Origin: Novacetimonas cocois
GTDB lineage: Bacteria; Pseudomonadota; Alphaproteobacteria; Acetobacterales; Acetobacteraceae
DNA: 64,000 nt
NCBI RefSeq assembly: GCF_003311635.1
Contig: NZ_QEXL01000004.1
Coordinates: 1-64,000 of the forward strand
Reading direction: 5' to 3'
Part shown: positions 1 through 64,000 of the stretch, piece by piece
Position numbering within the stretch: the stretch's first letter is position 1
Layout: each line of letters opens with the position of its first letter
Program-made: the position numbers and the translations under genes
Notes under the pieces: model-generated
What the model was told of the DNA's origin: nothing
The model's database searches: none
The model's input: the letters and a program-made list of their open reading frames with translations, nothing else

Positions 1-120
1 CGGTGAACGGGGATATACGGTCACCAATCACCACCGTCAATCAAAAAATGAAAAAAATCGACGGGTTTGTTATTGCCATTCCAGAACAAAATGCCGTTTC
101 AAAACAGTATTCTGGCGGTT

Positions 121-1323
121 CTACGCCGTTTTCTGGCGATCCATCAGCATGTCGGTCACGGCGTTCTTGAACGGCGAAAGCATGTCGGCCACCCGCAATC
201 CGGCGCGACGCAGTTCGCGGAAAGGCATTTCATCGCGCGTGTAAAGCGTCGCGATTCCATTGGTCGCGGCGAAAAGGGGCGCCGTGGCGAGGCGATGGCG
301 CCGTTCAAACCGCCGCAGGACCGACAGGCTGCCGATCGGTGTTCCCTTTTCCATGGCGACGGCAACTTCCTGCGCCAGCGTTTCCTGCCCCTTCAGGCCA
401 AGGTTGAACCCATGAGCGGTAATCGGGTGCATGCCCACGGCCGCGTCCCCCACCAGCGCAAAGCCGGGCGTTGCGAAACGATGGGCATAGACCCCCCGCA
501 GGGGATAGACATGCCGCGTGCTGACCAGGCGCATGCGCCCGAGGCGATTTCCCACCCGCTGCATGATCTGGGCGTTGAACGCGTCACGCTCCATATGCCG
601 CAGCGCCTCGATCCGGTCGGATGGCAGCGTCAGGACAACGGACGATGCCCCCCCGTTGACCGGCAGAAGGGCGATGGTCTGCCCTTCGTCGAACCACTGC
701 GTGGCGACGTGGTGGTGGGGGGATTCGTGCGCCATGCGGCAGACGAGCATGGAACGGCGGAAATCATGCACGACCGCGCCGATACGCTGCAGCCGGCGGA
801 CCTGCGAAAACCGGCCGTCCGCCGCGACAACCAGGCGGGAGTTTTCCTCCCCCCCGTCATGAACGACGGTCATTTCCTCCCGCCCGTTGCGCACATATCG
901 CGTGGCGGTTCCGGCACGGATCGTAATGCCCGGCCGTTCGGATGCCTGCGCATACAGGGCGCGGCGGATCAGGTGGTTGGATACCAGATAGCCAAGGGCA
1001 TCCACCCCGCGCCCGCGTGTATCAAACGTCAGGGGATGGTTATGTCGGCCGGTTTCCACCCGTGCCTCACGCAGGGGGGAAATCGCGACATCCGGAATGT
1101 GCGCCCACGCCCCGATTTTCCTGAGCACGCCCACGGAATGATGGGTCAGCGCGATTTCACGGCCATCGAACGGGGCCTCGGCCAGGGTGGAGGCAGGCGC
1201 GCGTTCCATGACCGTGACCGACAGGCCCAGCGCCTCCAGTGAAAGGGCGGTGGCAAGACCGACCGGGCCGCCACCGATAATCGTCACGTCGCTTTGCACG
1301 TCCTGATACTCCTGCACCTGCAT
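121..1323 (-). CDS. ubiM: FAD-dependent ubiquinone hydroxylase, UbiM type
   Basis: A 400-residue flavin monooxygenase of the UbiH/Coq6 superfamily that hydroxylates the benzoquinone ring during ubiquinone synthesis at the inner membrane. Visible in the protein are the N-terminal FAD-binding GGGPVG (residues 17-22), the DGREIALTHHS block (about 53-63) and the second FAD motif GDAAVGMHP (292-300) followed by ITAHGFNLGL. From memory, DGREIALTH and GDAAVGMHP-TAHGFNLGL are typical of the UbiM subgroup rather than UbiH or UbiF. Length is normal. It lies 97 nt downstream of the nitroreductase on the same strand. UbiM versus another Coq6 paralogue is a family-level inference. Confidence 0.88.
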   Translation of the reverse strand: MQVQEYQDVQSDVTIIGGGPVGLATALSLEALGLSVTVMERAPASTLAEAPFDGREIALTHHSVGVLRKIGAWAHIPDVAISPLREARVETGRHNHPLTFDTRGRGVDALGYLVSNHLIRRALYAQASERPGITIRAGTATRYVRNGREEMTVVHDGGEENSRLVVAADGRFSQVRRLQRIGAVVHDFRRSMLVCRMAHESPHHHVATQWFDEGQTIALLPVNGGASSVVLTLPSDRIEALRHMERDAFNAQIMQRVGNRLGRMRLVSTRHVYPLRGVYAHRFATPGFALVGDAAVGMHPITAHGFNLGLKGQETLAQEVAVAMEKGTPIGSLSVLRRFERRHRLATAPLFAATNGIATLYTRDEMPFRELRRAGLRVADMLSPFKNAVTDMLMDRQKTA

Positions 1324-1413
1324 GGTCCTGCAATGACACGCATGGCCCTGGATGCTGCTTTACTGAAAATCCGGTCCCGGGGTTCGCCCAGGGCAGGATC
1401 AGATAATGTTTTA

Positions 1414-1430
1414 CGCGGACCTAGTCCGCG
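1414..1430 (-). other. perfect hairpin with a stop codon in its loop
   Basis: CGCGGAC (1414-1420) and GTCCGCG (1424-1430) form a perfect 7-bp stem whose 3-nt loop is the TAG stop codon of the nitroreductase gene. There is no T-run after it on the minus strand, so it is not a standard intrinsic terminator. It may protect the 3' end or be chance. Confidence 0.4.
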
Positions 1431-2020
1431 GATTTTTCATCCGCCGCGAAATGAACGGGTACGCCATCCCATTGCGCGACATAGCCATCGACCGGCCGCC
1501 TGCGGGGGGATTTCGCATCGGGCGACGGCGTTCCAACGAACAGGAACCCCGCCAGCCGGTGCGGAGAGGGAAAGCCCAGCTGTGCCGCAAGTTGCGGGTC
1601 ATATGTGACATCGCCACTGACCCACACGCCGCCGAATCCCGTGAAATGCAGTGCATTGAGGACATTCATCGCGGCGGCAGCCACGGCCATTTCCTGCTCG
1701 ATCAGGGGGATCTTGTGATCGGGACGCAGGTGCATGCCCAGCGCGATGGTCAGCGGCATGGTCGAAAACCGGCCGCGCCGCTTCTCGATCTTGGCTTCGG
1801 CCACATCGGGATCCAGACGTTTCATGCTGGCGACAATCAGTTCGGCGGCCTTCGCCCGCGCGTCATCGCGGATCACGACATAACGCCATGGGCGCAGGCG
1901 TCCGTGATCGGGCGCGCACATCGCGGCGGACAGGATACGCTCCAGCTGCGCGGGGTCCGGCGCGGGCTGGGTCAGCGCGTCCGTGGAAAAGCGTGACAGC
2001 AATAGATCAAGTGACGTCAT
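1421..2020 (-). CDS. nitroreductase family protein (YdjA-like)
   Basis: A 199-residue FMN-dependent NAD(P)H oxidoreductase of the nitroreductase fold; the physiological substrate is unknown. The N-terminal [10 protein letters not shown] and [12 protein letters not shown] blocks (about residues 33-44) are the FMN-binding signature of the short YdjA/TdsD subgroup. The C-terminal half contains [10 protein letters not shown]. The frame stays open far upstream, but that part overlaps hisB on the other strand and resembles no protein. The ATG at 2018-2020 has AGAGGAA about 8 nt upstream and gives the family's usual length. It is divergent from the his operon. Confidence 0.9.
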
Positions 2021-2398
2021 AACATACGTTCCTCTGGCAACGGGCCGCGTGGCACGGGACGTGACAGGCAGGACCCGGCAGGCACAGCAACAGCCCACAC
2101 AGGGGCAGCCCGCGCGCGATGGCGACCCGCGCCGGCATGCCGCAGCGACATTTCCCTGGCGCGACGGCTGTCCCGCACGCGTGATCCATTGAGGGCGGCA
2201 GCGCCCTGCCCCACGCATCCGGCCGTGCCCGTGCGATACGCACCGCACCATGCCGCAGAAGCCACCCGAAGCCAAGGGAGCGGCACAAGACGCCCCGCCA
2301 CATGCGCACGCGAACGCCCCACGTCCCCCGAAACACCCCGGAACAGCAGGCAGGAACGCTATGGATTCCGTTACCTGCCTTCTGTAGAAGAAAGAACC
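2021..2398. other. 378-nt divergent intergenic region between nitroreductase and hisB
   Basis: This should hold the promoters of the nitroreductase gene (minus) and the his operon (plus). I see no confident -35/-10 pair and no convincing histidine-rich leader peptide. The only clear structure is the stem-loop at 2348-2380 just ahead of hisB. Confidence 0.6.
2348..2380 (+). promoter_or_regulatory. stem-loop in the his operon leader
   Basis: AGGCAGG (2348-2354) pairs with CCTGCCT (2374-2380), and inside it AACG (2355-2358) pairs with CGTT (2369-2372), leaving one bulged A at 2373 and a 10-nt loop. The 11-bp stem ends 18 nt before the hisB ATG. No T-run follows, so it could be an operator dyad or a leader RNA structure controlling access to the purine-rich ribosome site AGAAGAAAG. 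Confidence 0.5.
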
Positions 2399-2995
2399 AT
2401 GAATACATCCCGCACCGCCACGATTCATCGCGCCACCAGCGAAACCGACATCACCGTCACCATTGACCTGGATGGCAGCGGAAAGACCGAAATCGATACC
2501 GGCATCGGCTTCTTCGACCACATGCTCACGGCACTCGGCCGCCACAGCATGTGCGACCTGACGGTGCGGGCGAAGGGCGACCTGCATATCGACTATCACC
2601 ACACGGTCGAAGATACCGGCATCGCGCTGGGCAAGGCCTTTGCCCAGGCGATTGGCGACAAGCGCGGCATCCGCCGGTACGGCAGCGCCGTGGTGCCGCT
2701 GGACGAGGCGCTGAGCGAGGCAGTGATCGACATTTCCGGCCGGCCCTATCTTGCATGGTCGGTCGAGTTCACCCGCGACAAGATCGGGGAGATGGATACC
2801 GAACTGTTCGAGGAATTCTTCCGCGCCTTCGCCATGAGCGCACTGGTGACGCTGCATGTCATCCAGCGTTCGGGCCGCAACTGCCACCATATTGCCGAGG
2901 CATCCTTCAAGGCGCTGGCCCGCGCGCTGCGCATGGCGGCCGAACATGATCCCAGGGCGCAGGGAATCGTGCCCTCCACCAAGGGCGTGCTGTGA
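2399..2995 (+). CDS. hisB: imidazoleglycerol-phosphate dehydratase
   Basis: A 198-residue monofunctional HisB converting imidazole glycerol phosphate to imidazole acetol phosphate, step six of histidine biosynthesis, in the cytosol. The Mn-binding signatures are present: [20 protein letters not shown] in the first half and [16 protein letters not shown] near the C-terminus. No phosphatase domain is fused, as expected outside enterobacteria. The frame is open upstream, but the ATG at 2399 has a purine-rich ribosome site and gives the family N-terminus ([14 protein letters not shown]). First gene of the his cluster; hisH starts 133 nt downstream. Confidence 0.97.
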
Positions 2996-3128
2996 GCGTC
3001 CTTGGAATCCGGCCCCCGGCGGCGTGGCGGGACACGCGACGTGCCGCCATCGTCGCCGCCATGGGGCGGGATGCCGCATGGCCGGCCCGTGACGCCATCC
3101 CTTTCCCCTCCCGCGCGTGAGATTCCCG

Positions 3129-3800
3129 ATGTCCCCCCTGCCCCAGTCCATCGTCGTCATCGACTATAACGGCGGCAACCTTGCCTCCGCCGCGCGGGCG
3201 CTGACACGCGCGGCGCAGGATTGCGGCATCGCGGCCAATGTCACCATCACCGCCGATCCGCGCGACGTGCTGTCGGCGGACCGCATCGTCCTGCCTGGAC
3301 AGGGGGCGTTCGCCGACTGTGCCGCCGGGCTGTCGGCCCGGCCCGGGCTGCGGGACGCCATCGTCGCCGCCACCGACGCGGGCACGCCGTTTCTGGGCAT
3401 CTGCGTCGGCATGCAGCTGATGGCGCAGCGCGGGCTTGAACATGGCGTCACGCCGGGTTTCGGATGGATCAGGGGGGATATCGGCCTGATGTCCGCGCCC
3501 GGCCTGCGCCTGCCGCAGATGGGGTGGAACCAGCTCGACTTCATTCCGGGAGCGCATCCCCTGACGGACGGGCTGGCGCGCGACGCCCATGGCTATTTCG
3601 TGCATTCCTTCGCGCTGGGCGGATATGACCCGGCAACGCTGGTGGCCACCACCGATTACGGCGGCACGGTGCCGGCCATCGTCGCGCGCGGCAACCGGGC
3701 GGGCACGCAGTTCCATGTGGAAAAAAGCCAGCAGGTGGGCCTGCGCATCCTTGCCAACTTCCTGCGCTGGACGCCCACGCCCGCCATGGATGCGACATAG
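3129..3800 (+). CDS. hisH: imidazole glycerol phosphate synthase glutamine amidotransferase subunit
   Basis: Class-I glutaminase that hydrolyses glutamine and channels ammonia to HisF in the HisHF complex. From the ATG at 3129 it has 223 residues. The nucleophile is in FLGICVGMQ (Cys92), and the catalytic His196 and Glu198 lie in QFHVEKSQ; the oxyanion-strand block LPGQGAF is present. A GTG at 3117 in frame would add four residues; neither start has a strong ribosome site. The stop is 6 nt before the GNAT-HisA frame, so it is probably co-transcribed. Confidence 0.96.
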   Translation: MSPLPQSIVVIDYNGGNLASAARALTRAAQDCGIAANVTITADPRDVLSADRIVLPGQGAFADCAAGLSARPGLRDAIVAATDAGTPFLGICVGMQLMAQRGLEHGVTPGFGWIRGDIGLMSAPGLRLPQMGWNQLDFIPGAHPLTDGLARDAHGYFVHSFALGGYDPATLVATTDYGGTVPAIVARGNRAGTQFHVEKSQQVGLRILANFLRWTPTPAMDAT

Positions 3801-3806
3801 GCCGCC

Positions 3807-5153
3807 ATGAATTCCTCATCCACCGCGCGAATGACCACGGAACGGCTGCAGGTCCTGTCGGAAGACGACCTGCAGTCGCTGTGCGAGGCCACACACGCCG
3901 CCATCCTTGATGGCGGGGGGTTCGGATGGCTCAGCCCGCCACCGCATGACGTGCTGGAACGCTATTTCCGCGGGCTGCTGCTGGTGCCTGAACGCCAGCT
4001 GTTCGTGGCGCGCCACAACAGCGTGATCGTGGGCGCGGCCCAGCTTGTCCGCCCACCCCGCAATAACGAGGCGCAGGCCATGAGCGCGGCGCTGATGCAT
4101 TTCTATATCGCGCCCTATGCCCGCGGGCTGGGGCTTGGACGGCTGCTCCTGACCGAGGTGGAGCAGTGCGCGCGCGCCATGGGATACCAGATCCTCAACC
4201 TCGATGTCCGCGCGACGCAGAAAGACGCCATCGCGCTGTTCCGCGCCCATGGATTCCACCACTGGGGCACCCATCCCAGCTATGCCCGCACGCACGGACA
4301 GACCGTCAGCGGATTTTTCTTTACCAAGCGCCTGCAGGATGACGAACGGATCGTGCCCGCCCATCCACAGGATACCTCCACCCCCATCCCTGCCGCAGGA
4401 CATGCCGCCGTGACCGGACACAGCCTGACACTCTATCCCGCAATCGACCTCAAGGACGGATCGTGCGTGCGCCTGCGCCGTGGCGAAATGGACCATGCCA
4501 CCGTCTATTCCGACGATCCCGGCGCGCAGGCGCGGGCATGGATCCACGCGGGCTGCAGATGGCTGCATGTGGTGGACCTCAATGGCGCATTCGCCGGACG
4601 CTCCGCCAATACCGAGGCGATCGAGGCGATCATCGCCAACGCCACCGTTCCGGTGCAGCTTGGCGGGGGGCTGCGTGACCTCGACAGCATCGGGCACTGG
4701 CTGGCGGCGGGCATCACGCGCGTCATCCTGGGCAGTGTCGCGGTCAAGAACCCCGAGCTGGTGCGCGAGGCATGCCGCCTGTATCCCGGCCGCATCGTCG
4801 CGGGCATCGACGCGCGCGGCGGGCAGGTCGCGACCGAAGGATGGGCCGAGACATCGGAAATGAAGGCGGTCGAGCTGGGCCTGCGGATGCGCGACGTGGG
4901 TGTCGCCAGCGTGATCTTCACCGAAATCAGCCGCGACGGCATGCTGACGGGCATCGACATCGCCCAGACGGCGGAACTGGCGAACGCGCTGGACATCCCC
5001 GTCATCGCCAGCGGCGGCGTCGGCAGCCTTGAACATCTGGAGGCCCTGCGCGCCGCCACGACCCGTGCGCCGGGGATCGAGGGGGTGATCGTCGGGCGCG
5101 CGCTGTATGACGGGCGGATCAATCCCGCCGACGCGCTGCGGGTGCTGTCCTGA
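3807..5153 (+). CDS. hisA: GNAT acetyltransferase in frame with HisA (ProFAR isomerase)
   Basis: One uninterrupted 448-codon frame encodes two complete proteins. Residues 1 to about 180 are a GNAT N-acetyltransferase with the acetyl-CoA motif [11 protein letters not shown] and [11 protein letters not shown]; its substrate is unknown. Residues 202-448 are a full-length HisA (247 residues, the normal size), which isomerises ProFAR to [41 protein letters not shown] and [12 protein letters not shown] are all present. A GTG at 4410 with CAGGA nine bases upstream could start HisA alone, so the products may be a fusion, a separate HisA, or both. The 3' end overlaps hisF by one base (TGATG). The GNAT start at 3807 is not certain; an ATG at 3831 is possible. 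Confidence 0.9.
4396..4412 (+). promoter_or_regulatory. internal ribosome site and GTG start for stand-alone HisA
   Basis: CAGGA at 4396-4400 lies nine bases before an in-frame GTG at 4410-4412, exactly where a normal HisA would begin ([13 protein letters not shown]). It is better spaced than any signal ahead of the upstream ATG at 3807. No stop codon separates the two halves, so this is internal initiation rather than stop-restart coupling. Confidence 0.6.
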
Positions 5154-5914
5154 TGCTGAAGCTGCGGGTCATCCCCTGCCTCGACGTCAAGAACGGGCGC
5201 GTGGTCAAGGGCGTCAATTTCGTGTCCCTGCGCGACGCGGGCGATCCGGTGGAACAGGCCGCGGTCTATGACGCGGCCGGGGCGGACGAACTGACGTTCC
5301 TCGACATCACCGCCAGCAATGAAAACCGCGACACCATCCTTGATGTCGTCAACCGCACGGCCGAACGCATATTCCTGCCGCTGACGGTGGGTGGCGGCGT
5401 GCGCACGACCGACGACATGCGCCGCCTTCTGCTGGCGGGGGCGGACAAGTGCGCCATGAACTCCGCCGCCGTGTCGCGCCCCGAACTCATCAGTGAGGCC
5501 GCACAGAAATTCGGCAGCCAGTGCGTCGTCGTCGCGATCGACGCGCGTTCGGACGGGCATGGATCGTGGGAGGTTTATACCCATGGCGGGCGCACCCCCA
5601 CCGGACGCAATGTCATCGACTGGTGCCGCGAAGTGGCCGAACGCGGGGCGGGCGAAATCCTGATGACCAGCATGGACCGCGACGGCACGGGCAAGGGGTT
5701 CGACCTCGACCTGCTGCGCGCGGCCTGTGGCGCGGTGCGCGTGCCCATCGTCGCCTCCGGCGGGGTGGGGGAACTGCACCATTTCGTCGAAGGGGCGAAG
5801 GCGGGGGCGACAGGCCTTCTGGCCGCCAGCGTCTTTCACTTCGGACAGTTCACGATCCCGCAGGTCAAGCAGGCGCTGGCGGCGGCAGGCCTGCCCGTGC
5901 GCCAGAGCTGCTGA
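5153..5914 (+). CDS. hisF: imidazole glycerol phosphate synthase cyclase subunit
   Basis: A 253-residue (beta/alpha)8 barrel that closes the imidazole ring and releases AICAR, using ammonia from HisH. The catalytic aspartates are at the classical positions, Asp11 in IPCLDVKNG and Asp130 in VVAIDAR. Phosphate-binding blocks TVGGGVRT and [11 protein letters not shown] are present. Its ATG shares one base with the hisA stop codon, indicating translational coupling, and hisE follows after 41 nt. Confidence 0.98.
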
Positions 5915-5955
5915 TCCCGACGCCGCCACATCCTCATCCCCCAACGGAGGACACC

Positions 5956-6408
5956 ATGCCCAAGCCCCCCAAATCCAAGACCGCCGCCGACAAGCCCGCC
6001 AAGGCGAAGAAGACCGCGCCCAAGCAGGCCGCCGCCCGGCCCGGCCCGGCGGTGGTGCTGGAGGAAATGCCGCTGGCGACGCCCGACGTGCTGGACCGCC
6101 TGTTCGATGTGGTGCGCTCCCGCAGGGGCACCGACCCGTCAATCAGCCATTCGGCCCGCCTGCTGGCGCGCGGACGGCGCAAGATCGCCCAGAAATTCGG
6201 GGAAGAGGCGGTCGAATGCCTGATCGAGGCCGTGGCGGGCAACCGCGACGAGCTCATCAGCGAAAGTGCCGACGTGCTGTACCACCTGATCGTCATGTGG
6301 GTGGACGCGGGTGTGGAACCGGCCGAGGTCTGGACCGAGCTCCTGCGGCGCGAGGGCACCAGCGGCATCGCGGAAAAGGCCGCCCGCCCCCGCGACCCGC
6401 TGGCGTGA
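5956..6408 (+). CDS. hisE: phosphoribosyl-ATP pyrophosphatase
   Basis: All-alpha NTP pyrophosphohydrolase (MazG-like) hydrolysing phosphoribosyl-ATP to phosphoribosyl-AMP, step two of histidine synthesis. The start ATG follows a perfect GGAGG (5946-5950). The catalytic [10 protein letters not shown] and [13 protein letters not shown] helices lie in the C-terminal 100 residues. The 150-residue protein carries about 35 extra N-terminal residues rich in Lys, Ala and Pro that are not part of the enzyme fold. HisI is not in this window, so the activity is not fused to the cyclohydrolase. Confidence 0.94.
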
Positions 6409-6519
6409 CGACCGGGGGCACGCCCCCTGCCCGCGCATCGTTTCGCGCGATACATTCATGACACGCGGCATAATGGCGCCACGCCCGCCGCGCGCATCTG
6501 ACAGAGGACAGGAAGAGAC

Positions 6520-6897
6520 ATGGCCACAAAGGAAACGGTGCCTTACGATCCGCAGAACGTCTTCGCGCGTATCCTGCGCGGCGAACTGCCGTGCAACAAG
6601 GTTTACGAAAACGAATATGTCCTTGCCTTCCATGACATCGCGCCCAAGGCGCCGATCCATGTGCTGGTCATTCCCAAGGGACCTTACGTTTCCTTCGCCG
6701 ATTTCAGCCAGAATGCCTCCGACGCGGAAATCACCGGCTTTACCCGCGCCGTGGGACAGGTGGCGCGCATCCTTCAGGTTGACGGGCCGGGATACCGCCT
6801 GCTGTCCAACGTAGGCAAGGAAGGCGGGCAGGAAGTCCCGCATTTCCATGTCCACATCTTCGCGGGCCGCGCGCTGGGGCCGATGCTGCCGGAATAA
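6520..6897 (+). CDS. HIT family nucleotide-binding protein
   Basis: A 125-residue histidine-triad hydrolase of the HINT branch, which typically cleaves purine nucleoside phosphoramidates; the native substrate here is unknown. The triad is HFHVHIF (His108, His110, His112), preceded by NVFARILRGELP and LAFHDIAPKAPIHVLVIPK. It is the last gene on the plus strand after hisE (111 nt gap), a frequent alphaproteobacterial arrangement. The next gene is convergent. Confidence 0.94.
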   Translation: MATKETVPYDPQNVFARILRGELPCNKVYENEYVLAFHDIAPKAPIHVLVIPKGPYVSFADFSQNASDAEITGFTRAVGQVARILQVDGPGYRLLSNVGKEGGQEVPHFHVHIFAGRALGPMLPE

Positions 6898-6948
6898 CGC
6901 CCCGAACGGCTTCTCCCCTCCTTCCACCTCCCGTTACGGGACGCGCGT

Positions 6949-8763
6949 TCAGGCGTCCACCCGCGCCTGTCCCGCGGCCTGGATGGAAAACAGGCGCTGG
7001 TACAGCCCGCCCGGACGCGCGATCAGTTCCGCATGGGTTCCGTCCTCGCACACCTTTCCGTGGCGGAAGACAATGATGCGGTCCAGCCCCACGACGGTGG
7101 ACAGGCGGTGGGCGATCACCAGCACCGTGCGCCCCGCCATCAGCCGCTCCATCGCCTGCTGCACCAGCTGTTCCGATTCGGAATCGAGGCTTGATGTCGC
7201 CTCGTCCATGACAAGGATGCGCGCGTTGCTCAGGAACGCGCGGGCGATGGCGATGCGCTGGCGTTCCCCGCCCGACAGCTTGACCCCGCGTTCGCCCACC
7301 ATGGTGGCGTACCCGTGTGGCAGGCGTTCGATGAACCCCGCCGCGTTGGCCAGCCGCGCGGCGTGCATGATTTCGGCAGGCGTGGCGTCAGGCCGGCCAT
7401 AGGCGATGTTGTCGCGCAGGGAACGATGGAACAGCAGCGGTTCCTGCTGGACGATGGCGATGCTGGCCCGCAGGCTGGCCTGCGTCACGGTGGCGATATC
7501 GATCCCGTCGATCGTGATGCGCCCGCCCTGCACGTCATACAGGCGTTGCAGCAGTTTCGTCAGGGTCGTCTTGCCCGAACCCGACGGCCCCACCAGCCCG
7601 ACCCGGCTGCCTGCGGGGATGTCGAGGTCCAGCCCGGAGAACAGCGGCGCGCCGCCCTGTCCGGCATAGCCGAAAGTGACATGTTCAAAGCGGATATGCC
7701 CCCGCGTCACCTGCATCGCCCCCGCGCCGGGGCGATCACGCACGCCCGGCGGACGCGCGAACAGGGCGACCAGTTCATCCATTTCATTGACCGAACGCTG
7801 GACGATGGAAATCTGCTGTCCGATGTCGCGCAGGTATCCCTGCACCACGAACATCATCGTCAGGACATAGGCGACGTCCCCCGCATTGGCCCGCCCCCGC
7901 GCCCACAGCGCCACGACGGCGGCGATCATGCCGACCCGCATCGCCATGGCCGCCAGCGCCTGCAGGTTGGCGCTGTTGGTGCCCCGCAGCCACGAACGCA
8001 CCGTGCGCCTGCGCCACCTCCCGACAATCCATGACAGGTGGGCGTCCTCGCGCTGTTCCGCGCCGCTGGCCTTGACCACGGCATTACACGTCACCGCGTC
8101 CGCCAGCGCCGCCCCCATACGGGTGTCCCACGTATTCGCAAGGCGGGCGGCCGGGGCGACATACTGCAGCGTCAGCGTCACCGACAGCGCCACCAGACCC
8201 ACCGACCCCACCGCCAGCAGAAGCCCCATCACCAGCCAGTGCAGGCCCAGAACCAGCGTGGTCGCGACCAGGACCAGTGCCTCGGGCACCAGCAGGAGCA
8301 TGATGGTATCGCCCAGCGTATCCATCGCCCATGTGCCGCGCGTGATCTGGCGCACCGTCGACCCGGCGAAATTGTTGGCGTGCCATTCGCTGGAAAAGCG
8401 CTGCACGCGGGCAAAGGCCGACGTGACGATACTTTCCATGACCCGGGCATTGAGGTGCGTAATCCCCTTGTACGACGCGCGCCGCCCCATGACCCCCGCA
8501 AGGCCGAGCGCCGCCAGCCCCGCGACCATCCATGCGGCGTCGCGCGTGGCATCCCCCGCCCCATGGGACACGTCATCCACCAGGCGTCCGGCCAGCAGCG
8601 GCGTCAGCACGTCCGTCAGGGTCGCGACCAGCACCCCGCCCAGCGTCCATGCCAGCAGGCGCGGATGCGCCCGCCACCGCGCGACGGCAAAGCCGAGGAC
8701 CGCGAGGAATGTGCGCCGCGCACGGTCGCGTAGCGGGCGGGAGGTATGGCTGGAATTACTCAT
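6949..8763 (-). CDS. ABC exporter half-transporter (fused membrane and ATPase domains)
   Basis: A 604-residue type-IV ABC transporter working as a dimer in the inner membrane. The N-terminal half has the usual six-helix exporter core, starting with LLAWTLGGVLVATLTDVLTPLLAG. The C-terminal ATPase has Walker A GPSGSGKTT, Q-loop region IAIVQQEPLLFHRSLRDNIAYG, signature LSGGERQRIAIARAF, Walker B ILVMDEATSSLDSE and H-loop VIAHRLS. All catalytic residues are present. There is no partner subunit or outer-membrane gene nearby, so the substrate (lipid, drug or peptide) cannot be named. It stands alone, convergent with the HIT gene and divergent from nth. Confidence 0.93.
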   Translation of the reverse strand: MSNSSHTSRPLRDRARRTFLAVLGFAVARWRAHPRLLAWTLGGVLVATLTDVLTPLLAGRLVDDVSHGAGDATRDAAWMVAGLAALGLAGVMGRRASYKGITHLNARVMESIVTSAFARVQRFSSEWHANNFAGSTVRQITRGTWAMDTLGDTIMLLLVPEALVLVATTLVLGLHWLVMGLLLAVGSVGLVALSVTLTLQYVAPAARLANTWDTRMGAALADAVTCNAVVKASGAEQREDAHLSWIVGRWRRRTVRSWLRGTNSANLQALAAMAMRVGMIAAVVALWARGRANAGDVAYVLTMMFVVQGYLRDIGQQISIVQRSVNEMDELVALFARPPGVRDRPGAGAMQVTRGHIRFEHVTFGYAGQGGAPLFSGLDLDIPAGSRVGLVGPSGSGKTTLTKLLQRLYDVQGGRITIDGIDIATVTQASLRASIAIVQQEPLLFHRSLRDNIAYGRPDATPAEIMHAARLANAAGFIERLPHGYATMVGERGVKLSGGERQRIAIARAFLSNARILVMDEATSSLDSESEQLVQQAMERLMAGRTVLVIAHRLSTVVGLDRIIVFRHGKVCEDGTHAELIARPGGLYQRLFSIQAAGQARVDA

Positions 8764-8958
8764 CTATGTCCCGATGCCCCGCACATGCGGCATGGGGGCC
8801 GCGCGGGGGATATGGCGATAATGTCAGGGAATGGCACTGACTATCCGACCTGCCATGCCCCGAACAAGCCTCAAAGTGGCGACCGGCACGGATTTACAGA
8901 AGCCCGCAAAGCGTGGAGAAAGACATGTCCACCCCATTCCCGCGACGCAGGACCCTGC

Positions 8959-9666
8959 ATGAACGCCACCCCCCGCACCCGTGCCAGACCCGCCCGGCGC
9001 GCCATGACGCTCAAGGAAGTGCGCGCCTTCATCGAACAGCTTGCGGCCGCCAACCCTGATGCGCGCAGCGAGCTGAATTTCGTGGATGACTTCACGCTGC
9101 TGGTCTCGGTCGTGCTGTCGGCGCAGGCCACCGATGCCTCGGTCAACCGGGCCACGGTCGGACTGTTCCGCGACGCCCCCGACCCCGCCGCGATGGTCGC
9201 GCTGGGGGAGGAAAAGGTGGGCGCGCATATCCGTTCGATCGGCCTGTGGCGGACAAAGGCGCGCAACGTCGTCGCATTGTCGCAGCAGCTGCTGGACCGG
9301 TTCGACGGCAGGGTGCCGCATGACCGCGCGGCGCTGGAATCCCTGCCGGGCGTGGGGCGCAAGACCGCGAACGTGGTAATGAACGTTGCCTTTGGCGACA
9401 GCACGATGGCGGTGGATACCCACATCTTTCGCATCGGCAACCGCACGGGCCTTGCCCCCGGCACAACACCCCGCGCGGTGGAGGAGCAGCTGATCAGACG
9501 CATCCCGGCCGATATGCTGCGCCCGGCCCATCACTGGCTGATCCTTCATGGCCGTTACGTGTGCAAGGCACGCAGGCCCGAATGCTGGCGCTGCCCCGCC
9601 TTTGACCCATGCCAGTACCGCCTGAAGGAAGACATCCGCAACGACGCCTCCGCCTCGACAGCCTGA
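8959..9666 (+). CDS. nth: endonuclease III
   Basis: A 235-residue base-excision-repair DNA glycosylase/AP lyase for oxidised pyrimidines. The helix-hairpin-helix LPGVGRKTANVVM carries the catalytic lysine, and the aspartate follows in MAVDTHIFRIGNRTGL. The C-terminal 4Fe-4S site, Cys-X6-Cys-X2-Cys-X5-Cys (CKARRPECWRCPAFDPC), is intact. The ATG at 8959 has CAGGA upstream; an inner ATG at 9004 would remove a basic 15-residue leader. Its stop lies 16 nt from the end of convergent comEC. Confidence 0.95.
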   Translation: MNATPRTRARPARRAMTLKEVRAFIEQLAAANPDARSELNFVDDFTLLVSVVLSAQATDASVNRATVGLFRDAPDPAAMVALGEEKVGAHIRSIGLWRTKARNVVALSQQLLDRFDGRVPHDRAALESLPGVGRKTANVVMNVAFGDSTMAVDTHIFRIGNRTGLAPGTTPRAVEEQLIRRIPADMLRPAHHWLILHGRYVCKARRPECWRCPAFDPCQYRLKEDIRNDASASTA

Positions 9667-9682
9667 AAACGGCGGGGACAAC

Positions 9683-11842
9683 CTATTCGGCGCGGGCCAT
9701 CGGCAGGTTGGGCGTCCCGTGCTGGCCCGGCCCCATCACCCACGGGCGCGTGCCCCGCGTGGCGCGATCGGAAAGCACCCCGATACCACCATCGCGATTG
9801 ACATACAGCGCCTGCGCGCCCGATCGCCACAGCACAAGCGGATCAATGCGCGGCACGCCGGGACAGGGGGCGCGATCCACGCCAAGGCTGACCACGAAAT
9901 CCGCCTGTGCGCACGCAATCTCCCCGCCACCTTCATGCAGCTGCACGATGATGTGGCGATGATGCCGCACCAGCACGCATGTCCCCGCACGGCAGGCAAC
10001 CCGCCCGTCCGGCGTCACAGTGTCATCGGACAGTTCCCCTGCCGCCAGGTCCAGCACGCGCGTCCAGTCATCCACGATGAACCTGTCAACATGCCCCCGT
10101 GGCCCCGCCAGCAGGCGGCCCCCGTCGCGCAGCGCCACCATGCGCCCCTGCGCCGGGATCACCAGATCGGGCGGGCGCGCCAGCCACGGCGTGACAAGGG
10201 CGCTGGCAATCAGCACGCATCCCCACAGCCGCCACGAACGCAGCGTCCACAGGCACAGCCAGCACAGGCCGGCAAAGAACAGCGCCAGCCCCCATGACGG
10301 CATCCGTGGCACCGCGACATGCGCGCCCGGCCACGCGGCGACATGATGGGCCAGCCAGATGACGACAGCATTCCCCCAGCCCATCGGCACCAGCGCCAGC
10401 CCGTCCAGCCCGAACGGCATCAGCATCAGCGCCAGCAGGCCGAAGGGCATGATCCACAGCGCCGCAAGCGGCACGGCAATCAGGTTGGCGAGCACGAACC
10501 ACGCCCCGACATTGCCGAAATGCGCCATGCCCACCGGCAGGCACGCCGTCCCCGCCAGCACGCTGGCAAGCACCAGGCGCGCGATCCGCCCGGCCATGCG
10601 ATGCCACGCCACCGGCGCGTCACGCAGGGCGCGCAGGGACGCGGCGCAGGCCTCGCCCCCCGCGATCAGCGCCATGACGGCCGCCACCGACATCTGCATC
10701 GGCAGTTCCTGCATCTCCTCCGGCTCGATCAGCAGCAGCATGGCGGCAGCCAGCGCGAGGGAGCGCAGGGAGACCACGCGCCGTCCCGTCAGGATGGCCA
10801 GCGTGGCGATCGCCGCCATCACCAGACTGCGCTGCGCGGGCAGGTGCCCGCCCGTGAGCACGACATAGCCACATCCCAGCCCCAGCCCGGCCACCGCCGC
10901 GATCTGCCGGCAGGGCCAGAACAGCGACGCGCGTTCCGACAGCGCCAGCGCGCCCCGCGTGACCGCCATGCCGATCCCCATGACGATCCCCAGATGCAGC
11001 CCCGCGACCGCCAGCAGGTGCGCCAGTCCCGAATCCGCGAAGTCCGCGCGCATCCGTGGGGAGACATCGCCCCCGCGCCCTGTCAGCAGCGTCGCCGCCA
11101 TGGCCCCGCGCCCATCGGGCAGCACCCCCATGATCCGGCGTGCGATTCGGGTGCGCGCATCCTCCAGCCACGCGGCGCCCCCGCCATCACGCAGGCCAGC
11201 ATCACCCGGACCAGCATCACCCGGGCCATTATCATTTGGCCCAGCATCACGAATGCGTGGCGCCTCCAGCGCGCGGGCCGAACCCCCGATGCCGGTGAAC
11301 CACGCCCGTCGCTGTGCATCATACCCGCCGGGCAGGTCAGGCGGCATCGGCGGGCGCAGCATCGCGCGTACCGTAAGCCAGCGCCCGGGCGTGATCCGTT
11401 GCGCGCCCTGCTGTGCGTCCCCGCCCGGTGCGTCATCGGTGCGCAGGCGCAGGCGGATCGTGCGGCGCATCGGCGGCATGTCCGCGTCGATGCCATCGCG
11501 CAGGCGCACATGCGCCAGATCCACCCGGCGCACCATTGCGCCTGTGGGGGAAGGCAGGTCCTCCACCGACATGACCTGTCCCTCGATATGGGTGGCGCGG
11601 CGGGGCAGGTCGGGGAAAGGCGCCGCACGGTGCGCGCCCCCCCATGCGGCAAGGAAACCGCAACACGCTGCGCATGAAAGCCCCACGCCAATGCGCGTGC
11701 GCAGCAGTCCGCCACGCCAGCGCAGCAGCCCCGCCCCGATGGCACAGATCATGATGGCGACCACGACCCACAGGGGGCCGGGTTCGCGCGACAGGCTGAA
11801 ATACGCCGCGTTCCCCGCCCCCATTGCCACCGGCAGCCACAA
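9683..11842 (-). CDS. comEC: ComEC/Rec2 family DNA-uptake channel
   Basis: Polytopic inner-membrane protein that moves single-stranded DNA into the cytoplasm in naturally competent bacteria. It has an N-terminal OB-like region (RRATHIEGQVMSVEDLPS), the Competence domain with TLLTGRGGDVSPRMRADFADSGLAHLLAVAGLHLG split over about residues 245-285, and a C-terminal segment where the metallo-beta-lactamase part is short or absent. The only usable start in frame is TTG at 11842 (719 residues). Upstream the frame stays open to a TGA at 11954-11956 and reads family-like sequence (PAWLAARLWQQRARLALWLP) without any ATG, GTG or other TTG. An in-frame pentapeptide repeat lies at 11181-11255. Confidence 0.9.
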   Translation of the reverse strand: MWLPVAMGAGNAAYFSLSREPGPLWVVVAIMICAIGAGLLRWRGGLLRTRIGVGLSCAACCGFLAAWGGAHRAAPFPDLPRRATHIEGQVMSVEDLPSPTGAMVRRVDLAHVRLRDGIDADMPPMRRTIRLRLRTDDAPGGDAQQGAQRITPGRWLTVRAMLRPPMPPDLPGGYDAQRRAWFTGIGGSARALEAPRIRDAGPNDNGPGDAGPGDAGLRDGGGAAWLEDARTRIARRIMGVLPDGRGAMAATLLTGRGGDVSPRMRADFADSGLAHLLAVAGLHLGIVMGIGMAVTRGALALSERASLFWPCRQIAAVAGLGLGCGYVVLTGGHLPAQRSLVMAAIATLAILTGRRVVSLRSLALAAAMLLLIEPEEMQELPMQMSVAAVMALIAGGEACAASLRALRDAPVAWHRMAGRIARLVLASVLAGTACLPVGMAHFGNVGAWFVLANLIAVPLAALWIMPFGLLALMLMPFGLDGLALVPMGWGNAVVIWLAHHVAAWPGAHVAVPRMPSWGLALFFAGLCWLCLWTLRSWRLWGCVLIASALVTPWLARPPDLVIPAQGRMVALRDGGRLLAGPRGHVDRFIVDDWTRVLDLAAGELSDDTVTPDGRVACRAGTCVLVRHHRHIIVQLHEGGGEIACAQADFVVSLGVDRAPCPGVPRIDPLVLWRSGAQALYVNRDGGIGVLSDRATRGTRPWVMGPGQHGTPNLPMARAE
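11181..11255 (-). repeat. five 15-bp tandem repeats inside comEC
   Basis: Five adjacent 15-nt units (11181-11195, 11196-11210, 11211-11225, 11226-11240, 11241-11255) with consensus CCAGCATCACCCGG plus one variable base. Read on the comEC strand they encode the pentapeptides IRDAG, PNDNG, PGDAG, PGDAG and LRDGG. The unit length is a multiple of three, so gain or loss of copies keeps the frame. It lies in the linker between the OB-like region and the Competence domain. Confidence 0.85.
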
Positions 11843-12079
11843 TGCCAGCCGCGCGCGCTGCTGCCACAGTCGCGCCGCCAGCCACGCGGGCAGCGCCCGG
11901 ACAAGCCACCACGGGGCGCGGGGGGACGCAGGATCGGGGATAAGGCTGCTCCGTCAGGGTTGGGCGGAAGGATGGGACGATTCGCCCGTATATATCATGG
12001 CCGCCGGACGCGATATCGGCCGCCCCGGACGCACCTGCCCCCTGTTGGCTGGACCCAACACATGCTAAGGAGCCGTTTC

Positions 12080-13483
12080 ATGACTGTCCGTACACGCTTC
12101 GCCCCCAGCCCCACCGGCCTGCTGCATATCGGCAACGCCCGGGCCGCCCTGTTCAATTTCCTCTATGCCCGCCATCACGGCGGCAGTTTCCTCCTCCGCA
12201 TCGAGGATACGGATCGCGAACGCTCCACCCAGAAGGCGGTGGATGTGCTGTTCGACGGCCTTGCATGGATGGGAATCCAGTCGGACGAGGAACCCGTGTT
12301 CCAGTCCACCCGGCAGGAACGCCATGCGCAGGTCGCGCATGAACTTCTGGAACGCGGACTGGCCTATCGCTGCTACTGCACGGCCGAGGAACTGAAGGAC
12401 ATGCGCGAGACGGCGATGGCCGAGGGCCGGCCCCCGCGCTATAACGGCATGTGGCGCGACCGCGATCCCGCCGACGCGCCCAAGGATGCGCCCTATACCG
12501 TGCGCATCAAGGCCCCGCACGAGGGCGAGACCGTCATCCACGACCTGGTGCAGGGCGAGGTCCGGGTCGCCAACTCCGAACTTGATGACATGATCATCCT
12601 GCGCGCCGACGGCACCCCGGTCTATCAGCTTGCGGTGGTGGTCGATGACCATGACATGGACATCACGCACGTCATCCGTGGCGACGATCACCTGACCAAT
12701 ACCTTCCGTCAGGCGATGATCTATCGCGCGATGGGATGGGACCTGCCGAAATTCGCCCACCTGCCGCTGATCCACGGCCCTGACGGCGCCAAGCTGTCGA
12801 AGCGCCACGGCGCGCAGTCGGTGGTGGAATTCCGGGAAATGGGCTACCTGCCGGAGGCCCTGAACAACTACCTTCTGCGCCTTGGCTGGGGTCATGGCGA
12901 CGCGGAAATCCTGTCGCGGGACGAGCAGATCAGACTGTTCGACCTTGACGGGGTGGGCCGCTCCCCCTCGCGCATGGATTATGCCAAGCTTCTGCATATC
13001 AATGGCGTGTGGATGCGCCGGGCCGATGACACGCGCCTGACCGATGACGTGATGGAGCGCCTGTCGCAGGTCGAGGGCGTGGACACCAGTGACGCGACGC
13101 GCGCGCGCGTGCTGCAGCTGATGCCGGGGCTGAAGGAACGGGCCAAGACGCTGGTGGAACTGGCGGAAAACGCAGCCTTCCTCGGCCGTTCCATCCCGCT
13201 GCCGTTCGAGGCGAAGGCGCAGAAGCTGCTGACGCCCGAAAACCGCGCGATGCTGGGACGCCTTGCGACACAGCTGGAGGCGCTGTCCCCCTTCGACGGG
13301 CCGGGCATCGACGCGACGCTGCGCCGTTTCGCAGAGGAAAACGAACTCAAGCTTGGCAAGGTGGCGCAGCCGCTGCGCGCGGCGGTCACGGGGTCGAGCA
13401 TGTCGCCCGGCATCGATGACACGCTCCTCGCGCTGGGCCGCGACGAAGTCCTCGCCCGGATCAAGGCGGTTGCCCATGAATGA
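12080..13483 (+). CDS. gltX: glutamyl-tRNA synthetase
   Basis: Class-I aminoacyl-tRNA synthetase of 467 residues charging tRNA-Glu, and possibly tRNA-Gln for later transamidation as is usual in alphaproteobacteria. It contains HIGN (residues 16-19) and AKLSKRHG (KLSKR 238-242). The frame is open upstream, but AAGGAG at 12067-12072 places the start at ATG 12080. The C-terminal alpha-helical anticodon domain is complete. Its end overlaps the pyrB start by 8 nt. Alphaproteobacteria often carry two GltX copies; only one is in this window. Confidence 0.97.
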
Positions 13484-14462
13484 ACGCGCGACACACTCCC
13501 CCGCTCCTCCACGCGCGACGGGAGGGCAGTTCTTTCGCGCGTCCCCCCGGCACCTGCTGGGGGTGCAGGGCATGCACCCGACACGAATCACCCCGATCCT
13601 CGACCTCGCCGAAAGCTATACGCTGCTGAACCGTTCGCGAAAGACGCCGCGCGACCTGCTGCGGGGGCGGACGCTCATCAACCTGTTTTTCGAGGACAGC
13701 ACCCGCACCCGCACGTCCTTTGAACTGGCGGGCAAGCGGCTGGGCGCGGACGTGGTGAACATGTCGGTGGCCAATTCCTCGGTCAACAAGGGCGAGACGC
13801 TGCTGGATACCGCCGCGACGCTGAACGCCATGCGCACCGACCTGCTGGTGGTGCGCCATTCGCAGTCCGGCGCGCCCGCCCTGCTGGCGCAGAAGGTGGA
13901 GGCCAGCGTCGTCAACGCGGGTGACGGGACGCATGAACACCCGACGCAGGCGCTGCTCGACGCGCTGACGATCCGCCGCCATTTCAGCGGGCTGCACGGC
14001 CTGACGGTCGCGATCTGCGGCGATGTCAGCCACAGCCGCGTGGCGCGTTCGAACATTCACCTGCTGTGCGCGATGGGCTGCAAGGTGCGCGTCGTAGGTC
14101 CGCCGACGCTGGTGCCGCGCGCCATCGCCGCGCTGGGGGTGGAGGTTTACCACACGATGGAAGACGGGCTGCGCGACGTGGATGTCGTGATGATGCTGCG
14201 TATCCAGCGCGAACGGATGAAGGGCGGGCAGGTCCCCAGCCCGCGCGAATATTTCCGCTTCTTCGGGCTGGATGGAAAACGCCTGGCGCTGGCGCGGCCC
14301 GGCGCGCTGGTGATGCATCCCGGCCCGATGAACCGGGGGGTGGAAATCGACAGCCGCGTCGCCGATTCCGAGCAGAGCGTCATCCGCGAACAGGTCGAGA
14401 TGGGGGTGGCGGTGCGCATGGCCGTGCTCGACCTCCTCTCCCGCGGGGAGGACATGCGATGA
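13476..14462 (+). CDS. pyrB: aspartate carbamoyltransferase catalytic subunit
   Basis: A 328-residue ATCase making N-carbamoyl-aspartate, the committed step of pyrimidine synthesis. Carbamoyl-phosphate binding motif STRTRTSFE (from residue 75), the loop [13 protein letters not shown], and HPTQALLD and [11 protein letters not shown] are present, as is the C-terminal [11 protein letters not shown]. No regulatory pyrI is nearby. The next gene is a dihydroorotase homologue overlapping by ATGA, the arrangement seen for class-A ATCases that assemble with a DHOase or pseudo-DHOase partner. Confidence 0.97.
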
Positions 14463-15754
14463 GCGCGACCATATTTGAAAATGTGCGCCTGATCGATCCC
14501 GCCAGCGGCGTGGACCGGCCCGGCCGCCTGCTGGTGCGCGATGGCGTGATCGCGGGCATCGACCTGCCGCAGGCCGAAGGCACGCCCGAAGGCGCGGCCA
14601 TCGTGCGTGGCGACGGGCGCATGGTCCTGTGCCCCGGACTGGTGGACATGCGCGTCACCATCGGGGAGCCGGGATTCGAATACCGCGAGACCGTGGCGTC
14701 GGCCGCGCGGGCCGCGGTCGCCGGCGGGATCACGACGATCGCCGTGCTGCCGAACTGCCTGCCGACGATCGACGACCCGGCGCTGGTGCGCCTGCTGCGC
14801 ACGCGGGGCGAGGAAACCGGCATGATCGGCATCCTGCCCTATGGCGCGCTGACGCGCGGGTGCGAAGGCAGCGAGATGGCGGAAATCGGCCTTCTGAACG
14901 AAGCCGGGGCGGTGGCGTTCACCGACGGCATCCGCGCCATTGCCGACACGCGCCTGATGCGCCAGCTCCTGACCTATGCCCGCGCGTTCGGCGCGATGGT
15001 GGTGCAGCATCCCGAGGACCCGGCGCTGGCGCGTGGCGGCTGTGCCACGGATGGGGAACTGGCGACGCGCCTTGGCCTTGCGGGCATTCCCCCGGCGGCG
15101 GAGGCCATCCTGATCGCGCGCGACCTGCGCCTTGCGCGCATGACGGGCGGGCGGCTGCATTTCGGCCATGTCTCCACCGCCGAAGGGCTGGACCTGATCC
15201 GGCAGGCCAAGGCGGACGGCCTGAATGTCACATGCGACACCGCGCCGCCCTATTTCGACCTGAACGAGACGGTGATCGGCGACTTCCGCACCTATGCCAA
15301 GCTGTCGCCCCCCCTGCGGGCGGAGGCGGATCGCAGGGCGGTCTGCGCGGCGCTGGCCGATGGGACGATCGACGCCATCGCCTCCGACCATGCGCCGTGC
15401 GACGCCGATGACAAGCGCCAGCCCTTCGCCGTCGCGGCGGCGGGGGGAACGGGCCTTGCCACGCTGCTGTCGGTGACGCTGGCGCAGGTGCATGCAGGCA
15501 ACCTCGCCCTGTCCGACGCGCTGGGGCTGCTGACGCACCGTCCCGCCGCCCTGCTGGGCAGCGGGGCCGGGACGCTGGCGGCTGGGGCCGCGGCCGACCT
15601 GTGCCTGTTCGACCCGGAACGCGCATGGAAGGTGGAGGCCGGCGAACTACCCGGCAAGGCGCAGAACACCCCCTTTGACGGACGCGCGCTGGAGGGACGG
15701 GTGCTGGCGACATGGAAGGGCGGGCGACAGGTCTTCGGGCTGGACGCGCCATGA
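14459..15754 (+). CDS. pyrC: dihydroorotase-like protein, probably non-catalytic (PyrX type)
   Basis: A 431-residue amidohydrolase-fold protein clearly homologous to type-I dihydroorotase: [28 protein letters not shown] and AIASDHAPC are recognisable. The zinc-binding HxH that normally follows the first Asp is replaced by Arg65 and Thr67, and the HH block after the second sheet reads [10 protein letters not shown]. Without these ligands hydrolysis is unlikely. In Pseudomonas a similar inactive PyrC-prime is needed to assemble the ATCase dodecamer; by analogy this protein may be a structural partner of PyrB. The start overlaps the pyrB stop (ATGA), implying coupled synthesis. A functional pyrC should then exist elsewhere. 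Confidence 0.9.
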
Positions 15755-16401
15755 TTTACGGCATTCCCTCCTATGACCTGCCGCTCATGGCGGGGGTGGG
15801 GTTCCTGTCCTACCTGATCGGCAGCATTCCCTTCGGGCTGGTGCTGACGGCCCTGTCGGGGGAGGGTGACATCCGCCAGATCGGGTCGGGCAATATCGGT
15901 GCGACCAACGTCCTGCGGACCGGCAACAGGAAACTGGCGGCGGGGACGCTTGTCCTTGATGCGACCAAGGGCGCGTTCGCGGTGTTCTGCGCCTTCGTGC
16001 TGTGTCCCTTCCATACCGGCGCGGCAGAGGCGCTGGCGGCGGCCTGCGCGGTGGCCGGGCACTGCTTTCCGGTATGGCTGAAATTCAAGGGCGGCAAGGG
16101 TGTCGCCACGGGGCTGGGCAGCATGATCGCCCTGTCGCCTGCCATCGGGCTGTGCTGCTGCGCCGTGTGGCTGATTTTCGCCAAGGTGACGAAGATATCG
16201 TCCGCCGGGGCGCTGGTGGCGTTCGCGGCCCTGCCCCTGCTGATGATCTGGCCGGGCCATATCCCCTTTTCATCGCCCACCTACCTGTCGGGCGTGCTGA
16301 TCGCGCTGCTGATCCTTGCGCGGCATCACGCCAACATCACCCGCATCTTTACCGGCACCGAACCACGGATCGGCCAGGGCGGCAACCAGGGCGGCAAATG
16401 A
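15751..16401 (+). CDS. plsY: acyl-phosphate glycerol-3-phosphate acyltransferase
   Basis: A 216-residue inner-membrane enzyme that transfers the acyl group of acyl-phosphate to glycerol-3-phosphate, the first step of phospholipid synthesis. The three PlsY motifs are visible: GSIPFG (LIGSIPFGLVL), GSGNIGATNVLR and KFKGGKGVATGLG. It has about five membrane segments and normal length. Start and stop codons overlap those of the neighbours (ATGA at both ends), so it is part of the pyrB-dprA translational chain. Confidence 0.96.
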   Translation: MIYGIPSYDLPLMAGVGFLSYLIGSIPFGLVLTALSGEGDIRQIGSGNIGATNVLRTGNRKLAAGTLVLDATKGAFAVFCAFVLCPFHTGAAEALAAACAVAGHCFPVWLKFKGGKGVATGLGSMIALSPAIGLCCCAVWLIFAKVTKISSAGALVAFAALPLLMIWPGHIPFSSPTYLSGVLIALLILARHHANITRIFTGTEPRIGQGGNQGGK

Positions 16402-17555
16402 ACGGGCCGGGCCCTGTCCCCGCCGCCACCGTGGCCGCGTGCCTGCGGCTGGCGCGCACGCGGGGCATCGGCCCGGTTTCCTATCACCGCCTGATCCGCG
16501 TCCATGGCTCCGCCGCGGGCGCACTTGACGTCCTGCTGCGCGGGCGCGACGCCGACCGCGTGCCCTGCGCCGATGACATCGCGCGGGAGATGGAGCGCAC
16601 GGCGCAGATCGGCGGGCGCGTCATTGTCCATGGCGATCCTGACTATCCCCCCGCCCTTGCCATCGTGCCAGACGCGCCGCCGGTGCTTTCGGTCATGGGG
16701 GATGCCGCGCTGATGCGCGGGCGGGTCGTGGGCGTCGTGGGCGCGCGCAATGCCTCCTCCGGCGGGATGCGCATCGCCGAAAGCCTGTCCGTCATGCTGG
16801 CGGCGGCGGGGGTGTGCGTCATGTCGGGGCTGGCGCGCGGAATCGACGCCGCCGCCCATCGTGGCGCATTGCCCGCGCGCCGCACCGTGGCCGCCATCGC
16901 AGGCGGGCTGGACTGTCCCTATCCCCCCGAACATGCCCGCCTGCATCATGAAATCGCGCAGCATGGCGCACTGGTGACGGAGGCCCCGCCCGGCACCGTG
17001 CCCCAGGCGCGGCATTTCCCGCGCCGCAACCGCCTGATCGCGGGAATCAGCCTTGGCTGCGTGGTGATCGAGGCGGCCCTTCGCTCCGGCAGCTTGATTA
17101 CCGCGCGCATGGCGCTCGACTATGACAGGATCGTGTTCGCGGTTCCGGGTTCCCCGCTTGACCCGCGCTGTCATGGCAGCAACGACCTCTTGCGCCAGGG
17201 CGCAGTCCTGACGGAGAATGAGCGCGACATCCTGCGCGAACTGCCGTCGGGGCCTGTATCGCCGCCTCTTTTCATGCCAGTCGCCAATCCCGCGCCGACC
17301 CTGCCGGAAATGGCGGAAAACGCCCCTTCCGCCCCCCGGATGGACGCCCGCGGGGCGCATGAGGCGGTACGTGAACTGCTGTCTTTCGCGCCATCGAGTG
17401 TTGACGATATCGTACGGCGCTGCCAGTTCTCGACGGCAACCGTCCTTGCGGTGCTGTCGGAAATGGAAATGTCGGGCCTGATCGACGTCCTTGCGGGGGA
17501 CATGGTCGTCCTGTCTTCCGCCCCCCGGCATGGCCACGGACAACCGATGGATTGA
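16398..17555 (+). CDS. dprA: DNA-processing protein DprA
   Basis: A 385-residue protein that loads RecA on incoming single-stranded DNA during transformation. The Rossmann core shows VGVVGARNASSGG, VMSGLARGIDAAAHRG, PYPPEHARL, FPRRNRLIAGIS, EAALRSGSLITARMA and AVPGSP. The C-terminal 65 residues form the winged-helix DprA domain (HEAVRELLSF...DDIVRRCQFSTATVLAVLSEMEMSGLI). The start overlaps the plsY stop (ATGA). Together with comEC about 5 kb upstream it suggests retained DNA-uptake capacity. Confidence 0.95.
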   Translation: MNGPGPVPAATVAACLRLARTRGIGPVSYHRLIRVHGSAAGALDVLLRGRDADRVPCADDIAREMERTAQIGGRVIVHGDPDYPPALAIVPDAPPVLSVMGDAALMRGRVVGVVGARNASSGGMRIAESLSVMLAAAGVCVMSGLARGIDAAAHRGALPARRTVAAIAGGLDCPYPPEHARLHHEIAQHGALVTEAPPGTVPQARHFPRRNRLIAGISLGCVVIEAALRSGSLITARMALDYDRIVFAVPGSPLDPRCHGSNDLLRQGAVLTENERDILRELPSGPVSPPLFMPVANPAPTLPEMAENAPSAPRMDARGAHEAVRELLSFAPSSVDDIVRRCQFSTATVLAVLSEMEMSGLIDVLAGDMVVLSSAPRHGHGQPMD

Positions 17556-17577
17556 TAAAGCGTGATCCGGAGACACA

Positions 17578-20355
17578 ATGACTGACGTCGTGGTGGTCGA
17601 ATCGCCAGCCAAGGCGAAAACGATCAATAAGTATCTGGGTGACAACTACACGGTTCTCGCCTCGTTCGGGCATGTGCGTGACCTGCCGCCCAAGGATGGC
17701 AGCGTGCGCCCGGACGAGGGCTTCGCCATGGTGTGGGAAGCCGACGAGCGCGGCGCCAAGCAGATGGCGGCGATCGCGCGTGCCCTGCGCGGGGCGCGGC
17801 ACCTGTATCTGGCGACTGACCCTGATCGCGAGGGGGAGGCGATCTCGTGGCATGTCCGCTCCATGCTTGAGGAGAAAAACCTCCTCAAGGGCGTAGACGT
17901 GCAGCGCGTGACCTTCAACGAGATCACGAAAAGCGCCATCCAGACCGCCATGGCGCATCCGCGCGACCTCGATTTCCCGCTGATCGAGGCGTATCTGGCG
18001 CGGCGTGCCCTGGACTATCTCGTCGGTTTCACGCTTTCCCCCGTGCTGTGGCGCAAGCTGCCGGGATCGCGCAGCGCGGGCCGCGTGCAGTCCGTCGCCC
18101 TGCGCCTGATCTGCGAGCGCGAGGCGGAGATCGAGGTCTTCCGCCCGCGCGAATACTGGTCGATCACCGCCATCTTCGCCACGCCGAAGGGCGCGTCCTT
18201 CACCGCGCGGCTGACGCATCTTGACGGGCGCAAGCTCGATCAGTTCGACCTCAATGACGAAGCCCGCGCCATGGCCGCCAAGGCCACGGTCGAAGGCGGC
18301 AGCTTCAGCGTCGGCGCGGTGGAACGGCGCAAGGTCAAGCGCAACCCGCCGCCGCCCTTCACCACCTCCACCATGCAGCAGGAGGCGTCGCGCAAGCTCG
18401 GCATGGGCGCGCAGGTGGCGATGCGCACGGCCCAGCAGCTGTATGAAGGCATCGATATCGGCGGCGAGACGGTCGGCCTGATCACCTATATGCGAACCGA
18501 CGGCGTGCAGATGGCGGGCGAGGCCATCGGCGCGATCCGTTCGCATATCGGCCGGACGTTCGGCGACGATTACGTGCCGGCAAAGGCCCGCGTCTATTCC
18601 ACCAAGGCCAAGAACGCGCAGGAAGCGCACGAGGCCATCCGCCCGACCGACGTGCGCCGCACGCCCGCCGACATGGCGCGTTACCTCAACGCGGACCAGA
18701 AGCGGCTGTATGAACTGATCTGGAAACGCTCCGTCGCCAGCCAGATGCAGTCGGCCGAACTCGACCAGGTGGCGGTTGACATCCGCGATGCGCAGGGACG
18801 CTGCACCCTGCGCGCGACGGGGTCGATGATCGCGTTCGATGGGTTCCTTCGCCTCTACAGCGAAGGGCGCGACGACAGCGCGACGAAGACGGACGAGGAT
18901 TCGGATCAGGACCGCATGCTGCCCGCCATGGGCGAGGGCGACGGCCTCAGACGCGGGGACGTCACGGCGGACCAGCATTTCACCCAGCCGCCGCCACGGT
19001 ATTCCGAGGCATCGCTGGTCAAGAAGATGGAGGAAATCGGCATCGGCCGTCCCTCCACCTATGCCTCCATCCTGACGGTACTGCGCGACCGCAATTATGT
19101 CCGCCTCGAAAACCGCCGCTTCATCCCCGAGGATCGCGGGCGGCTTGTCACCGCGTTCCTGACCTCCTTCTTTGAACGGTATGTCGATACGCAGTTCACG
19201 GCGGGACTGGAGGAGCAGCTTGACGATATTTCGGGCGGGCGGGCGAACTGGCGCGACGTGATGTCGGCCTTCTGGACCGACTTCTCCCACGCGGTGGACC
19301 AGACAAAAGACCTCAAGATCTCCGACGTCATCAGCGCGCTGGACGCGGACCTTGCCCCCTATTTCTTCCCGCCGAGGGAGGATGGCGGCGACCCGCGCGT
19401 CTGCACCGCGTGCCATACCGGGCGGCTGGGGCTTAAGCTGGGGCGTTACGGCGCATTCATCGGCTGTTCCAACTATCCCACGTGCCAGTACACCCGCCGC
19501 CTCGTGGTCGATCCCAAGGAGGCGGAGGACGCGGATTCCCTCAAGGAAGGGATGCGCGTCCTTGGCAGCGCGCCCGATGGCGGCCCGGAAGTCACCGTGC
19601 GGCGCGGGCCGTGGGGGCTGTATGTGCAGCTTGGCGAACCCGACCCCGAGGACAAGAAGGCCAAGCCCAAGCGCGCGACCATCCCGCGCGGGATCGAGGG
19701 GGACAAGATCACGCTGGAACAGGCGCTCGGCCTGCTGTCGCTTCCGCGCATCGTGGGCATCCATCCCGAAACGGGAGAGCCGATCGAGGCGGGACTTGGC
19801 CGCTTTGGCCCCTATGTGAAGATGGGGGCGGTTTACGGGTCGCTCGACAAGGATGACGATGTCCTGACGGTGGGGCTGAACCGCGCGGTCGACGCGCTGG
19901 CGAAAAAGCTTGCCTCCATCCGCACCATCGGCCCGCACCCCAAGGACGGGGAGCCGGTGATGGTGCGCAAGGGCCGCTTTGGCCCCTATGTCCAGCATGG
20001 GCAGATTGTCGCCACCCTGCCGCGCGGGCAGGATATGAACGATGTTACGATGGACGAGGCGCTGGCCCTGCTGGCGGAAAAGGGCAAGCCGCTGAAGGCC
20101 AAGGCGAAAGGCAAGACCACCAAGGCGAAGGCAAAGACCACGACGCGCAAGGCGAAGGCGTCGAAAACGGCTGATGGCGCTGACACGGCGGAGGGAGAGG
20201 CCCCGGCGAAGAAGCCCGCGCGCAGGATCGCCGCGAAAAAGGCCACCACGAAAAAGGCGGCCCCGAAAAAGGCGACCGCCACCAGAAGCCGCAAGGCCCC
20301 GGCCAATGCCCCGACCGACGCTGCGGCCGACGCCCCGACGGACAAGGCCGACTGA
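17578..20355 (+). CDS. topA: DNA topoisomerase I
   Basis: A 925-residue type-IA topoisomerase relaxing negative supercoils. It has an N-terminal Toprim domain (VVVESPAKAKTINKYLG, ATDPDREGEAISWH), the catalytic tyrosine in LITYMRTDG (Tyr304), one four-cysteine zinc finger (CTACHTG ... GCSNYPTC) and several C-terminal repeat domains ending in GRFGPYVQHG. The last roughly 90 residues are a Lys/Ala/Thr-rich tail, probably a DNA-binding extension. It follows dprA by 22 nt and precedes rnr by 2 nt. Confidence 0.97.
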   Translation: MTDVVVVESPAKAKTINKYLGDNYTVLASFGHVRDLPPKDGSVRPDEGFAMVWEADERGAKQMAAIARALRGARHLYLATDPDREGEAISWHVRSMLEEKNLLKGVDVQRVTFNEITKSAIQTAMAHPRDLDFPLIEAYLARRALDYLVGFTLSPVLWRKLPGSRSAGRVQSVALRLICEREAEIEVFRPREYWSITAIFATPKGASFTARLTHLDGRKLDQFDLNDEARAMAAKATVEGGSFSVGAVERRKVKRNPPPPFTTSTMQQEASRKLGMGAQVAMRTAQQLYEGIDIGGETVGLITYMRTDGVQMAGEAIGAIRSHIGRTFGDDYVPAKARVYSTKAKNAQEAHEAIRPTDVRRTPADMARYLNADQKRLYELIWKRSVASQMQSAELDQVAVDIRDAQGRCTLRATGSMIAFDGFLRLYSEGRDDSATKTDEDSDQDRMLPAMGEGDGLRRGDVTADQHFTQPPPRYSEASLVKKMEEIGIGRPSTYASILTVLRDRNYVRLENRRFIPEDRGRLVTAFLTSFFERYVDTQFTAGLEEQLDDISGGRANWRDVMSAFWTDFSHAVDQTKDLKISDVISALDADLAPYFFPPREDGGDPRVCTACHTGRLGLKLGRYGAFIGCSNYPTCQYTRRLVVDPKEAEDADSLKEGMRVLGSAPDGGPEVTVRRGPWGLYVQLGEPDPEDKKAKPKRATIPRGIEGDKITLEQALGLLSLPRIVGIHPETGEPIEAGLGRFGPYVKMGAVYGSLDKDDDVLTVGLNRAVDALAKKLASIRTIGPHPKDGEPVMVRKGRFGPYVQHGQIVATLPRGQDMNDVTMDEALALLAEKGKPLKAKAKGKTTKAKAKTTTRKAKASKTADGADTAEGEAPAKKPARRIAAKKATTKKAAPKKATATRSRKAPANAPTDAAADAPTDKAD

Positions 20356-20357
20356 CG

Positions 20358-22634
20358 ATGCGACAGCCGCGCCCGTCCGACGCGGTGCCGGACATGCGAA
20401 CCGAAACCCCGCGGGACGGGACGGGACAGATGCCCGGGCGCGAGGCCGTGCGGCAGTTCATCGCGAATGCGACGGGACGCGTGGGCAAGCGCGAGATTTC
20501 CCGTGCCTTCGGCCTCGGGCCGGAACACAGGGCGGCGGTGCGCGACATGCTGCGCGAACTGGCGCTGGAAGGAAGCGTGGCTCCGGCCGGTGCGCGGCGT
20601 TTCCGTGCCTCAGACCGCCTGCCTGAATCCGCCGTGGTGCAGGTTACCGGCACCGATCCCGACGGCGACCCGATCGCGCGTCCCGTCATATGGGAAGAGG
20701 CGGGCGCGCCCCCCGTCATCTTCATGCATGCCGAGGTCCGGGGCCGTCCCGCCCTGGCACCGGGGGAGCGCGTGGTCGCGCGCCTGAAGAAGATCGGGCC
20801 GGGCAAATACGAAGGCCGCACCCTGCGCCGCATTGACGAGGCACCACCCCGGATCGTCGGCCTGTACCGCGCCACCCCGCCCGACGATCCCGATGCCGCC
20901 CGCACGCCCGCGCGTTATCGCGAGGCCGGACGCCTGATCCCGGCAGACCGCCGCGCCCGCGCGCAATGGAGCATTCCCGCCGGGGAGGCCATAGATGCCC
21001 CCGACAACGAAATCGTCATGGCGATGCCCCTGCCCCAGTCGGGGCCGGGCCTGCATCCCGCGCGCATTGTCGAACGGATCGGTCCGGCGGACAGCGCGCG
21101 CACCATCAGCCTGATGTGCGCCTGCGCCCACGACATCCCCCTTGCCTTCCCCACCCGCGCCGTCGACGAAGCCGAAGCCGCGCGCGCCGTGCCGCCGGCG
21201 GGACGCACGGACCTGCGCGATGTGCCGCTGGTCACCATCGACGGGGCCGACGCGCGGGATTTTGATGACGCCATCTATGCCGAGCCGGACGGCACGGGCT
21301 TTCGCCTGCTGGTCGCCATCGCCGATGTCGGCTGGTATGTCCGTCCCGGCAGCGCGTTGGATCGCGAGGCGCTGCGGCGTGGCAATTCGGTCTATTTCCC
21401 GGACCGCGTGATCCCCATGCTGCCCGAGGCCCTGTCGAACGGATGGTGCTCGCTCCGCCCTGGCGAGGATCGCGGCTGCCTGTTCGTGGAACTCCATGTC
21501 GATGCGGGCGGCGCCATCACCTCGTACCGCTTCGGACGCGGCCTGATGCGCAGCGCGGCGCGCCTGACCTATGAACAGGCGCAGGCCGCAGCCGACGGCC
21601 ATGACGACAGCACGACCGCCGCCCTGCCGGAAGGGATGATCGGATGCCTGTTCGCGGCATGGCGCGTGCTGGCGGCGGCACGGGCGCGGCGCGGGACGCT
21701 TGACCTCGACCTGACGGAACGCAGGGTAACGCTGACGCCCGACGGGCATGTCGGCACGATCGGGCCGCGCGTGCGCCTCGACAGTCACCGCGTGGTGGAG
21801 GAATTCATGATCGCGGCCAATGTCGCCGCCGCGCGGGAACTGGAAAACCGTCATTATCCGTGCCTTTATCGGATTCATGCCCCTCCTTCGCCCGAAAAGC
21901 TCGATTCCCTGCGCACGGCGCTCGACACGCTTGGCGTGCGGCTGCCGCCTGCCGGCATGATCACGGCATCCGACCTTGATGCCGTGCTGCGCCAGACGCG
22001 CGGGAGTGCGTGCGCGCCCCTGGTCAATGAACTGATCCTCAGGGCGCAGAACCAGGCGGAATACAGCCCAGATCCCATCGGGCATTTCGGCCTGACGCTG
22101 ACATCGTACGCCCATTTCACCAGCCCGATCCGCCGTTATGCGGACCTTGTCACGCACCATGCGCTGATTGACGCGACGGGGCTGGAACGTGGCGGCCCGG
22201 ATCACGGGCGCGCGGCGCTGGGCCAGCTGGAGGAAATCGGCCGCGCCGTCACCGCCACCGAACGCCGCGCGGCGGCGGCGGAACGCGACGCGATCGAACG
22301 CTATGCCGCATCGTGGCTGTCGGGGCGAATCGGCAGCGTGATGACGGGCCGGGTCACGGGCGTGTCGCGTTTCGGCATCTTCGTGACGCTGGACGCGACC
22401 GGCACGACGGGACTGCTGCCACAGGCGGCGCTGCCGACGGACCAGTGGCAGCATGACGAGGTCACGCAGTCCCTGACGGGACGGCACAGCGGGCTTTCAT
22501 TCCGGCTGGGCCAGGAAATCGCGCCGCGCCTGACCGAGGCCTCGGCCCTGACGGGCGCGCTGCTGTTCGCCCTGCCCGATGATGTCGCGCGGGTGGACGC
22601 GCCACGCCCGCGTGCGCGCAGGCGGCGCGGATGA
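20358..22634 (+). CDS. rnr: ribonuclease R
   Basis: A 758-residue processive 3'-5' exoribonuclease degrading structured RNA. It contains an N-terminal winged-helix/cold-shock region, the RNB catalytic domain with the acidic cluster TIDGADARDFDDAIY and FTSPIRRYADLVTHHALI, and a C-terminal S1 domain (GRVTGVSRFGIFVTLDATGTTGLLP). Its ATG is 2 nt after the topA stop. A second ATG at 20394 is possible. It overlaps the S41 protease start by ATGA, so topA, rnr and the protease form one transcription unit. Confidence 0.96.
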   Translation: MRQPRPSDAVPDMRTETPRDGTGQMPGREAVRQFIANATGRVGKREISRAFGLGPEHRAAVRDMLRELALEGSVAPAGARRFRASDRLPESAVVQVTGTDPDGDPIARPVIWEEAGAPPVIFMHAEVRGRPALAPGERVVARLKKIGPGKYEGRTLRRIDEAPPRIVGLYRATPPDDPDAARTPARYREAGRLIPADRRARAQWSIPAGEAIDAPDNEIVMAMPLPQSGPGLHPARIVERIGPADSARTISLMCACAHDIPLAFPTRAVDEAEAARAVPPAGRTDLRDVPLVTIDGADARDFDDAIYAEPDGTGFRLLVAIADVGWYVRPGSALDREALRRGNSVYFPDRVIPMLPEALSNGWCSLRPGEDRGCLFVELHVDAGGAITSYRFGRGLMRSAARLTYEQAQAAADGHDDSTTAALPEGMIGCLFAAWRVLAAARARRGTLDLDLTERRVTLTPDGHVGTIGPRVRLDSHRVVEEFMIAANVAAARELENRHYPCLYRIHAPPSPEKLDSLRTALDTLGVRLPPAGMITASDLDAVLRQTRGSACAPLVNELILRAQNQAEYSPDPIGHFGLTLTSYAHFTSPIRRYADLVTHHALIDATGLERGGPDHGRAALGQLEEIGRAVTATERRAAAAERDAIERYAASWLSGRIGSVMTGRVTGVSRFGIFVTLDATGTTGLLPQAALPTDQWQHDEVTQSLTGRHSGLSFRLGQEIAPRLTEASALTGALLFALPDDVARVDAPRPRARRRRG

Positions 22635-24355
22635 AGCGTCGCACCCGTTCCCTGCTGCCCCCCCTGTGCGCGATGGTCTCCATCACCATCACGCGCGCGC
22701 CCATGGCTGAAAAGTCGCGTGGGCTGCGCATGATGCTGCAGGTGCCGCGCGACACCTTCATCATGATCCTTGTCGTCGCGCGCCTTACGACCGCCGCCTA
22801 TGCCGATGACCCGCTGGTCCCTGCCGCCCCGGCCACCCCGCAGCCCCTGCCGGCGCAGGCGGCGGACGCGCCGGGCGAACATTTCGACCCTGCCCTGACA
22901 TCGTCTGTCGTGCAGGCCAGCCTGTCCTTCCTGCTGCCCCGCACGCTGGAAAGCCATACGGTCCACGATTTCAGCCTGTGGGGTCTCAACGGGCTGAGCG
23001 CAATCGACCCGTCCCTGACGGTGGAGGAACAGCATGGCATGCTGCACCTGTCGGTGGCCCAGCATACCGTCCTTGCGCTCGCCAGTCCCGCCGCCGACGA
23101 CCTGCAGGGATGGACGGACGTCATCACGCGCATGATGGAAACCGCGTGGGAACGTTCGTCGGACATGCGCGCGACCGGCCAGGACGGGATGCTGCAGGGA
23201 TTCTTTGACGAACTGTTCAATCACCTCGACCCCTATTCGCGCTATGTCGCGCCGCAGGCCGCGACATCGGACCGCGACATCCGCAGCGGGGGCGCCGCCA
23301 GCGCGGGCCTGACGCTGGGGCTGGACCATCACGCCATCATCATCACGGCCGTCAACGCGAATGGCCCGGCATGGCCGACCTCCCTTTCGGCGGGGCAGGT
23401 CATCTATGCCGTCAACGGGCGCTCCACGCAGGACCGTTCGGTCGAGACGGTCACCACATGGCTTCAGGGGGCGCCGGGAAGCATGGTGCGGCTGCTGGTC
23501 GGGGCGCCGGGGCGGCGTCGCACGACCGTCTCGCTCCGTCGGGAATCCGTCCCGCCGGAAACGGTCTTCGCCTATACCAGCGGACATCACGTCGTCCTGC
23601 ACATCACGGCATTTTCCGCCAACACCGCCGAGGAAATGAGCCAGTACCTCGACGAGGCCATGAACATCGCGCACCTGAGCGGGCTGATCCTCGACCTGAG
23701 GGGCAATCGCGGCGGCGTGCTGCAGCAGGCGGTCACGACGTCGGCGCTGATGCTCGACCACGGGGTGGCGGCGATCACGCAGGGACGCGACCCGCAGGCC
23801 AACCATGTCTGGGCGGTGCAGGGCGGCGACATGACCAACGGGCTGCCGATCGTCATACTGGTCGATGGACGCACCGCCAGCGCGGCGGAAATCCTGGCCG
23901 CGGCCCTGGCGGACCAGAAACGCGCCGTCGTGGTCGGCAGCGCCACGCTGGGCAAGGGGCTGGTCCAGACCATCGGACAGATGCCCAACGGGGCGGAGCT
24001 GTTCGTGACATGGAGTCGGGTTCTCGCGCCGCTGGGCTGGCCGCTGCAGGGGCTGGGGGTCATGCCGCAGGTCTGTTCCAGCCTGGGGGAGGCGAACCTT
24101 GAACAGCAGTTGCAGGACCTTGCCAGCGGCAATGCCGACAGCACCGCATGGATCCATGCCTCCCGCCTGACGCGCTTTCCGGTGGAGGTGTCGCACACGC
24201 TGGCGATCCGCAAGTCCTGTCCCGCCGCGATCGGCACGGACAACGACCTTGATGCCGCCCATTCCCTGCTGGATAATCCGGAGGAATACCGCGCCGCGCT
24301 GGCGACCATTCCCGACGATCCCGCGACCCCGCCCGCTCACGCCGGGCCGGAATAG
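22631..24355 (+). CDS. S41 family carboxy-terminal processing peptidase
   Basis: A periplasmic serine protease of the CTP/Prc family, 574 residues. A hydrophobic stretch ending TTAAYA (about residue 57) looks like a signal peptide or anchor behind a long basic N-terminus. A PDZ domain (about 223-300) is followed by the S41 fold with DLRGNRGG, Ser417 in GRTASAAEIL and Lys442 in ATLGKG; the Ser-Lys spacing of 25 matches the family dyad. Its start overlaps the rnr stop (ATGA). Downstream ATGs (for example 22703) would shorten the leader. Confidence 0.92.
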   Translation: MKRRTRSLLPPLCAMVSITITRAPMAEKSRGLRMMLQVPRDTFIMILVVARLTTAAYADDPLVPAAPATPQPLPAQAADAPGEHFDPALTSSVVQASLSFLLPRTLESHTVHDFSLWGLNGLSAIDPSLTVEEQHGMLHLSVAQHTVLALASPAADDLQGWTDVITRMMETAWERSSDMRATGQDGMLQGFFDELFNHLDPYSRYVAPQAATSDRDIRSGGAASAGLTLGLDHHAIIITAVNANGPAWPTSLSAGQVIYAVNGRSTQDRSVETVTTWLQGAPGSMVRLLVGAPGRRRTTVSLRRESVPPETVFAYTSGHHVVLHITAFSANTAEEMSQYLDEAMNIAHLSGLILDLRGNRGGVLQQAVTTSALMLDHGVAAITQGRDPQANHVWAVQGGDMTNGLPIVILVDGRTASAAEILAAALADQKRAVVVGSATLGKGLVQTIGQMPNGAELFVTWSRVLAPLGWPLQGLGVMPQVCSSLGEANLEQQLQDLASGNADSTAWIHASRLTRFPVEVSHTLAIRKSCPAAIGTDNDLDAAHSLLDNPEEYRAALATIPDDPATPPAHAGPE

Positions 24356-24414
24356 CAATATATTGTGTTATTCCTGCATGCCTCCCTCTGTATTTATGCA
24401 AAACTGGACCCGCG

Positions 24415-24759
24415 ATGATGGAAGATGAAGGGCGCCTGAAAACCGGAATCTGGGTCAGCGCGGTCCTGCGCCAGGCCAGTCTGACGGGGAATCCTGCGGT
24501 TGTCCTGCATCGTGGCGATGCCGACGCGGGCGGAGTGCTGGTGGTGTTGCGCGACCGTCACGACATGATGACGGTTCTGGCACAGACCCGCACAGCCGAT
24601 GGACGGCGGGCATGGTTCCGGGCTACAGGGGAGGCGGCTGTGGATCAGGCCGCCGTGGACACGTACGTCGAACGGCAGATGAGACGGGATCCCGACCTGT
24701 GGGTCGTGGAAGTCGAGACGCCTGATCTGACGCCACCATTTGAGGCAAGGCTGATATGA
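24415..24759 (+). CDS. DUF1491 family protein
   Basis: A 114-residue cytosolic protein of unknown function. The family pattern is seen as RLKTGIWVSAVLRQ, VLHRGDADAGGVLV, RRAWFRATG and VDTYVERQMRRDPDLWVVEVE. DUF1491 proteins are confined to alphaproteobacteria and are typically about this size. It lies 59 nt after the protease and 243 nt before ompA on the same strand. There is no signal peptide. The assignment rests on recalled family similarity. Confidence 0.8.
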   Translation: MMEDEGRLKTGIWVSAVLRQASLTGNPAVVLHRGDADAGGVLVVLRDRHDMMTVLAQTRTADGRRAWFRATGEAAVDQAAVDTYVERQMRRDPDLWVVEVETPDLTPPFEARLI

Positions 24760-24800
24760 AGCGCGTGATCTTGCGAAGGTAGAAAGCTTATCTGGTACGC

Positions 24801-24814
24801 TGTCATGTGTGACA
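24801..24814. promoter_or_regulatory. inverted repeat upstream of the OmpA gene
   Basis: TGTCA (24801-24805) and TGACA (24810-24814) flank TGTG, giving a 14-bp dyad about 190 nt before the ompA start. It could be an operator; no regulator can be tied to it. Confidence 0.3.
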
Positions 24815-25002
24815 TCTCGCACACAGTTGAAAATGACAGTGGGCCATGTCGCCACAAGCGGCAGTATGGTCACCGCTTATGGATTGTCAGGATGGGCATC
24901 TTTCCGCAAAAGAATGCACAGACTGACCGCCCAGAGGAACATTGCACGTTCACCCGACCGGGCAACATGTTGGAAATGGCCCGTCGAAGGGAGAAGAAGA
25001 GT

Positions 25003-26145
25003 ATGAATCTGCGGTACGGACTGCTTGCAGGGTCTTTGTTGGCTGGCTCGGTTACCCTGGGCTCCGTGCTTGTATCGGTTCCGGCACTCGCCCAGCCCGT
25101 GCAGGGGCTGTACATGTCGGGCGAAGGCGGCGCCAGCCTGCCGCAGGGACAGGTGGTGCGCAATTCCTCCGCGCGCGACAAGTACAGCCCCGGCGCAGTG
25201 GGAATCGGCAGTATTGGCTATGGGCTTGGCAATGGCTTCCGTGTCGAGCTTGAGGGCCATTACCGCCACAACAACCTCGAATCCCTTGGCTCGACCGGCG
25301 GCAAGTACAATGCCCATACCAACGGACGGCAGGAAGAATCCGGCCTGATGGCCAACGCCCTGTTCGACCTTGATATCGGCAAGAGCTGGCTTTTCCCCTA
25401 TTTCGGGGCGGGCATCGGCTATGGCTGGCAGAACATGAACGCCCTGATCACCGGCAACTATGCCGGGCAGGCCTACAGCCAGCACGTCGGCGGGACCTAT
25501 GGCAACTTTGCCTATCAGGGGATTTTTGGCCTGTCCTTCCCCATTCCGTGGGCGGTGGGCCTGTCCGCCACGGCGGAATACCGGTTCTGGACCATGCTGG
25601 GGCCGCAGTCGCATCATTCCGTCATTTCCGGCCCCGCCACGGCGGCGCTGAGTTCCGATTACGGGTTCCGCAACGGCAACCGCGACACGCGCACCGACTT
25701 CAACCATTCGGTGATGCTGGGCCTGCGGTATGAGTTCAATCCCGCGCCGCCGCCCCCGCCGCCCGTAACCGCGCCTGCAGCCCCCGCCCCGGTGGAGAAC
25801 CGCACGTATCTTGTCTTCTTCGACTGGGACAAGAGCACGCTGACCGACCGGGCGCGCGCCATCGTGGCCGTCGCGGCGCAGGCTTCCACCAATACGCAGA
25901 CCACCCGGATCGAAGTGAACGGATATACCGACAATTCGACCGGCCATCCCGGACCGCAGGGCGAACGCTACAATCAGGAACTGTCCCTGCGCCGCGCGCA
26001 GACCATCAAGGCGGAACTGGTGCGTGACGGGGTTCCCGGTCCCTCGATCGACATTCATGGCTTTGGCGACGCCAACCCGCTGGTGCCCACGGCCGCCAAC
26101 ACGCGCGAGGCACAGAACCGGCGCGTGGAAATCATCCTGCACTGA
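25003..26145 (+). CDS. OmpA family outer-membrane protein
   Basis: A 380-residue two-domain outer-membrane protein. The signal peptide ends VPALA at about residue 31. An eight-stranded barrel follows (alternating aromatic strands such as LEGHYRHN and YFGAGIGYGW), then a Pro/Ala hinge (PAPPPPPPVTAPAAP), then the peptidoglycan-binding OmpA domain with FFDWDKSTLT, EVNGYTDNSTG, LSLRRAQTIKAELV and REAQNRRVEI. The ATG at 25003 follows a GAAGGGAGAAGAAG purine tract; the open frame upstream is non-coding leader. It has its own terminator at 26192-26230. Confidence 0.95.
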   Translation: MNLRYGLLAGSLLAGSVTLGSVLVSVPALAQPVQGLYMSGEGGASLPQGQVVRNSSARDKYSPGAVGIGSIGYGLGNGFRVELEGHYRHNNLESLGSTGGKYNAHTNGRQEESGLMANALFDLDIGKSWLFPYFGAGIGYGWQNMNALITGNYAGQAYSQHVGGTYGNFAYQGIFGLSFPIPWAVGLSATAEYRFWTMLGPQSHHSVISGPATAALSSDYGFRNGNRDTRTDFNHSVMLGLRYEFNPAPPPPPPVTAPAAPAPVENRTYLVFFDWDKSTLTDRARAIVAVAAQASTNTQTTRIEVNGYTDNSTGHPGPQGERYNQELSLRRAQTIKAELVRDGVPGPSIDIHGFGDANPLVPTAANTREAQNRRVEIILH

Positions 26146-26191
26146 CTTTCGTAATCCCGCCACGCGCCACCGCGTGGGGAAGACGGACATG

Positions 26192-26230
26192 AAAAAGGCG
26201 GCCCCGTCTCATGGAGCCGCCTTTTTTCGT
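26192..26230. terminator. bidirectional intrinsic terminator between ompA and cysK
   Basis: AAAAAGGCGGC and GCCGCCTTTTTT form an 11-bp stem with A-run and T-run on opposite sides, so it can end both the plus-strand ompA transcript and the minus-strand cysK transcript. Confidence 0.9.
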
Positions 26231-26249
26231 GCCTGCGGGCCAGAAGAGC

Positions 26250-27239
26250 TCAGACGAGGCCGTTGAACAGCGAGGTGGACAGGTAACGCTCCGCAAAGGA
26301 GGGGGCGATCGTCACGATCGTCTTGCCCTCGTTCTCGGGCTGCTGTGCCAGCTGCATGGCGGCATGAAGCGCAGCCCCTGACGAAATGCCGACCGGCACG
26401 CCGTCAAGGCGCGCGCACCGCCGCGCGGCTGCAATCGACTCCCGCTCGGAAACGGTCAGGATGCCATCAAGGCTGTGCAGGTCCAGCGTATGCGGGCAGA
26501 AGCCCGGCCCGATCCCCTGAATGCCATGCGGCCCCGGTTCATCGCCATTCAGGACGGCGCTTTCCACGGGCTCCACGCCAAAGACCTGCAGCCCCTTCTT
26601 GCGCGGCTTCAGCCCGTGGGCGATGCCGCTTGCCGTGCCGCCGGTTCCCACGCCCGCTACGATGATATCCACCTCCCCGCGCGTATCGACCCAGATTTCC
26701 TCCGCCGTGGTCGCGGCATGGATCGCGGGGTTGGCGGGATTGTCGAACTGGCGCGGCATCCACGCGCCGGGCGTGTTCTTCAGGATGGCCTCGGCCCGCG
26801 CGATCGCCCCGGCCATGCCCAGACGCGCGGGCGTCAGCTCCAGCTGCGCGTCCAGCAGGCGCAGCATCTTGCGCCGTTCGGTGGAGGCCCCTTCGGGCAT
26901 GGTGACAATCAGGCGATACCCGCGCGCCGCCGCGACAAACGCCAGGGAAATGCCGGTATTGCCCGATGTCGGTTCCACCAGCGTCGTCTTGCCCGGCGTG
27001 ATTTCGCCCCGCCGTTCGGCGTCCATCACCATCGCCGCGCCAATCCTGTCCTTGACCGACCCGAGGGGATTGAAGAATTCCAGCTTCATCAGCAGGCGGC
27101 TTTTCAGCTCATCCTCACGCATCAGGTGTGGCAGCTCCACCAGCGGCGTTCCGCCGACCGTCTCGGTAATGGATCCGTACACCCTGCCCCGTGGCTGGGC
27201 GAAGCCGAATGTCATGTCCTGGTCGGTCGAATCGTTCAT
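26250..27239 (-). CDS. cysK: cysteine synthase
   Basis: PLP-dependent O-acetylserine sulfhydrylase, 329 residues from the ATG at 27239, which has CAGGAG about ten bases upstream; the open frame beyond that is not family-like. The PLP lysine is Lys63 in PLGSVKDR, the substrate loop is TSGNTG (about 91-96), and the phosphate-cradle GTGGTASG and final SSGAAL are present. It makes cysteine from O-acetylserine and sulfide. An Rrf2-type regulator is divergently encoded 129 nt away and may control it. Confidence 0.95.
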   Translation of the reverse strand: MNDSTDQDMTFGFAQPRGRVYGSITETVGGTPLVELPHLMREDELKSRLLMKLEFFNPLGSVKDRIGAAMVMDAERRGEITPGKTTLVEPTSGNTGISLAFVAAARGYRLIVTMPEGASTERRKMLRLLDAQLELTPARLGMAGAIARAEAILKNTPGAWMPRQFDNPANPAIHAATTAEEIWVDTRGEVDIIVAGVGTGGTASGIAHGLKPRKKGLQVFGVEPVESAVLNGDEPGPHGIQGIGPGFCPHTLDLHSLDGILTVSERESIAAARRCARLDGVPVGISSGAALHAAMQLAQQPENEGKTIVTIAPSFAERYLSTSLFNGLV

Positions 27240-27355
27240 GCGTCGAACTCCTGCTGATGGATCAATATGCAATCGTGCCCCTGACATAATCCACTGCCAT
27301 CCTGAACAGAAGCGTGGATCATCCAGACAAATGCTGATAAATTCGCCACGGATGA

Positions 27356-27370
27356 ATTTGTTTCACAAAT
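27356..27370. promoter_or_regulatory. palindrome in the cysK/Rrf2 divergent promoter region
   Basis: ATTTGT-TTC-ACAAAT is a perfect 6-bp inverted repeat with a 3-bp spacer. It abuts or overlaps the start of the Rrf2 gene and lies in the only 129 nt separating it from cysK, so it is a candidate operator for autoregulation and for cysK control. Confidence 0.55.
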
Positions 27371-27830
27371 GGGACCGTACGATATGCTTCTCCGGTGTGA
27401 CAGGACCATGATCGCGATACTGATCATGCTTGATGTGGCATTTCATGCAGGTCGCAATGGAACTGTCAGCGCAGCGGACATTGCCGAACGCGCCAATCTG
27501 GCCCGGCGGGGGATCGAACCCCTGCTCCAGACGCTGTCGCGTTCGGGGCTGCTGGAAAGCATCCGCGGGCCACGGGGGGGATATCGCCTGGGTCGGCCAC
27601 GGCGCGACATCCTGCTGTCGGACGTGCTGGAGGTCGTGACGGCGGATGAGTCCGGCGATGGCGGCCCGACAGGGCAGCTGTTCGACAAGGTGATCGAGCC
27701 CTGCTGGAAGGAGCTTGACGACATGGTTGAAAAACGGTGCCGCAAGCTGACGCTTGATGACCTGGTGAAGCGGGCCGAGCATAGCGGCATGCGCCGTCCC
27801 CTGCCTGAACCGATCACATTCTCGATCTGA
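27369..27830 (+). CDS. Rrf2 family transcriptional regulator (CymR-like)
   Basis: A 153-residue winged-helix regulator. The helix-turn-helix and wing are VSAADIAERANLARRGIEPLL and RGPRGGYRLGRP, split across residues 33-80. The C-terminal part carries two cysteines (in EPCWKEL and EKRCRK) but not the three closely spaced cysteines of iron-sulfur IscR/NsrR/RirA proteins, so it resembles the cluster-free CymR branch. Divergent pairing with cysK suggests control of cysteine synthesis. An ATG at 27384 (MLLRCDRTM) is an alternative start and would leave the palindrome just upstream; neither start has a strong ribosome site. Confidence 0.85.
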   Translation: MGPYDMLLRCDRTMIAILIMLDVAFHAGRNGTVSAADIAERANLARRGIEPLLQTLSRSGLLESIRGPRGGYRLGRPRRDILLSDVLEVVTADESGDGGPTGQLFDKVIEPCWKELDDMVEKRCRKLTLDDLVKRAEHSGMRRPLPEPITFSI

Positions 27831-28001
27831 GGATATTTTTTCCCGTCATCGCGGCAGGTGCTTCGGGCCTTTGCGTGTCACGCGTGCAAGGCGGACGGGT
27901 AATTCCCTGAATCATAAGGCCATCCGACAGCACAGCTGCCGGTGGGGCGCATCCGCCGCAGCGGGCGACGGATGCCAGTCATCGCGTGTGAGTGATTGAT
28001 G

Positions 28002-28457
28002 TCACTTCGCCGCCGTGCTGACGCTCGGCGCCTCGACATGCGCGGTGATGTTCAGCGTATCGCGCGGTTCCTTTTCCCCACGGATCAGCTGCACGCGGAA
28101 CGTGTCGTTGCCGGCATACGCCGTATTGGGCGTATAGGTCACATATGTGTGATCGTTGTAATTATAGATGAAGGCCTTGCCATGTTCCGGCGCGGGCGAC
28201 ACCCCGAACGAGGCATAGGCACGACCGTCGGGCTTGCGCACCTCGACCGCGCAATAGCCGTCATCGCTGCGCACCTGCATCGTCGTGGCCTGCGTATTGG
28301 CACCTGCCGACGTCAGCGGGTCCACGTGGCACAGGCCCGATACCTTCATATAATTGTAGGGATTGGGGGGGCCGCCGAGATTCACAGCCGGCTTGTTCAT
28401 ACATCCGGCGAGCAGAACGCCCGTCGTCATCATCATTGCAGACAGTCGCAGTCGCAC
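28002..28457 (-). CDS. putative lipoprotein of unknown function
   Basis: A 151-residue protein with a lipobox: basic start MRLRLS, hydrophobic core, then LLAGC with Cys19 as lipidation site. The mature part contains two further cysteines, an aromatic NYNDHTYVTYTPNTAY segment and a beta-rich C-terminus (FRVQLIRGEKEPRDTLNI). I do not recognise a family. It is divergent from the secreted protein at 28784 with a 326-nt spacer. High GC and codon use match its neighbours. Confidence 0.7.
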   Translation of the reverse strand: MRLRLSAMMMTTGVLLAGCMNKPAVNLGGPPNPYNYMKVSGLCHVDPLTSAGANTQATTMQVRSDDGYCAVEVRKPDGRAYASFGVSPAPEHGKAFIYNYNDHTYVTYTPNTAYAGNDTFRVQLIRGEKEPRDTLNITAHVEAPSVSTAAK

Positions 28458-28783
28458 TCGATCAGCTCCGCTCTCTAATAGTCGTATCCATTGGGCACGC
28501 CCGTCCGACCCCGGCCATTTCAGGCGCGGGGAAGATCGTGGACAGAATGCTACCGCCCCGCTCTAGAGCAACATGGCCCCGCGCGAAAGACCTATCCTCA
28601 ATCCGGCACGAGTCGATGACACTGCTGTGGGCAACACACTTTTTTTGGCCGGTGGTCCTTCCCCTCCCTTTTGGGGACTATCCGATTAGGCTATAGAGCC
28701 TGACAGGATTTTATTATGCCGGCTCATGTGGAGGTCCACGGATCCGGCGACAATCACGCCGCAAGATCTGGAGAACCGCCCTG
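28458..28783. other. 326-nt divergent intergenic region
   Basis: It separates the lipoprotein (minus) and the secreted protein (plus) and is A+T richer than its surroundings, with T-rich tracts near 28640 and 28710. A small dyad AGGCT-ATAG-AGCCT lies at 28688-28701. Promoters for both genes should be here, but I cannot assign boxes with confidence. No open frame resembles a protein. Confidence 0.5.
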
Positions 28784-29323
28784 ATGTCCTTGTCGTTTTG
28801 GCGCGCCGCAACCGCCGGTCTGGCTCTGGCCGGCCTTATCAACAGCGGTCATGCGCTGGCTGCCGGTCCCTGTTCCCCCTCCCCCGCGCATGAAGCCTTC
28901 GATGTGCAGGGCCTGAAGAGCGAGCTGATGGTCACGGCCCTGTCCTGCGGCGCGCAGGACAAGTACAACAGTTTCGTGACCAAGTTCCGCCCCAACCTGG
29001 CGAGCGAGGAAAAGGTCCTGACCTCCTATTTCCACACCACCTATGGCCGCAGCGCGCAGCGCCAGCATGATGACTACATCACGCAGCTTGCGAACGTGCA
29101 GTCCGAACGCGGGCTGAAATCCGGCACCGCGTTCTGCCAGCAGCGCGTTTCCATGTTTGACGAGGTGCAGGTCCTCGAAACGTCGGCCGACCTGTCGCAT
29201 TATGCGCAGGCCAAGGACATCCTCCAGCCCGCGTCCTACCTGACCTGCACCGCACCGAACCGTCCGGCGCCCGCGGCCGCCCGCTCCACCACGCGCACCG
29301 CGCGCCGCACGGTCCGCAGCTGA
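28784..29323 (+). CDS. secreted four-cysteine protein of unknown function
   Basis: A 179-residue protein with a signal peptide cleaved near HALA-AG (residue 26). The mature part has four cysteines (Cys30, Cys55, Cys118, Cys155), enough for two disulfides, an alpha-helical middle (EEKVLTSYFHTTYG, DDYITQLANVQSER) and a basic Arg/Thr-rich tail. GGAG lies upstream of the ATG. No family recognised. It is followed by an intrinsic terminator, so it is probably a single-gene transcript. Confidence 0.75.
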   Translation: MSLSFWRAATAGLALAGLINSGHALAAGPCSPSPAHEAFDVQGLKSELMVTALSCGAQDKYNSFVTKFRPNLASEEKVLTSYFHTTYGRSAQRQHDDYITQLANVQSERGLKSGTAFCQQRVSMFDEVQVLETSADLSHYAQAKDILQPASYLTCTAPNRPAPAAARSTTRTARRTVRS

Positions 29324-29358
29324 CGCTGCCAGCCCTGCCCGCAGCGTCGCGCAAGAAC

Positions 29359-29388
29359 AAGGCCGGTCAGCCATGTCCGGCCTTTTTT
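29359..29388 (+). terminator. intrinsic terminator after the secreted protein gene
   Basis: AAGGCCGG (29359-29366) pairs with CCGGCCTT (29377-29384), followed by a run of six T to 29388. Confidence 0.9.
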
Positions 29389-29497
29389 GCGTGCGTCGCC
29401 TTCCGCATGGGGCATTATGTGCGCCGATAAGCGGCATGGCGGCATGCAGGCGGCTTTATCTTGACACCACCCGGTCCGAAGGCACAAAGAACAGTTC

Positions 29498-31528
29498 ATG
29501 AACGACGATCTTTTCTCCAAGGCCGCAGCCCCGGACAAGGCCCCCCGGCGCAAATCCCGCGCGTCGGCGGAGGCCACACGGACCCAGAGTGAAGATTACG
29601 ACGCCAGCGCGATCGAGGTGCTGGAGGGGCTGGAGCCCGTCCGCCGCCGTCCGGGCATGTATATCGGCGGCACGGACGAAACCGCGTACCACCACCTCGC
29701 CTCGGAAATCCTCGACAACGCGATGGATGAGGCCGTGGCCGGCCATGCCTCGGTCATTGACGTGTCGCTGGAGGCTGGGAACTGGCTGACGATCCGCGAC
29801 AACGGGCGCGGCATCCCGGTCGATCCCCATCCCAAGTTTCCGAAGCGTTCGGCGCTGGAGGTCATCCTGACGACGCTGCACGCGGGCGGCAAGTTCTCGG
29901 GCAAGGCCTATGCCACGTCTGGTGGCCTGCATGGCGTCGGGTCATCGGTCGTCAACGCCCTGTCCGCCCGGATGGAGGTGGAAATCGCGCGCGACCGCAC
30001 GCTGTGGCAGCAGGTCTATGAACGCGGCGTTCCGCTTGCCCCGGTGCAGGAGGTCGGCCCGACACAGAACCGGCGCGGCACGCAGATCCGCTTTGTCCCC
30101 GATCCGCAGATCTTCGGGAAACTGCATTTCTCCCCCCTGCGGCTGTATCGCCTGTGCCGGTCCAAGGCGTTCCTGTTCCGTGGCGTGACCATACGCTGGT
30201 CGTGCGATCCCTCGCTCATCAAGGGCGCGGACGTCCCGGCAGAGGCGGTCCTGCACTTCCCCGGCGGGCTTGCCGACAGCCTGTGCGACGAACTGGGCAA
30301 TACCGCGCTGCTGAGCGATATCTGGGCCGGGGATGCGGACCTGCCGACGGCCGCGGACGGGGAAAGCACCGGACGCATGGAATGGGCCATCGCGTTCGTC
30401 GAACGGGGCTCGGCCGGGCTGTCATCCTATTGCAACACCATCCCCACGCCCAATGGCGGCACGCATGAAACCGGTTTCCGCACCGCCCTGACCAAGGGGC
30501 TGCGCAACTGGGGGGAGCAGCGGTCGAACAAGCGTGCGGCCGCGATCAATGCCGATGACATCATGGGCCTGATTTCGGCCAAGCTGTCGGTTTTCATCCG
30601 CGATCCGCAGTTTCAGGGCCAGACGAAGGAAAAGCTGACCAGCAGCGAGGCCAGCCGCCTGGTGGAAACGGCGCTGCGGGATCGTTTCGACCACTGGCTG
30701 GCGGGCAACCCGCCGCAGGCGGACAACCTGCTGGCGGTAGTGATCGAACGCGCGGAAGAGCGCCTGCGCCGCAAGGAAATGAAGGACACCCCGCGCAAAA
30801 GCGCCACGCGCCGCCTGCGCCTGCCGGGGAAGCTGACGGACTGCACCCGCGAAAACGCCGCCGAGACGGAGATTTTCCTTGTCGAAGGCGACTCGGCCGG
30901 GGGATCGGCCAAGCAGGCCCGCAACCGCGAAACGCAGGCCGTCCTGCCCCTGCGCGGCAAGATCCTGAACGTTGCCAGCGCCTCTGCCGAAAAGCTGCGC
31001 GCCAATCAGGAACTTCGTGATCTGGTAGAAGCACTGGGCTGTGGCATTGGCGAACGCTTCGACGCCAGCCGCCTGCGCTATGGCCGCATCATCATCATGA
31101 CGGATGCCGACGTGGACGGGGCGCATATCGCCTCCCTGCTGATGACGTTCTTCTATCGCGAACTGCCTGCGCTGATCCGCGGCGGCCATGTCTATCTGGC
31201 GCAGCCGCCGCTATATCGCCTGACGCAGGGGGGCAGGACCGTCTACGCCATGAACGACGCGGATCGTGAACGCAGGCTGAAGCGGGATTTCAAGCCCAAT
31301 GCAAAGGTCGAGGTCTCGCGCTTCAAGGGGCTGGGCGAAATGCCGCCCGCCGACCTCAAGCAGACGACCATGGACCCCAGACACCGCACGCTGCTGAAGG
31401 TCATCACCCCGATGGAGGACAGCAACCTGACGCGCGAACGTGTCGAACACCTGATGGGACGCAAGCCCGAACTGCGCTTCCAGTTCATTCAGGAACACGC
31501 GCGACAGGTCGAAAACCTCGATATCTGA
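29498..31528 (+). CDS. parE: DNA topoisomerase IV subunit B
   Basis: The 676-residue ATPase subunit of topoisomerase IV, which decatenates daughter chromosomes with ParC. GHKL ATPase motifs are EILDNAMDEA, DNGRGIPVDPHPK and GLHGVGSSVVNALS; the transducer region is typical; the Toprim domain shows LVEGDSAGGSAKQARN, IMTDADVDGAHI and RFKGLGEM. The shorter length and the SSVVNALS wording separate it from GyrB (about 800 residues). parC is not in the window. A terminator follows. Confidence 0.96.
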   Translation: MNDDLFSKAAAPDKAPRRKSRASAEATRTQSEDYDASAIEVLEGLEPVRRRPGMYIGGTDETAYHHLASEILDNAMDEAVAGHASVIDVSLEAGNWLTIRDNGRGIPVDPHPKFPKRSALEVILTTLHAGGKFSGKAYATSGGLHGVGSSVVNALSARMEVEIARDRTLWQQVYERGVPLAPVQEVGPTQNRRGTQIRFVPDPQIFGKLHFSPLRLYRLCRSKAFLFRGVTIRWSCDPSLIKGADVPAEAVLHFPGGLADSLCDELGNTALLSDIWAGDADLPTAADGESTGRMEWAIAFVERGSAGLSSYCNTIPTPNGGTHETGFRTALTKGLRNWGEQRSNKRAAAINADDIMGLISAKLSVFIRDPQFQGQTKEKLTSSEASRLVETALRDRFDHWLAGNPPQADNLLAVVIERAEERLRRKEMKDTPRKSATRRLRLPGKLTDCTRENAAETEIFLVEGDSAGGSAKQARNRETQAVLPLRGKILNVASASAEKLRANQELRDLVEALGCGIGERFDASRLRYGRIIIMTDADVDGAHIASLLMTFFYRELPALIRGGHVYLAQPPLYRLTQGGRTVYAMNDADRERRLKRDFKPNAKVEVSRFKGLGEMPPADLKQTTMDPRHRTLLKVITPMEDSNLTRERVEHLMGRKPELRFQFIQEHARQVENLDI

Positions 31529-31614
31529 CCCGACCGGCTTTTTCGGAAGGCTCGCGTTTTTTCCGAAGCCATATTTCCGGGGCCACGTTTTTGGCGCCAC
31601 GTTTCGGGGCAATG

Positions 31615-31654
31615 AAAAAGGGGAACCGCCATCTGGCAGGTTTCCCCTTTTTTT
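31615..31654. terminator. bidirectional terminator between parE and nuoM
   Basis: AAAAAGGGGAACC pairs with GGTTTCCCCTTTTT (one bulged T), followed by more T. A-run and T-run on opposite sides suit both the plus-strand parE and the minus-strand nuoM transcript. Confidence 0.88.
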
Positions 31655-31685
31655 GTGCATCCATTACTGAGTGCGAAGCACGTCG

Positions 31686-33203
31686 TCAGCCCGCCTTCAC
31701 CAGAACATCATGCGTGATGGTATCGGACGCCACCACTGGCGCGGGCTGCACCAGGCTGACCACGGTGGGGTTGAAGACCCGCAGGAACGTGCCGGGATGA
31801 ACGCCCATCCACAGCGTCACGACCGCCAGCGGAACCAGCACCGCCAGTTCCGGGCCCGTCAGGTCACGCAGCAGGGCCACCATGCCGCCCGCCGTCTGCC
31901 CGAACATCACGCGGCGATACAGCACCAGCATATAGACCGCGCCGAGGATCATGCTCGACCCGCCAAGGAAGGCCAGCCAGAACGAGACGTGGATCGCCCC
32001 CACCATCACCAGCAGTTCCCCAACGAACGCCCCGGTGCCCGGCAGGCCGATATTGGCCATGACAAACAGCATCGTCAGCGTCGCCAGGACCGGCATCTTG
32101 TGCGCCACCCCGGCAAAGGCGGAGATATTGCGCGTCTCCGCCCGCCATGACACGGCCGAGACGCAGAAGAACAGCGCGGCGATCACGATGCCATGCGACA
32201 GCATCTGGAAGATCGCGCCGTCGATTCCCTCGGGCGTCAGGGTGAACAGCCCGATGGCGATGACCCCCATGTGGGAGAAGGAGGAATAGGCGATCACGCG
32301 CTTCATGTCGGTCTGCGCCAGCGCGATGATCGCGGCATAGATGACGGCCACGACCCCCACGGTCAGGATATAGGGGGCAAAGACTCGCGCCGCGTCGGGG
32401 AACATCAGCACGCCAAAGCGCAGCAGGCCATACGCCCCGGCCTTTGACAGGACGCCCGACAGCATGACGGAAGCCGGGGTCGGGGCCTCGGTATAGGCAT
32501 CGGGCAGCCACGCATGCAGCGGGAACAGCGGCAGCTTGACCCCGAAGGCCACGATGAATCCCGCCAGCAGCCAGCCCTGCATCGCGTGGGAAAAGGTCGT
32601 GTGCTGCAGCGTCGGGATGTCGGTCGTGCCCGCGACATTCCACATCACCAGCAGCGCCACCAGCATGAACAGCGAACCGCCAAAGGTGAACAGGAAGAAC
32701 TGCAGCGAGGCCCAGACCCGCTTCGGCCCGCCCCATACGCCGATCATCAGGCTGCCCGGCAGGAGCGTCGCTTCGTAAAAGATATAGAACAGCACGAGGT
32801 CGAGCGCGGAAAACAGGCCGATCAGCGTGGTTTCCAGCAGCAGCATCGCCACCATGTAATCACGCACGCGCGTGTTCACCAGCTTCCACCCCCCGATGAT
32901 CGCAAGCGGGGTAAGGAAGGTGGACAGCAGCACGAACATCAGGCTGATGCCATCGACGCCGGCATGGTACGACACGCCAAAGGCGGAAGCCCACGGCGCG
33001 ATCTGTTCGAACTGTGGCCCGGCATGGGTGGGATCGAACTGCACCCACATCACGAGGGACAGGACGAACACGATCGCACTGGTCCACAGCGCCACCCACC
33101 GCGCGGCGGTTTCGACCGCCTGGGTCGTACCTCGCGTCAGCATGATGGCCAGAACGCCCGCCAGGGGCAGATATGTGACGAGGGAAAGCAGGATCGGGTG
33201 CAC
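31686..33203 (-). CDS. nuoM: NADH-quinone oxidoreductase subunit M, solitary
   Basis: A 505-residue antiporter-like proton-pumping subunit of complex I in the inner membrane, full length. Counting from the GTG at 33203, the channel residues are kept: Glu144 in FYIFYEATLLPG, Lys223 in FGVKLPLFPLHAWLPDA, Lys254 in LSKAGAYGLLRF and Glu396 in GTGAFVGELL. The GTG gives the family N-terminus (HPILLSLVTYLPLAG); the frame upstream is not family-like. Unusually, no other nuo gene adjoins it: mutL lies upstream and convergent parE downstream. It could serve a complex I encoded elsewhere or be a relic or paralogue. Confidence 0.9.
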   Translation of the reverse strand: MHPILLSLVTYLPLAGVLAIMLTRGTTQAVETAARWVALWTSAIVFVLSLVMWVQFDPTHAGPQFEQIAPWASAFGVSYHAGVDGISLMFVLLSTFLTPLAIIGGWKLVNTRVRDYMVAMLLLETTLIGLFSALDLVLFYIFYEATLLPGSLMIGVWGGPKRVWASLQFFLFTFGGSLFMLVALLVMWNVAGTTDIPTLQHTTFSHAMQGWLLAGFIVAFGVKLPLFPLHAWLPDAYTEAPTPASVMLSGVLSKAGAYGLLRFGVLMFPDAARVFAPYILTVGVVAVIYAAIIALAQTDMKRVIAYSSFSHMGVIAIGLFTLTPEGIDGAIFQMLSHGIVIAALFFCVSAVSWRAETRNISAFAGVAHKMPVLATLTMLFVMANIGLPGTGAFVGELLVMVGAIHVSFWLAFLGGSSMILGAVYMLVLYRRVMFGQTAGGMVALLRDLTGPELAVLVPLAVVTLWMGVHPGTFLRVFNPTVVSLVQPAPVVASDTITHDVLVKAG

Positions 33204-33356
33204 GTCAGTCTCATCGCCATGAAAGGATGGACCGACCTTAGTGGCGTTACGGAAATGAAATCCACCCGCCCGCCGCTCACGTTCTGCCGAGCGGGGGCTC
33301 ACATTCGCGTATTTTCAGCCCCCTCGCGCCCCCGTGGAACAGGGCCTGCGCCGACG

Positions 33357-35288
33357 TCAGCGACGACCGAACATCCGCTCCAGGTCAGCTTTTTCCAGCT
33401 TCAGCCACGTGGGGCGACCATGTGAACAGGTCCCGGCGCGCGGGGTTCGTTCCATGTCCCGCAGCAGGGCGTTCATTTCCTCGTGTGTAAGGCGACGGCC
33501 CGCGCGTACGCTCCCGTGACATGCCATGCGCGCGATGATCGCATCCAGCCGCCCGTCAATTGCCTGCGTCTGCGCGGGCGTCACCAGATCGTCCTCCGCC
33601 AGTTCCTCCGCCAGGTCACGCAGCATCGCCGCGGCGTCGCCTCCCCCCAGCAGCGCGGGCACCGTGCGCACCAGCACGGCATTGCCGCCAAAGGCATCAA
33701 TCTCGATTCCCAGCGTCGACAGCGTATCGGCAAAGGACAGCAGCAGTTCCGCCCGGCCCTGCGGCACGTCCACGACTTCGGGCAGCAGGAGTCGCTGGGC
33801 CCTGACCTCGCCCCCCAGATACTGCGCGCGCAGCCGTTCATGCGTCAGGCGTTCATGGGCGGCGTGCTGATCGACCAGCACAAGCTCGCCCGCCGATGTC
33901 TGCGCAAGGATATAGGTGCCCAGAACCTGCGCCACCGCCGCGCCAAGGGGGAAATCCGCCTCTGCCCCGGCATGGGGGGCGGATTCGCGTCCCCCCGGCG
34001 CCTCCGCATCGGAGTGGGCGCTGGAGTGGGCCGCCGGCTCCATGATCCGGCGTGCGGCGGGCGGCAGGTCCGCCAGCGGCAGGCGACGTTCCGCGACCCC
34101 GGCGCCCATGTCCCCGGTACCCATGTCCCCGCCACCAGCCGCCCCCGACAGTGCGGCGGAAAAGGCCGTCCCGTCCGCCTCAGGCGAAGGCCGCGACGAC
34201 GGTTCGGGCGGATACCAGATGCGCGCCCCGCCCGCGGGCCGTGACTGCAGCAGTCCGGGCCTGACGCCCGCGATGCCAGCCCCGATTCCCAACGCCCGCC
34301 CCAGTGAGCCGATCACCAGCGCCCGCACCGCCGCCGCGTCGGCGTAACGCAGTTCGGTTTTCGCCGGATGGACATTCACATCCACCTGTTCCGGCGGGAT
34401 ATGCAGCGACAGCGCCACCACCGCATGACGTCCATGTTCCATGACATTGCGATAGGCCACCCGCACCGCCGTACGCAGCACCGGGTCCACCACCGGGCGT
34501 CCGTTCACCAGCAGAAGCTGCCCGTTGGCGGTGGCGCGATGCACGGACGGGGCGCAGATATAGCCCGACAGGCGCAGGTCCCCGCGCTCCCCTTCCACCG
34601 GGATCAGGCCATCCGCCTGGCCTGCGTCCAAAATCGCCGCCGCCCGCGCGGCCGTATCCTGCGCCGGAAGGTCAAGGACCACGCGCTGATCAAACTGCAG
34701 GCGGAAGGCGACATGGGGCGCGGACAGGGCCAGGCGGCGGACGGTATTTTCGGCATGGCCCGATTCGACCCGCGCGCTCTTGAGGAATTTGCGCCGCGCG
34801 GGGGTGGCGAAAAACAGGTCCTCCACCACCACGCGGGTGCCTGCGACCCCGGCGCAGGGACGTGGCTCCTCGATCCGTCCGCCCTCCACCCGTATGGACC
34901 ATGCGGACGGCGCGCCATGGGTGCGCGACGTGACGCACAGCCGCGCGGCCGCGCCGATCGACGGCAGGGCCTCCCCCCGGAATCCCAGCGTGGAGATACG
35001 CACCAGCGTTTCGTCAGACAGTTTCGAGGTGCAATGACGCTCCACCGCAAGACGCAGGTCCTCCGGCGTCATGCCGCAGCCATCGTCGGTCACCTCGATG
35101 CGGTCGATGCCGCCGTTCTCCAGAAGGATGGAAATCCGTCGCGCGCCCGAATCCAGCGCGTTTTCCACCAGTTCCTTCAGTGCGGCGGCGGGACGCTCTA
35201 TCACCTCGCCTGCCGCGATGCGGTTGACCACCTGTTCGGACAGGCGACGGATCACGGGGCGTTCCGGGGAAGGGGAATGTTCGGTCAT
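33357..35288 (-). CDS. mutL: DNA mismatch repair protein MutL
   Basis: A 643-residue GHKL ATPase linking MutS recognition to strand incision. The N-terminal motifs are VVNRIAAGEVIERPAAALKEL, ENALDSGA, VTDDGCGM and STLGFRGEAL. The C-terminal dimerisation domain carries the endonuclease motif DQHAAHERLTHE (DQHA-X2-E-X4-E) and the metal-site blocks ACHGSVRAG and CSHGRPT, so it is the nicking type used by bacteria without MutH. The start is the ATG at 35288 (MTEHSPSPERPVIRRL); the frame extends a little upstream. A Pro/Gly/Ala-rich linker separates the domains. Confidence 0.96.
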   Translation of the reverse strand: MTEHSPSPERPVIRRLSEQVVNRIAAGEVIERPAAALKELVENALDSGARRISILLENGGIDRIEVTDDGCGMTPEDLRLAVERHCTSKLSDETLVRISTLGFRGEALPSIGAAARLCVTSRTHGAPSAWSIRVEGGRIEEPRPCAGVAGTRVVVEDLFFATPARRKFLKSARVESGHAENTVRRLALSAPHVAFRLQFDQRVVLDLPAQDTAARAAAILDAGQADGLIPVEGERGDLRLSGYICAPSVHRATANGQLLLVNGRPVVDPVLRTAVRVAYRNVMEHGRHAVVALSLHIPPEQVDVNVHPAKTELRYADAAAVRALVIGSLGRALGIGAGIAGVRPGLLQSRPAGGARIWYPPEPSSRPSPEADGTAFSAALSGAAGGGDMGTGDMGAGVAERRLPLADLPPAARRIMEPAAHSSAHSDAEAPGGRESAPHAGAEADFPLGAAVAQVLGTYILAQTSAGELVLVDQHAAHERLTHERLRAQYLGGEVRAQRLLLPEVVDVPQGRAELLLSFADTLSTLGIEIDAFGGNAVLVRTVPALLGGGDAAAMLRDLAEELAEDDLVTPAQTQAIDGRLDAIIARMACHGSVRAGRRLTHEEMNALLRDMERTPRAGTCSHGRPTWLKLEKADLERMFGRR

Positions 35289-35431
35289 GACGGCATCATG
35301 GCGGAATGGGCCGCCCATCTCCAGCACGGGGACGCACGGCGCAGGGCGGGATCGCCAGACTTTTGCAAATCAGCCCACAGGCTGCCCGCCCGGCCATGGG
35401 CGCGAGGCGCCTGCGGCCATGGCGCGCGGGA

Positions 35432-35962
35432 TTATTTCTTCTTGCTCGGCGCGCTCAGCGTCGGCGTGGCGCCCTGCGTCAGGTTGCGTCCAAGGGCCGA
35501 GTCCTCACGCAGGCGGGCATTCTCCGCCTTGGCATTGACCACGTTGCCCGCGCCGCCACCGTGCCAGAACATCAGGTGATCGACAAAGCTGGTGCCCGCC
35601 TTGCCCAGTTCCCCGCGATCGGGCGCATTGGACGCCTCGTTCGCCTCGCCCACCAGCGCGGTCTGGCCCGGGCTGTCCTGCCCGTAGGACCCCTGGAGGG
35701 CGACGTTGGGCGACAGGGTTTCCAGCGCCTGCATGCGCGGGTTGGAATCCTGCGCATGCTGGATGGCCGCGCTGTTGGGCGCGCCCAGTTCGTCCGAAGG
35801 AGGCATCGAAAGCGGCGTGCGCGTCGTGACGGTGTATTCGTCAGGCATGCTGCGTTCCAGCCCGAACGCACGCGAAACATCCCCCCCCGAGCAGCCGGTC
35901 AGGGAAAGACCGCCCGTCGCGACCAGAGCAAGGGAAAGGGTTCTGAAAGCCATGGATGCCAT
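35432..35962 (-). CDS. DUF3035 family lipoprotein
   Basis: A short protein (176 residues from the ATG at 35962) with a lipobox LSLTGC after a hydrophobic segment. The block PDEYTVTTRTPLSMPPSDELGAP is the DUF3035 signature, split here around residues 38-60. The rest is polar, with an HLMFWHGGGAG segment, and ends in Lys-Lys-Lys. The family is found after lspA in alphaproteobacteria and its function is unknown. The lspA stop is 57 nt upstream; an ATG at 35953 is an alternative start. Confidence 0.85.
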   Translation of the reverse strand: MASMAFRTLSLALVATGGLSLTGCSGGDVSRAFGLERSMPDEYTVTTRTPLSMPPSDELGAPNSAAIQHAQDSNPRMQALETLSPNVALQGSYGQDSPGQTALVGEANEASNAPDRGELGKAGTSFVDHLMFWHGGGAGNVVNAKAENARLREDSALGRNLTQGATPTLSAPSKKK

Positions 35963-36019
35963 GATTCGCCTATTACCGCCCCCGTAACGGTTCGGCAAGC
36001 GCCGCTGTGACATTCTGTC

Positions 36020-36556
36020 CTATCCCCTGTCGCGATCGAAAAGATTATCAATAATCAGCACTGCCACACCGCAGTCAATCGCCGCATCGGCAAGGTTGAA
36101 TACCGGCCATGACCATCCATAGGCATGCAGGTGCACGAAATCGACCACCGCGCCGAACTGCAGCCGGTCGATGACATTGCCGACCGCCCCCCCCATGATC
36201 GCGCCCAGCGCGCCCGCGACCCACGGGTGCGGCGTGCGTGCCGCCCATACGCCCAGCAACGCGACGATGCCCAGCGCCACGACCGAAAAGATGATGCGGC
36301 CCGCCGTCCCCACGCCACCCAGCATCCCGAAGGTGATGGCGTGGTTCCAGACCATGGTGAAATTCAGCCCCGGCATCAGGGCGACGCTCTGGCGTCCCGG
36401 CAGGTCATACCCGTGCAGGATCCAGTGCTTGGTGGCCTGATCCAGGCCAAGGACAAGGGCGAAGAACAGGACCGTCCATCCCGCCCGGCTGACCCTGCGC
36501 CGCCGTCGCGGCGCGGGATCAAGCATGCCAGATCCTGACATGACGGATAAACTCAC
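36020..36556 (-). CDS. lspA: lipoprotein signal peptidase
   Basis: Inner-membrane aspartic protease that removes prolipoprotein signal peptides. It has about four membrane segments and the two catalytic blocks, GAVGNVIDRLQFGAVVDFVH and FNLADAAIDCG, each with its aspartate; VLGLDQATKHW and NFTMVWNHAITFG are also typical. The GTG at 36556 overlaps the ileS stop (GTGA); ATG codons at 36541 and 36526 are possible starts. The downstream gene encodes a lipoprotein. The ribF-ileS-lspA order is common in proteobacteria. Confidence 0.95.
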   Translation of the reverse strand: MSLSVMSGSGMLDPAPRRRRRVSRAGWTVLFFALVLGLDQATKHWILHGYDLPGRQSVALMPGLNFTMVWNHAITFGMLGGVGTAGRIIFSVVALGIVALLGVWAARTPHPWVAGALGAIMGGAVGNVIDRLQFGAVVDFVHLHAYGWSWPVFNLADAAIDCGVAVLIIDNLFDRDRG

Positions 36557-39438
36557 GCCCCGCCCTGCACCACGTCATTGCATCGCAGGCACAGCTGCGG
36601 ATGCGCGGCGATGGTTCCCACTTCCTCAAGCACCTTCCAGCAGCGCGCGCACTTGTGGCCCGACGCGGCGCGGACGACGGGACCGCCATGCGGCGTGCCC
36701 TGCACCCCGTCCTGCACCCCGTCCGGCTGGTCCAGATAGATCGGGGCGCTGCCCGCCTCGATCGAAACATCCACCTGCGAGACGATCGCCAGTTCGCACC
36801 AGTCCACCTCGCCGAAAACGCTGGCCTCCTGCTCCGCCAGCGGCAGCGTGACCGCCGCCTGCAGCGACGACCCCACGATGCCGTTGCGACGCGCGGTCTC
36901 GATTTCGGTGGTGATGACGCGCCGCACGCCACGCAGCATGGCCCAGCGATCCTCCAGCGCGGGCTGGTGCCACTGCGCCGGGATGTCGGGGAAAGGCTGC
37001 AGATGGATGCTCTGCGTATTGCCCGGCCGCGCCAGCCACGCCTCCTCCGCCGTGAAGACCAGAACGGGGGCCAGCCACGCGCACAGGCAGCGGTGCAGAT
37101 GGTCCAGAACCGTGCGCGCCGCCCGGCGCTTGGGGCTGGCGGGACCATCGCAGTAGATCGCGTCCTTGCGCACGTCGAAATAGAACGCCGAAAGGTCGGC
37201 AGCGCAGAAGCCGTGCAGCGCGGGATAGACCCCCACCCATTCATGCGTTTCCACCGCGCGCGCCACCAGCCCGCCAAGTTCGCCCAGACGGTGCAGCACC
37301 CAGCGTTCCAGTTCCGGCAGGTCGTCATAGGCGACCCGCTCCTCCTCGGAGAAACCATCGAGCGCGCCGAGCAGCCAGCGCAGCGTATTGCGCAGACGGC
37401 GGTAAAGCTCACCCTGCTGCTTGAGGATGTCCTTGCCGATGCGCAGGTCCTCGTTGGTGTCGGAATTCATCACCCACAGACGCAGGATATCGGCGCCGAG
37501 CGAGTCGTTGACATCCTGCGGGGCGATGACATTGCCCAGCGACTTGGACATCTTGCGCCCCTGCTCATCAAGGACGAAGCCATTGGTCACCAGCGTGCGG
37601 AACGGTGCCACGCCCTTCGTTCCCACGCTTTCGAGCAGCGAGGACTGGAACCAGCCGCGATGCTGGTCCGAACCTTCGAGGTAGACATCGGCGGGGAACG
37701 GCAGCCCGTCATGGCCCAGCACGAAGGCATGGGTCGAACCGCTTTCGAACCACACGTCCACGATGTCGAATACCTGTTCGTAATCTTCCGGGTCGCGCCC
37801 TTCGCCCAGGAAACGCCCCGCCGGGGAGGAATACCAAGCATCCGCCCCCTCGGCCGCGAAGGCATCGACGATGCGCTTCATCACCGCCGGGTCGCGCAGG
37901 ACCTCGCCCGTGCGCTTTTCAACGAACACCGCGATCGGCACGCCCCATGCGCGCTGGCGGCTGATGCACCAGTCGGGACGCCCCTCCACCATGGAGGTCA
38001 GGCGGTTGCGCGACTGCGCGGGGACGAACGTCACCTTCTCCAGCGCCTCGAGCGCGCGCTGGCGCAGGGAGCCTTCGCCATCCATGCGGATGAACCACTG
38101 CGGCGTCGCGCGATAGATGATCGGCGCGCGCGACCGCCATGAATGGGGATAGGAATGGACCATGACCGTCCGCGCCACCAGCCCCGCCGGGGCCTGTCCC
38201 GCGGCAGCGGCATGGCGCATCACATCGGCCAGCGCGGCGCAGACCGGCTCCGCCGCCCTGAAGACATGCACACCCGCGAACAGCGGAACCCATTCGGCAT
38301 AGCGGCCGTCATCCATCACCAGTTCGGTGATTTCCAGCCCGTACTGGCGGCCAAGGCTGAAATCGTCCTCGCCATGGGCCGGGGCGGTATGGACCAGCCC
38401 GGTGCCCGCTTCGGTCGTGACATGTTCGCCCGGCAGCATCGGCACGTCGAAATCATATCCCTGCCCCCGCAGCGGATGGGCGCAGACCGCGCCCTTCAGC
38501 GCGCGGCCCGGCAGGGTGTAAAGCACGTGATGCGCGCTGATGCCCGCCGCGGCGCAGAACGGCTCGATCAGGTCCTCCGCCACCAGGACCTTCGATTCAG
38601 GCTCCAGCAGGGCGCCGTCGGTCACGTCATCCACCCGCACCACGGCATAGGTGATGTCCGGGCCATAGGCGATGGCGCGGTTGGCGGGGATCGTCCACGG
38701 CGTCGTGGTCCAGATGACCGCCGCCACGTCCTCCAGCGCATGGGCCGGGGTGGGGTCGTGGATGATGGGAAAGGCCACGTGGATGGCCGTGGATTCGTGA
38801 TCGCGGTATTCGATCTCCGCCTCCGCCAGGGCGGTCTTTTCAACCGGACTCCACATGACGGGGCGCAGGCCGCGATACAGCAGCCCGTTGAGCAGGAATT
38901 TCCCGATTTCGCCCACGATCGCCGCCTCGGACGAAAAATCCATCGTGGCGTAACGTCGCGCCCATTCCGCCTGCACGCCGAGGCGGCGGAATTCGGCGGC
39001 CTGGATATCCAGCCATTTCTGGGCATAGGCACGGCATTCGGCACGGAACTGCAGGACGGGAACGCCATCCTTGTCCTGTCCGCGCTTGCGGTATTCCTCT
39101 TCGATCTTCCATTCGATCGGCAGGCCGTGACAGTCCCAGCCGGGAATGTAATGCACGCCATAACCCGACATGCGGTGCGCGCGGTTGATGACGTCCTTGA
39201 GGATCTTGTTCAGGGCATGACCGATATGCAGGTGGCCGTTGGCATAGGGCGGGCCATCATGCAGCATGAAGACCTGCCGCCCCTGCGACTGCTGGAACAG
39301 GCTGTCGTCGAGCCCTTCCGCGGCCCAGCGCTCCAGCATCTCGGGCTCCCGTTTCGGCAGGCTGCCGCGCATGGGAAAGGAGGTGGTGGGAAGGAACACC
39401 GTCTCCCGATAGAGATCCTGTGGTTTTGACTCGGTCAT
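36553..39438 (-). CDS. ileS: isoleucyl-tRNA synthetase
   Basis: Class-I aminoacyl-tRNA synthetase of 961 residues. HIGH is found in NGHLHIGHALNK and KMSKS in GRKMSKSLGN; the editing domain motif TWDCHG-like region reads PGWDCHGLPIEW; the C-terminal zinc finger uses CARCWK and CLRCND. The start is ATG 39438 (MTESKPQDLYRETVFLP), since the frame beyond it is not family-like. It is encoded between ribF and lspA on the minus strand. Confidence 0.97.
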   Translation of the reverse strand: MTESKPQDLYRETVFLPTTSFPMRGSLPKREPEMLERWAAEGLDDSLFQQSQGRQVFMLHDGPPYANGHLHIGHALNKILKDVINRAHRMSGYGVHYIPGWDCHGLPIEWKIEEEYRKRGQDKDGVPVLQFRAECRAYAQKWLDIQAAEFRRLGVQAEWARRYATMDFSSEAAIVGEIGKFLLNGLLYRGLRPVMWSPVEKTALAEAEIEYRDHESTAIHVAFPIIHDPTPAHALEDVAAVIWTTTPWTIPANRAIAYGPDITYAVVRVDDVTDGALLEPESKVLVAEDLIEPFCAAAGISAHHVLYTLPGRALKGAVCAHPLRGQGYDFDVPMLPGEHVTTEAGTGLVHTAPAHGEDDFSLGRQYGLEITELVMDDGRYAEWVPLFAGVHVFRAAEPVCAALADVMRHAAAAGQAPAGLVARTVMVHSYPHSWRSRAPIIYRATPQWFIRMDGEGSLRQRALEALEKVTFVPAQSRNRLTSMVEGRPDWCISRQRAWGVPIAVFVEKRTGEVLRDPAVMKRIVDAFAAEGADAWYSSPAGRFLGEGRDPEDYEQVFDIVDVWFESGSTHAFVLGHDGLPFPADVYLEGSDQHRGWFQSSLLESVGTKGVAPFRTLVTNGFVLDEQGRKMSKSLGNVIAPQDVNDSLGADILRLWVMNSDTNEDLRIGKDILKQQGELYRRLRNTLRWLLGALDGFSEEERVAYDDLPELERWVLHRLGELGGLVARAVETHEWVGVYPALHGFCAADLSAFYFDVRKDAIYCDGPASPKRRAARTVLDHLHRCLCAWLAPVLVFTAEEAWLARPGNTQSIHLQPFPDIPAQWHQPALEDRWAMLRGVRRVITTEIETARRNGIVGSSLQAAVTLPLAEQEASVFGEVDWCELAIVSQVDVSIEAGSAPIYLDQPDGVQDGVQGTPHGGPVVRAASGHKCARCWKVLEEVGTIAAHPQLCLRCNDVVQGGA

Positions 39439-39632
39439 GACCCTGTTTTCTGACTGCTTGATCCAAAGAAACATGGAGGGACGGGACATGCCCCGTACAA
39501 CCGCAACGCAACCTTATGGGGAGGCGGCGGCCCCGCGGTCAAGCTTTCGCGACGCGCCCGCCCGGCGTTCGCTTTCCCCCGACCGTCCTGCCGACAGCCC
39601 TGCCTGCCGCTTTTCCTGCCTGTCCCGGCCAC

Positions 39633-40574
39633 TCACGTCCCGTTCATCGCGAGGAGGTAGTCGCGCGCGGCCTGCGTATCGCGCGCGATCTGTGCGCGCA
39701 GGGCGTCCAGCCCGTCGAATTTCCGTTCCTCGCGCAGCAGGGTATGCAACGCTACCGACAGGGTATGGCCGTACAGATCGCCCTCGAAATCCAGCAGGTG
39801 GACCTCCAGCCGGCTTTCCTGCCCGTCATTGATGGTCGGACGGCGGCCGATGTTCGCGACACCGGGACAGGTGCGGCCATCGGTCATGCGCACGCTGACG
39901 GCATAGACCCCGCGCGCGGGTTCCAGATGGCGGCCAAGGGCGATGTTGGCGGTGGGAAAGCCCAGCAGGCGCCCCCGCTTGTCCCCATGTTCCACCTGGC
40001 CACGGATCGACCACGGACGGCCCAGTTCCTCCGCCGCGCGTTCGGGATATCCCTCCTGCAGCAGGCGGCGGATGCGGGTGGAGGAATAGGGCCCAGCCGC
40101 GTCGCACAGGGCGGGCACCACCGTAAGGCCGATATCCAGCGCCTGCGCCTCCTGCGCGAGGAAGGCGACATTGCCGCGCCTGCGATGGCCGAACGCGAAG
40201 TCCGCGCCACAGCCGACATGCTGCACCCCCAAGCCGGCATGCAGGACATCGGTCACGAATTCCTCGGCGCTCATGGCGCTGAACTGCGGGGTGAAGGGTA
40301 TCTGGAAGACGTGCTTCACCCCGAGCGCCACGAGGGCGGAAAACCGTTCGTCAGGCAGCGTCAGGCGAAAGGGCGGGTCCTGCGGCCGGAACAGTTCGCG
40401 GGGATGCGGCTCGAACGTCACGACCGCCAGTTCGCGGTCCGGGCGCGCGGCATGCAGCGTGCGCAGCAGGTGGACATGGCCCAGATGCACCCCGTCGAAA
40501 TTGCCCAGCGCCGCGACCGCGCCGCGCGCGCTGTCGGGAATGTCGCGCCAGTCGGTGTAAAGATGCGCCCTCAT
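39633..40574 (-). CDS. ribF: bifunctional riboflavin kinase/FAD synthetase
   Basis: A 313-residue enzyme making FMN and then FAD. The N-terminal nucleotidyltransferase part has ALGNFDGVHLGHVHLL and TFEPHPREL, and SSTRIRRLLQEG precedes the junction. The C-terminal flavokinase shows GRLLGFPTANIAL, GVANIGRRPT and EVHLLDFEGDLYG. The ATG at 40574 overlaps the mtnC stop by four bases, so synthesis is coupled to the methionine-salvage genes upstream; ileS follows 194 nt downstream. Confidence 0.96.
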   Translation of the reverse strand: MRAHLYTDWRDIPDSARGAVAALGNFDGVHLGHVHLLRTLHAARPDRELAVVTFEPHPRELFRPQDPPFRLTLPDERFSALVALGVKHVFQIPFTPQFSAMSAEEFVTDVLHAGLGVQHVGCGADFAFGHRRRGNVAFLAQEAQALDIGLTVVPALCDAAGPYSSTRIRRLLQEGYPERAAEELGRPWSIRGQVEHGDKRGRLLGFPTANIALGRHLEPARGVYAVSVRMTDGRTCPGVANIGRRPTINDGQESRLEVHLLDFEGDLYGHTLSVALHTLLREERKFDGLDALRAQIARDTQAARDYLLAMNGT

Positions 40575-41293
40575 GCCGCCACCGGCAGGCCGAACATGTG
40601 GCTGACCTCCCCGAACGTGGCGGCGACGCGATGGGTCGTCCCGGCGACGGTGCCATCCTCGGACCGCGCGATCTGGCATGTCCGCAGCCCCGCCTGCGCC
40701 GCCGCATCGAGTTCGGCCACGACATCGGACAGGAACAGCACGTCCGCCGCCACCCACCCGGCCTGCGCCATGATATGGGCGTAGCTCGCGGCCGCGCGCT
40801 TGCCCCCCATCGCAAGGTCGTAAAACCCGTCGAACAGGGCCGTCACGTCGCCTTCGTCCGTATGGCCGTAAATCAGCTTCTGCGCCGCGACGGAGCCGGA
40901 GGAATAGACCGCAAGCCGGATCCCGGCCGCCGACCATGTCCGCAGCGCGGGCAGGACGTCGGGATACATCCGCGCGCTCAGCCGTCCCGTGCGATACCCC
41001 TGCGCCCAGGCGATTCCCTGCAATGTCTTGAGCGGGGCTATCTTCTCGTCACGGTCCATCCACGCCTCAAGCTGCGTCAGGGGATCCACGCCGGGGGCAA
41101 GGCGCGTGACCTCCGCGATCGCGGCACGGACCTGCGGGTCGTCGGCATGTTCACGCAGCAGGGCCGGCAGCGCCGCGCGCGCATAGGGAAACAGCACGTC
41201 ATGAACGAAGGAGACCGGGATGGTCGTCCCCTCGATATCGAGCAGGACGGCACGGGGCGGCGTGGAACGGGATGGCGAGGGATCAGGTGGCAA
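40571..41293 (-). CDS. mtnC: enolase-phosphatase E1
   Basis: HAD-superfamily enzyme of methionine salvage that enolises and dephosphorylates 2,3-diketo-5-methylthiopentyl-1-phosphate to acireductone. LLDIEGTTIPVSFVHDVLFPYA at the N-terminus holds the catalytic acidic residue (split block, residues 17-38); AVYSSGSVAAQKLIYGH and FLSDVVAELDAA are the other HAD motifs. There is no ATG in the N-terminal region; TTG at 41293 fits, with AAGGG seven bases upstream inside the end of mtnD. It lies between mtnD and ribF. Confidence 0.94.
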   Translation of the reverse strand: MPPDPSPSRSTPPRAVLLDIEGTTIPVSFVHDVLFPYARAALPALLREHADDPQVRAAIAEVTRLAPGVDPLTQLEAWMDRDEKIAPLKTLQGIAWAQGYRTGRLSARMYPDVLPALRTWSAAGIRLAVYSSGSVAAQKLIYGHTDEGDVTALFDGFYDLAMGGKRAAASYAHIMAQAGWVAADVLFLSDVVAELDAAAQAGLRTCQIARSEDGTVAGTTHRVAATFGEVSHMFGLPVAA

Positions 41294-41295
41294 TT

Positions 41296-41850
41296 TTACA
41301 CCCTTTTATCGTCAGGGGCGGCAAAGCGCAGCGCGATGTCATCGCCGGTATAGCGCGCGATCCATCCATCGGGATTGGTAAAGACCCGCAACGCCACGAA
41401 ATCGGGATCCGCGCCGCCATCGAACCAGTGGGGCACGCCGGCGGGAACCGAAATCAGGTCGCCGGCGGTGCAGCGGACATTGAATACCTGCCTGTCCACA
41501 TGCAGGACGAAGTCCCCATGTCCATGCACGAAAAACCTGATTTCGTCCTCGGCATGGACATGCTCGCTCAGGAACTTCCGCCGCGCGGCGTCCCAGCCCT
41601 CGCCCGCGCCGTGCATGCTGACGACATCGGCGGACCCTGCCCCCGTTTCGCCCATCAGCTGATCGAGATAGGGGCGGTAGATCTCCAGCACCTCGTCCGC
41701 CGGGGCGTCGCGGGGCGGGATCACGGGGCTGTCCCAGCGTTCGAAACGCACGCCGATTTTCCCGAGGATCGCGGCCATCTCGTCCCCATCCCCGGTCCGC
41801 AGGAGCGGGGTTGCGGGATTGTCGTCGCGATAGAGGGCAAGGCTGCTCAT
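41296..41850 (-). CDS. mtnD: acireductone dioxygenase
   Basis: A cupin metalloenzyme of 184 residues (from ATG 41850) that oxidises acireductone to the ketoacid precursor of methionine (iron form) or to off-pathway products (nickel form). The metal ligands are in SEHVHAEDEIRFFVHG (His-X-His-X3-Glu) and VPAGVPHWFD. The ATG overlaps the mtnB stop by ATGA. The frame extends ten codons upstream within mtnB, which is not needed. The mtnC TTG start lies 2 nt after its stop. Confidence 0.95.
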   Translation of the reverse strand: MSSLALYRDDNPATPLLRTGDGDEMAAILGKIGVRFERWDSPVIPPRDAPADEVLEIYRPYLDQLMGETGAGSADVVSMHGAGEGWDAARRKFLSEHVHAEDEIRFFVHGHGDFVLHVDRQVFNVRCTAGDLISVPAGVPHWFDGGADPDFVALRVFTNPDGWIARYTGDDIALRFAAPDDKRV

Positions 41851-42470
41851 GCCCGGATTTTCCGTTTTTCCAGTTCGCACGCCAGAAGGAATTCCAGCCC
41901 CTCCAGCCGGGCAAGGGCCATGTCCATGTCGTCGCCCCAGACATAAACGCCATGCCCCCGGATCACGTATCCCATGTGCATTTCGGCAAGGTGCGGCGCG
42001 ACAGCCTGCGCAAGGCGGGCAATGTCCTGGTCATTGTCGAAGACCGGCAGGCGCAGGCTGACATCGTGGGTTTTCTGCCCCTCGAACACCTTGAGCACCT
42101 CGTATCCCGACAGGACGAGCGCGTCATCCGCCAGCATCGACAGCACGGTGGAGGCCACGGAATGACCATGCAGCACCGCCCCCGTGCGCGGGAATGCGGC
42201 ATAGATCTGGCAGTGCAGCAGGGTTTCGGCGCTGGGCCGGTCGCCGGCATGCACGGGCGTGCCATCCGCCGTGACCTCGATCACGCCATGGGGCGTCAGC
42301 ATGCCCTTGTGCCCGCCCGAACGCGTGATCGCGATCAGCCCGTCAGGCAGGCGACAGCTGATGTTGCCCGCCGTCGCGGGCACCCACCCAAAACGATCCA
42401 TCCGGCGTCCCGCCGCGATGATGTCGTCCACCGCGACCGCGCGCGGGTCGGAAGAAATAACCTTGTCCAT
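41847..42470 (-). CDS. mtnB: methylthioribulose-1-phosphate dehydratase
   Basis: A 207-residue class-II aldolase-fold zinc enzyme that dehydrates methylthioribulose-1-phosphate. Family blocks are VPATAGNISCRL, GGHKGMLTP, RPSAETLLH, the zinc site HGHSVAS, and the third histidine in IRGHGVYVWG. It is the first gene of mtnB-mtnD-mtnC, giving three consecutive salvage steps. The upstream isomerase mtnA and the MTA phosphorylase or kinase are not in this window. Confidence 0.95.
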   Translation of the reverse strand: MDKVISSDPRAVAVDDIIAAGRRMDRFGWVPATAGNISCRLPDGLIAITRSGGHKGMLTPHGVIEVTADGTPVHAGDRPSAETLLHCQIYAAFPRTGAVLHGHSVASTVLSMLADDALVLSGYEVLKVFEGQKTHDVSLRLPVFDNDQDIARLAQAVAPHLAEMHMGYVIRGHGVYVWGDDMDMALARLEGLEFLLACELEKRKIRA

Positions 42471-42568
42471 CGAACCTTCACGACTGCTCTGGCAGGCCTG
42501 CCCCGGCGATCCGCCGCACGGCCTGTCTGGCCGCAGGTGGCCTCATGCCGCCCCGCCTGCCGCCCTGC

Positions 42569-42826
42569 CTATTTTACGTTGTGGCCCGACGGCTGGCTGC
42601 TTTCGGTGAAGTTCGCATCGCGCTGCTGCGTGGCGGGGCCGGATATGTGGCCGCCCGCGTTCTGCTGCGACGGGGTGACGGGTTCGTCATCGGCGATGTT
42701 CTTCTTGAACGTCTTGATGCCGCGCGCCATGTCGCCCATCAACGAGCTGATCTTGCCCCCGCCCCCAAACAGCACAAGCACGACCGCAAGAACGATCAGC
42801 CAATGTCCCCAGCTCAAGCTACCCAT
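42569..42826 (-). CDS. tatA: twin-arginine translocase TatA
   Basis: An 85-residue pore-forming component of the Tat export pathway. It has a single N-terminal membrane helix ([19 protein letters not shown]) followed by the amphipathic helix [20 protein letters not shown], then a polar tail. The ATG at 42826 gives the standard MGSLSWGHW start. tatB and tatC do not follow, so it is transcribed apart from them. It lies 98 nt upstream of mtnB's side on the same strand. Confidence 0.94.
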
Positions 42827-43024
42827 AACACCCTCGATTTCCGCGTCGCCGACGCAAAAGCTGTTTTTCCACGACCCATGCCGCCATGACATGTGCCAGA
42901 CGCGTCTTCCCTCACATGAGGCCACGCAGTCGTTGATGCAAGCATCGCCCCGCCGCTTTTCCACCACATGATAGCATGCGGCATAGCATGCGGCCCCGAT
43001 CCCGTATCGGGTCCTGTCCCCGCC

Positions 43025-43585
43025 CTATTTAAGCGGCAGGATAAAACCATACGCAGGATAGACACTTTTGCCGATGCCGTGAATGGGGCTCCACCAGACC
43101 TGCACCCGTGACCAGTCATTGCGACTCGATACATCAATGACGGGATCAGCGCGTCCGATGCGTCCGGGCACCCAGTTCGCCTGTTCCACCACCAGTTCGC
43201 GCGGGCCACGGACGGAACGCACCACCGCCACGTGCCCGTCCGGCAGGCGGCCGGTCGCGCGCAGTACCAGCACCGCGCCGGGCCTGGGGGCGTGCGAACG
43301 CGGGTAATGGCCCGATGCCTCCGCCCACCACTGGGCCGCTGCCCCATGTAGGTTCACCCCCGTGATCTGCCGGGCATAGGGGGCGCACTGCACCGGTCCA
43401 TGCCAGCTTCCGCTGCCGCCACCGGCACAGCCCGCCACGACCGGCAGCACCGCCACCACCGCGATCCGCGCCGCCCGGCATATCGCCACACGCACCGTGC
43501 TTCGCACCCTGTCGCGCCGTTGTCCGCCCTGTCCGAAACGCCGCCCGCCCCCTTCTTGCGGCATCACGCGGATTTCATGCGCCAT
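43025..43585 (-). CDS. CHAP-domain putative lipoprotein
   Basis: A 186-residue protein with a long basic N-terminus, a hydrophobic segment and a lipobox-like VVAGC (about Cys53). The CHAP amidase/peptidase fold follows, with the nucleophile in VQCAPYARQITG and the histidine in DGHVAVVRSV, then VVEQANW. Such domains usually cleave peptidoglycan cross-links or amide bonds. The ATG at 43585 lies inside the end of recX; shorter starts such as the ATG at 43564 would give a more conventional signal peptide. Confidence 0.82.
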   Translation of the reverse strand: MAHEIRVMPQEGGGRRFGQGGQRRDRVRSTVRVAICRAARIAVVAVLPVVAGCAGGGSGSWHGPVQCAPYARQITGVNLHGAAAQWWAEASGHYPRSHAPRPGAVLVLRATGRLPDGHVAVVRSVRGPRELVVEQANWVPGRIGRADPVIDVSSRNDWSRVQVWWSPIHGIGKSVYPAYGFILPLK

Positions 43586-44265
43586 ATGCGTTCCTCTGCC
43601 TCCTGCGCGTCCATCTCCAGCGCGCGAAGGGCAATATCGCGCGAAAAACCCGATCGCGCCATCGCCTCCATCGCACGGCGGTCCCGCGTGGCGGCGGCCT
43701 CCCCTTCCTCTTCGGGGCGACGGAAGGGACCGGCCCGCCGCTTGCGCACGAATACGAGGGCTGCTGCAAGCTCGGTTTCGCGGCCCTCCTCCCCCCGCGC
43801 GCCCAGCGTTTCCTCCATCGCCTGCGTGACCACGGCGCCATCGACGCCCCGCGCGGCCAGGTGCGCGCCGATCGCCCGGCGCGACCGGCCCGCCCGCGTC
43901 AGGGAACGCGCGCGTGATTCGCTGAACCGCGCGTCATCGACCGCGCCAAGCGCCTGCATGTCGGCAATGACGGCGGTGATGTCCGGGGCGGATTCGGCAA
44001 TGCGGCCCGCGATGTCCGCAGGCTCCATGCCCTCGGCCTGCGCCCTGCGGCCCCAGCGCTGCATCACCCGCGTCAGGACCCGCTCCATCCCCGCGACGGT
44101 GGTGGAAAAACGCGCGACATGCGACAGCGCCGCCGCCCGCAGCGCCGCGCGATCCGGCGCGGGACCGGCCGGACGCGGGGCGTCCCCCCGCCGCGTGGTG
44201 CGGCCCGCGCGGCAGGATGCGGGGCGGCGCGTGGGCATGCCAGGATCATCCGTATCATCCGTCAT
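43564..44265 (-). CDS. recX: RecX family regulatory protein
   Basis: A 233-residue helical-repeat protein that modulates RecA filament growth. The three-helix repeats are seen as AALSHVARFSTTVAGMERVL, AVIADMQALGAVDDARFSES and REIGAHLAARGV-like GAHLAARGVDGAVV, with a C-terminal repeat SGFSRDIALRALEMDAQE. A proline/arginine-rich N-terminus precedes them. The start chosen is the ATG at 44265 (MTDDTDDPGMPTRR); the frame is open further but overlaps the argD leader. recA is not nearby. Confidence 0.88.
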   Translation of the reverse strand: MTDDTDDPGMPTRRPASCRAGRTTRRGDAPRPAGPAPDRAALRAAALSHVARFSTTVAGMERVLTRVMQRWGRRAQAEGMEPADIAGRIAESAPDITAVIADMQALGAVDDARFSESRARSLTRAGRSRRAIGAHLAARGVDGAVVTQAMEETLGARGEEGRETELAAALVFVRKRRAGPFRRPEEEGEAAATRDRRAMEAMARSGFSRDIALRALEMDAQEAEERIWRMKSA

Positions 44266-44389
44266 GGCCCCATTGTGCCATATCCCGCCCCGCCAGGGCG
44301 ACAGGCCGGCAGGCGCCACGCCGGGCAATGCCGTAAAAAAAACGCGGCCCACGCATGGAACCCACGACAGGGTGAATACCGATAGATGG

Positions 44390-44418
44390 TTGCATTTGCG
44401 CCACTGCGGCAATATTCT
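44390..44418 (+). promoter_or_regulatory. candidate sigma-70 promoter for argD-argF
   Basis: TTGCAT (44390-44395), 17 bases, then TATTCT (44413-44418). Spacing is ideal and both boxes match four or more consensus bases. Transcription would begin near 44425, leaving a long leader before the argD ATG at 44577. Confidence 0.5.
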
Positions 44419-44494
44419 TTCCAATTCCGTGAAATAAGGGTGTGTCCGCATGAGGCATGACACGCCAGTCACGGAAGCCGGAAACGCAGCGCAG

Positions 44495-44519
44495 GCCCAC
44501 CCTCACGGCGTGGGCTTTT
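44495..44519 (+). promoter_or_regulatory. terminator-like hairpin in the argD leader
   Basis: GCCCAC (44495-44500) pairs with GTGGGC (44510-44515), followed by TTTT (44516-44519). Lying between the candidate promoter and argD, it could act as an attenuator; the T-run is short. Confidence 0.45.
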
Positions 44520-44576
44520 CACGTTGTTTTCCACGAAAAGCTTTCCAACCGAGCAACGAAATCACAAGGCAATTCC

Positions 44577-45788
44577 ATGATTCCCGCCCTGATGCCGACA
44601 TTCAATCGCACCGACCTCGCTTTCGAGCGGGGAGAAGGCGCCTGGCTGTACACGGCGGACGGGCGACGATTCCTCGATTTCGGGGCGGGGATCGCGACCT
44701 CCTCGCTGGGGCATAACAATCCCCACCTCGTCAACGCCATCGCACAGCAGGCGGCGCGGGTGATGCATGTCTCCAACCTCTACCGCATCCCGCAGGCGGA
44801 AAAGCTGGCCGAGCGACTCGTCGCCGCGAGCTTTGCCGACAGCGTCTTTTTCTGCAATTCGGGCGCCGAGGCGAACGAGGGCATGATCAAGATGATCCGC
44901 CGCGCGCAGGCCAAGAGCGGCCATCCGGAGCGCGTGCGCATCATCTGTTTCAACGGCGCGTTCCACGGGCGCACGCTGGCGACGCTGGCGGCGACGGGAA
45001 ATGCGAAATACCTCGACGGGTTCGGCCCGGTGGTGGAGGGTTTCGACCATGTGCCGCTGAACAACATGAACGCCGTGCGCGCCGCCATCACGGACGAGAC
45101 GGCGGGCATCATGATCGAACCCGTGCAGGGCGAAAGCGGCATCAACCTTGCCGATCCGCGCTTCCTGCGCGAACTGCGCGCCGCGTGCGACGAGTACGGC
45201 CTGTTCCTTGGCATGGACGAGGTCCAGTGCGGCATGGGACGGACGGGCAGGCTGTTCGCCCATGAATGGTCGGGCGTCACCCCCGATGTCATGACCACGG
45301 CCAAGGGCATCGCAGGCGGCTTCCCCATGGGGGCGATCCTGGCGACCGAACAGGTCGCCCGCCACATGACGCCCGGCAGCCACGGCACGACGTTCGGCGG
45401 CAACCCGCTGGCATGCGCCGCGGCGAACGCGGTCCTCGACGTCATCCTCGCCCCCGGTTTCCTTGAACAGGTCCAGGCGCGCGGGGCGATGCTGGGGCGC
45501 GAATTCGATACGCTCGTCGCGCGTTATCCCGATGTCTTTTCCGCCCATCGCGGCGTCGGCCTGATGATCGGCCTGCAGTGCGTCGCACCCGTGTCCGCGG
45601 TGCAGGACGCGGCAATGCACGAAGGGATGCTCAGCGTCACGGCCGGCGGCAACGTCCTGCGCCTTGTCCCGCCCCTGACCGTCACGGAAGAAGACTGCCG
45701 CATGGCGGGCGAAATGCTGGACCGCGCGGCGCGGCGCGTGCATGCCGACATCGCTGCCTCGGCCGCACGGGCGGAGAGCGTGGCATGA
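44577..45788 (+). CDS. argD: acetylornithine aminotransferase
   Basis: PLP-dependent class-III aminotransferase of 403 residues in arginine synthesis, possibly also acting in lysine synthesis as DapC. FFCNSGAEANEGMIKM, GAFHGRTLATLAATG, MDEVQCGMGRTG with PLP-binding Asp214, and the Schiff-base Lys243 in TTAKGIAGG are all present; HGTTFGGNPLACAAA follows. The ATG at 44577 has AAGGC upstream and gives the usual N-terminus. Its stop overlaps argF by ATGA. Confidence 0.96.
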   Translation: MIPALMPTFNRTDLAFERGEGAWLYTADGRRFLDFGAGIATSSLGHNNPHLVNAIAQQAARVMHVSNLYRIPQAEKLAERLVAASFADSVFFCNSGAEANEGMIKMIRRAQAKSGHPERVRIICFNGAFHGRTLATLAATGNAKYLDGFGPVVEGFDHVPLNNMNAVRAAITDETAGIMIEPVQGESGINLADPRFLRELRAACDEYGLFLGMDEVQCGMGRTGRLFAHEWSGVTPDVMTTAKGIAGGFPMGAILATEQVARHMTPGSHGTTFGGNPLACAAANAVLDVILAPGFLEQVQARGAMLGREFDTLVARYPDVFSAHRGVGLMIGLQCVAPVSAVQDAAMHEGMLSVTAGGNVLRLVPPLTVTEEDCRMAGEMLDRAARRVHADIAASAARAESVA

Positions 45789-46774
45789 ACGCGATCAGAC
45801 CCGACATGCCCAGCCGGGCACAGCCGCGCCACTTCCTCGACCTGAAGGATCTGGACGCCGCCACCCTGCGCGCCATTCTTGACGTCGCGGCCGGGATCAA
45901 GCGCATGCAGCACGGGCGCGCCCGTCCGCTGCATCCGCGCCTGCCGCTGCGGGGGCGCGCGCTGGGGCTGATGCTGTCCAAGCCGTCAACCCGCACGCGC
46001 GTATCGTTCGAGGTCGGGATGCGCCAGCTGGGCGGTGACGTGGTCCTGCTGTCGCCGGGCGACATGCAGCTGGGGCGCGGGGAAACCATCGCCGATACCG
46101 CGCGCGTGCTGTCGCGGTTCGTCGATGCGCTGGTCCTGCGCACCGGCAGGACGGCAAACCTGCGCGAGCTTGCGAAATGGAGCAGCGTGCCCGTCATCAA
46201 CGGCCTGACGCCGGATTCCCATCCGGTGCAGATCCTGGCGGACATCATGACGTTCGAGGAACATCGCGGCCCCATTACCGGGCGGCTGCTGGCATGGGTG
46301 GGCGACGGCAACAACGTCGCCACCTCGTTCATCGAGGCGGCGGCCCGGTTCGGCTTCCGCCTGCGCCTCGCCACGCCGCCGACGCATGCGCCGGACGCGC
46401 GCGCGGTGGAATGGGCGCGCGCCAACGGGGCGGACATCACGGTGTGCACGGATGCGGCGCAGGCCGTGGCAGGGGCGGATGCCGTCATCACCGACACATG
46501 GGTCAGCATGTCCGACAACGCGTCGGAACAGCGCGCCAGCGCGTTCGAACCCTATCGCGTGGACGCGGCCCTGATGGCGCGTGCGGCCCCCGATGCCCTT
46601 TTCCTGCACTGCCTGCCCGCCCATATAGGCGAGGAAGTGACCGCCGACGTGTTCGAAGGCCCGCATTCCGTGGTCTTTGACGAGGCCGAAAACCGCCTGC
46701 ATGCCCAGAAGGGGCTGCTGGTCTGGGCCCTGTGCGGCGATGACTGGCAGAGCTTTGGAAAGGAAAATCCCTGA
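45785..46774 (+). CDS. argF: ornithine carbamoyltransferase
   Basis: A 329-residue transcarbamylase making citrulline from ornithine and carbamoyl phosphate. SKPSTRTRVSFEVG (from residue 65) binds carbamoyl phosphate; HPVQILADIMTF, WVSMSDN and the catalytic-cysteine block FLHCLPAHIGEEV are present. SMG-loop wording WVSM marks it as OTCase rather than ATCase. The start overlaps the argD stop (ATGA), and the next small gene begins one base after its stop. Confidence 0.97.
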   Translation: MNAIRPDMPSRAQPRHFLDLKDLDAATLRAILDVAAGIKRMQHGRARPLHPRLPLRGRALGLMLSKPSTRTRVSFEVGMRQLGGDVVLLSPGDMQLGRGETIADTARVLSRFVDALVLRTGRTANLRELAKWSSVPVINGLTPDSHPVQILADIMTFEEHRGPITGRLLAWVGDGNNVATSFIEAAARFGFRLRLATPPTHAPDARAVEWARANGADITVCTDAAQAVAGADAVITDTWVSMSDNASEQRASAFEPYRVDAALMARAAPDALFLHCLPAHIGEEVTADVFEGPHSVVFDEAENRLHAQKGLLVWALCGDDWQSFGKENP

Positions 46775-46775
46775 C

Positions 46776-47114
46776 ATGACCGGCCCCGCAGAACAGCCCG
46801 CCCTGCCCAGCACGACGGAAGACACCGCAAGTGTCCCCGGATGGGTGGAAAAAAGCGTCAATGACATCTTTGCCGCGCTGCCGGGGGCGGGATCGGGGGC
46901 GGGGTCGGGCGCGCCGCTTGACGCGCTGCGCGATGCCTATCTCGACTGCCTCGCCGGCGCGGGCCGGGGGGAGGACATCGATACCGAGCACGATACCTGC
47001 CGTCAGGCCCTGCTGGACCAGGTGACGGAGCGGAAGCTGCTGGATACCGCGACGACGCAGGCGCTGGCCCAGCGTCTGGAGGCGCTGGAGGCGGACATTA
47101 CCGCCAACCTGTGA
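46776..47114 (+). CDS. small acidic protein of unknown function
   Basis: A 112-residue acidic protein with no signal peptide. A Gly/Ala/Ser linker (GAGSGAGSGAP) separates a short N-terminal part from a helical C-terminal half ending QRLEALEADITANL, possibly a coiled coil. Two cysteines are present. Its ATG lies one base after the argF stop with GGAAAGGA ahead of it, so it is very probably co-translated with argF; hslO follows after 49 nt. No family recognised. Confidence 0.7.
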   Translation: MTGPAEQPALPSTTEDTASVPGWVEKSVNDIFAALPGAGSGAGSGAPLDALRDAYLDCLAGAGRGEDIDTEHDTCRQALLDQVTERKLLDTATTQALAQRLEALEADITANL

Positions 47115-47163
47115 AAATCCCGGCCGTCCGCGTTCCCTCCGCCCGCATGAGATCCGATGACAC

Positions 47164-48117
47164 ATGATTGACACGCCAGCCTTCCTCGACACCAACCGTC
47201 CCGATACCCCCGACCTTGTGGTGGAACAGGGCGTCATGCCCTTCTACCTTGCCAGCCGCCCGGTGCGGGGCCGCCTGGTGCGTCCGGGCGTCCTGACCGA
47301 CACGCTGCTGACGCGCCATGACAATCCCGATGTCGTGCTGCGCCTGGCGGGCGAGGCGCTGGCCCTTGTCGCGGGGCTGGCCTCCGCGCTGAAGTTCAAG
47401 GGATCGTTTTCCCTGCAGGCCAAGGGCGATGGCGCGGTCAGCCTGCTGGTGGCGGACTGCACCGACGCGGGCGCCCTGCGCTTTCACGTCCGTTCCGACG
47501 ATGAAAAGGTCGCCGCCCTGCTGAAGGAGCATCCCGAACCCACGGCGGCGCAGCTTCTGGGATCGGGCTATCTGGCGTTCAGCGTGGATCAGGGGCCCGA
47601 TACCGACATCCATCAGGGCATCGTGGAAATCACGGGCGAAAGCCTGTCGGACATGGCCGCGCACTATTTTACCACCAGCGAGCAGCATGCCTGCTGGGTG
47701 CGGCTGTTCTGCAGCAGGACCGAACGTGGATGGCGCGCCGGCGCGCTGATCCTCGAACGCATCGCGACCGAGGGTGGGCATACCTCCGACACCGCGCCGG
47801 AGGATGGCGACGATGCGTGGGAAACTGCCGTCACCCTTGCCTCCACCCTGACGGAGGCGGAAATCCTTGATGACAGCCTTTCCTCCGAAACGCTGATCTA
47901 CCGCCTGTTCCATGCCGAGGACGCGTGCATCGGCCATCCCCGCGCGCTGGCGTTCGGCTGCCGCTGCAGCCGCGCGCGTCTGGCGGGCATCCTCGAGACC
48001 TTCCCGACCGACGACCTTGACCACATGGCCGAGGACGGGACGATCACCATGAACTGTTCATTCTGCAACCATGCCTTCCATTTCCGCCGTGACGAGGTGG
48101 GACGCGCCGCCGAATAA
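47164..48117 (+). CDS. hslO: redox-regulated chaperone Hsp33
   Basis: A 317-residue cytosolic holdase activated by oxidative unfolding. The N-terminal chaperone domain is typical (SALKFKGSFSLQAKGDG, YFTTSEQ). The C-terminal redox switch has both pairs of zinc cysteines: FGCRCSR and MNCSFCNHAFHF. Zinc release on oxidation exposes the substrate surface. It follows the argD-argF unit, an order common in Rhodospirillales. Confidence 0.96.
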   Translation: MIDTPAFLDTNRPDTPDLVVEQGVMPFYLASRPVRGRLVRPGVLTDTLLTRHDNPDVVLRLAGEALALVAGLASALKFKGSFSLQAKGDGAVSLLVADCTDAGALRFHVRSDDEKVAALLKEHPEPTAAQLLGSGYLAFSVDQGPDTDIHQGIVEITGESLSDMAAHYFTTSEQHACWVRLFCSRTERGWRAGALILERIATEGGHTSDTAPEDGDDAWETAVTLASTLTEAEILDDSLSSETLIYRLFHAEDACIGHPRALAFGCRCSRARLAGILETFPTDDLDHMAEDGTITMNCSFCNHAFHFRRDEVGRAAE

Positions 48118-48139
48118 GCCCCCGGCCCGTTCCCCCGGC

Positions 48140-48166
48140 CCGCCCCATCTGTTTTACGGGGGGCGG
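48140..48166 (+). terminator. possible hairpin after hslO
   Basis: CCGCCCC (48140-48146) and GGGGCGG (48160-48166) make a 7-bp GC stem with a 13-nt loop, but no T-run follows. Confidence 0.3.
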
Positions 48167-48254
48167 AATGTGCCATGATGGCCGACGTTTCAACTTGACC
48201 TGTGGCGCGTCCGGGCCAGGACCGGACGCCAGAGCTTTTTCGGGAAATCCGTTC

Positions 48255-49181
48255 ATGCATCCGCCCTGTCCGACCGTTCCCCGTCCCTCCCGCGCCGTGC
48301 GGGCCATGCGCATGGCGCGGCTGATGGCGCTTGGCCTGCCGCTTGTCATGCTGGGGGCGTGCCACAATGACCAGCAGCAGCCGACCATGACGTTCGCGCC
48401 GCTCAGCTACAGCAACCTCGCGCCGCTGAACCTGAACGTGGCCAGCATTTCCATCGTTGACCGGGGTCAGCCCGGAATGGTGCCCGGCGACCTGTCCAAC
48501 CGCGCGCCCACGCCCCCGGACCAGGCGCTCAGACAGATGGCGCATGACCGGCTGATCGCATCCGGTGCCGGGGGGCATGGCGTGTTCACCATCGACCGCG
48601 CCTCCATCCTGCATGAACCGGGCGGCATCCTTGACGGACAGATGAATGTCCATCTCGACGTCGTGTCCGCCGATGGGCTGCGCAAGGGATACGCGGTGGC
48701 GCAGGTCACGCGCTCCTACGACCCCAAGGCGACGAAGGGCAACACCGATACGACCGCGAACCTGTATGAACTCGTCAACCTGATGATGCAGGACATGAAC
48801 CGGGAACTGGAATCCCAGATCCGCAACAACCTCGGCAACTGGCTGACAACCGCGCCGGTCGCAGGGGCGGTGTCGGAACAGTCGCTTGACGGTGCGTCAC
48901 CCGGCACGGGCGGGGCACAGACCGTGACGATGCCCATGCCCAACACGACGTCGTCGGACACGCCGGCCGCCGTTTCGTCAACGCCCGCCGCAACGTCTAA
49001 CGCGCCGGCGGCCCCTGCGGCTCCGGCGGCGAATGACGGACCCGACCCCATCTTTCCCGACGGGGAACCCTCCGCCACGACCACGACAACGACGACCAGG
49101 ACGCCCCGCCTGCGTTCGCCCCAGCCGGGATACCTGACCCTGCCGCCTTCCGGCACAAACAGCACCAGCGGCACCAACTGA
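48255..49181 (+). CDS. putative lipoprotein with Pro/Ala/Thr-rich tail
   Basis: A 308-residue exported protein. A hydrophobic segment ends VMLGAC, a lipobox. The folded part (about residues 45-210) contains LNVASISIVDRG, DQALRQMAHDRLIASG and NLYELVNLMMQDMNRELESQ, then a low-complexity Pro/Ala/Thr region with a run of seven Thr. No named family. The start may instead be the ATG at 48306 (MRMARLMALGLP), which gives a more typical signal peptide. A strong hairpin lies just after its stop. Confidence 0.75.
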   Translation: MHPPCPTVPRPSRAVRAMRMARLMALGLPLVMLGACHNDQQQPTMTFAPLSYSNLAPLNLNVASISIVDRGQPGMVPGDLSNRAPTPPDQALRQMAHDRLIASGAGGHGVFTIDRASILHEPGGILDGQMNVHLDVVSADGLRKGYAVAQVTRSYDPKATKGNTDTTANLYELVNLMMQDMNRELESQIRNNLGNWLTTAPVAGAVSEQSLDGASPGTGGAQTVTMPMPNTTSSDTPAAVSSTPAATSNAPAAPAAPAANDGPDPIFPDGEPSATTTTTTTRTPRLRSPQPGYLTLPPSGTNSTSGTN

Positions 49182-49187
49182 TCCGGT

Positions 49188-49210
49188 GCGGGAAGGCGTG
49201 GCCTTCCCGC
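49188..49210. terminator. perfect hairpin between convergent genes
   Basis: GCGGGAAGGC (49188-49197) and GCCTTCCCGC (49201-49210) form a perfect 10-bp stem with a GTG loop, seven bases after the lipoprotein stop and 15 before the dsbD stop. It has no T-run, but the position suits two-way termination. Confidence 0.65.
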
Positions 49211-49224
49211 CGTCCCGGCGCGCC

Positions 49225-51339
49225 CTATTGCGCGCCGATCGTCCGCAGCACCAGCCCCGGCGTCAGTATCTGGGGCAGGACGATCCCCTCCTGATGCGTG
49301 GGGTAATAGACGTATAACGGCACCCCGTCGCGCCCGTGATCGCGCAGGAAGGCGGTGATCGCCGCGTCGCGCCCGGTCCAGTCGCCCTTCATGTAAACGA
49401 CACCCTGCCGGGCAAAGGCATCGCGCACATGCTGCGGCGACAGGGCGACACGTTCATTCACCAGACATGAAATGCACCATGCCGCCGTCATGTCGATGAA
49501 GACCGGCCTGCCCTGCGCCCGCAGGGCGTCAAGCCGCGCCTGCGAAAATGCCTCCGTCCCGTCCGTGGCCTGAGCCTGCGTGGCGTCCGCGCCCTGCGGG
49601 GCAAGGGCAGGCATGACCATCAGCACGCCACCCAGCGCAAGGCCGATGGCAAACAGCGCCCCGCCCCGGCAGCCAAGGATGAAGCCCTCCTTCCCCGTGC
49701 CGGTCATCGCCGCGTCCTGCGCCATGCGCACCAGCCACGTCGCCAGCGCAATCAGCACCATTCCCCCCGCCAGCACCGGCACCGCGACCTGACCGCCCTG
49801 CAATGTCGCGACCCACGCCAGCCACACGCATGTCGCCAGCATGGGAAAGGCCAGCGCCTGACGCACGATTTCCATCCACGCCCCCGGACGCGGCAGCAGC
49901 CGAACCAGCCCCGGCACCATCGCCAGCAGCAGGTAAGGTGCGGCAAGGCCCAGCCCCATGGCGACAAAGATCACGATTCCCACCACCGGCGACGCCGAAA
50001 GCGCGCCGGCGACCGCCGCCCCCATGAACGGCGCGGTGCAGGGCGTGGCGACCACGACCGCCAGCACGCCGGTCAGGAAATCCCCCATATGCCCCGACAG
50101 CGTCCCCCCGCCACCCAGCGCCGCAATGCGCATCCCGAAGGAAAAGACCCCCAGCAGGTTGAGCGAAATGGCGAACAGCAGCCAGCACATCAGCGTGACG
50201 AACGTCACCGACTGGAACTGGAATCCCCACCCCACGACATTGCCCGCCATGCGCAGGCCCACGATCACCACGCCCAGCAGCACGAAGGTCGCGACGATGC
50301 CCCCCGCATACAGCGCCGCCCCCGTCAGCGCGGCGCGGCGTTCCCCCCGCGCCATGCGTTCGAGCGAGAGGATCTTCATCGCCAGAACCGGGAACACGCA
50401 CGGCATCAGGTTCAGGATCATCCCCCCCGCAAAGGCCAGCGCCACCAGACGCAGCAGCCCCGCGCCGCCGCCCGCAGGGGGGGCGGACGCCATCGCGGGC
50501 GCGCCCCCCGGCTGCGCGGTGATCGCCAGCGCCTGTTCGCGGCCCGACACGTCGCGGATGACCACGATGCCAGACAGGGGCGCATCCTTGTGGAACCCGT
50601 CCGCCACCTTCAGCCCCAGCTGCAGCAGCCCGTCACGCACATGCAGCGGCTGCGGCGCATCGTGATCGATCAGCCCCGGCTGTTCAGGCATGAACCATGC
50701 CTCCCGGACCATGGCGGGCGACAGTCCCGCCCCCATCAGCGACAGCGTGCCGTCGGCGGCGATCCGCGCGGCAAAGGGGGAGGCCACCGGACGCTGCGCC
50801 GCCGCGCGGGCGAAAAGCGGCGCCTGCGCGGAAGGGGAAAGCGGCCCGCGCGGCAGCGTCAGGCTGAATTCGCCATGTTCGGGCACGCAGACGGTGGCGC
50901 AGACCAGCCAGTCGGCGGTGGCGTCCACCACCATGTCGGCCCCCTCCTTCGCCTCGCGCGGTTCCAGGCGCACCGGCAGCAGCACGTCGCCGGTATAGGC
51001 ATAGGACATCAGCGGCCCGTCACTCAGCCGCTGCGGCACCGGCCATTCGATGGGGCCGCCTTCGCCCACCGCCCCACCGGACGCATGCAGCGCCAGCGTC
51101 ACCGCCTCCCCCGCGTCGCCGGGGTTCAGCCAGTACGTATGCCATCCCGGCGCCAGCTGCAGGCGCAGGCCGAAATGCATCTCCTGTCCCGGCATGAAGG
51201 TGTCGCTGTCGCTGAGCAGCGTTGCCGTGCCGTGCGGGCTGGAAACCGGCGTGCTCTGCGCGGCAAGCCCGGTGCGCGGCAGGACGGGGGCAAGGCATGT
51301 CACGACGCACAGCGTGAAGAGTAAGCGCAAGATTGCCAC
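49225..51339 (-). CDS. dsbD: thiol:disulfide interchange protein DsbD
   Basis: A 704-residue inner-membrane electron carrier from cytosolic thioredoxin to periplasmic reductants. After a signal peptide comes a large periplasmic domain (with CATVCVPEHG, a ScsB/DsbD-alpha-like motif), then eight membrane helices with the redox cysteines in LMPCVFPVLAMK and VATPCTAPFMG, and a C-terminal thioredoxin domain with Cys622 and Cys625 in AAWCISC. The start is GTG 51339 with GGAG ten bases upstream; the longer open frame beyond overlaps hrpB and is spurious. Confidence 0.93.
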   Translation of the reverse strand: MAILRLLFTLCVVTCLAPVLPRTGLAAQSTPVSSPHGTATLLSDSDTFMPGQEMHFGLRLQLAPGWHTYWLNPGDAGEAVTLALHASGGAVGEGGPIEWPVPQRLSDGPLMSYAYTGDVLLPVRLEPREAKEGADMVVDATADWLVCATVCVPEHGEFSLTLPRGPLSPSAQAPLFARAAAQRPVASPFAARIAADGTLSLMGAGLSPAMVREAWFMPEQPGLIDHDAPQPLHVRDGLLQLGLKVADGFHKDAPLSGIVVIRDVSGREQALAITAQPGGAPAMASAPPAGGGAGLLRLVALAFAGGMILNLMPCVFPVLAMKILSLERMARGERRAALTGAALYAGGIVATFVLLGVVIVGLRMAGNVVGWGFQFQSVTFVTLMCWLLFAISLNLLGVFSFGMRIAALGGGGTLSGHMGDFLTGVLAVVVATPCTAPFMGAAVAGALSASPVVGIVIFVAMGLGLAAPYLLLAMVPGLVRLLPRPGAWMEIVRQALAFPMLATCVWLAWVATLQGGQVAVPVLAGGMVLIALATWLVRMAQDAAMTGTGKEGFILGCRGGALFAIGLALGGVLMVMPALAPQGADATQAQATDGTEAFSQARLDALRAQGRPVFIDMTAAWCISCLVNERVALSPQHVRDAFARQGVVYMKGDWTGRDAAITAFLRDHGRDGVPLYVYYPTHQEGIVLPQILTPGLVLRTIGAQ

Positions 51340-51448
51340 GCAGGAACACTCCGTCAGGGTCGATGGGGGCGAAAGGCCTGTATTATATAATCGTATGCGG
51401 CCGTTCAGGCATTGCCGCGCGCATGTCGCACACGTCATAAAGCACGAT

Positions 51449-54016
51449 ATGGCGTCCGATCCATCCCTGCAAAATCCGCTTTTCCCACCCGACCTGTTCC
51501 CGCCCGGCGCGGCACCCGGCACCGACCTGCCCGTGGCGGAGGCACTGCCGCGGCTGCGCGCCGCACTGGACCAGGGGGGCGGCGCGGTGCTGGTGGCGCC
51601 CCCCGGCGCGGGCAAGACGACGCTGGTCCCCCTCGCGCTGCTGGCCGCGCCGTGGCGGGGGGACGGGCGCATCGTGATGCTTGAACCCCGCCGCCTGGCC
51701 GCCCGTGCGGCCGCGCGACGGATGGCGGAACTGATCGGGGAGGAACCGGGCGGCCTGATCGGGTATCGCACGCGGCTTGACGGCGCGTCCTCCGCCGCGA
51801 CGCGAATCGAGGTGGTGACCGAGGGGCTGCTGGTGCGCCGGCTGCTGGCGGATCCGACGCTGGATGGCGTCGCCTGCGTCATCTTTGACGAAATCCACGA
51901 ACGCTCCGTCGATGTGGACGCGGCGCTGGCCTTCTGCCTTGACCTGCAGCGCGAACTGCGGCCCGACCTGCGGCTGGTGGCGATGTCGGCCACGACGGAC
52001 GCGGCCACCCTGTCGCAACGGATGGACGCGCCGGTCATCGAAAGCGCGGGGCGCATGTTCCCCGTCGAAATCCGCCACGCGCGTCGCGACATCCCCCACC
52101 AGCGCGACCTGCCCGACGCCATGGCGCACGCGATCCGCGCCGCCCTGGCGGAGGAAGAAGGCGACATCCTCGCCTTCCTGCCCGGCGTTGGCGAAATCCG
52201 CCGCACGCAGGCCGCCCTGGCCGACGTGGCGGCGGAGGTCCTGCCACTGTATGGCGAACTTCCCCCCGGGGAGCAGGATTACGTCCTGCGGCCCCATACG
52301 CAGGGGCGACGGGTGATCCTGTCCACCTCCATCGCGGAAACGTCGCTGACGGTGCCGGGGGTACGGATCGTGATCGATGGCGGTTTCCGTCGCACGCCGC
52401 GCCTTGATGCGGGCACCGGCCTGACGAAGCTGGAGACCGCGCGCATATCACGTGCCGCCGCCGCCCAGCGCGCGGGCCGCGCGGGCCGCGTGGCGCCGGG
52501 CATCGCGATACGCCTGTGGAGCGAGACGACATCGCGCGCCATGCCGCCGCATGACCGGCCCGAAATCATGGAAGCCGAACTGACCGGCCTGCGCCTGGAT
52601 ACGGCGGCATGGCAGGCGGCGATGGGCACGCCGCCCGCGGACCTGCCCTTTGCCGACACGCCCCCCAACGGCGCGTTCGAGGCCGCGCGCAGCCTGCTGC
52701 TTGCGCTTGGGGCGGTGTCCGAAGACGGCCGGATTACCGAGACCGGCATCCGGATGGCGCAGCTTGGCGCGCATCCGCGCCTTGCCGCGATGATGCTGGC
52801 CGCCCGCACGCCGGGCGAGGCCGCGCTGGCCGCAGACCTTGCCGCCCTGCTGGAGGAACGCGATCCGCTGCGCCCACGCCCGTCAGGGCGCGGGCCGGGC
52901 GGCAACATCATTCCCCCCGCCGACATCCGCCTGCGCCTCGACCTGATCGCGGGCGGCGACCATCCGGCCGCGGACCGGAGGGCGCTGTCGCGCATCCGTC
53001 AGGCCGCGCGGCAGTACCGCCGCCGCATGGGACTGGGCCGGGAGCAGGAGGCCCACGGCGACTGCGCGGCGCTGCTGGCGGCGGCCTTTCCCGACCGCAT
53101 CGCGCAGCGGCGTGGCGATATCGGGTCGTTCCGCCTGTCGGGCGGCGGCAGCGCCCGCATGGGAAAGACGGATCCCCTCGCCAGCCTGCCGCTTCTGGCG
53201 GTGGCGGGAATGCATGTCCGCACCGCGTGCGAAATCCGCCTGGCCGCGCCACTCGATCCCGAAAACCTGCCGGACAGCGTGCTGGCCCGTGCGCATGAGC
53301 AGGTAGAAACCACCATCGACCCCGCCACCGGCGCGGTGATGGCGCGTCGCCGGCTGCGGCTTGGCGCGCTGGTCCTGCGGGATCGCACCGTGACCGCCGA
53401 TGCGACGGAGGTGGCCGACCTGCTGATCCGGCAGGTCGGACAGAACCTCGCGGCCGCCTTTGACTGGACGCCGCAGTGCCGGCAGCTTCAGGCCCGCGTC
53501 GCCCTTGCGCGCGACGTGCTGGACCGCGCCGACCTGCCGGACCTGTCCGACGCGGCGCTGGCCGCCAGCGTGGGGGAATGGCTGGGCGCGTGGATCGGGG
53601 GCATGGCACGCATGAGCGAAATCCGCGCGCTCGACCTGCTGGCGGTGCTGTGCGCCATGATCCCGCATGACGCGCTGCGCTGGCTGGATACGACGCTGCC
53701 CCCCGCGCTCGACCTGCCGGGGGGACGCGTGGGGATCGACTATCTCCAGCCGGTGCCGCTTGCCTCCGCGCGGGCGCAGGCCTTCTATGGCCTGAATGAG
53801 ACGCCACGGATTGCGCAGGGGCGCGTCGGACTGCGGATCGCGCTGCTTTCGCCTGCGGGGCGGCCACAGGCGATCACCGCCGACCTTGCGGGGTTCTGGG
53901 CCGGTTCATGGGCCGACATGCGCCGTGACATGCGCGGCCGCTATCCCCGCCACGACTGGCCCGAGGACCCGGCGCAGGCCACGCCGTCGCGGCGGCCACC
54001 ACGCCGCGGAACGTGA
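51449..54016 (+). CDS. hrpB: ATP-dependent helicase HrpB
   Basis: A DEAH-type RNA helicase of 855 residues. Motif I is PPGAGKTTLVPLALL, motif II is FDEIHERS (DEIH form), motif III is VAMSATTD, and motif VI is QRAGRAGRVAPG. The HA2/OB-like region and the HrpB-specific C-terminal domain follow (PVPLASARAQAFYGLNETPR, PLQAITADLAGFW-like QAITADLAGFWAGS). Its physiological RNA is unknown. It is divergent from dsbD with a 109-nt spacer. The start is ATG 51449; the frame further upstream overlaps dsbD. Confidence 0.95.
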   Translation: MASDPSLQNPLFPPDLFPPGAAPGTDLPVAEALPRLRAALDQGGGAVLVAPPGAGKTTLVPLALLAAPWRGDGRIVMLEPRRLAARAAARRMAELIGEEPGGLIGYRTRLDGASSAATRIEVVTEGLLVRRLLADPTLDGVACVIFDEIHERSVDVDAALAFCLDLQRELRPDLRLVAMSATTDAATLSQRMDAPVIESAGRMFPVEIRHARRDIPHQRDLPDAMAHAIRAALAEEEGDILAFLPGVGEIRRTQAALADVAAEVLPLYGELPPGEQDYVLRPHTQGRRVILSTSIAETSLTVPGVRIVIDGGFRRTPRLDAGTGLTKLETARISRAAAAQRAGRAGRVAPGIAIRLWSETTSRAMPPHDRPEIMEAELTGLRLDTAAWQAAMGTPPADLPFADTPPNGAFEAARSLLLALGAVSEDGRITETGIRMAQLGAHPRLAAMMLAARTPGEAALAADLAALLEERDPLRPRPSGRGPGGNIIPPADIRLRLDLIAGGDHPAADRRALSRIRQAARQYRRRMGLGREQEAHGDCAALLAAAFPDRIAQRRGDIGSFRLSGGGSARMGKTDPLASLPLLAVAGMHVRTACEIRLAAPLDPENLPDSVLARAHEQVETTIDPATGAVMARRRLRLGALVLRDRTVTADATEVADLLIRQVGQNLAAAFDWTPQCRQLQARVALARDVLDRADLPDLSDAALAASVGEWLGAWIGGMARMSEIRALDLLAVLCAMIPHDALRWLDTTLPPALDLPGGRVGIDYLQPVPLASARAQAFYGLNETPRIAQGRVGLRIALLSPAGRPQAITADLAGFWAGSWADMRRDMRGRYPRHDWPEDPAQATPSRRPPRRGT

Positions 54017-54140
54017 CATGAACGCCGCAGTGCGCCAATGATTTGCCACACCTTTGCCACATGCCATGTCATTGCCTTTTTTTTCGCCTATCATCACGGT
54101 TCAGTGGGTAACCCCGCGCCCTGACCCGTTACGGATATAT

Positions 54141-55304
54141 ATGGCCCGCCGCCTTTCCCGCCCGCCTGTAATCGCGCCCCTGGCCCTGGCCTGCTGCTGC
54201 GCCATGTCGTTTTCTCACGCCGCACGGGCGCAGGCGGTGGCGCCGGTCACGGCACCCGCACCCGTGTCGCCGGATGCCGCGTCGCTGTTCGCGCCGCCCG
54301 CCCCGCCAGTGGTCGCGTCGGGGCCGCTGACATTCGCCCCGCTGGTGCGGATGGTTGGACCGGCGGTGGTCAACATCGCGGTAACGCAGGACGCCACCGG
54401 CCAGCGCAACGGACAGCGCGTGCTGCCGAGCGTGCGGGGCACCCCGTTCGAGCATAAATTCCGCGAACGCATGCGCTCCCACGGGGAGGAAATGCTGGGC
54501 GCGGGATCGGGATTCATCATCGACCCCGACGGCATTGTCGTCACGAATACCCATGTCGTGGGCGATGCGGACCACATCACCGTCTCGCTGACGGATGGAA
54601 CGGAACTGCCCGCGCACCTGATCGGCAGCGACGACCTGACGGATATCGCCGTCATCAAGGTCCAGCCCCCCCATCCCCTGCCCTTCGTCAGGTGGGGCGA
54701 CAGCAGGCTGGTGAATATCGGCGACTGGATCATGGCGGCGGGCAACCCGTTCGGGCTGGGGTCATCCGTGACGGCGGGCATCGTGTCCGCCCGGGGACGC
54801 GATATCGGGACCAGCCCGTTCGACGACTTCCTCCAGCTCGACGCGCCGATCAATCCCGGCAATTCGGGCGGGCCGTCCTTCAACCTCAGCGGGCAGGTGG
54901 TGGCCCTCAATACCGCCATCGTCTCGCCCACCGGGGGATCGGTGGGAATCGGTTTCGGCATCCCGTCCGAAATCGTCGCCCCGATCGTGGAGGAACTGCG
55001 CCGCAACGGGCATATCGACCGTGGCTGGCTTGGCGTCACGCTGACGGACGGGGGCGACACCCATGTGCCGGGGGTGGAAATCGTGGGCATCGACCGGGGT
55101 GGCCCGGCGATGAAGGCGGGCCTGCATATCGGCGATTACATCACCGCCGTGAATGACGAGCCCATCGACAGTTCACGCATGCTGATCCGTTCCATCGCCG
55201 CGAAACGCCCGGCCTCGACCGTCGTGCTGCATATCCGTCGCCGCCATGACACCCTGGCCATCCCGGCGGTCGTCGGATACCGCCCCGACGACACGGACGA
55301 CTGA
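54141..55304 (+). CDS. HtrA/Deg-type periplasmic serine protease
   Basis: A 387-residue protease with a signal peptide ending ARAQA. Numbered from ATG 54141, the catalytic triad is His138 in VTNTHVVGD, Asp168 in DDLTDIAVIK and Ser242 in NPGNSGGPS. A single PDZ domain occupies about the last 100 residues (RGWLGVTLTD, AMKAGLHIGDYITAVN). With one PDZ it is DegS/HhoA-like rather than two-PDZ DegP. It precedes a two-component system by 146 nt on the same strand, suggesting a role in envelope quality control. Confidence 0.93.
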   Translation: MARRLSRPPVIAPLALACCCAMSFSHAARAQAVAPVTAPAPVSPDAASLFAPPAPPVVASGPLTFAPLVRMVGPAVVNIAVTQDATGQRNGQRVLPSVRGTPFEHKFRERMRSHGEEMLGAGSGFIIDPDGIVVTNTHVVGDADHITVSLTDGTELPAHLIGSDDLTDIAVIKVQPPHPLPFVRWGDSRLVNIGDWIMAAGNPFGLGSSVTAGIVSARGRDIGTSPFDDFLQLDAPINPGNSGGPSFNLSGQVVALNTAIVSPTGGSVGIGFGIPSEIVAPIVEELRRNGHIDRGWLGVTLTDGGDTHVPGVEIVGIDRGGPAMKAGLHIGDYITAVNDEPIDSSRMLIRSIAAKRPASTVVLHIRRRHDTLAIPAVVGYRPDDTDD

Positions 55305-55450
55305 ACCGCGCGGGCGCGGTCCGTCCGCCCCTTAACGGCCGGGCCACCAATCCATATGTAACATCGGTAATGTCCGCGCGCCGCATCCGCTCTGGCCTTG
55401 TCGCGCGACGGGCGTAGAATGACAACCGGACTGCCGATCAGTGAGGTAAC

Positions 55451-56131
55451 GTGCATATTCTTGTGGTGGAAGACGACCCGACGGTTCGCAACTTCGTGGC
55501 CAAGGGCCTGCGCGAGGCAGGCCACCTGACCGAACTGACAGACAATGGCAAGGACGGGCTGTTCCTGGCAGTCAGCGAGAAATTCGACCTCATCATCCTC
55601 GACCGGATGCTGCCGGGCGGGATTGACGGCCTGCGCCTGCTGGAGACGATCCGCGCGCAGAACAACACGACGCCCGTGCTGCTGCTGTCGGCGCTGGCGG
55701 ATGTGGATGACCGCGTGCAGGGACTGAAGGCCGGCGGCGACGATTACGTGACCAAGCCCTTCGCCTTCAGCGAACTCCTCGCCCGGGTGGAGGCGCTGGG
55801 CCGGCGCGGGCGCACCGAACAGGTGCCGCAGACCAAGCTGGTGGTCGCCGACCTTGAAATCGACCTGCTGTCGCGCACCGTGCGCCGGGCGGGACAGAAA
55901 ATCGACCTGCAGCCGCGTGAATTCCGCCTTCTGGAATATCTGACGCGCCATACGGGGCAGGTCGTGACGCGCACCATGCTGCTTGAAGGGGTGTGGGATT
56001 ACCATTTCGACCCGCAGACCAACGTGATCGACGTCCATGTCTCACGCCTGCGGCAGAAGGTGGACAAGCCGTTTGGCACGCCGCTGATCCATACCATCCG
56101 CAACGCGGGATACATGCTGCGTGCGGAATGA
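55451..56131 (+). CDS. OmpR/PhoB family response regulator
   Basis: A 226-residue regulator starting at GTG 55451. The receiver domain has the acidic pocket EDD (residues 7-9), phospho-acceptor Asp51 in IILDRMLPGG, Ser80 and Lys102 in DDYVTKPFAF. The C-terminal winged helix ends VIDVHVSRLRQKVD and IRNAGYML. The partner kinase starts 30 nt downstream. The upstream HtrA gene and downstream secreted proteins are candidate members of its regulon; this is inference. Confidence 0.95.
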   Translation: MHILVVEDDPTVRNFVAKGLREAGHLTELTDNGKDGLFLAVSEKFDLIILDRMLPGGIDGLRLLETIRAQNNTTPVLLLSALADVDDRVQGLKAGGDDYVTKPFAFSELLARVEALGRRGRTEQVPQTKLVVADLEIDLLSRTVRRAGQKIDLQPREFRLLEYLTRHTGQVVTRTMLLEGVWDYHFDPQTNVIDVHVSRLRQKVDKPFGTPLIHTIRNAGYMLRAE

Positions 56132-56161
56132 CGTGGCCCGGCGGGCGGGACATCGCCACCC

Positions 56162-57742
56162 GTGAAGGATCCCGCCCCCCTGCATGACACCGCGCCGTGC
56201 AGGCCGCGGCTGCGGGCGTTCCGCTCCGCCAGCCTGCGCTTTTCGCTGGCTTACGGGGTGCTGTTCGCGTTGTCGTCCATCCTGTTCATGTCCTTCATAT
56301 GGTGGGGGACAATCGGCTTCCTCGAACGTCAGGTCGAAACCGCGATCAACGCCGACGCCCGCGCGCTGGCCGAACGCTGGGTCATGGGGGGCGTGCCCAC
56401 GCTGGCCCTGACGATCGAGGACCGGCTGGAGCAGAACCTCGACGATGACGCGATCTACATGGTGATCGATCCGGAGGGGAATTACCTTGCGGGGAACGTG
56501 TCGTCATGGCCGGCGAAGGTGGAATATACCGACCGCTGGTACTCCCTGCCGGATACGCGCGCGGGGCTGCGCGGGCTTGCGGAACTGCATGCCTATCGCC
56601 TGCCGGGCACGGCGCAGACCCATACGGCGGGACAGCTGGATAGCGGATACAAGCTGCTGGTGGGGCGCGACATGCGCGCACGCAGCATCCTGCGCCGGCT
56701 GCTGACGGATTCGCTGTTATGGGCATGGGTGATGGTCACGCTGCTTGCCGTCAGCGGGGCGATGCTGGTCCACCGCATCTTCCGCCGCATGGTCAAGACG
56801 GTGGCGCGCACCACGTCGGCCATCGCCCACGGCGACCTGAACCGCCGCATGCCGCTGGTGGGCAACGGGGACGAGATGGACCAGGTGGCCGAGGCCATCA
56901 ACGAGATGCTCGACCGGATCGTGCGCCTGATGGACGGCGTGCGGGAGGTTTCCAATTCCATCGCCCATGACCTGCGCACCCCCATCACGCGCGCACGCAC
57001 GCAGCTGGAGGACGCGGCGCTGCATGCCCGCGACGCCGATGAACTGCGCGCGGCCATCGAACGCGCGGTCGGCAACCTCGACAACATCACCGCCGTGTTC
57101 GAGGCCCTGCTGCGCATCGCGCAGATCGAGACGGGGGCCCGCCGTTCCGCCTTTGCCACGTTCGACCTGCGGCCCGTCCTGTTCGATATCGCAGACCTGT
57201 ACGATGCCGTGGCCGAAACGCACGGCATCGGGCTGGAGCTGGACATGGATGACGTCCTGCCCTTTTACGGCGACCGTTCCCTGATCCAGCAGGCGGTGGC
57301 CAACCTGCTGGACAACGCCATCAAGTTTTCCCCCGAACATTCGACCGTCCGCCTTTCGGCCCATATCGCCCCCGTCGCCACGGGGCGCCTGGTCACGCCC
57401 GCGGGCGGCGCGATCCTGAAGGTGGAAATCCGTGACCAAGGAATCGGCATGACCGACGAGGACATGGAACGCGCCACCGAACGGTTCTTCCGCGCCGAAA
57501 AGGCCCGCAACACGCCAGGGTCCGGGCTGGGGCTGGCGATGGTGCGGGCCATCGTGCACCTGCATGGGGGGGAAATACAGCTCTCCCGCCAGCAGCCGGG
57601 TCTCGTGGTCCGGCTGCTCCTGCCGGTCGCGTCCTCCGCTCTGGCGGAATACGGATATGACCCGTTCGACGACGACATGCCAGACATGACACGAACTTCA
57701 CATTTCTCCCATCAGCACGACACCAACAGTGACGTATTATAG
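56162..57742 (+). CDS. membrane sensor histidine kinase
   Basis: A 526-residue kinase from GTG 56162. Two membrane segments (about 27-52 and 186-204) flank a periplasmic sensor of about 130 residues. HAMP follows, then HisKA with phospho-His269 in SNSIAHDLRTPITRAR, and the ATPase domain with N-box NLLDNAIKFSPEH, G1 DQGIGM and G2 GSGLGLAMVRAIVHLHGG. The sensor domain gives no ligand clue. The 3' end overlaps the 5' region of the next small gene, whose ATG is 4 nt after the TAG. Confidence 0.94.
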   Translation: MKDPAPLHDTAPCRPRLRAFRSASLRFSLAYGVLFALSSILFMSFIWWGTIGFLERQVETAINADARALAERWVMGGVPTLALTIEDRLEQNLDDDAIYMVIDPEGNYLAGNVSSWPAKVEYTDRWYSLPDTRAGLRGLAELHAYRLPGTAQTHTAGQLDSGYKLLVGRDMRARSILRRLLTDSLLWAWVMVTLLAVSGAMLVHRIFRRMVKTVARTTSAIAHGDLNRRMPLVGNGDEMDQVAEAINEMLDRIVRLMDGVREVSNSIAHDLRTPITRARTQLEDAALHARDADELRAAIERAVGNLDNITAVFEALLRIAQIETGARRSAFATFDLRPVLFDIADLYDAVAETHGIGLELDMDDVLPFYGDRSLIQQAVANLLDNAIKFSPEHSTVRLSAHIAPVATGRLVTPAGGAILKVEIRDQGIGMTDEDMERATERFFRAEKARNTPGSGLGLAMVRAIVHLHGGEIQLSRQQPGLVVRLLLPVASSALAEYGYDPFDDDMPDMTRTSHFSHQHDTNSDVL

Positions 57743-57746
57743 GCGC

Positions 57747-58076
57747 ATGAGCATGCAACCGGTCACGGTCCCCGCCTTTTTTGTGATGAGCCTCTGCCTG
57801 TGTGGCCATCCCGGGGCCGCCATGGCGGGCGACAATGTCGCCACCACCGGCGTCGCCCGCGCCAGCGGGGACAAGCCCGTCATCATCACCAGCGACACCC
57901 CTGCCTTCTGCAACCGCCTGATCGGCATCATCGATGCCTATGGCCCCGGACTGCCCCACGACATCGACGACCTGCGGGCGCAGGGCGCCGACCTGTGCCG
58001 GGAGGGACATGTGCGTTCGGGCATCATCAGGCTGCGCCGCGCGCTGGTCGAACTCAAGGAAACCACACATTCATGA
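57747..58076 (+). CDS. small secreted protein with a cysteine pair
   Basis: A 109-residue exported protein; the signal peptide ends AAMA at residue 27. The mature part holds exactly two cysteines, Cys55 and Cys84, able to form a disulfide, and a helical C-terminus (SGIIRLRRALVELKE). It starts 4 nt after the kinase stop and overlaps the SIMPL gene by ATGA, so it belongs to the two-component operon. No family recognised; possibly an accessory or sensor partner. Confidence 0.72.
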   Translation: MSMQPVTVPAFFVMSLCLCGHPGAAMAGDNVATTGVARASGDKPVIITSDTPAFCNRLIGIIDAYGPGLPHDIDDLRAQGADLCREGHVRSGIIRLRRALVELKETTHS

Positions 58077-58858
58077 CCGATGCCCTGTCCCCCGTGCGCG
58101 CGTCCCGGCAAAACCGGGCATGGCGACATGGCCCGCGTGGCCTTTTTTCCGTTCTTCTGATCGGGGCAGGCATGATGGGTACCGCCATGTCCGCCCATGC
58201 GGCCACCGCCACGACAGGTTCCGCCATGACGTCCGATGATACCAACACCAAGCTGATGCTGTCGGCCACCGGCACCGTGCATGCGCCCCCCGACAGGCTG
58301 ACGGCCGTCTTCTTTGCCGAATCCACCGCCCCCACCGCCGCAGGCGCACAGGGACAGGTCAATGCGCAGGTGGACAAGGCCATGACGACAATGCGGGCCA
58401 TCACGGGCCTGACCATCAGTGCGGAATCCTATTCAGTCCGCCATCAGGACGCCGACCCCCATGCCAGTCGCCCGGCGCAGTGGGTCGCGCGCCAGACCAT
58501 CCGTGTCAGCGCGACGGACGGCAGCATCCTGCTTCCGCTGCTGGGCCGCATCCAGTCGGAAGACCTTGCCCTGTCGCAGCTGGACTGGTCGCTGTCACGC
58601 GATCGCCGCACGGCGCTGGTGCAACAGGCGGAAGGGCTGGCGCTGCATGAACTCCAGCAGCGCGCCCACGCGGCGGCGGCGGCGCTGGGTCTGAAGATTG
58701 CGCGGATCGAGTCGGTCACGCTGAACGATCAGGAAATGCCGCGCCCGATGCCCATGATGATGATGGCCGCGCGATCGGCGGTCGCCGCCCCGCAGGCCCC
58801 CGCCGCCGATCAGGACGTCACGGCGCAGGCGGATGCAACCTTCGTGCTGCATCCGTAA
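58073..58858 (+). CDS. SIMPL (DUF541) domain periplasmic protein
   Basis: A 261-residue exported protein with a signal peptide ending AHAATA. The SIMPL fold is seen in LSATGTVHAPPDRLTAVFFAE, DKAMTTMRAITGLTISAESYSV, ARQTIRVSATDGSILLPLL and HELQQRAHAAAAALGLKIARIESVTL. DUF541 proteins are periplasmic and often stress-related, with no defined activity. It ends the operon and is followed by a bidirectional terminator. Confidence 0.88.
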   Translation: MTDALSPVRASRQNRAWRHGPRGLFSVLLIGAGMMGTAMSAHAATATTGSAMTSDDTNTKLMLSATGTVHAPPDRLTAVFFAESTAPTAAGAQGQVNAQVDKAMTTMRAITGLTISAESYSVRHQDADPHASRPAQWVARQTIRVSATDGSILLPLLGRIQSEDLALSQLDWSLSRDRRTALVQQAEGLALHELQQRAHAAAAALGLKIARIESVTLNDQEMPRPMPMMMMAARSAVAAPQAPAADQDVTAQADATFVLHP

Positions 58859-58870
58859 CCGGCGGGCATG

Positions 58871-58905
58871 AAAAAAGCCCGGGTCGGATGACCCGGGCTT
58901 TCGCA
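58871..58905. terminator. bidirectional terminator between the SIMPL gene and infC
   Basis: AAAGCCCGGGTC (58874-58885) pairs perfectly with GACCCGGGCTTT (58890-58901) around a 4-nt loop, with an A-run before and T-run after. It suits both convergent transcripts. Confidence 0.92.
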
Positions 58906-58931
58906 TGATCGGACCTGCCGCCAGACGCGTA

Positions 58932-59468
58932 TCAGCGCGGGGCGAGGACCATGATCATCTGGCGATTTTCGAGCTTGGGCATATGCTCGACCTTCGCGAT
59001 TTCGTCCATTTCATTGCGAACGCGCTCCAGAACCTTGATGCCCAGATCCTGATGCGCCATTTCGCGACCACGGAAACGCAGCGTTACCTTGACCTTGTCA
59101 CCTTCGCCAATGAAGCTCTTCATCGCCCGCATCTTCACCTGGTAGTCATTTTCGTCGATATTCGGACGAACCTTGACTTCCTTGATTTCGATGACTTTCT
59201 GCTTCTTGCGGGCTTCGTTGCGCTTCTTCTGCTGCTCGTACTTGAACTTCCCGTAATCGAGAATCTTCGCGACGGGCGGCTCGGCGTTCGGGCTGATTTC
59301 CAGCAGGTCGAGACCCGCTGCATACGCGCGCGCAAGGGCGTCACGCATCGGCATGATTCCCAGCATTTCGCCGTCTGCATCGATCAGGCGGACCTGCGGA
59401 ACGCGTATCTCCTCATTGACACGGGGCCCCTCTCGGTTCGGCGGAGTGGGCATCGGGGGTCTGGCTAT
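58932..59468 (-). CDS. infC: translation initiation factor IF-3
   Basis: IF-3 binds the 30S subunit and checks start-codon pairing. [34 protein letters not shown]-like [20 protein letters not shown], and the C-terminal [18 protein letters not shown] are diagnostic. The start is probably a rare ATA at 59466-59468: AGGAG at 59475-59479 abuts an ATG at 59472-59474 (no spacer) but lies six bases before the ATA. Non-AUG starts are the rule for infC and allow self-control. This gives 178 residues. It follows thrS, but rpmI and rplT do not follow it. Confidence 0.93.
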
Positions 59469-59479
59469 GGTCATCTCCT
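59466..59479 (-). promoter_or_regulatory. infC ribosome site with rare AUA start
   Basis: Read on the minus strand: AGGAG, ATGACC, then ATA. Six bases is a good spacing for the ATA and zero is unusable for the ATG, so the ATA is the likely initiation codon. Confidence 0.6.
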
Positions 59480-59865
59480 GTGACTGTGCATTCAGATATC
59501 GGCGTGATAACCGCCGGCGTCCCACGCCAAAATGCGCCCGAACCCGGACGGAAACGATGGCATGTGGCCCTGCGGACTCTGCTGATGTGGCAATATGTGG
59601 CGCAAACACAAGGGCCAGATCAAGTCCCGTGTGCAATAACCCGCACGGGGCCAGCCATGCGTGGCTTGCACGCAGCCCCCTGCCAGATGCAACCGGCGGA
59701 ATGTTTCAGGCGACCGATCCGTGAAACATTATGAAACGGTCCGTGGGAAACGCTTTTCCACAAGGCCCCGCACGAACGCCGCCTTTTGGAAAAGGCGGCG
59801 CCCGCAGACCTTTAACCGTCTGTTATCAGTCAGTTAGCCGGAAAACGCGTTGCGTCGGGGATGCC
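59475..59865. other. 391-nt region between thrS and infC
   Basis: It holds the infC leader and the end of thrS transcription. A perfect inverted repeat lies at 59777-59800. A weaker stem, CCCGTG with CACGGG, lies near 59625-59650. There is no reading frame resembling a protein, and I cannot assign a promoter with confidence. Confidence 0.55.
59777..59800. repeat. perfect 11-bp inverted repeat
   Basis: CGCCGCCTTTT (59777-59787), GG, AAAAGGCGGCG (59790-59800). It sits about 65 nt after the thrS stop. T-runs are inside the stem rather than after it, so it is not a textbook terminator; it resembles interspersed intergenic palindromes. I found no second copy in this window. Confidence 0.7.
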
Positions 59866-61788
59866 CTATCGCAGGTCCGGCGGGGTGGCCTCGTGCGCAA
59901 GGGCCGTCACCGCTTCGTCAAGGGACAGTATTTCCTGCGCCTTGCCGCCAAGGCGACGCAGGGCGACGGTCCGTTCCTCCGCCTCCTTGCGGCCGACCAC
60001 CAGAATGACGGGCACGCGCGCCAGGCTGTGTTCGCGAATCTTGGCGTTGATCTTCTCGTTGCGCACGTCGGCTTCCACCACAAGGCCCGCGGCCTGCAGC
60101 TTTTCCACCACCTCGCGGGCATAGGGTTCCGCGTCGGTGACGATGGAGGCGACGACGACCTGCACCGGAGCCAGCCACATCGGGAAACGCCCGGCATGCT
60201 GTTCGATCAGGATGCCAAGGAAACGTTCGAACGAACCAAGGATCGCGCGATGCAGCATGACGGGACGGTGCCGCGCACTGTCCTCGCCCACATAGGACGC
60301 ATCGAGCCGTTCAGGCAGCACGTAATCGACCTGCAGCGTCCCGCACTGCCAGTCGCGGCCGATGGCGTCACGCAGCACGAATTCCAGTTTCGGGCCATAG
60401 AACGCGCCTTCGCCCGGATTGTGCTCATAGGTCACGCCCGCCATGTCGCATGCGACCTTCAGCGCATTTTCCGCACGGTCCCACGTCGCGTCGTCACCGG
60501 AACGCTGTTCGGGACGGTCGGCGAATTTGACGCGGAAATGCTCGAACCCGAGGTCCTTGTACACCGATGAAAGCATCCGCACGAAACGTGCCGTCTCGTC
60601 CGCGATCTGGTCCTCGGTGCAGAAGATGTGGGCGTCATCCTGCGTAAAGCCGCGCACCCGCATGATCCCATGCAGCGCACCCGACGGCTCGTAACGGTGG
60701 CAGGCCCCGAATTCCGCCATGCGCAGCGGCAGTTCGCGATACGAACGCAGCCCGTGGCGGAAAATCTGCACATGGCACGGGCAGTTCATCGGCTTGAGCG
60801 CGAGGGTCTTGTCCTCGTCCTCCACCGTGGCGATGAACATGTGCTCGCGATACTTGTCCCAGTGGCCCGATGCCTCCCACAGGCCGCGATCGACCAGCTG
60901 GGGGGTGCGGACCTCCTGATATCCGTTGCGGTTCTGCGCGCGGCGCATGTAGTCCTGCAGCACCGAATACAGCCGCCAGCCCTTGGGGTGCCAGAAGATC
61001 TGGCCCACCGCCTCCTCCTGGATGTGGAACAGGTCCATCTCGCGCCCGATGCGGCGGTGGTCGCGGCGCTCGGCCTCCTCAAGCTGGTGGAGGTGCGCGT
61101 CGAGTTCCTTCTGGTCGCGCCATGCCGTGCCATAGATGCGCGTCAGCATGGGGTTGCGATGGTCGCCGCGCCAATACGCCCCGGCCACCTTCATCAGGCG
61201 GAACGCCTTGCCGATGTCGCCCGTGGTACGCAGGTGCGGCCCACGGCATAGATCCAGCCATTCCCCCTGGCGGTAGATGGAGATCTCCTCATCCGCGGGC
61301 AGATCGCGGATCAGTTCGGCCTTGAAACGCTCGCCCCGGTCCTCGAAAAAGCAGATCGCTTCCTCGCGCGGCCATGTCTCCCGCGTGAAGGGGGTGTTCG
61401 CGTCGATGATTTCGCGCATCCGTGCCTCGATGCGGGGGAAATCCTCCGGCGTGAAGGGCTCGTTGCGATAGAAATCGTAATAGAAGCCGTTTTCGATCGA
61501 CGGGCCGATCGTGACCTGCGTTCCCGGCCACAGCGACTGCACCGCCTCGGCCAGCACGTGGGCGGCGTCGTGGCGGATCATCTCCAGCGACTCGGTATCC
61601 TTGCGGGTGATGAAACGGACGCGCGCGTCGTGGTCGATGCTGCGGCCGATATCCATCAGGCGGCCATCCACCTCCATCGCAAGGGCCGCGCGCGCAAGGC
61701 CCGCGCCAATGGACTGCGCCACCGTAGTGCCCGTCACCGCCCCGTCAAAGCGGCGTACGGATCCGTCAGGCAGGGTGATGGCAGGCAT
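59866..61788 (-). CDS. thrS: threonyl-tRNA synthetase
   Basis: A 640-residue class-II synthetase. The N-terminal TGS domain ([17 protein letters not shown]) is followed by the editing domain ([17 protein letters not shown]), the catalytic core with motif 2 [15 protein letters not shown] and the zinc-binding [10 protein letters not shown], and the anticodon domain with WLAPVQVVV and [18 protein letters not shown]. Length is standard. It lies 41 nt after a glycosyltransferase gene and upstream of infC, the usual thrS-infC order. Confidence 0.97.
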
Positions 61789-61829
61789 GTTCTGGTGCTC
61801 CGAAAAAAATATGTCACGCTGTAATGGCG

Positions 61830-62732
61830 TCAGCCGAGCGCGGCTGCAACCCTGTCGATGTGCAAAGTGGCCAGATCATGCGCCCGCAGCACCCGCACCT
61901 GTCCCGGACCGCGCCCCATCGGCGCGCTCAGCGCGGGGTCGCCCGCATGCGAAAACAGCACGACACAGGGCGCGCCCATCGCGGCGGCAAGGTGCATGGG
62001 CCCGGTATCGTTTCCCACCGCAACCGCGGCCCGCGCGGCGATCCCGCCCAGTTCCAGCAGGCTGGTGCGCCCCGTCAGGTCCAGCGTCGCGTCGCATGCG
62101 GCGGAAATGGCGGCCGCCAGCGGCGCGTCCGCCCCGCCGCCGACGACGACCGGCCGCAGTCCCCGTGCCCACAGCCGCGACGCAAGGCCCGCGAAACGTT
62201 CGACGGGCCAGCGCTTGACGGGATGGCGGGGCGACGTGCCGGGCACCAGCAGCGCATAGGGTCCGGGCAGGTGCGGCCCATGCGCCGCAAGCCACGACAG
62301 GTCCGGCTCCGGCACCTCCGCGATGCCGGCACGGCGCAGCTGGTCGCGCTGGCGGGCGCGGTTGTGCATGGCCTGACGCTGCGGATTGTCGTGGCGGGCG
62401 CGGGCGCCACGGGCGATGCCCGACCACGCATCATGCCCCGAAAGATGGAAATACCGCGTCGTCCGCCGCGACGTCTGAAGGTCGTAGATGAAATCGTACC
62501 GGCGCAGCAGCCCGCGCATCGCCATGACCGCGCGCAGGTTATGCCACGGCGCGCGGGGATCGACCTCCACATGGTCGAACCACGGTGATGCCCGGGCGAG
62601 TTCCACGAACGGCGCGGTCGTCAGCAGGGTGACGCTGTCATGGCGGTGATGTTCGCGAATGGCCGCGAAAGGCGCGAAGGACTGGACGAAATCACCCAGC
62701 GCGCTCAGGCGGATGACAAGGATACGCTGCAT
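61830..62732 (-). CDS. glycosyltransferase family 9 (heptosyltransferase-like)
   Basis: A 300-residue GT-B fold enzyme of the ADP-heptose:LPS heptosyltransferase family, working on lipopolysaccharide core at the inner face of the membrane. [18 protein letters not shown] at the N-terminus, [21 protein letters not shown] in the middle (phosphate and nucleotide site) and [22 protein letters not shown] near the end are diagnostic. The ATG at 62732 gives the family N-terminus; the frame upstream is not family-like. The exact acceptor is unknown. Confidence 0.92.
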
Positions 62733-62790
62733 GCCGGTACCTATCGCCCCATTCTCCGGCCCGCACAACCCGAAGGCCGCCCGACTTCCA

Positions 62791-63879
62791 TCAGGGTGCG
62801 GCCGGGTCGGCCTCCAGCAGCGAAAGGTCCTGCCGGGCGAGGTCCGCCTCATGCGAATCGGGCGCCAGCGCGATCACCTCCTGCCAGTTGGCGCGCGCTT
62901 CCTCCAGCTTGCCCTCACGTTCATTGAGAATGCCGCATTCCAGCGCGGCGGCCACATTGTGGGGCGATTGCCGCAGGGCGCTGGCGATATCGGCGGCGGC
63001 AAGGTCGATATGGCCGAGTTCGCGGTTGGCGGCCGCGCGCGTCACCAGCGCATCGACCCGCAGCGTGGCATCGTCCGGCAGCGGCGTCAGGTCGGATATC
63101 GCCTGCTGCGCCATGCCCATGTTCACCGAAATGCGGGCATGGATCACATGCAGCGTCATGTCGCCCGGATCAAGCCGCAGGCCATAGGCCGCGCTGTCGA
63201 GGGCCTGTCGCGGGCTGTCGTTCGCCTGCCATGCCCGCGCGGCCTCCTCCGCCACATGGGCGCGGCGACGCAGGGAGTCGGGCGTGTCATGGGCGATGTC
63301 ATCCACCGGGGCGGCGGGCGTGGCCTGCCTTTCCCTTGCGGTCGGGAAGGGAACCTTTCCCTGATTCGCGGGCTCCCCAAGGGGCCAGTGCGCGACATGC
63401 GACAGGCGGTCCAGCGTCCCCGCCGCGTCGCCCACGTCGCCCAGCGCCATTTCCGCCAGCGCGCCGCAGTACTGTGCCTCCGCGCCGCCGCCATGTTCCT
63501 GCCAGTCCTCGGCGTAATCGCGGGTGCCGTCGGGATCGTCCGACAGGTGCGACTGGCACGTGGAAAAGGAAAATCCGCGCCCCTCCGCGCCTGTCGCGCC
63601 GCCCTGCCCCGCTGCAACCGGGGCGGCGGGATGAAGGGCCGTCCCGTCCTGGCGCGCATGCGTGGCGCCGCTTTCATCCGGGGTATCGCGCGCCACGGTG
63701 GTCGCGCGCGCGGCGATCGCGGCAGTGCCTGCCGACTCCAGCGCCACGACGATCATTCCCAGTTGCATGGCACGCATGCACAGCCCGGGCCAGCGCATGG
63801 CGGACGCGCCGTGAAACGCGGAACGCCGGGCGGAAAACCGGATGCAGGCCGACGGAAACATGCATGGAAAAGTTATCAT
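62791..63879 (-). CDS. secreted TPR-repeat protein
   Basis: A 362-residue exported protein. The N-terminus has a hydrophobic stretch that may be a signal or anchor (MRAMQLGMIVVALE), followed by a low-complexity linker and a tandem tetratricopeptide region: GDAAGTLDRLSHVAHWPLGE, ALDSAAYGLRLDPGDMTLHV, AQQAISDLTPLPDDATLRV, LAAADIASALRQSPHNVAAA and LEEARANWQEVIALAPDS. TPRs mediate protein contacts; the partner is unknown. It lies 58 nt before the GT9 gene on the same strand. The start is uncertain, since later ATGs exist. Confidence 0.8.
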   Translation of the reverse strand: MITFPCMFPSACIRFSARRSAFHGASAMRWPGLCMRAMQLGMIVVALESAGTAAIAARATTVARDTPDESGATHARQDGTALHPAAPVAAGQGGATGAEGRGFSFSTCQSHLSDDPDGTRDYAEDWQEHGGGAEAQYCGALAEMALGDVGDAAGTLDRLSHVAHWPLGEPANQGKVPFPTARERQATPAAPVDDIAHDTPDSLRRRAHVAEEAARAWQANDSPRQALDSAAYGLRLDPGDMTLHVIHARISVNMGMAQQAISDLTPLPDDATLRVDALVTRAAANRELGHIDLAAADIASALRQSPHNVAAALECGILNEREGKLEEARANWQEVIALAPDSHEADLARQDLSLLEADPAAP

Positions 63880-64000
63880 AATGATTCCTTCGTCCTCCCC
63901 TGCCCGGCCAACGTCAAGTACCTACACGCGATGATACCCCAACATGTTGCAACAGGCGGTGCAGAACTGTCGCTTACGTGATACATATTCCGAAATGGAA

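Follow-up and report, generated by a model that had tools for sequence, protein, structure and literature searches.

Inspection of the window, by which we mean the whole stretch of 64,000 nucleotides analyzed here, revealed a minus-strand nuoM gene (G000:C34 in the source genome) whose frame is open from a GTG codon at 33203 to a stop at 31686, over 505 codons. Its surroundings contain the following features.

29498..31528, plus strand: parE, the convergent downstream neighbor of nuoM (TIGR01055, 738.1 bits; synteny)
31686..33203, minus strand: nuoM, displaced and divergent in form (termed M-prime below), 505 aa, GTG start
33277..33291, minus strand: conserved 15-base intergenic element CTCGGCAGAACGTGA / CTCKGCAKAAYGTGA, between mutL and nuoM
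33357..35327, minus strand: mutL, the upstream neighbor of nuoM (NF000953, 713.6 bits; synteny)
35432..36013, minus strand: gene for a DUF3035 protein, a conserved neighbor (PF11233; synteny)
36020..36556, minus strand: lspA, a conserved neighbor (NF011352, 258.6 bits; synteny)
36553..39489, minus strand: ileS, a conserved neighbor (TIGR00392, 810.3 bits; synteny)

The product passes the subfamily model TIGR01972 (NDH_I_M) with 548.8 bits against a cut-off of 263.8, and falls 2.4 bits short of the narrower equivalog NF004499 (582.6 bits, cut-off 585); together with the open frame of 505 residues, this bears out the first-pass annotation of an intact nuoM beside mutL and a convergent parE. All 13 relatives aligned with the window sequence share the GTG start. 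By alignment, E144, K223, K254 and E396, which the same annotation had reported as preserved, correspond to E144, K234, K265 and E407 of E. coli K-12 NuoM, and all four proton-path residues are kept in 33 of 33 displaced and 60 of 60 operon-encoded NuoMs compared, as are H241, H322 and H348. The AlphaFold2 model of the displaced NuoM (pLDDT 84.9) has an antiporter-like fold and matches NuoM of Paracoccus denitrificans (8qby chain M) with a TM-score of 0.93. This chain is the best solved sequence match of the window protein (450.6 bits); it is 46% identical over the structural alignment, its four proton-path residues align with those of the window NuoM, and one difference is the location of the window gene outside the nuo operon. 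The nearest named relative among the matches listed is from Gluconacetobacter entanii LTH 4560 (95%). Comparison with three congeners gave dN/dS values of 0.093, 0.071 and 0.090 for nuoM, near those of NuoL (0.081, 0.067 and 0.074) and about twice those of NuoN (0.041, 0.035 and 0.044), confirming the earlier view that the gene is under selection.

A whole-genome search with PF00361 led to seven places. On contig C1, an alpha-type operon is arranged in the order lon, tRNA-Val, tRNA-Asp, nuoA, B, C, D, E, F, G, H, I, J, K, L, N, birA, with nuoI assigned through its 4Fe-4S domains and its place. It encodes 13 subunits; nuoM alone is missing, from the slot between nuoL and nuoN, and nuoN starts 24 bases past the stop of nuoL. 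A complete second, E. coli-like nuo operon with a fused nuoCD and its own nuoL-nuoM-nuoN lies on contig C45 (G000:C45:53000-72500, L009). The window NuoM groups with alphaproteobacterial NuoMs, apart from the C45 type (100% SH-aLRT), and is the one alpha-type NuoM of its genome. The proposed count of nuo genes and nuoM copies has accordingly returned one operon without nuoM, on C1, and one with its own nuoM, on C45, and the C1 alpha-type operon, which lacks nuoM only, supports the suggestion of a complex I encoded elsewhere to which the gene adds the last subunit. All four genomes of the genus combine a nuoM-less operon with one displaced nuoM, and in the three congeners we found neither a second nuo operon nor a nuoM other than the displaced one. 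The C45 operon is an instance of the additional, E. coli-like nuo operon that some acetic acid bacteria have, and differs from the arrangement described here in that its nuoM is in place and encodes a NuoM of a distant clade.

An isolated E. coli-like nuoL-nuoM pair was observed away from the nuo operon in G025 (L193:3147-6532), G028 (L195:3782-7068) and G051 (L197:3939-7246), three genera that also have the E. coli-like operon; no other nuo gene was matched in the 7-11 kb around these pairs.

The 15-base element lies 74 bases upstream of the nuoM start and is conserved in 14 sequences from four genera, those of Acetobacter showing some changes. The pattern alone has 1 match in the window at up to 2 mismatches versus 0.52 expected, which is not significant. 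The element is a possible candidate for a promoter or regulator site. It was not found beyond chance near nuoA in the C1 operon stretch searched, and co-regulation of nuoM and nuoA via a shared site was rejected on this account. A simple scan of positions 31400-33500 found no sigma-70-like promoter, and one terminator-like site, no more than chance.

A search of named genomes returned at least 80 loci, 26 of them from Acetobacter, Gluconacetobacter or Komagataeibacter. Among the matches listed, and for the proteins sought, mutL is the nearest upstream marker of nuoM in all 26 of these loci, at a distance of 120 to 2055 bases, and parE is the next downstream marker, and convergent, in 23 (it was not found in L015, L019 and L022). 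The other relatives among the matches listed have nuoN directly downstream of nuoM in 54 of 54 cases and nuoL next upstream in 52 of 54. With PF00361, 25 of 26 named acetic acid genomes and six genomes of further genera (G004, G012, G016, G043, G045 and G059) show nuoL and nuoN side by side plus a single nuoM on its own; twelve more genomes match by their PF00361 hit pattern, bringing the total to at least about 46 distinct genomes that pair a displaced nuoM with a nuoM-less operon. Distinctness was judged by equal coordinates (G063 = G001, G033 = G085, G151 = G073). We read the junction of nuoL and nuoN at 32 loci, from 31 distinct genomes, and none of the 32 contains a NuoM match in the 25-99 bases between the nuoL and nuoN matches; the remaining 15 genomes are assigned by hit pattern alone. 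Outside the acetic acid bacteria, mutL and parE are on different draft contigs in all of seven relatives (G010, G023, G026, G034, G046, G060 and G061). Six of these have nuoM between nuoL and nuoN; the G010 contig breaks off within nuoM, before nuoN is reached. Two genomes were left out of the counts: G037, which is 82% complete and has one weak match that was not placed, and G015, which has no nuo match and whose MutL falls outside the acetic acid bacteria. The displacement of nuoM in acetic acid bacteria is old.

The site itself varies in detail. An EamA-like transporter gene (L020:11673-12623, L192:7778-8647, L165:3438-4289) lies between nuoM and parE in 12 of the 26 named loci among the matches listed, and recurs in the intervals without nuoM described below; none was found in the window, where the gap between nuoM and parE is 157 bases. 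In G059 (L133:3483-10765) and G208 (L189:7030-11133), 4 to 7 kb of other sequence separates mutL from nuoM, indicating a looser neighborhood in some genera.

Conversely, the eight acetic acid genera that lack the alpha-type operon all lack the displaced nuoM. Six of them have only E. coli-like NuoL/NuoM/NuoN (all nuoM genes having been read), and the other two, G035 and G057, gave no PF00361 match at E 1e-3. In five of the eight, mutL and parE are still convergent neighbors, 0.9 to 2.6 kb apart, and tblastn at E 1e-3 detected no trace of nuoM in this interval, which harbors an EamA-like gene in 5/5 and a YfdX-like gene in 4/5. Comparison of the mutL-parE interval among relatives, as suggested at the outset, finds the displaced nuoM there as a family-wide arrangement and no trace of it in five genera without the alpha-type operon. 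The eight genera form one clade inside the acetic acid bacteria (MutL tree, 100/99), and their joint loss counts as a single phylogenetic event, to be read as a clean case rather than as a statistic; with 2 pairs available, an independent-pairs test is too small to be significant. Patristic distances of NuoM correlate with those of NuoL (0.90) and NuoN (0.86), compared with 0.95 between NuoL and NuoN.

We hold it to be almost certain that the gene encodes NuoM of the cell's alpha-type complex I, with the 13 other subunits supplied by the C1 operon. The displaced gene is inherited together with the nuoM-less operon, corresponds to its missing slot, retains the proton-path residues and is maintained by purifying selection. 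Assembly into the complex and pumping are expected by analogy with the family: the ND4-like NuoM would be made in trans from behind mutL, would insert in the membrane and take its place in the membrane arm of complex I, where the E144/K223/K254/E396 relay would move protons. The term orphan used in the first-pass annotation fits the gene by position and not by function; the function is ordinary and the history of the gene is unusual. Counted against this assignment is G084 (L032, a draft of Acetobacter malorum DsW_057), which has the displaced nuoM and no nuo operon. A 20-kb query spanning lon, the operon and birA of a near relative has no match in this draft and does find the region in G081. 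Since the operon flanks lon and birA are missing as well, the absence is probably an assembly gap.

Two other functions were weighed. The complete C45 operon, with its own nuoL-nuoM-nuoN, could by itself provide the working complex I and leave the window nuoM redundant, and a complete nuo operon with its own nuoM, together with decay of this copy, was what the first-pass annotation had set as the refutation of its reading. The operon exists; decay is contradicted by dN/dS values of about 0.07-0.09. The C45 NuoM is also separated from the alpha-type NuoMs by a 100% branch, and the three congeners keep the displaced nuoM with no second operon seen. A redundant or decaying copy was rejected on the congeners and on dN/dS, and we regard it as highly improbable. 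Equally remote, in our judgment, is the reading of the displaced NuoM as the antiporter-like subunit of a hydrogenase-4-like cluster or as a free-standing Mrp-like transporter, although NuoM and MrpD are homologous and such a cluster, with a weakly matching antiporter-like subunit of its own, exists on C1:

G000:C1:195400-201500 (about), L179:7419-13547: hydrogenase-4-like cluster

The distribution of the cluster led to its rejection as a partner, because its large subunit occurs in all eight genera that lack the displaced gene, and G012 (94% complete), a carrier of that gene, gave no match to it at E 1e-10. Among the 25 families listed, moreover, the displaced NuoM scores 548.8 bits as NuoM versus at most 171.3 for an Na+/H+ antiporter D model, where the Mrp-type subunit D cut-offs are 470 and more, and no mrp operon surrounds the gene, its neighbors being mutL and parE. 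The non-complex-I ion transporter offered as an alternative in the first-pass annotation accordingly finds no support: acetic acid lineages without the alpha-type operon do not have the gene, and the gene does not track the hydrogenase-4-like cluster, the only other candidate partner found.

The cluster on C1 is itself weakly defined, in that its NuoD/HyfG-like large subunit matches PF00346 with 54 bits and the nickel-hydrogenase model below the cut-off, and its antiporter-like subunit barely passes PF00361. The large subunit was matched in 26 of the 28 Acetobacteraceae genomes searched; the match in G026 (3.5e-11) is probably to its nuoD.

The displaced NuoM is unusually divergent. With G026 excluded and the topology fixed to that of NuoL+NuoN, the stem branch of the acetic acid bacteria measures 0.767 for NuoM, 0.205 for NuoL and 0.180 for NuoN, about four times as long for NuoM as for either of the other two. 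In 15 column bootstraps under a simpler model, the ranges are 0.538-0.721 for NuoM, 0.146-0.262 for NuoL and 0.107-0.194 for NuoN, and that of NuoM overlaps neither. Elsewhere, the ratio of total branch length of NuoM to NuoL is 0.62 for operon copies and 0.84 inside the acetic acid bacteria. The two groups differ at 18 sites, where one residue is shared by at least 94% of the displaced NuoMs and another by at least 94% of the operon NuoMs; the displaced-type residues include Y143, F227, Y237, S249 and S253. G026 (L105:2893-4335) has an operon-encoded NuoM on a long branch with 7 of the 18 displaced-type residues, which joined M-prime in trees. The rate test was run without it because of this long branch and because its MutL groups with that of G046.

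Two genomes of one genus, G128 and G184, harbor a nuo operon that includes nuoL-nuoM-nuoN and, elsewhere, a second NuoM of the displaced type:

L181:6628-8160: second NuoM of G128
L183:6296-7732: second NuoM of G184

In G128 the second gene lies between what we take to be an epimerase-like and a gluQRS-like gene. The second copies and 19 displaced NuoMs form one clade (100/100); at the 18 sites, the second NuoM of G128 has 12 displaced-type and 4 operon-type residues, versus 1 and 17 in its operon NuoM. Both copies are under purifying selection in this genus (dN/dS 0.034 and 0.020). These genomes, which we counted against the assignment to the alpha-type complex, indicate that the displaced form can exist beside a complete operon. 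The presence of two NuoM genes resembles the '2M' complex I, which has two NuoM subunits per complex and an extended NuoL. The differences are that the second NuoM gene of G128 and G184 is not in the operon and that the NuoL of G128, with 646 aa, aligns over positions 1-643 of the query without the long insertion.

How the two forms arose can be read in two ways. One, to which we give an even chance, is that the single operon nuoM was relocated next to mutL and afterward changed rapidly, G128 and G184 having received M-prime later by transfer. Duplication within the G128/G184 lineage was rejected, the second copies not joining their own operon copy (AU p 8e-61), and this agrees with later transfer. 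When the acetic acid sequences and G026 are removed, the second copies fall beside L103/G108, to which the acetic acid bacteria are closest in NuoL and NuoN, with modest support (84/58, 90/91), as a transfer from the acetic acid stem would give; an older duplication may also account for them. The M-prime clade including the second copies is compatible with a place beside L103/G108 (AU p 0.434, G026 left out), the place that NuoL and NuoN give the acetic acid bacteria; when the second copies are left aside and only the displaced NuoMs are grouped with L103 and G108, the AU p of 1e-6 is uninformative because that arrangement splits the M-prime clade. Against a moved copy stand the coexistence of the two forms under purifying selection in G128 and G184, which shows a two-copy phase to be workable, and the moderate support (93/90; 66/87) for the displaced NuoMs as a clade that excludes the second copies.

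The other reading, which we put forward tentatively and with some doubt, is that M-prime displaced the operon NuoM when the acetic acid bacteria arose, with G128 and G184 keeping both isoforms, in which case the pumping module may be exchangeable and the forms may differ in pumping or acid-stress properties. Movement of the operon copy followed by fast change is slightly favored over displacement by a diverged second copy. Genes for complex I subunits usually stay together, and a count of complete nuo clusters would mark these bacteria as incomplete unless the distant nuoM were added. Should the isoform view be true, acetic acid bacteria, living at low pH, would rely on a specially evolved pump subunit in complex I, and the two-form genomes would offer a direct test of pumping-module replacement.

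Parts of this picture are already in print. In the available parts of two Acetobacter pasteurianus papers, nuoM of strain SKU1108 (APT_00690) is listed apart from a nuoA-nuoN operon (PMC5158111) and, for strain 386B, locus APA386B_2247, not named there, is listed with complex I apart from the operon (PMC3751514). Both are probably the same gene as the displaced nuoM; the missing slot, the family-wide pattern and the divergence are not discussed in those parts of either paper. On the basis of nuoHIJKLN, the accessible text of an Asaia study reports that acetic acid bacteria commonly have one nuo operon, that Ga. diazotrophicus has a second, and that losses occurred (PMC4596401). In the open-license literature, as far as its texts were accessible, we found no paper discussing displacement or divergence of the acetic acid bacterial nuoM. 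The divergent NuoM form and the genomes that hold both forms are new.

Lastly, the accessible part of a label-free proteomics report on A. pasteurianus lists NuoM as fig_HN.1610 and the operon under numbers 3342-3354 (PMC10742644), a numbering by which fig_HN.1610 would be the homologous gene behind mutL. The ratios given there are 0.62, 0.33, 2.16 and 1.78 for NuoM, 0.93, 0.31, 2.22 and 2.12 for NuoN, and 0.39, 0.24, 2.72 and 2.05 for NuoB, and show that NuoM moves with the operon subunits.
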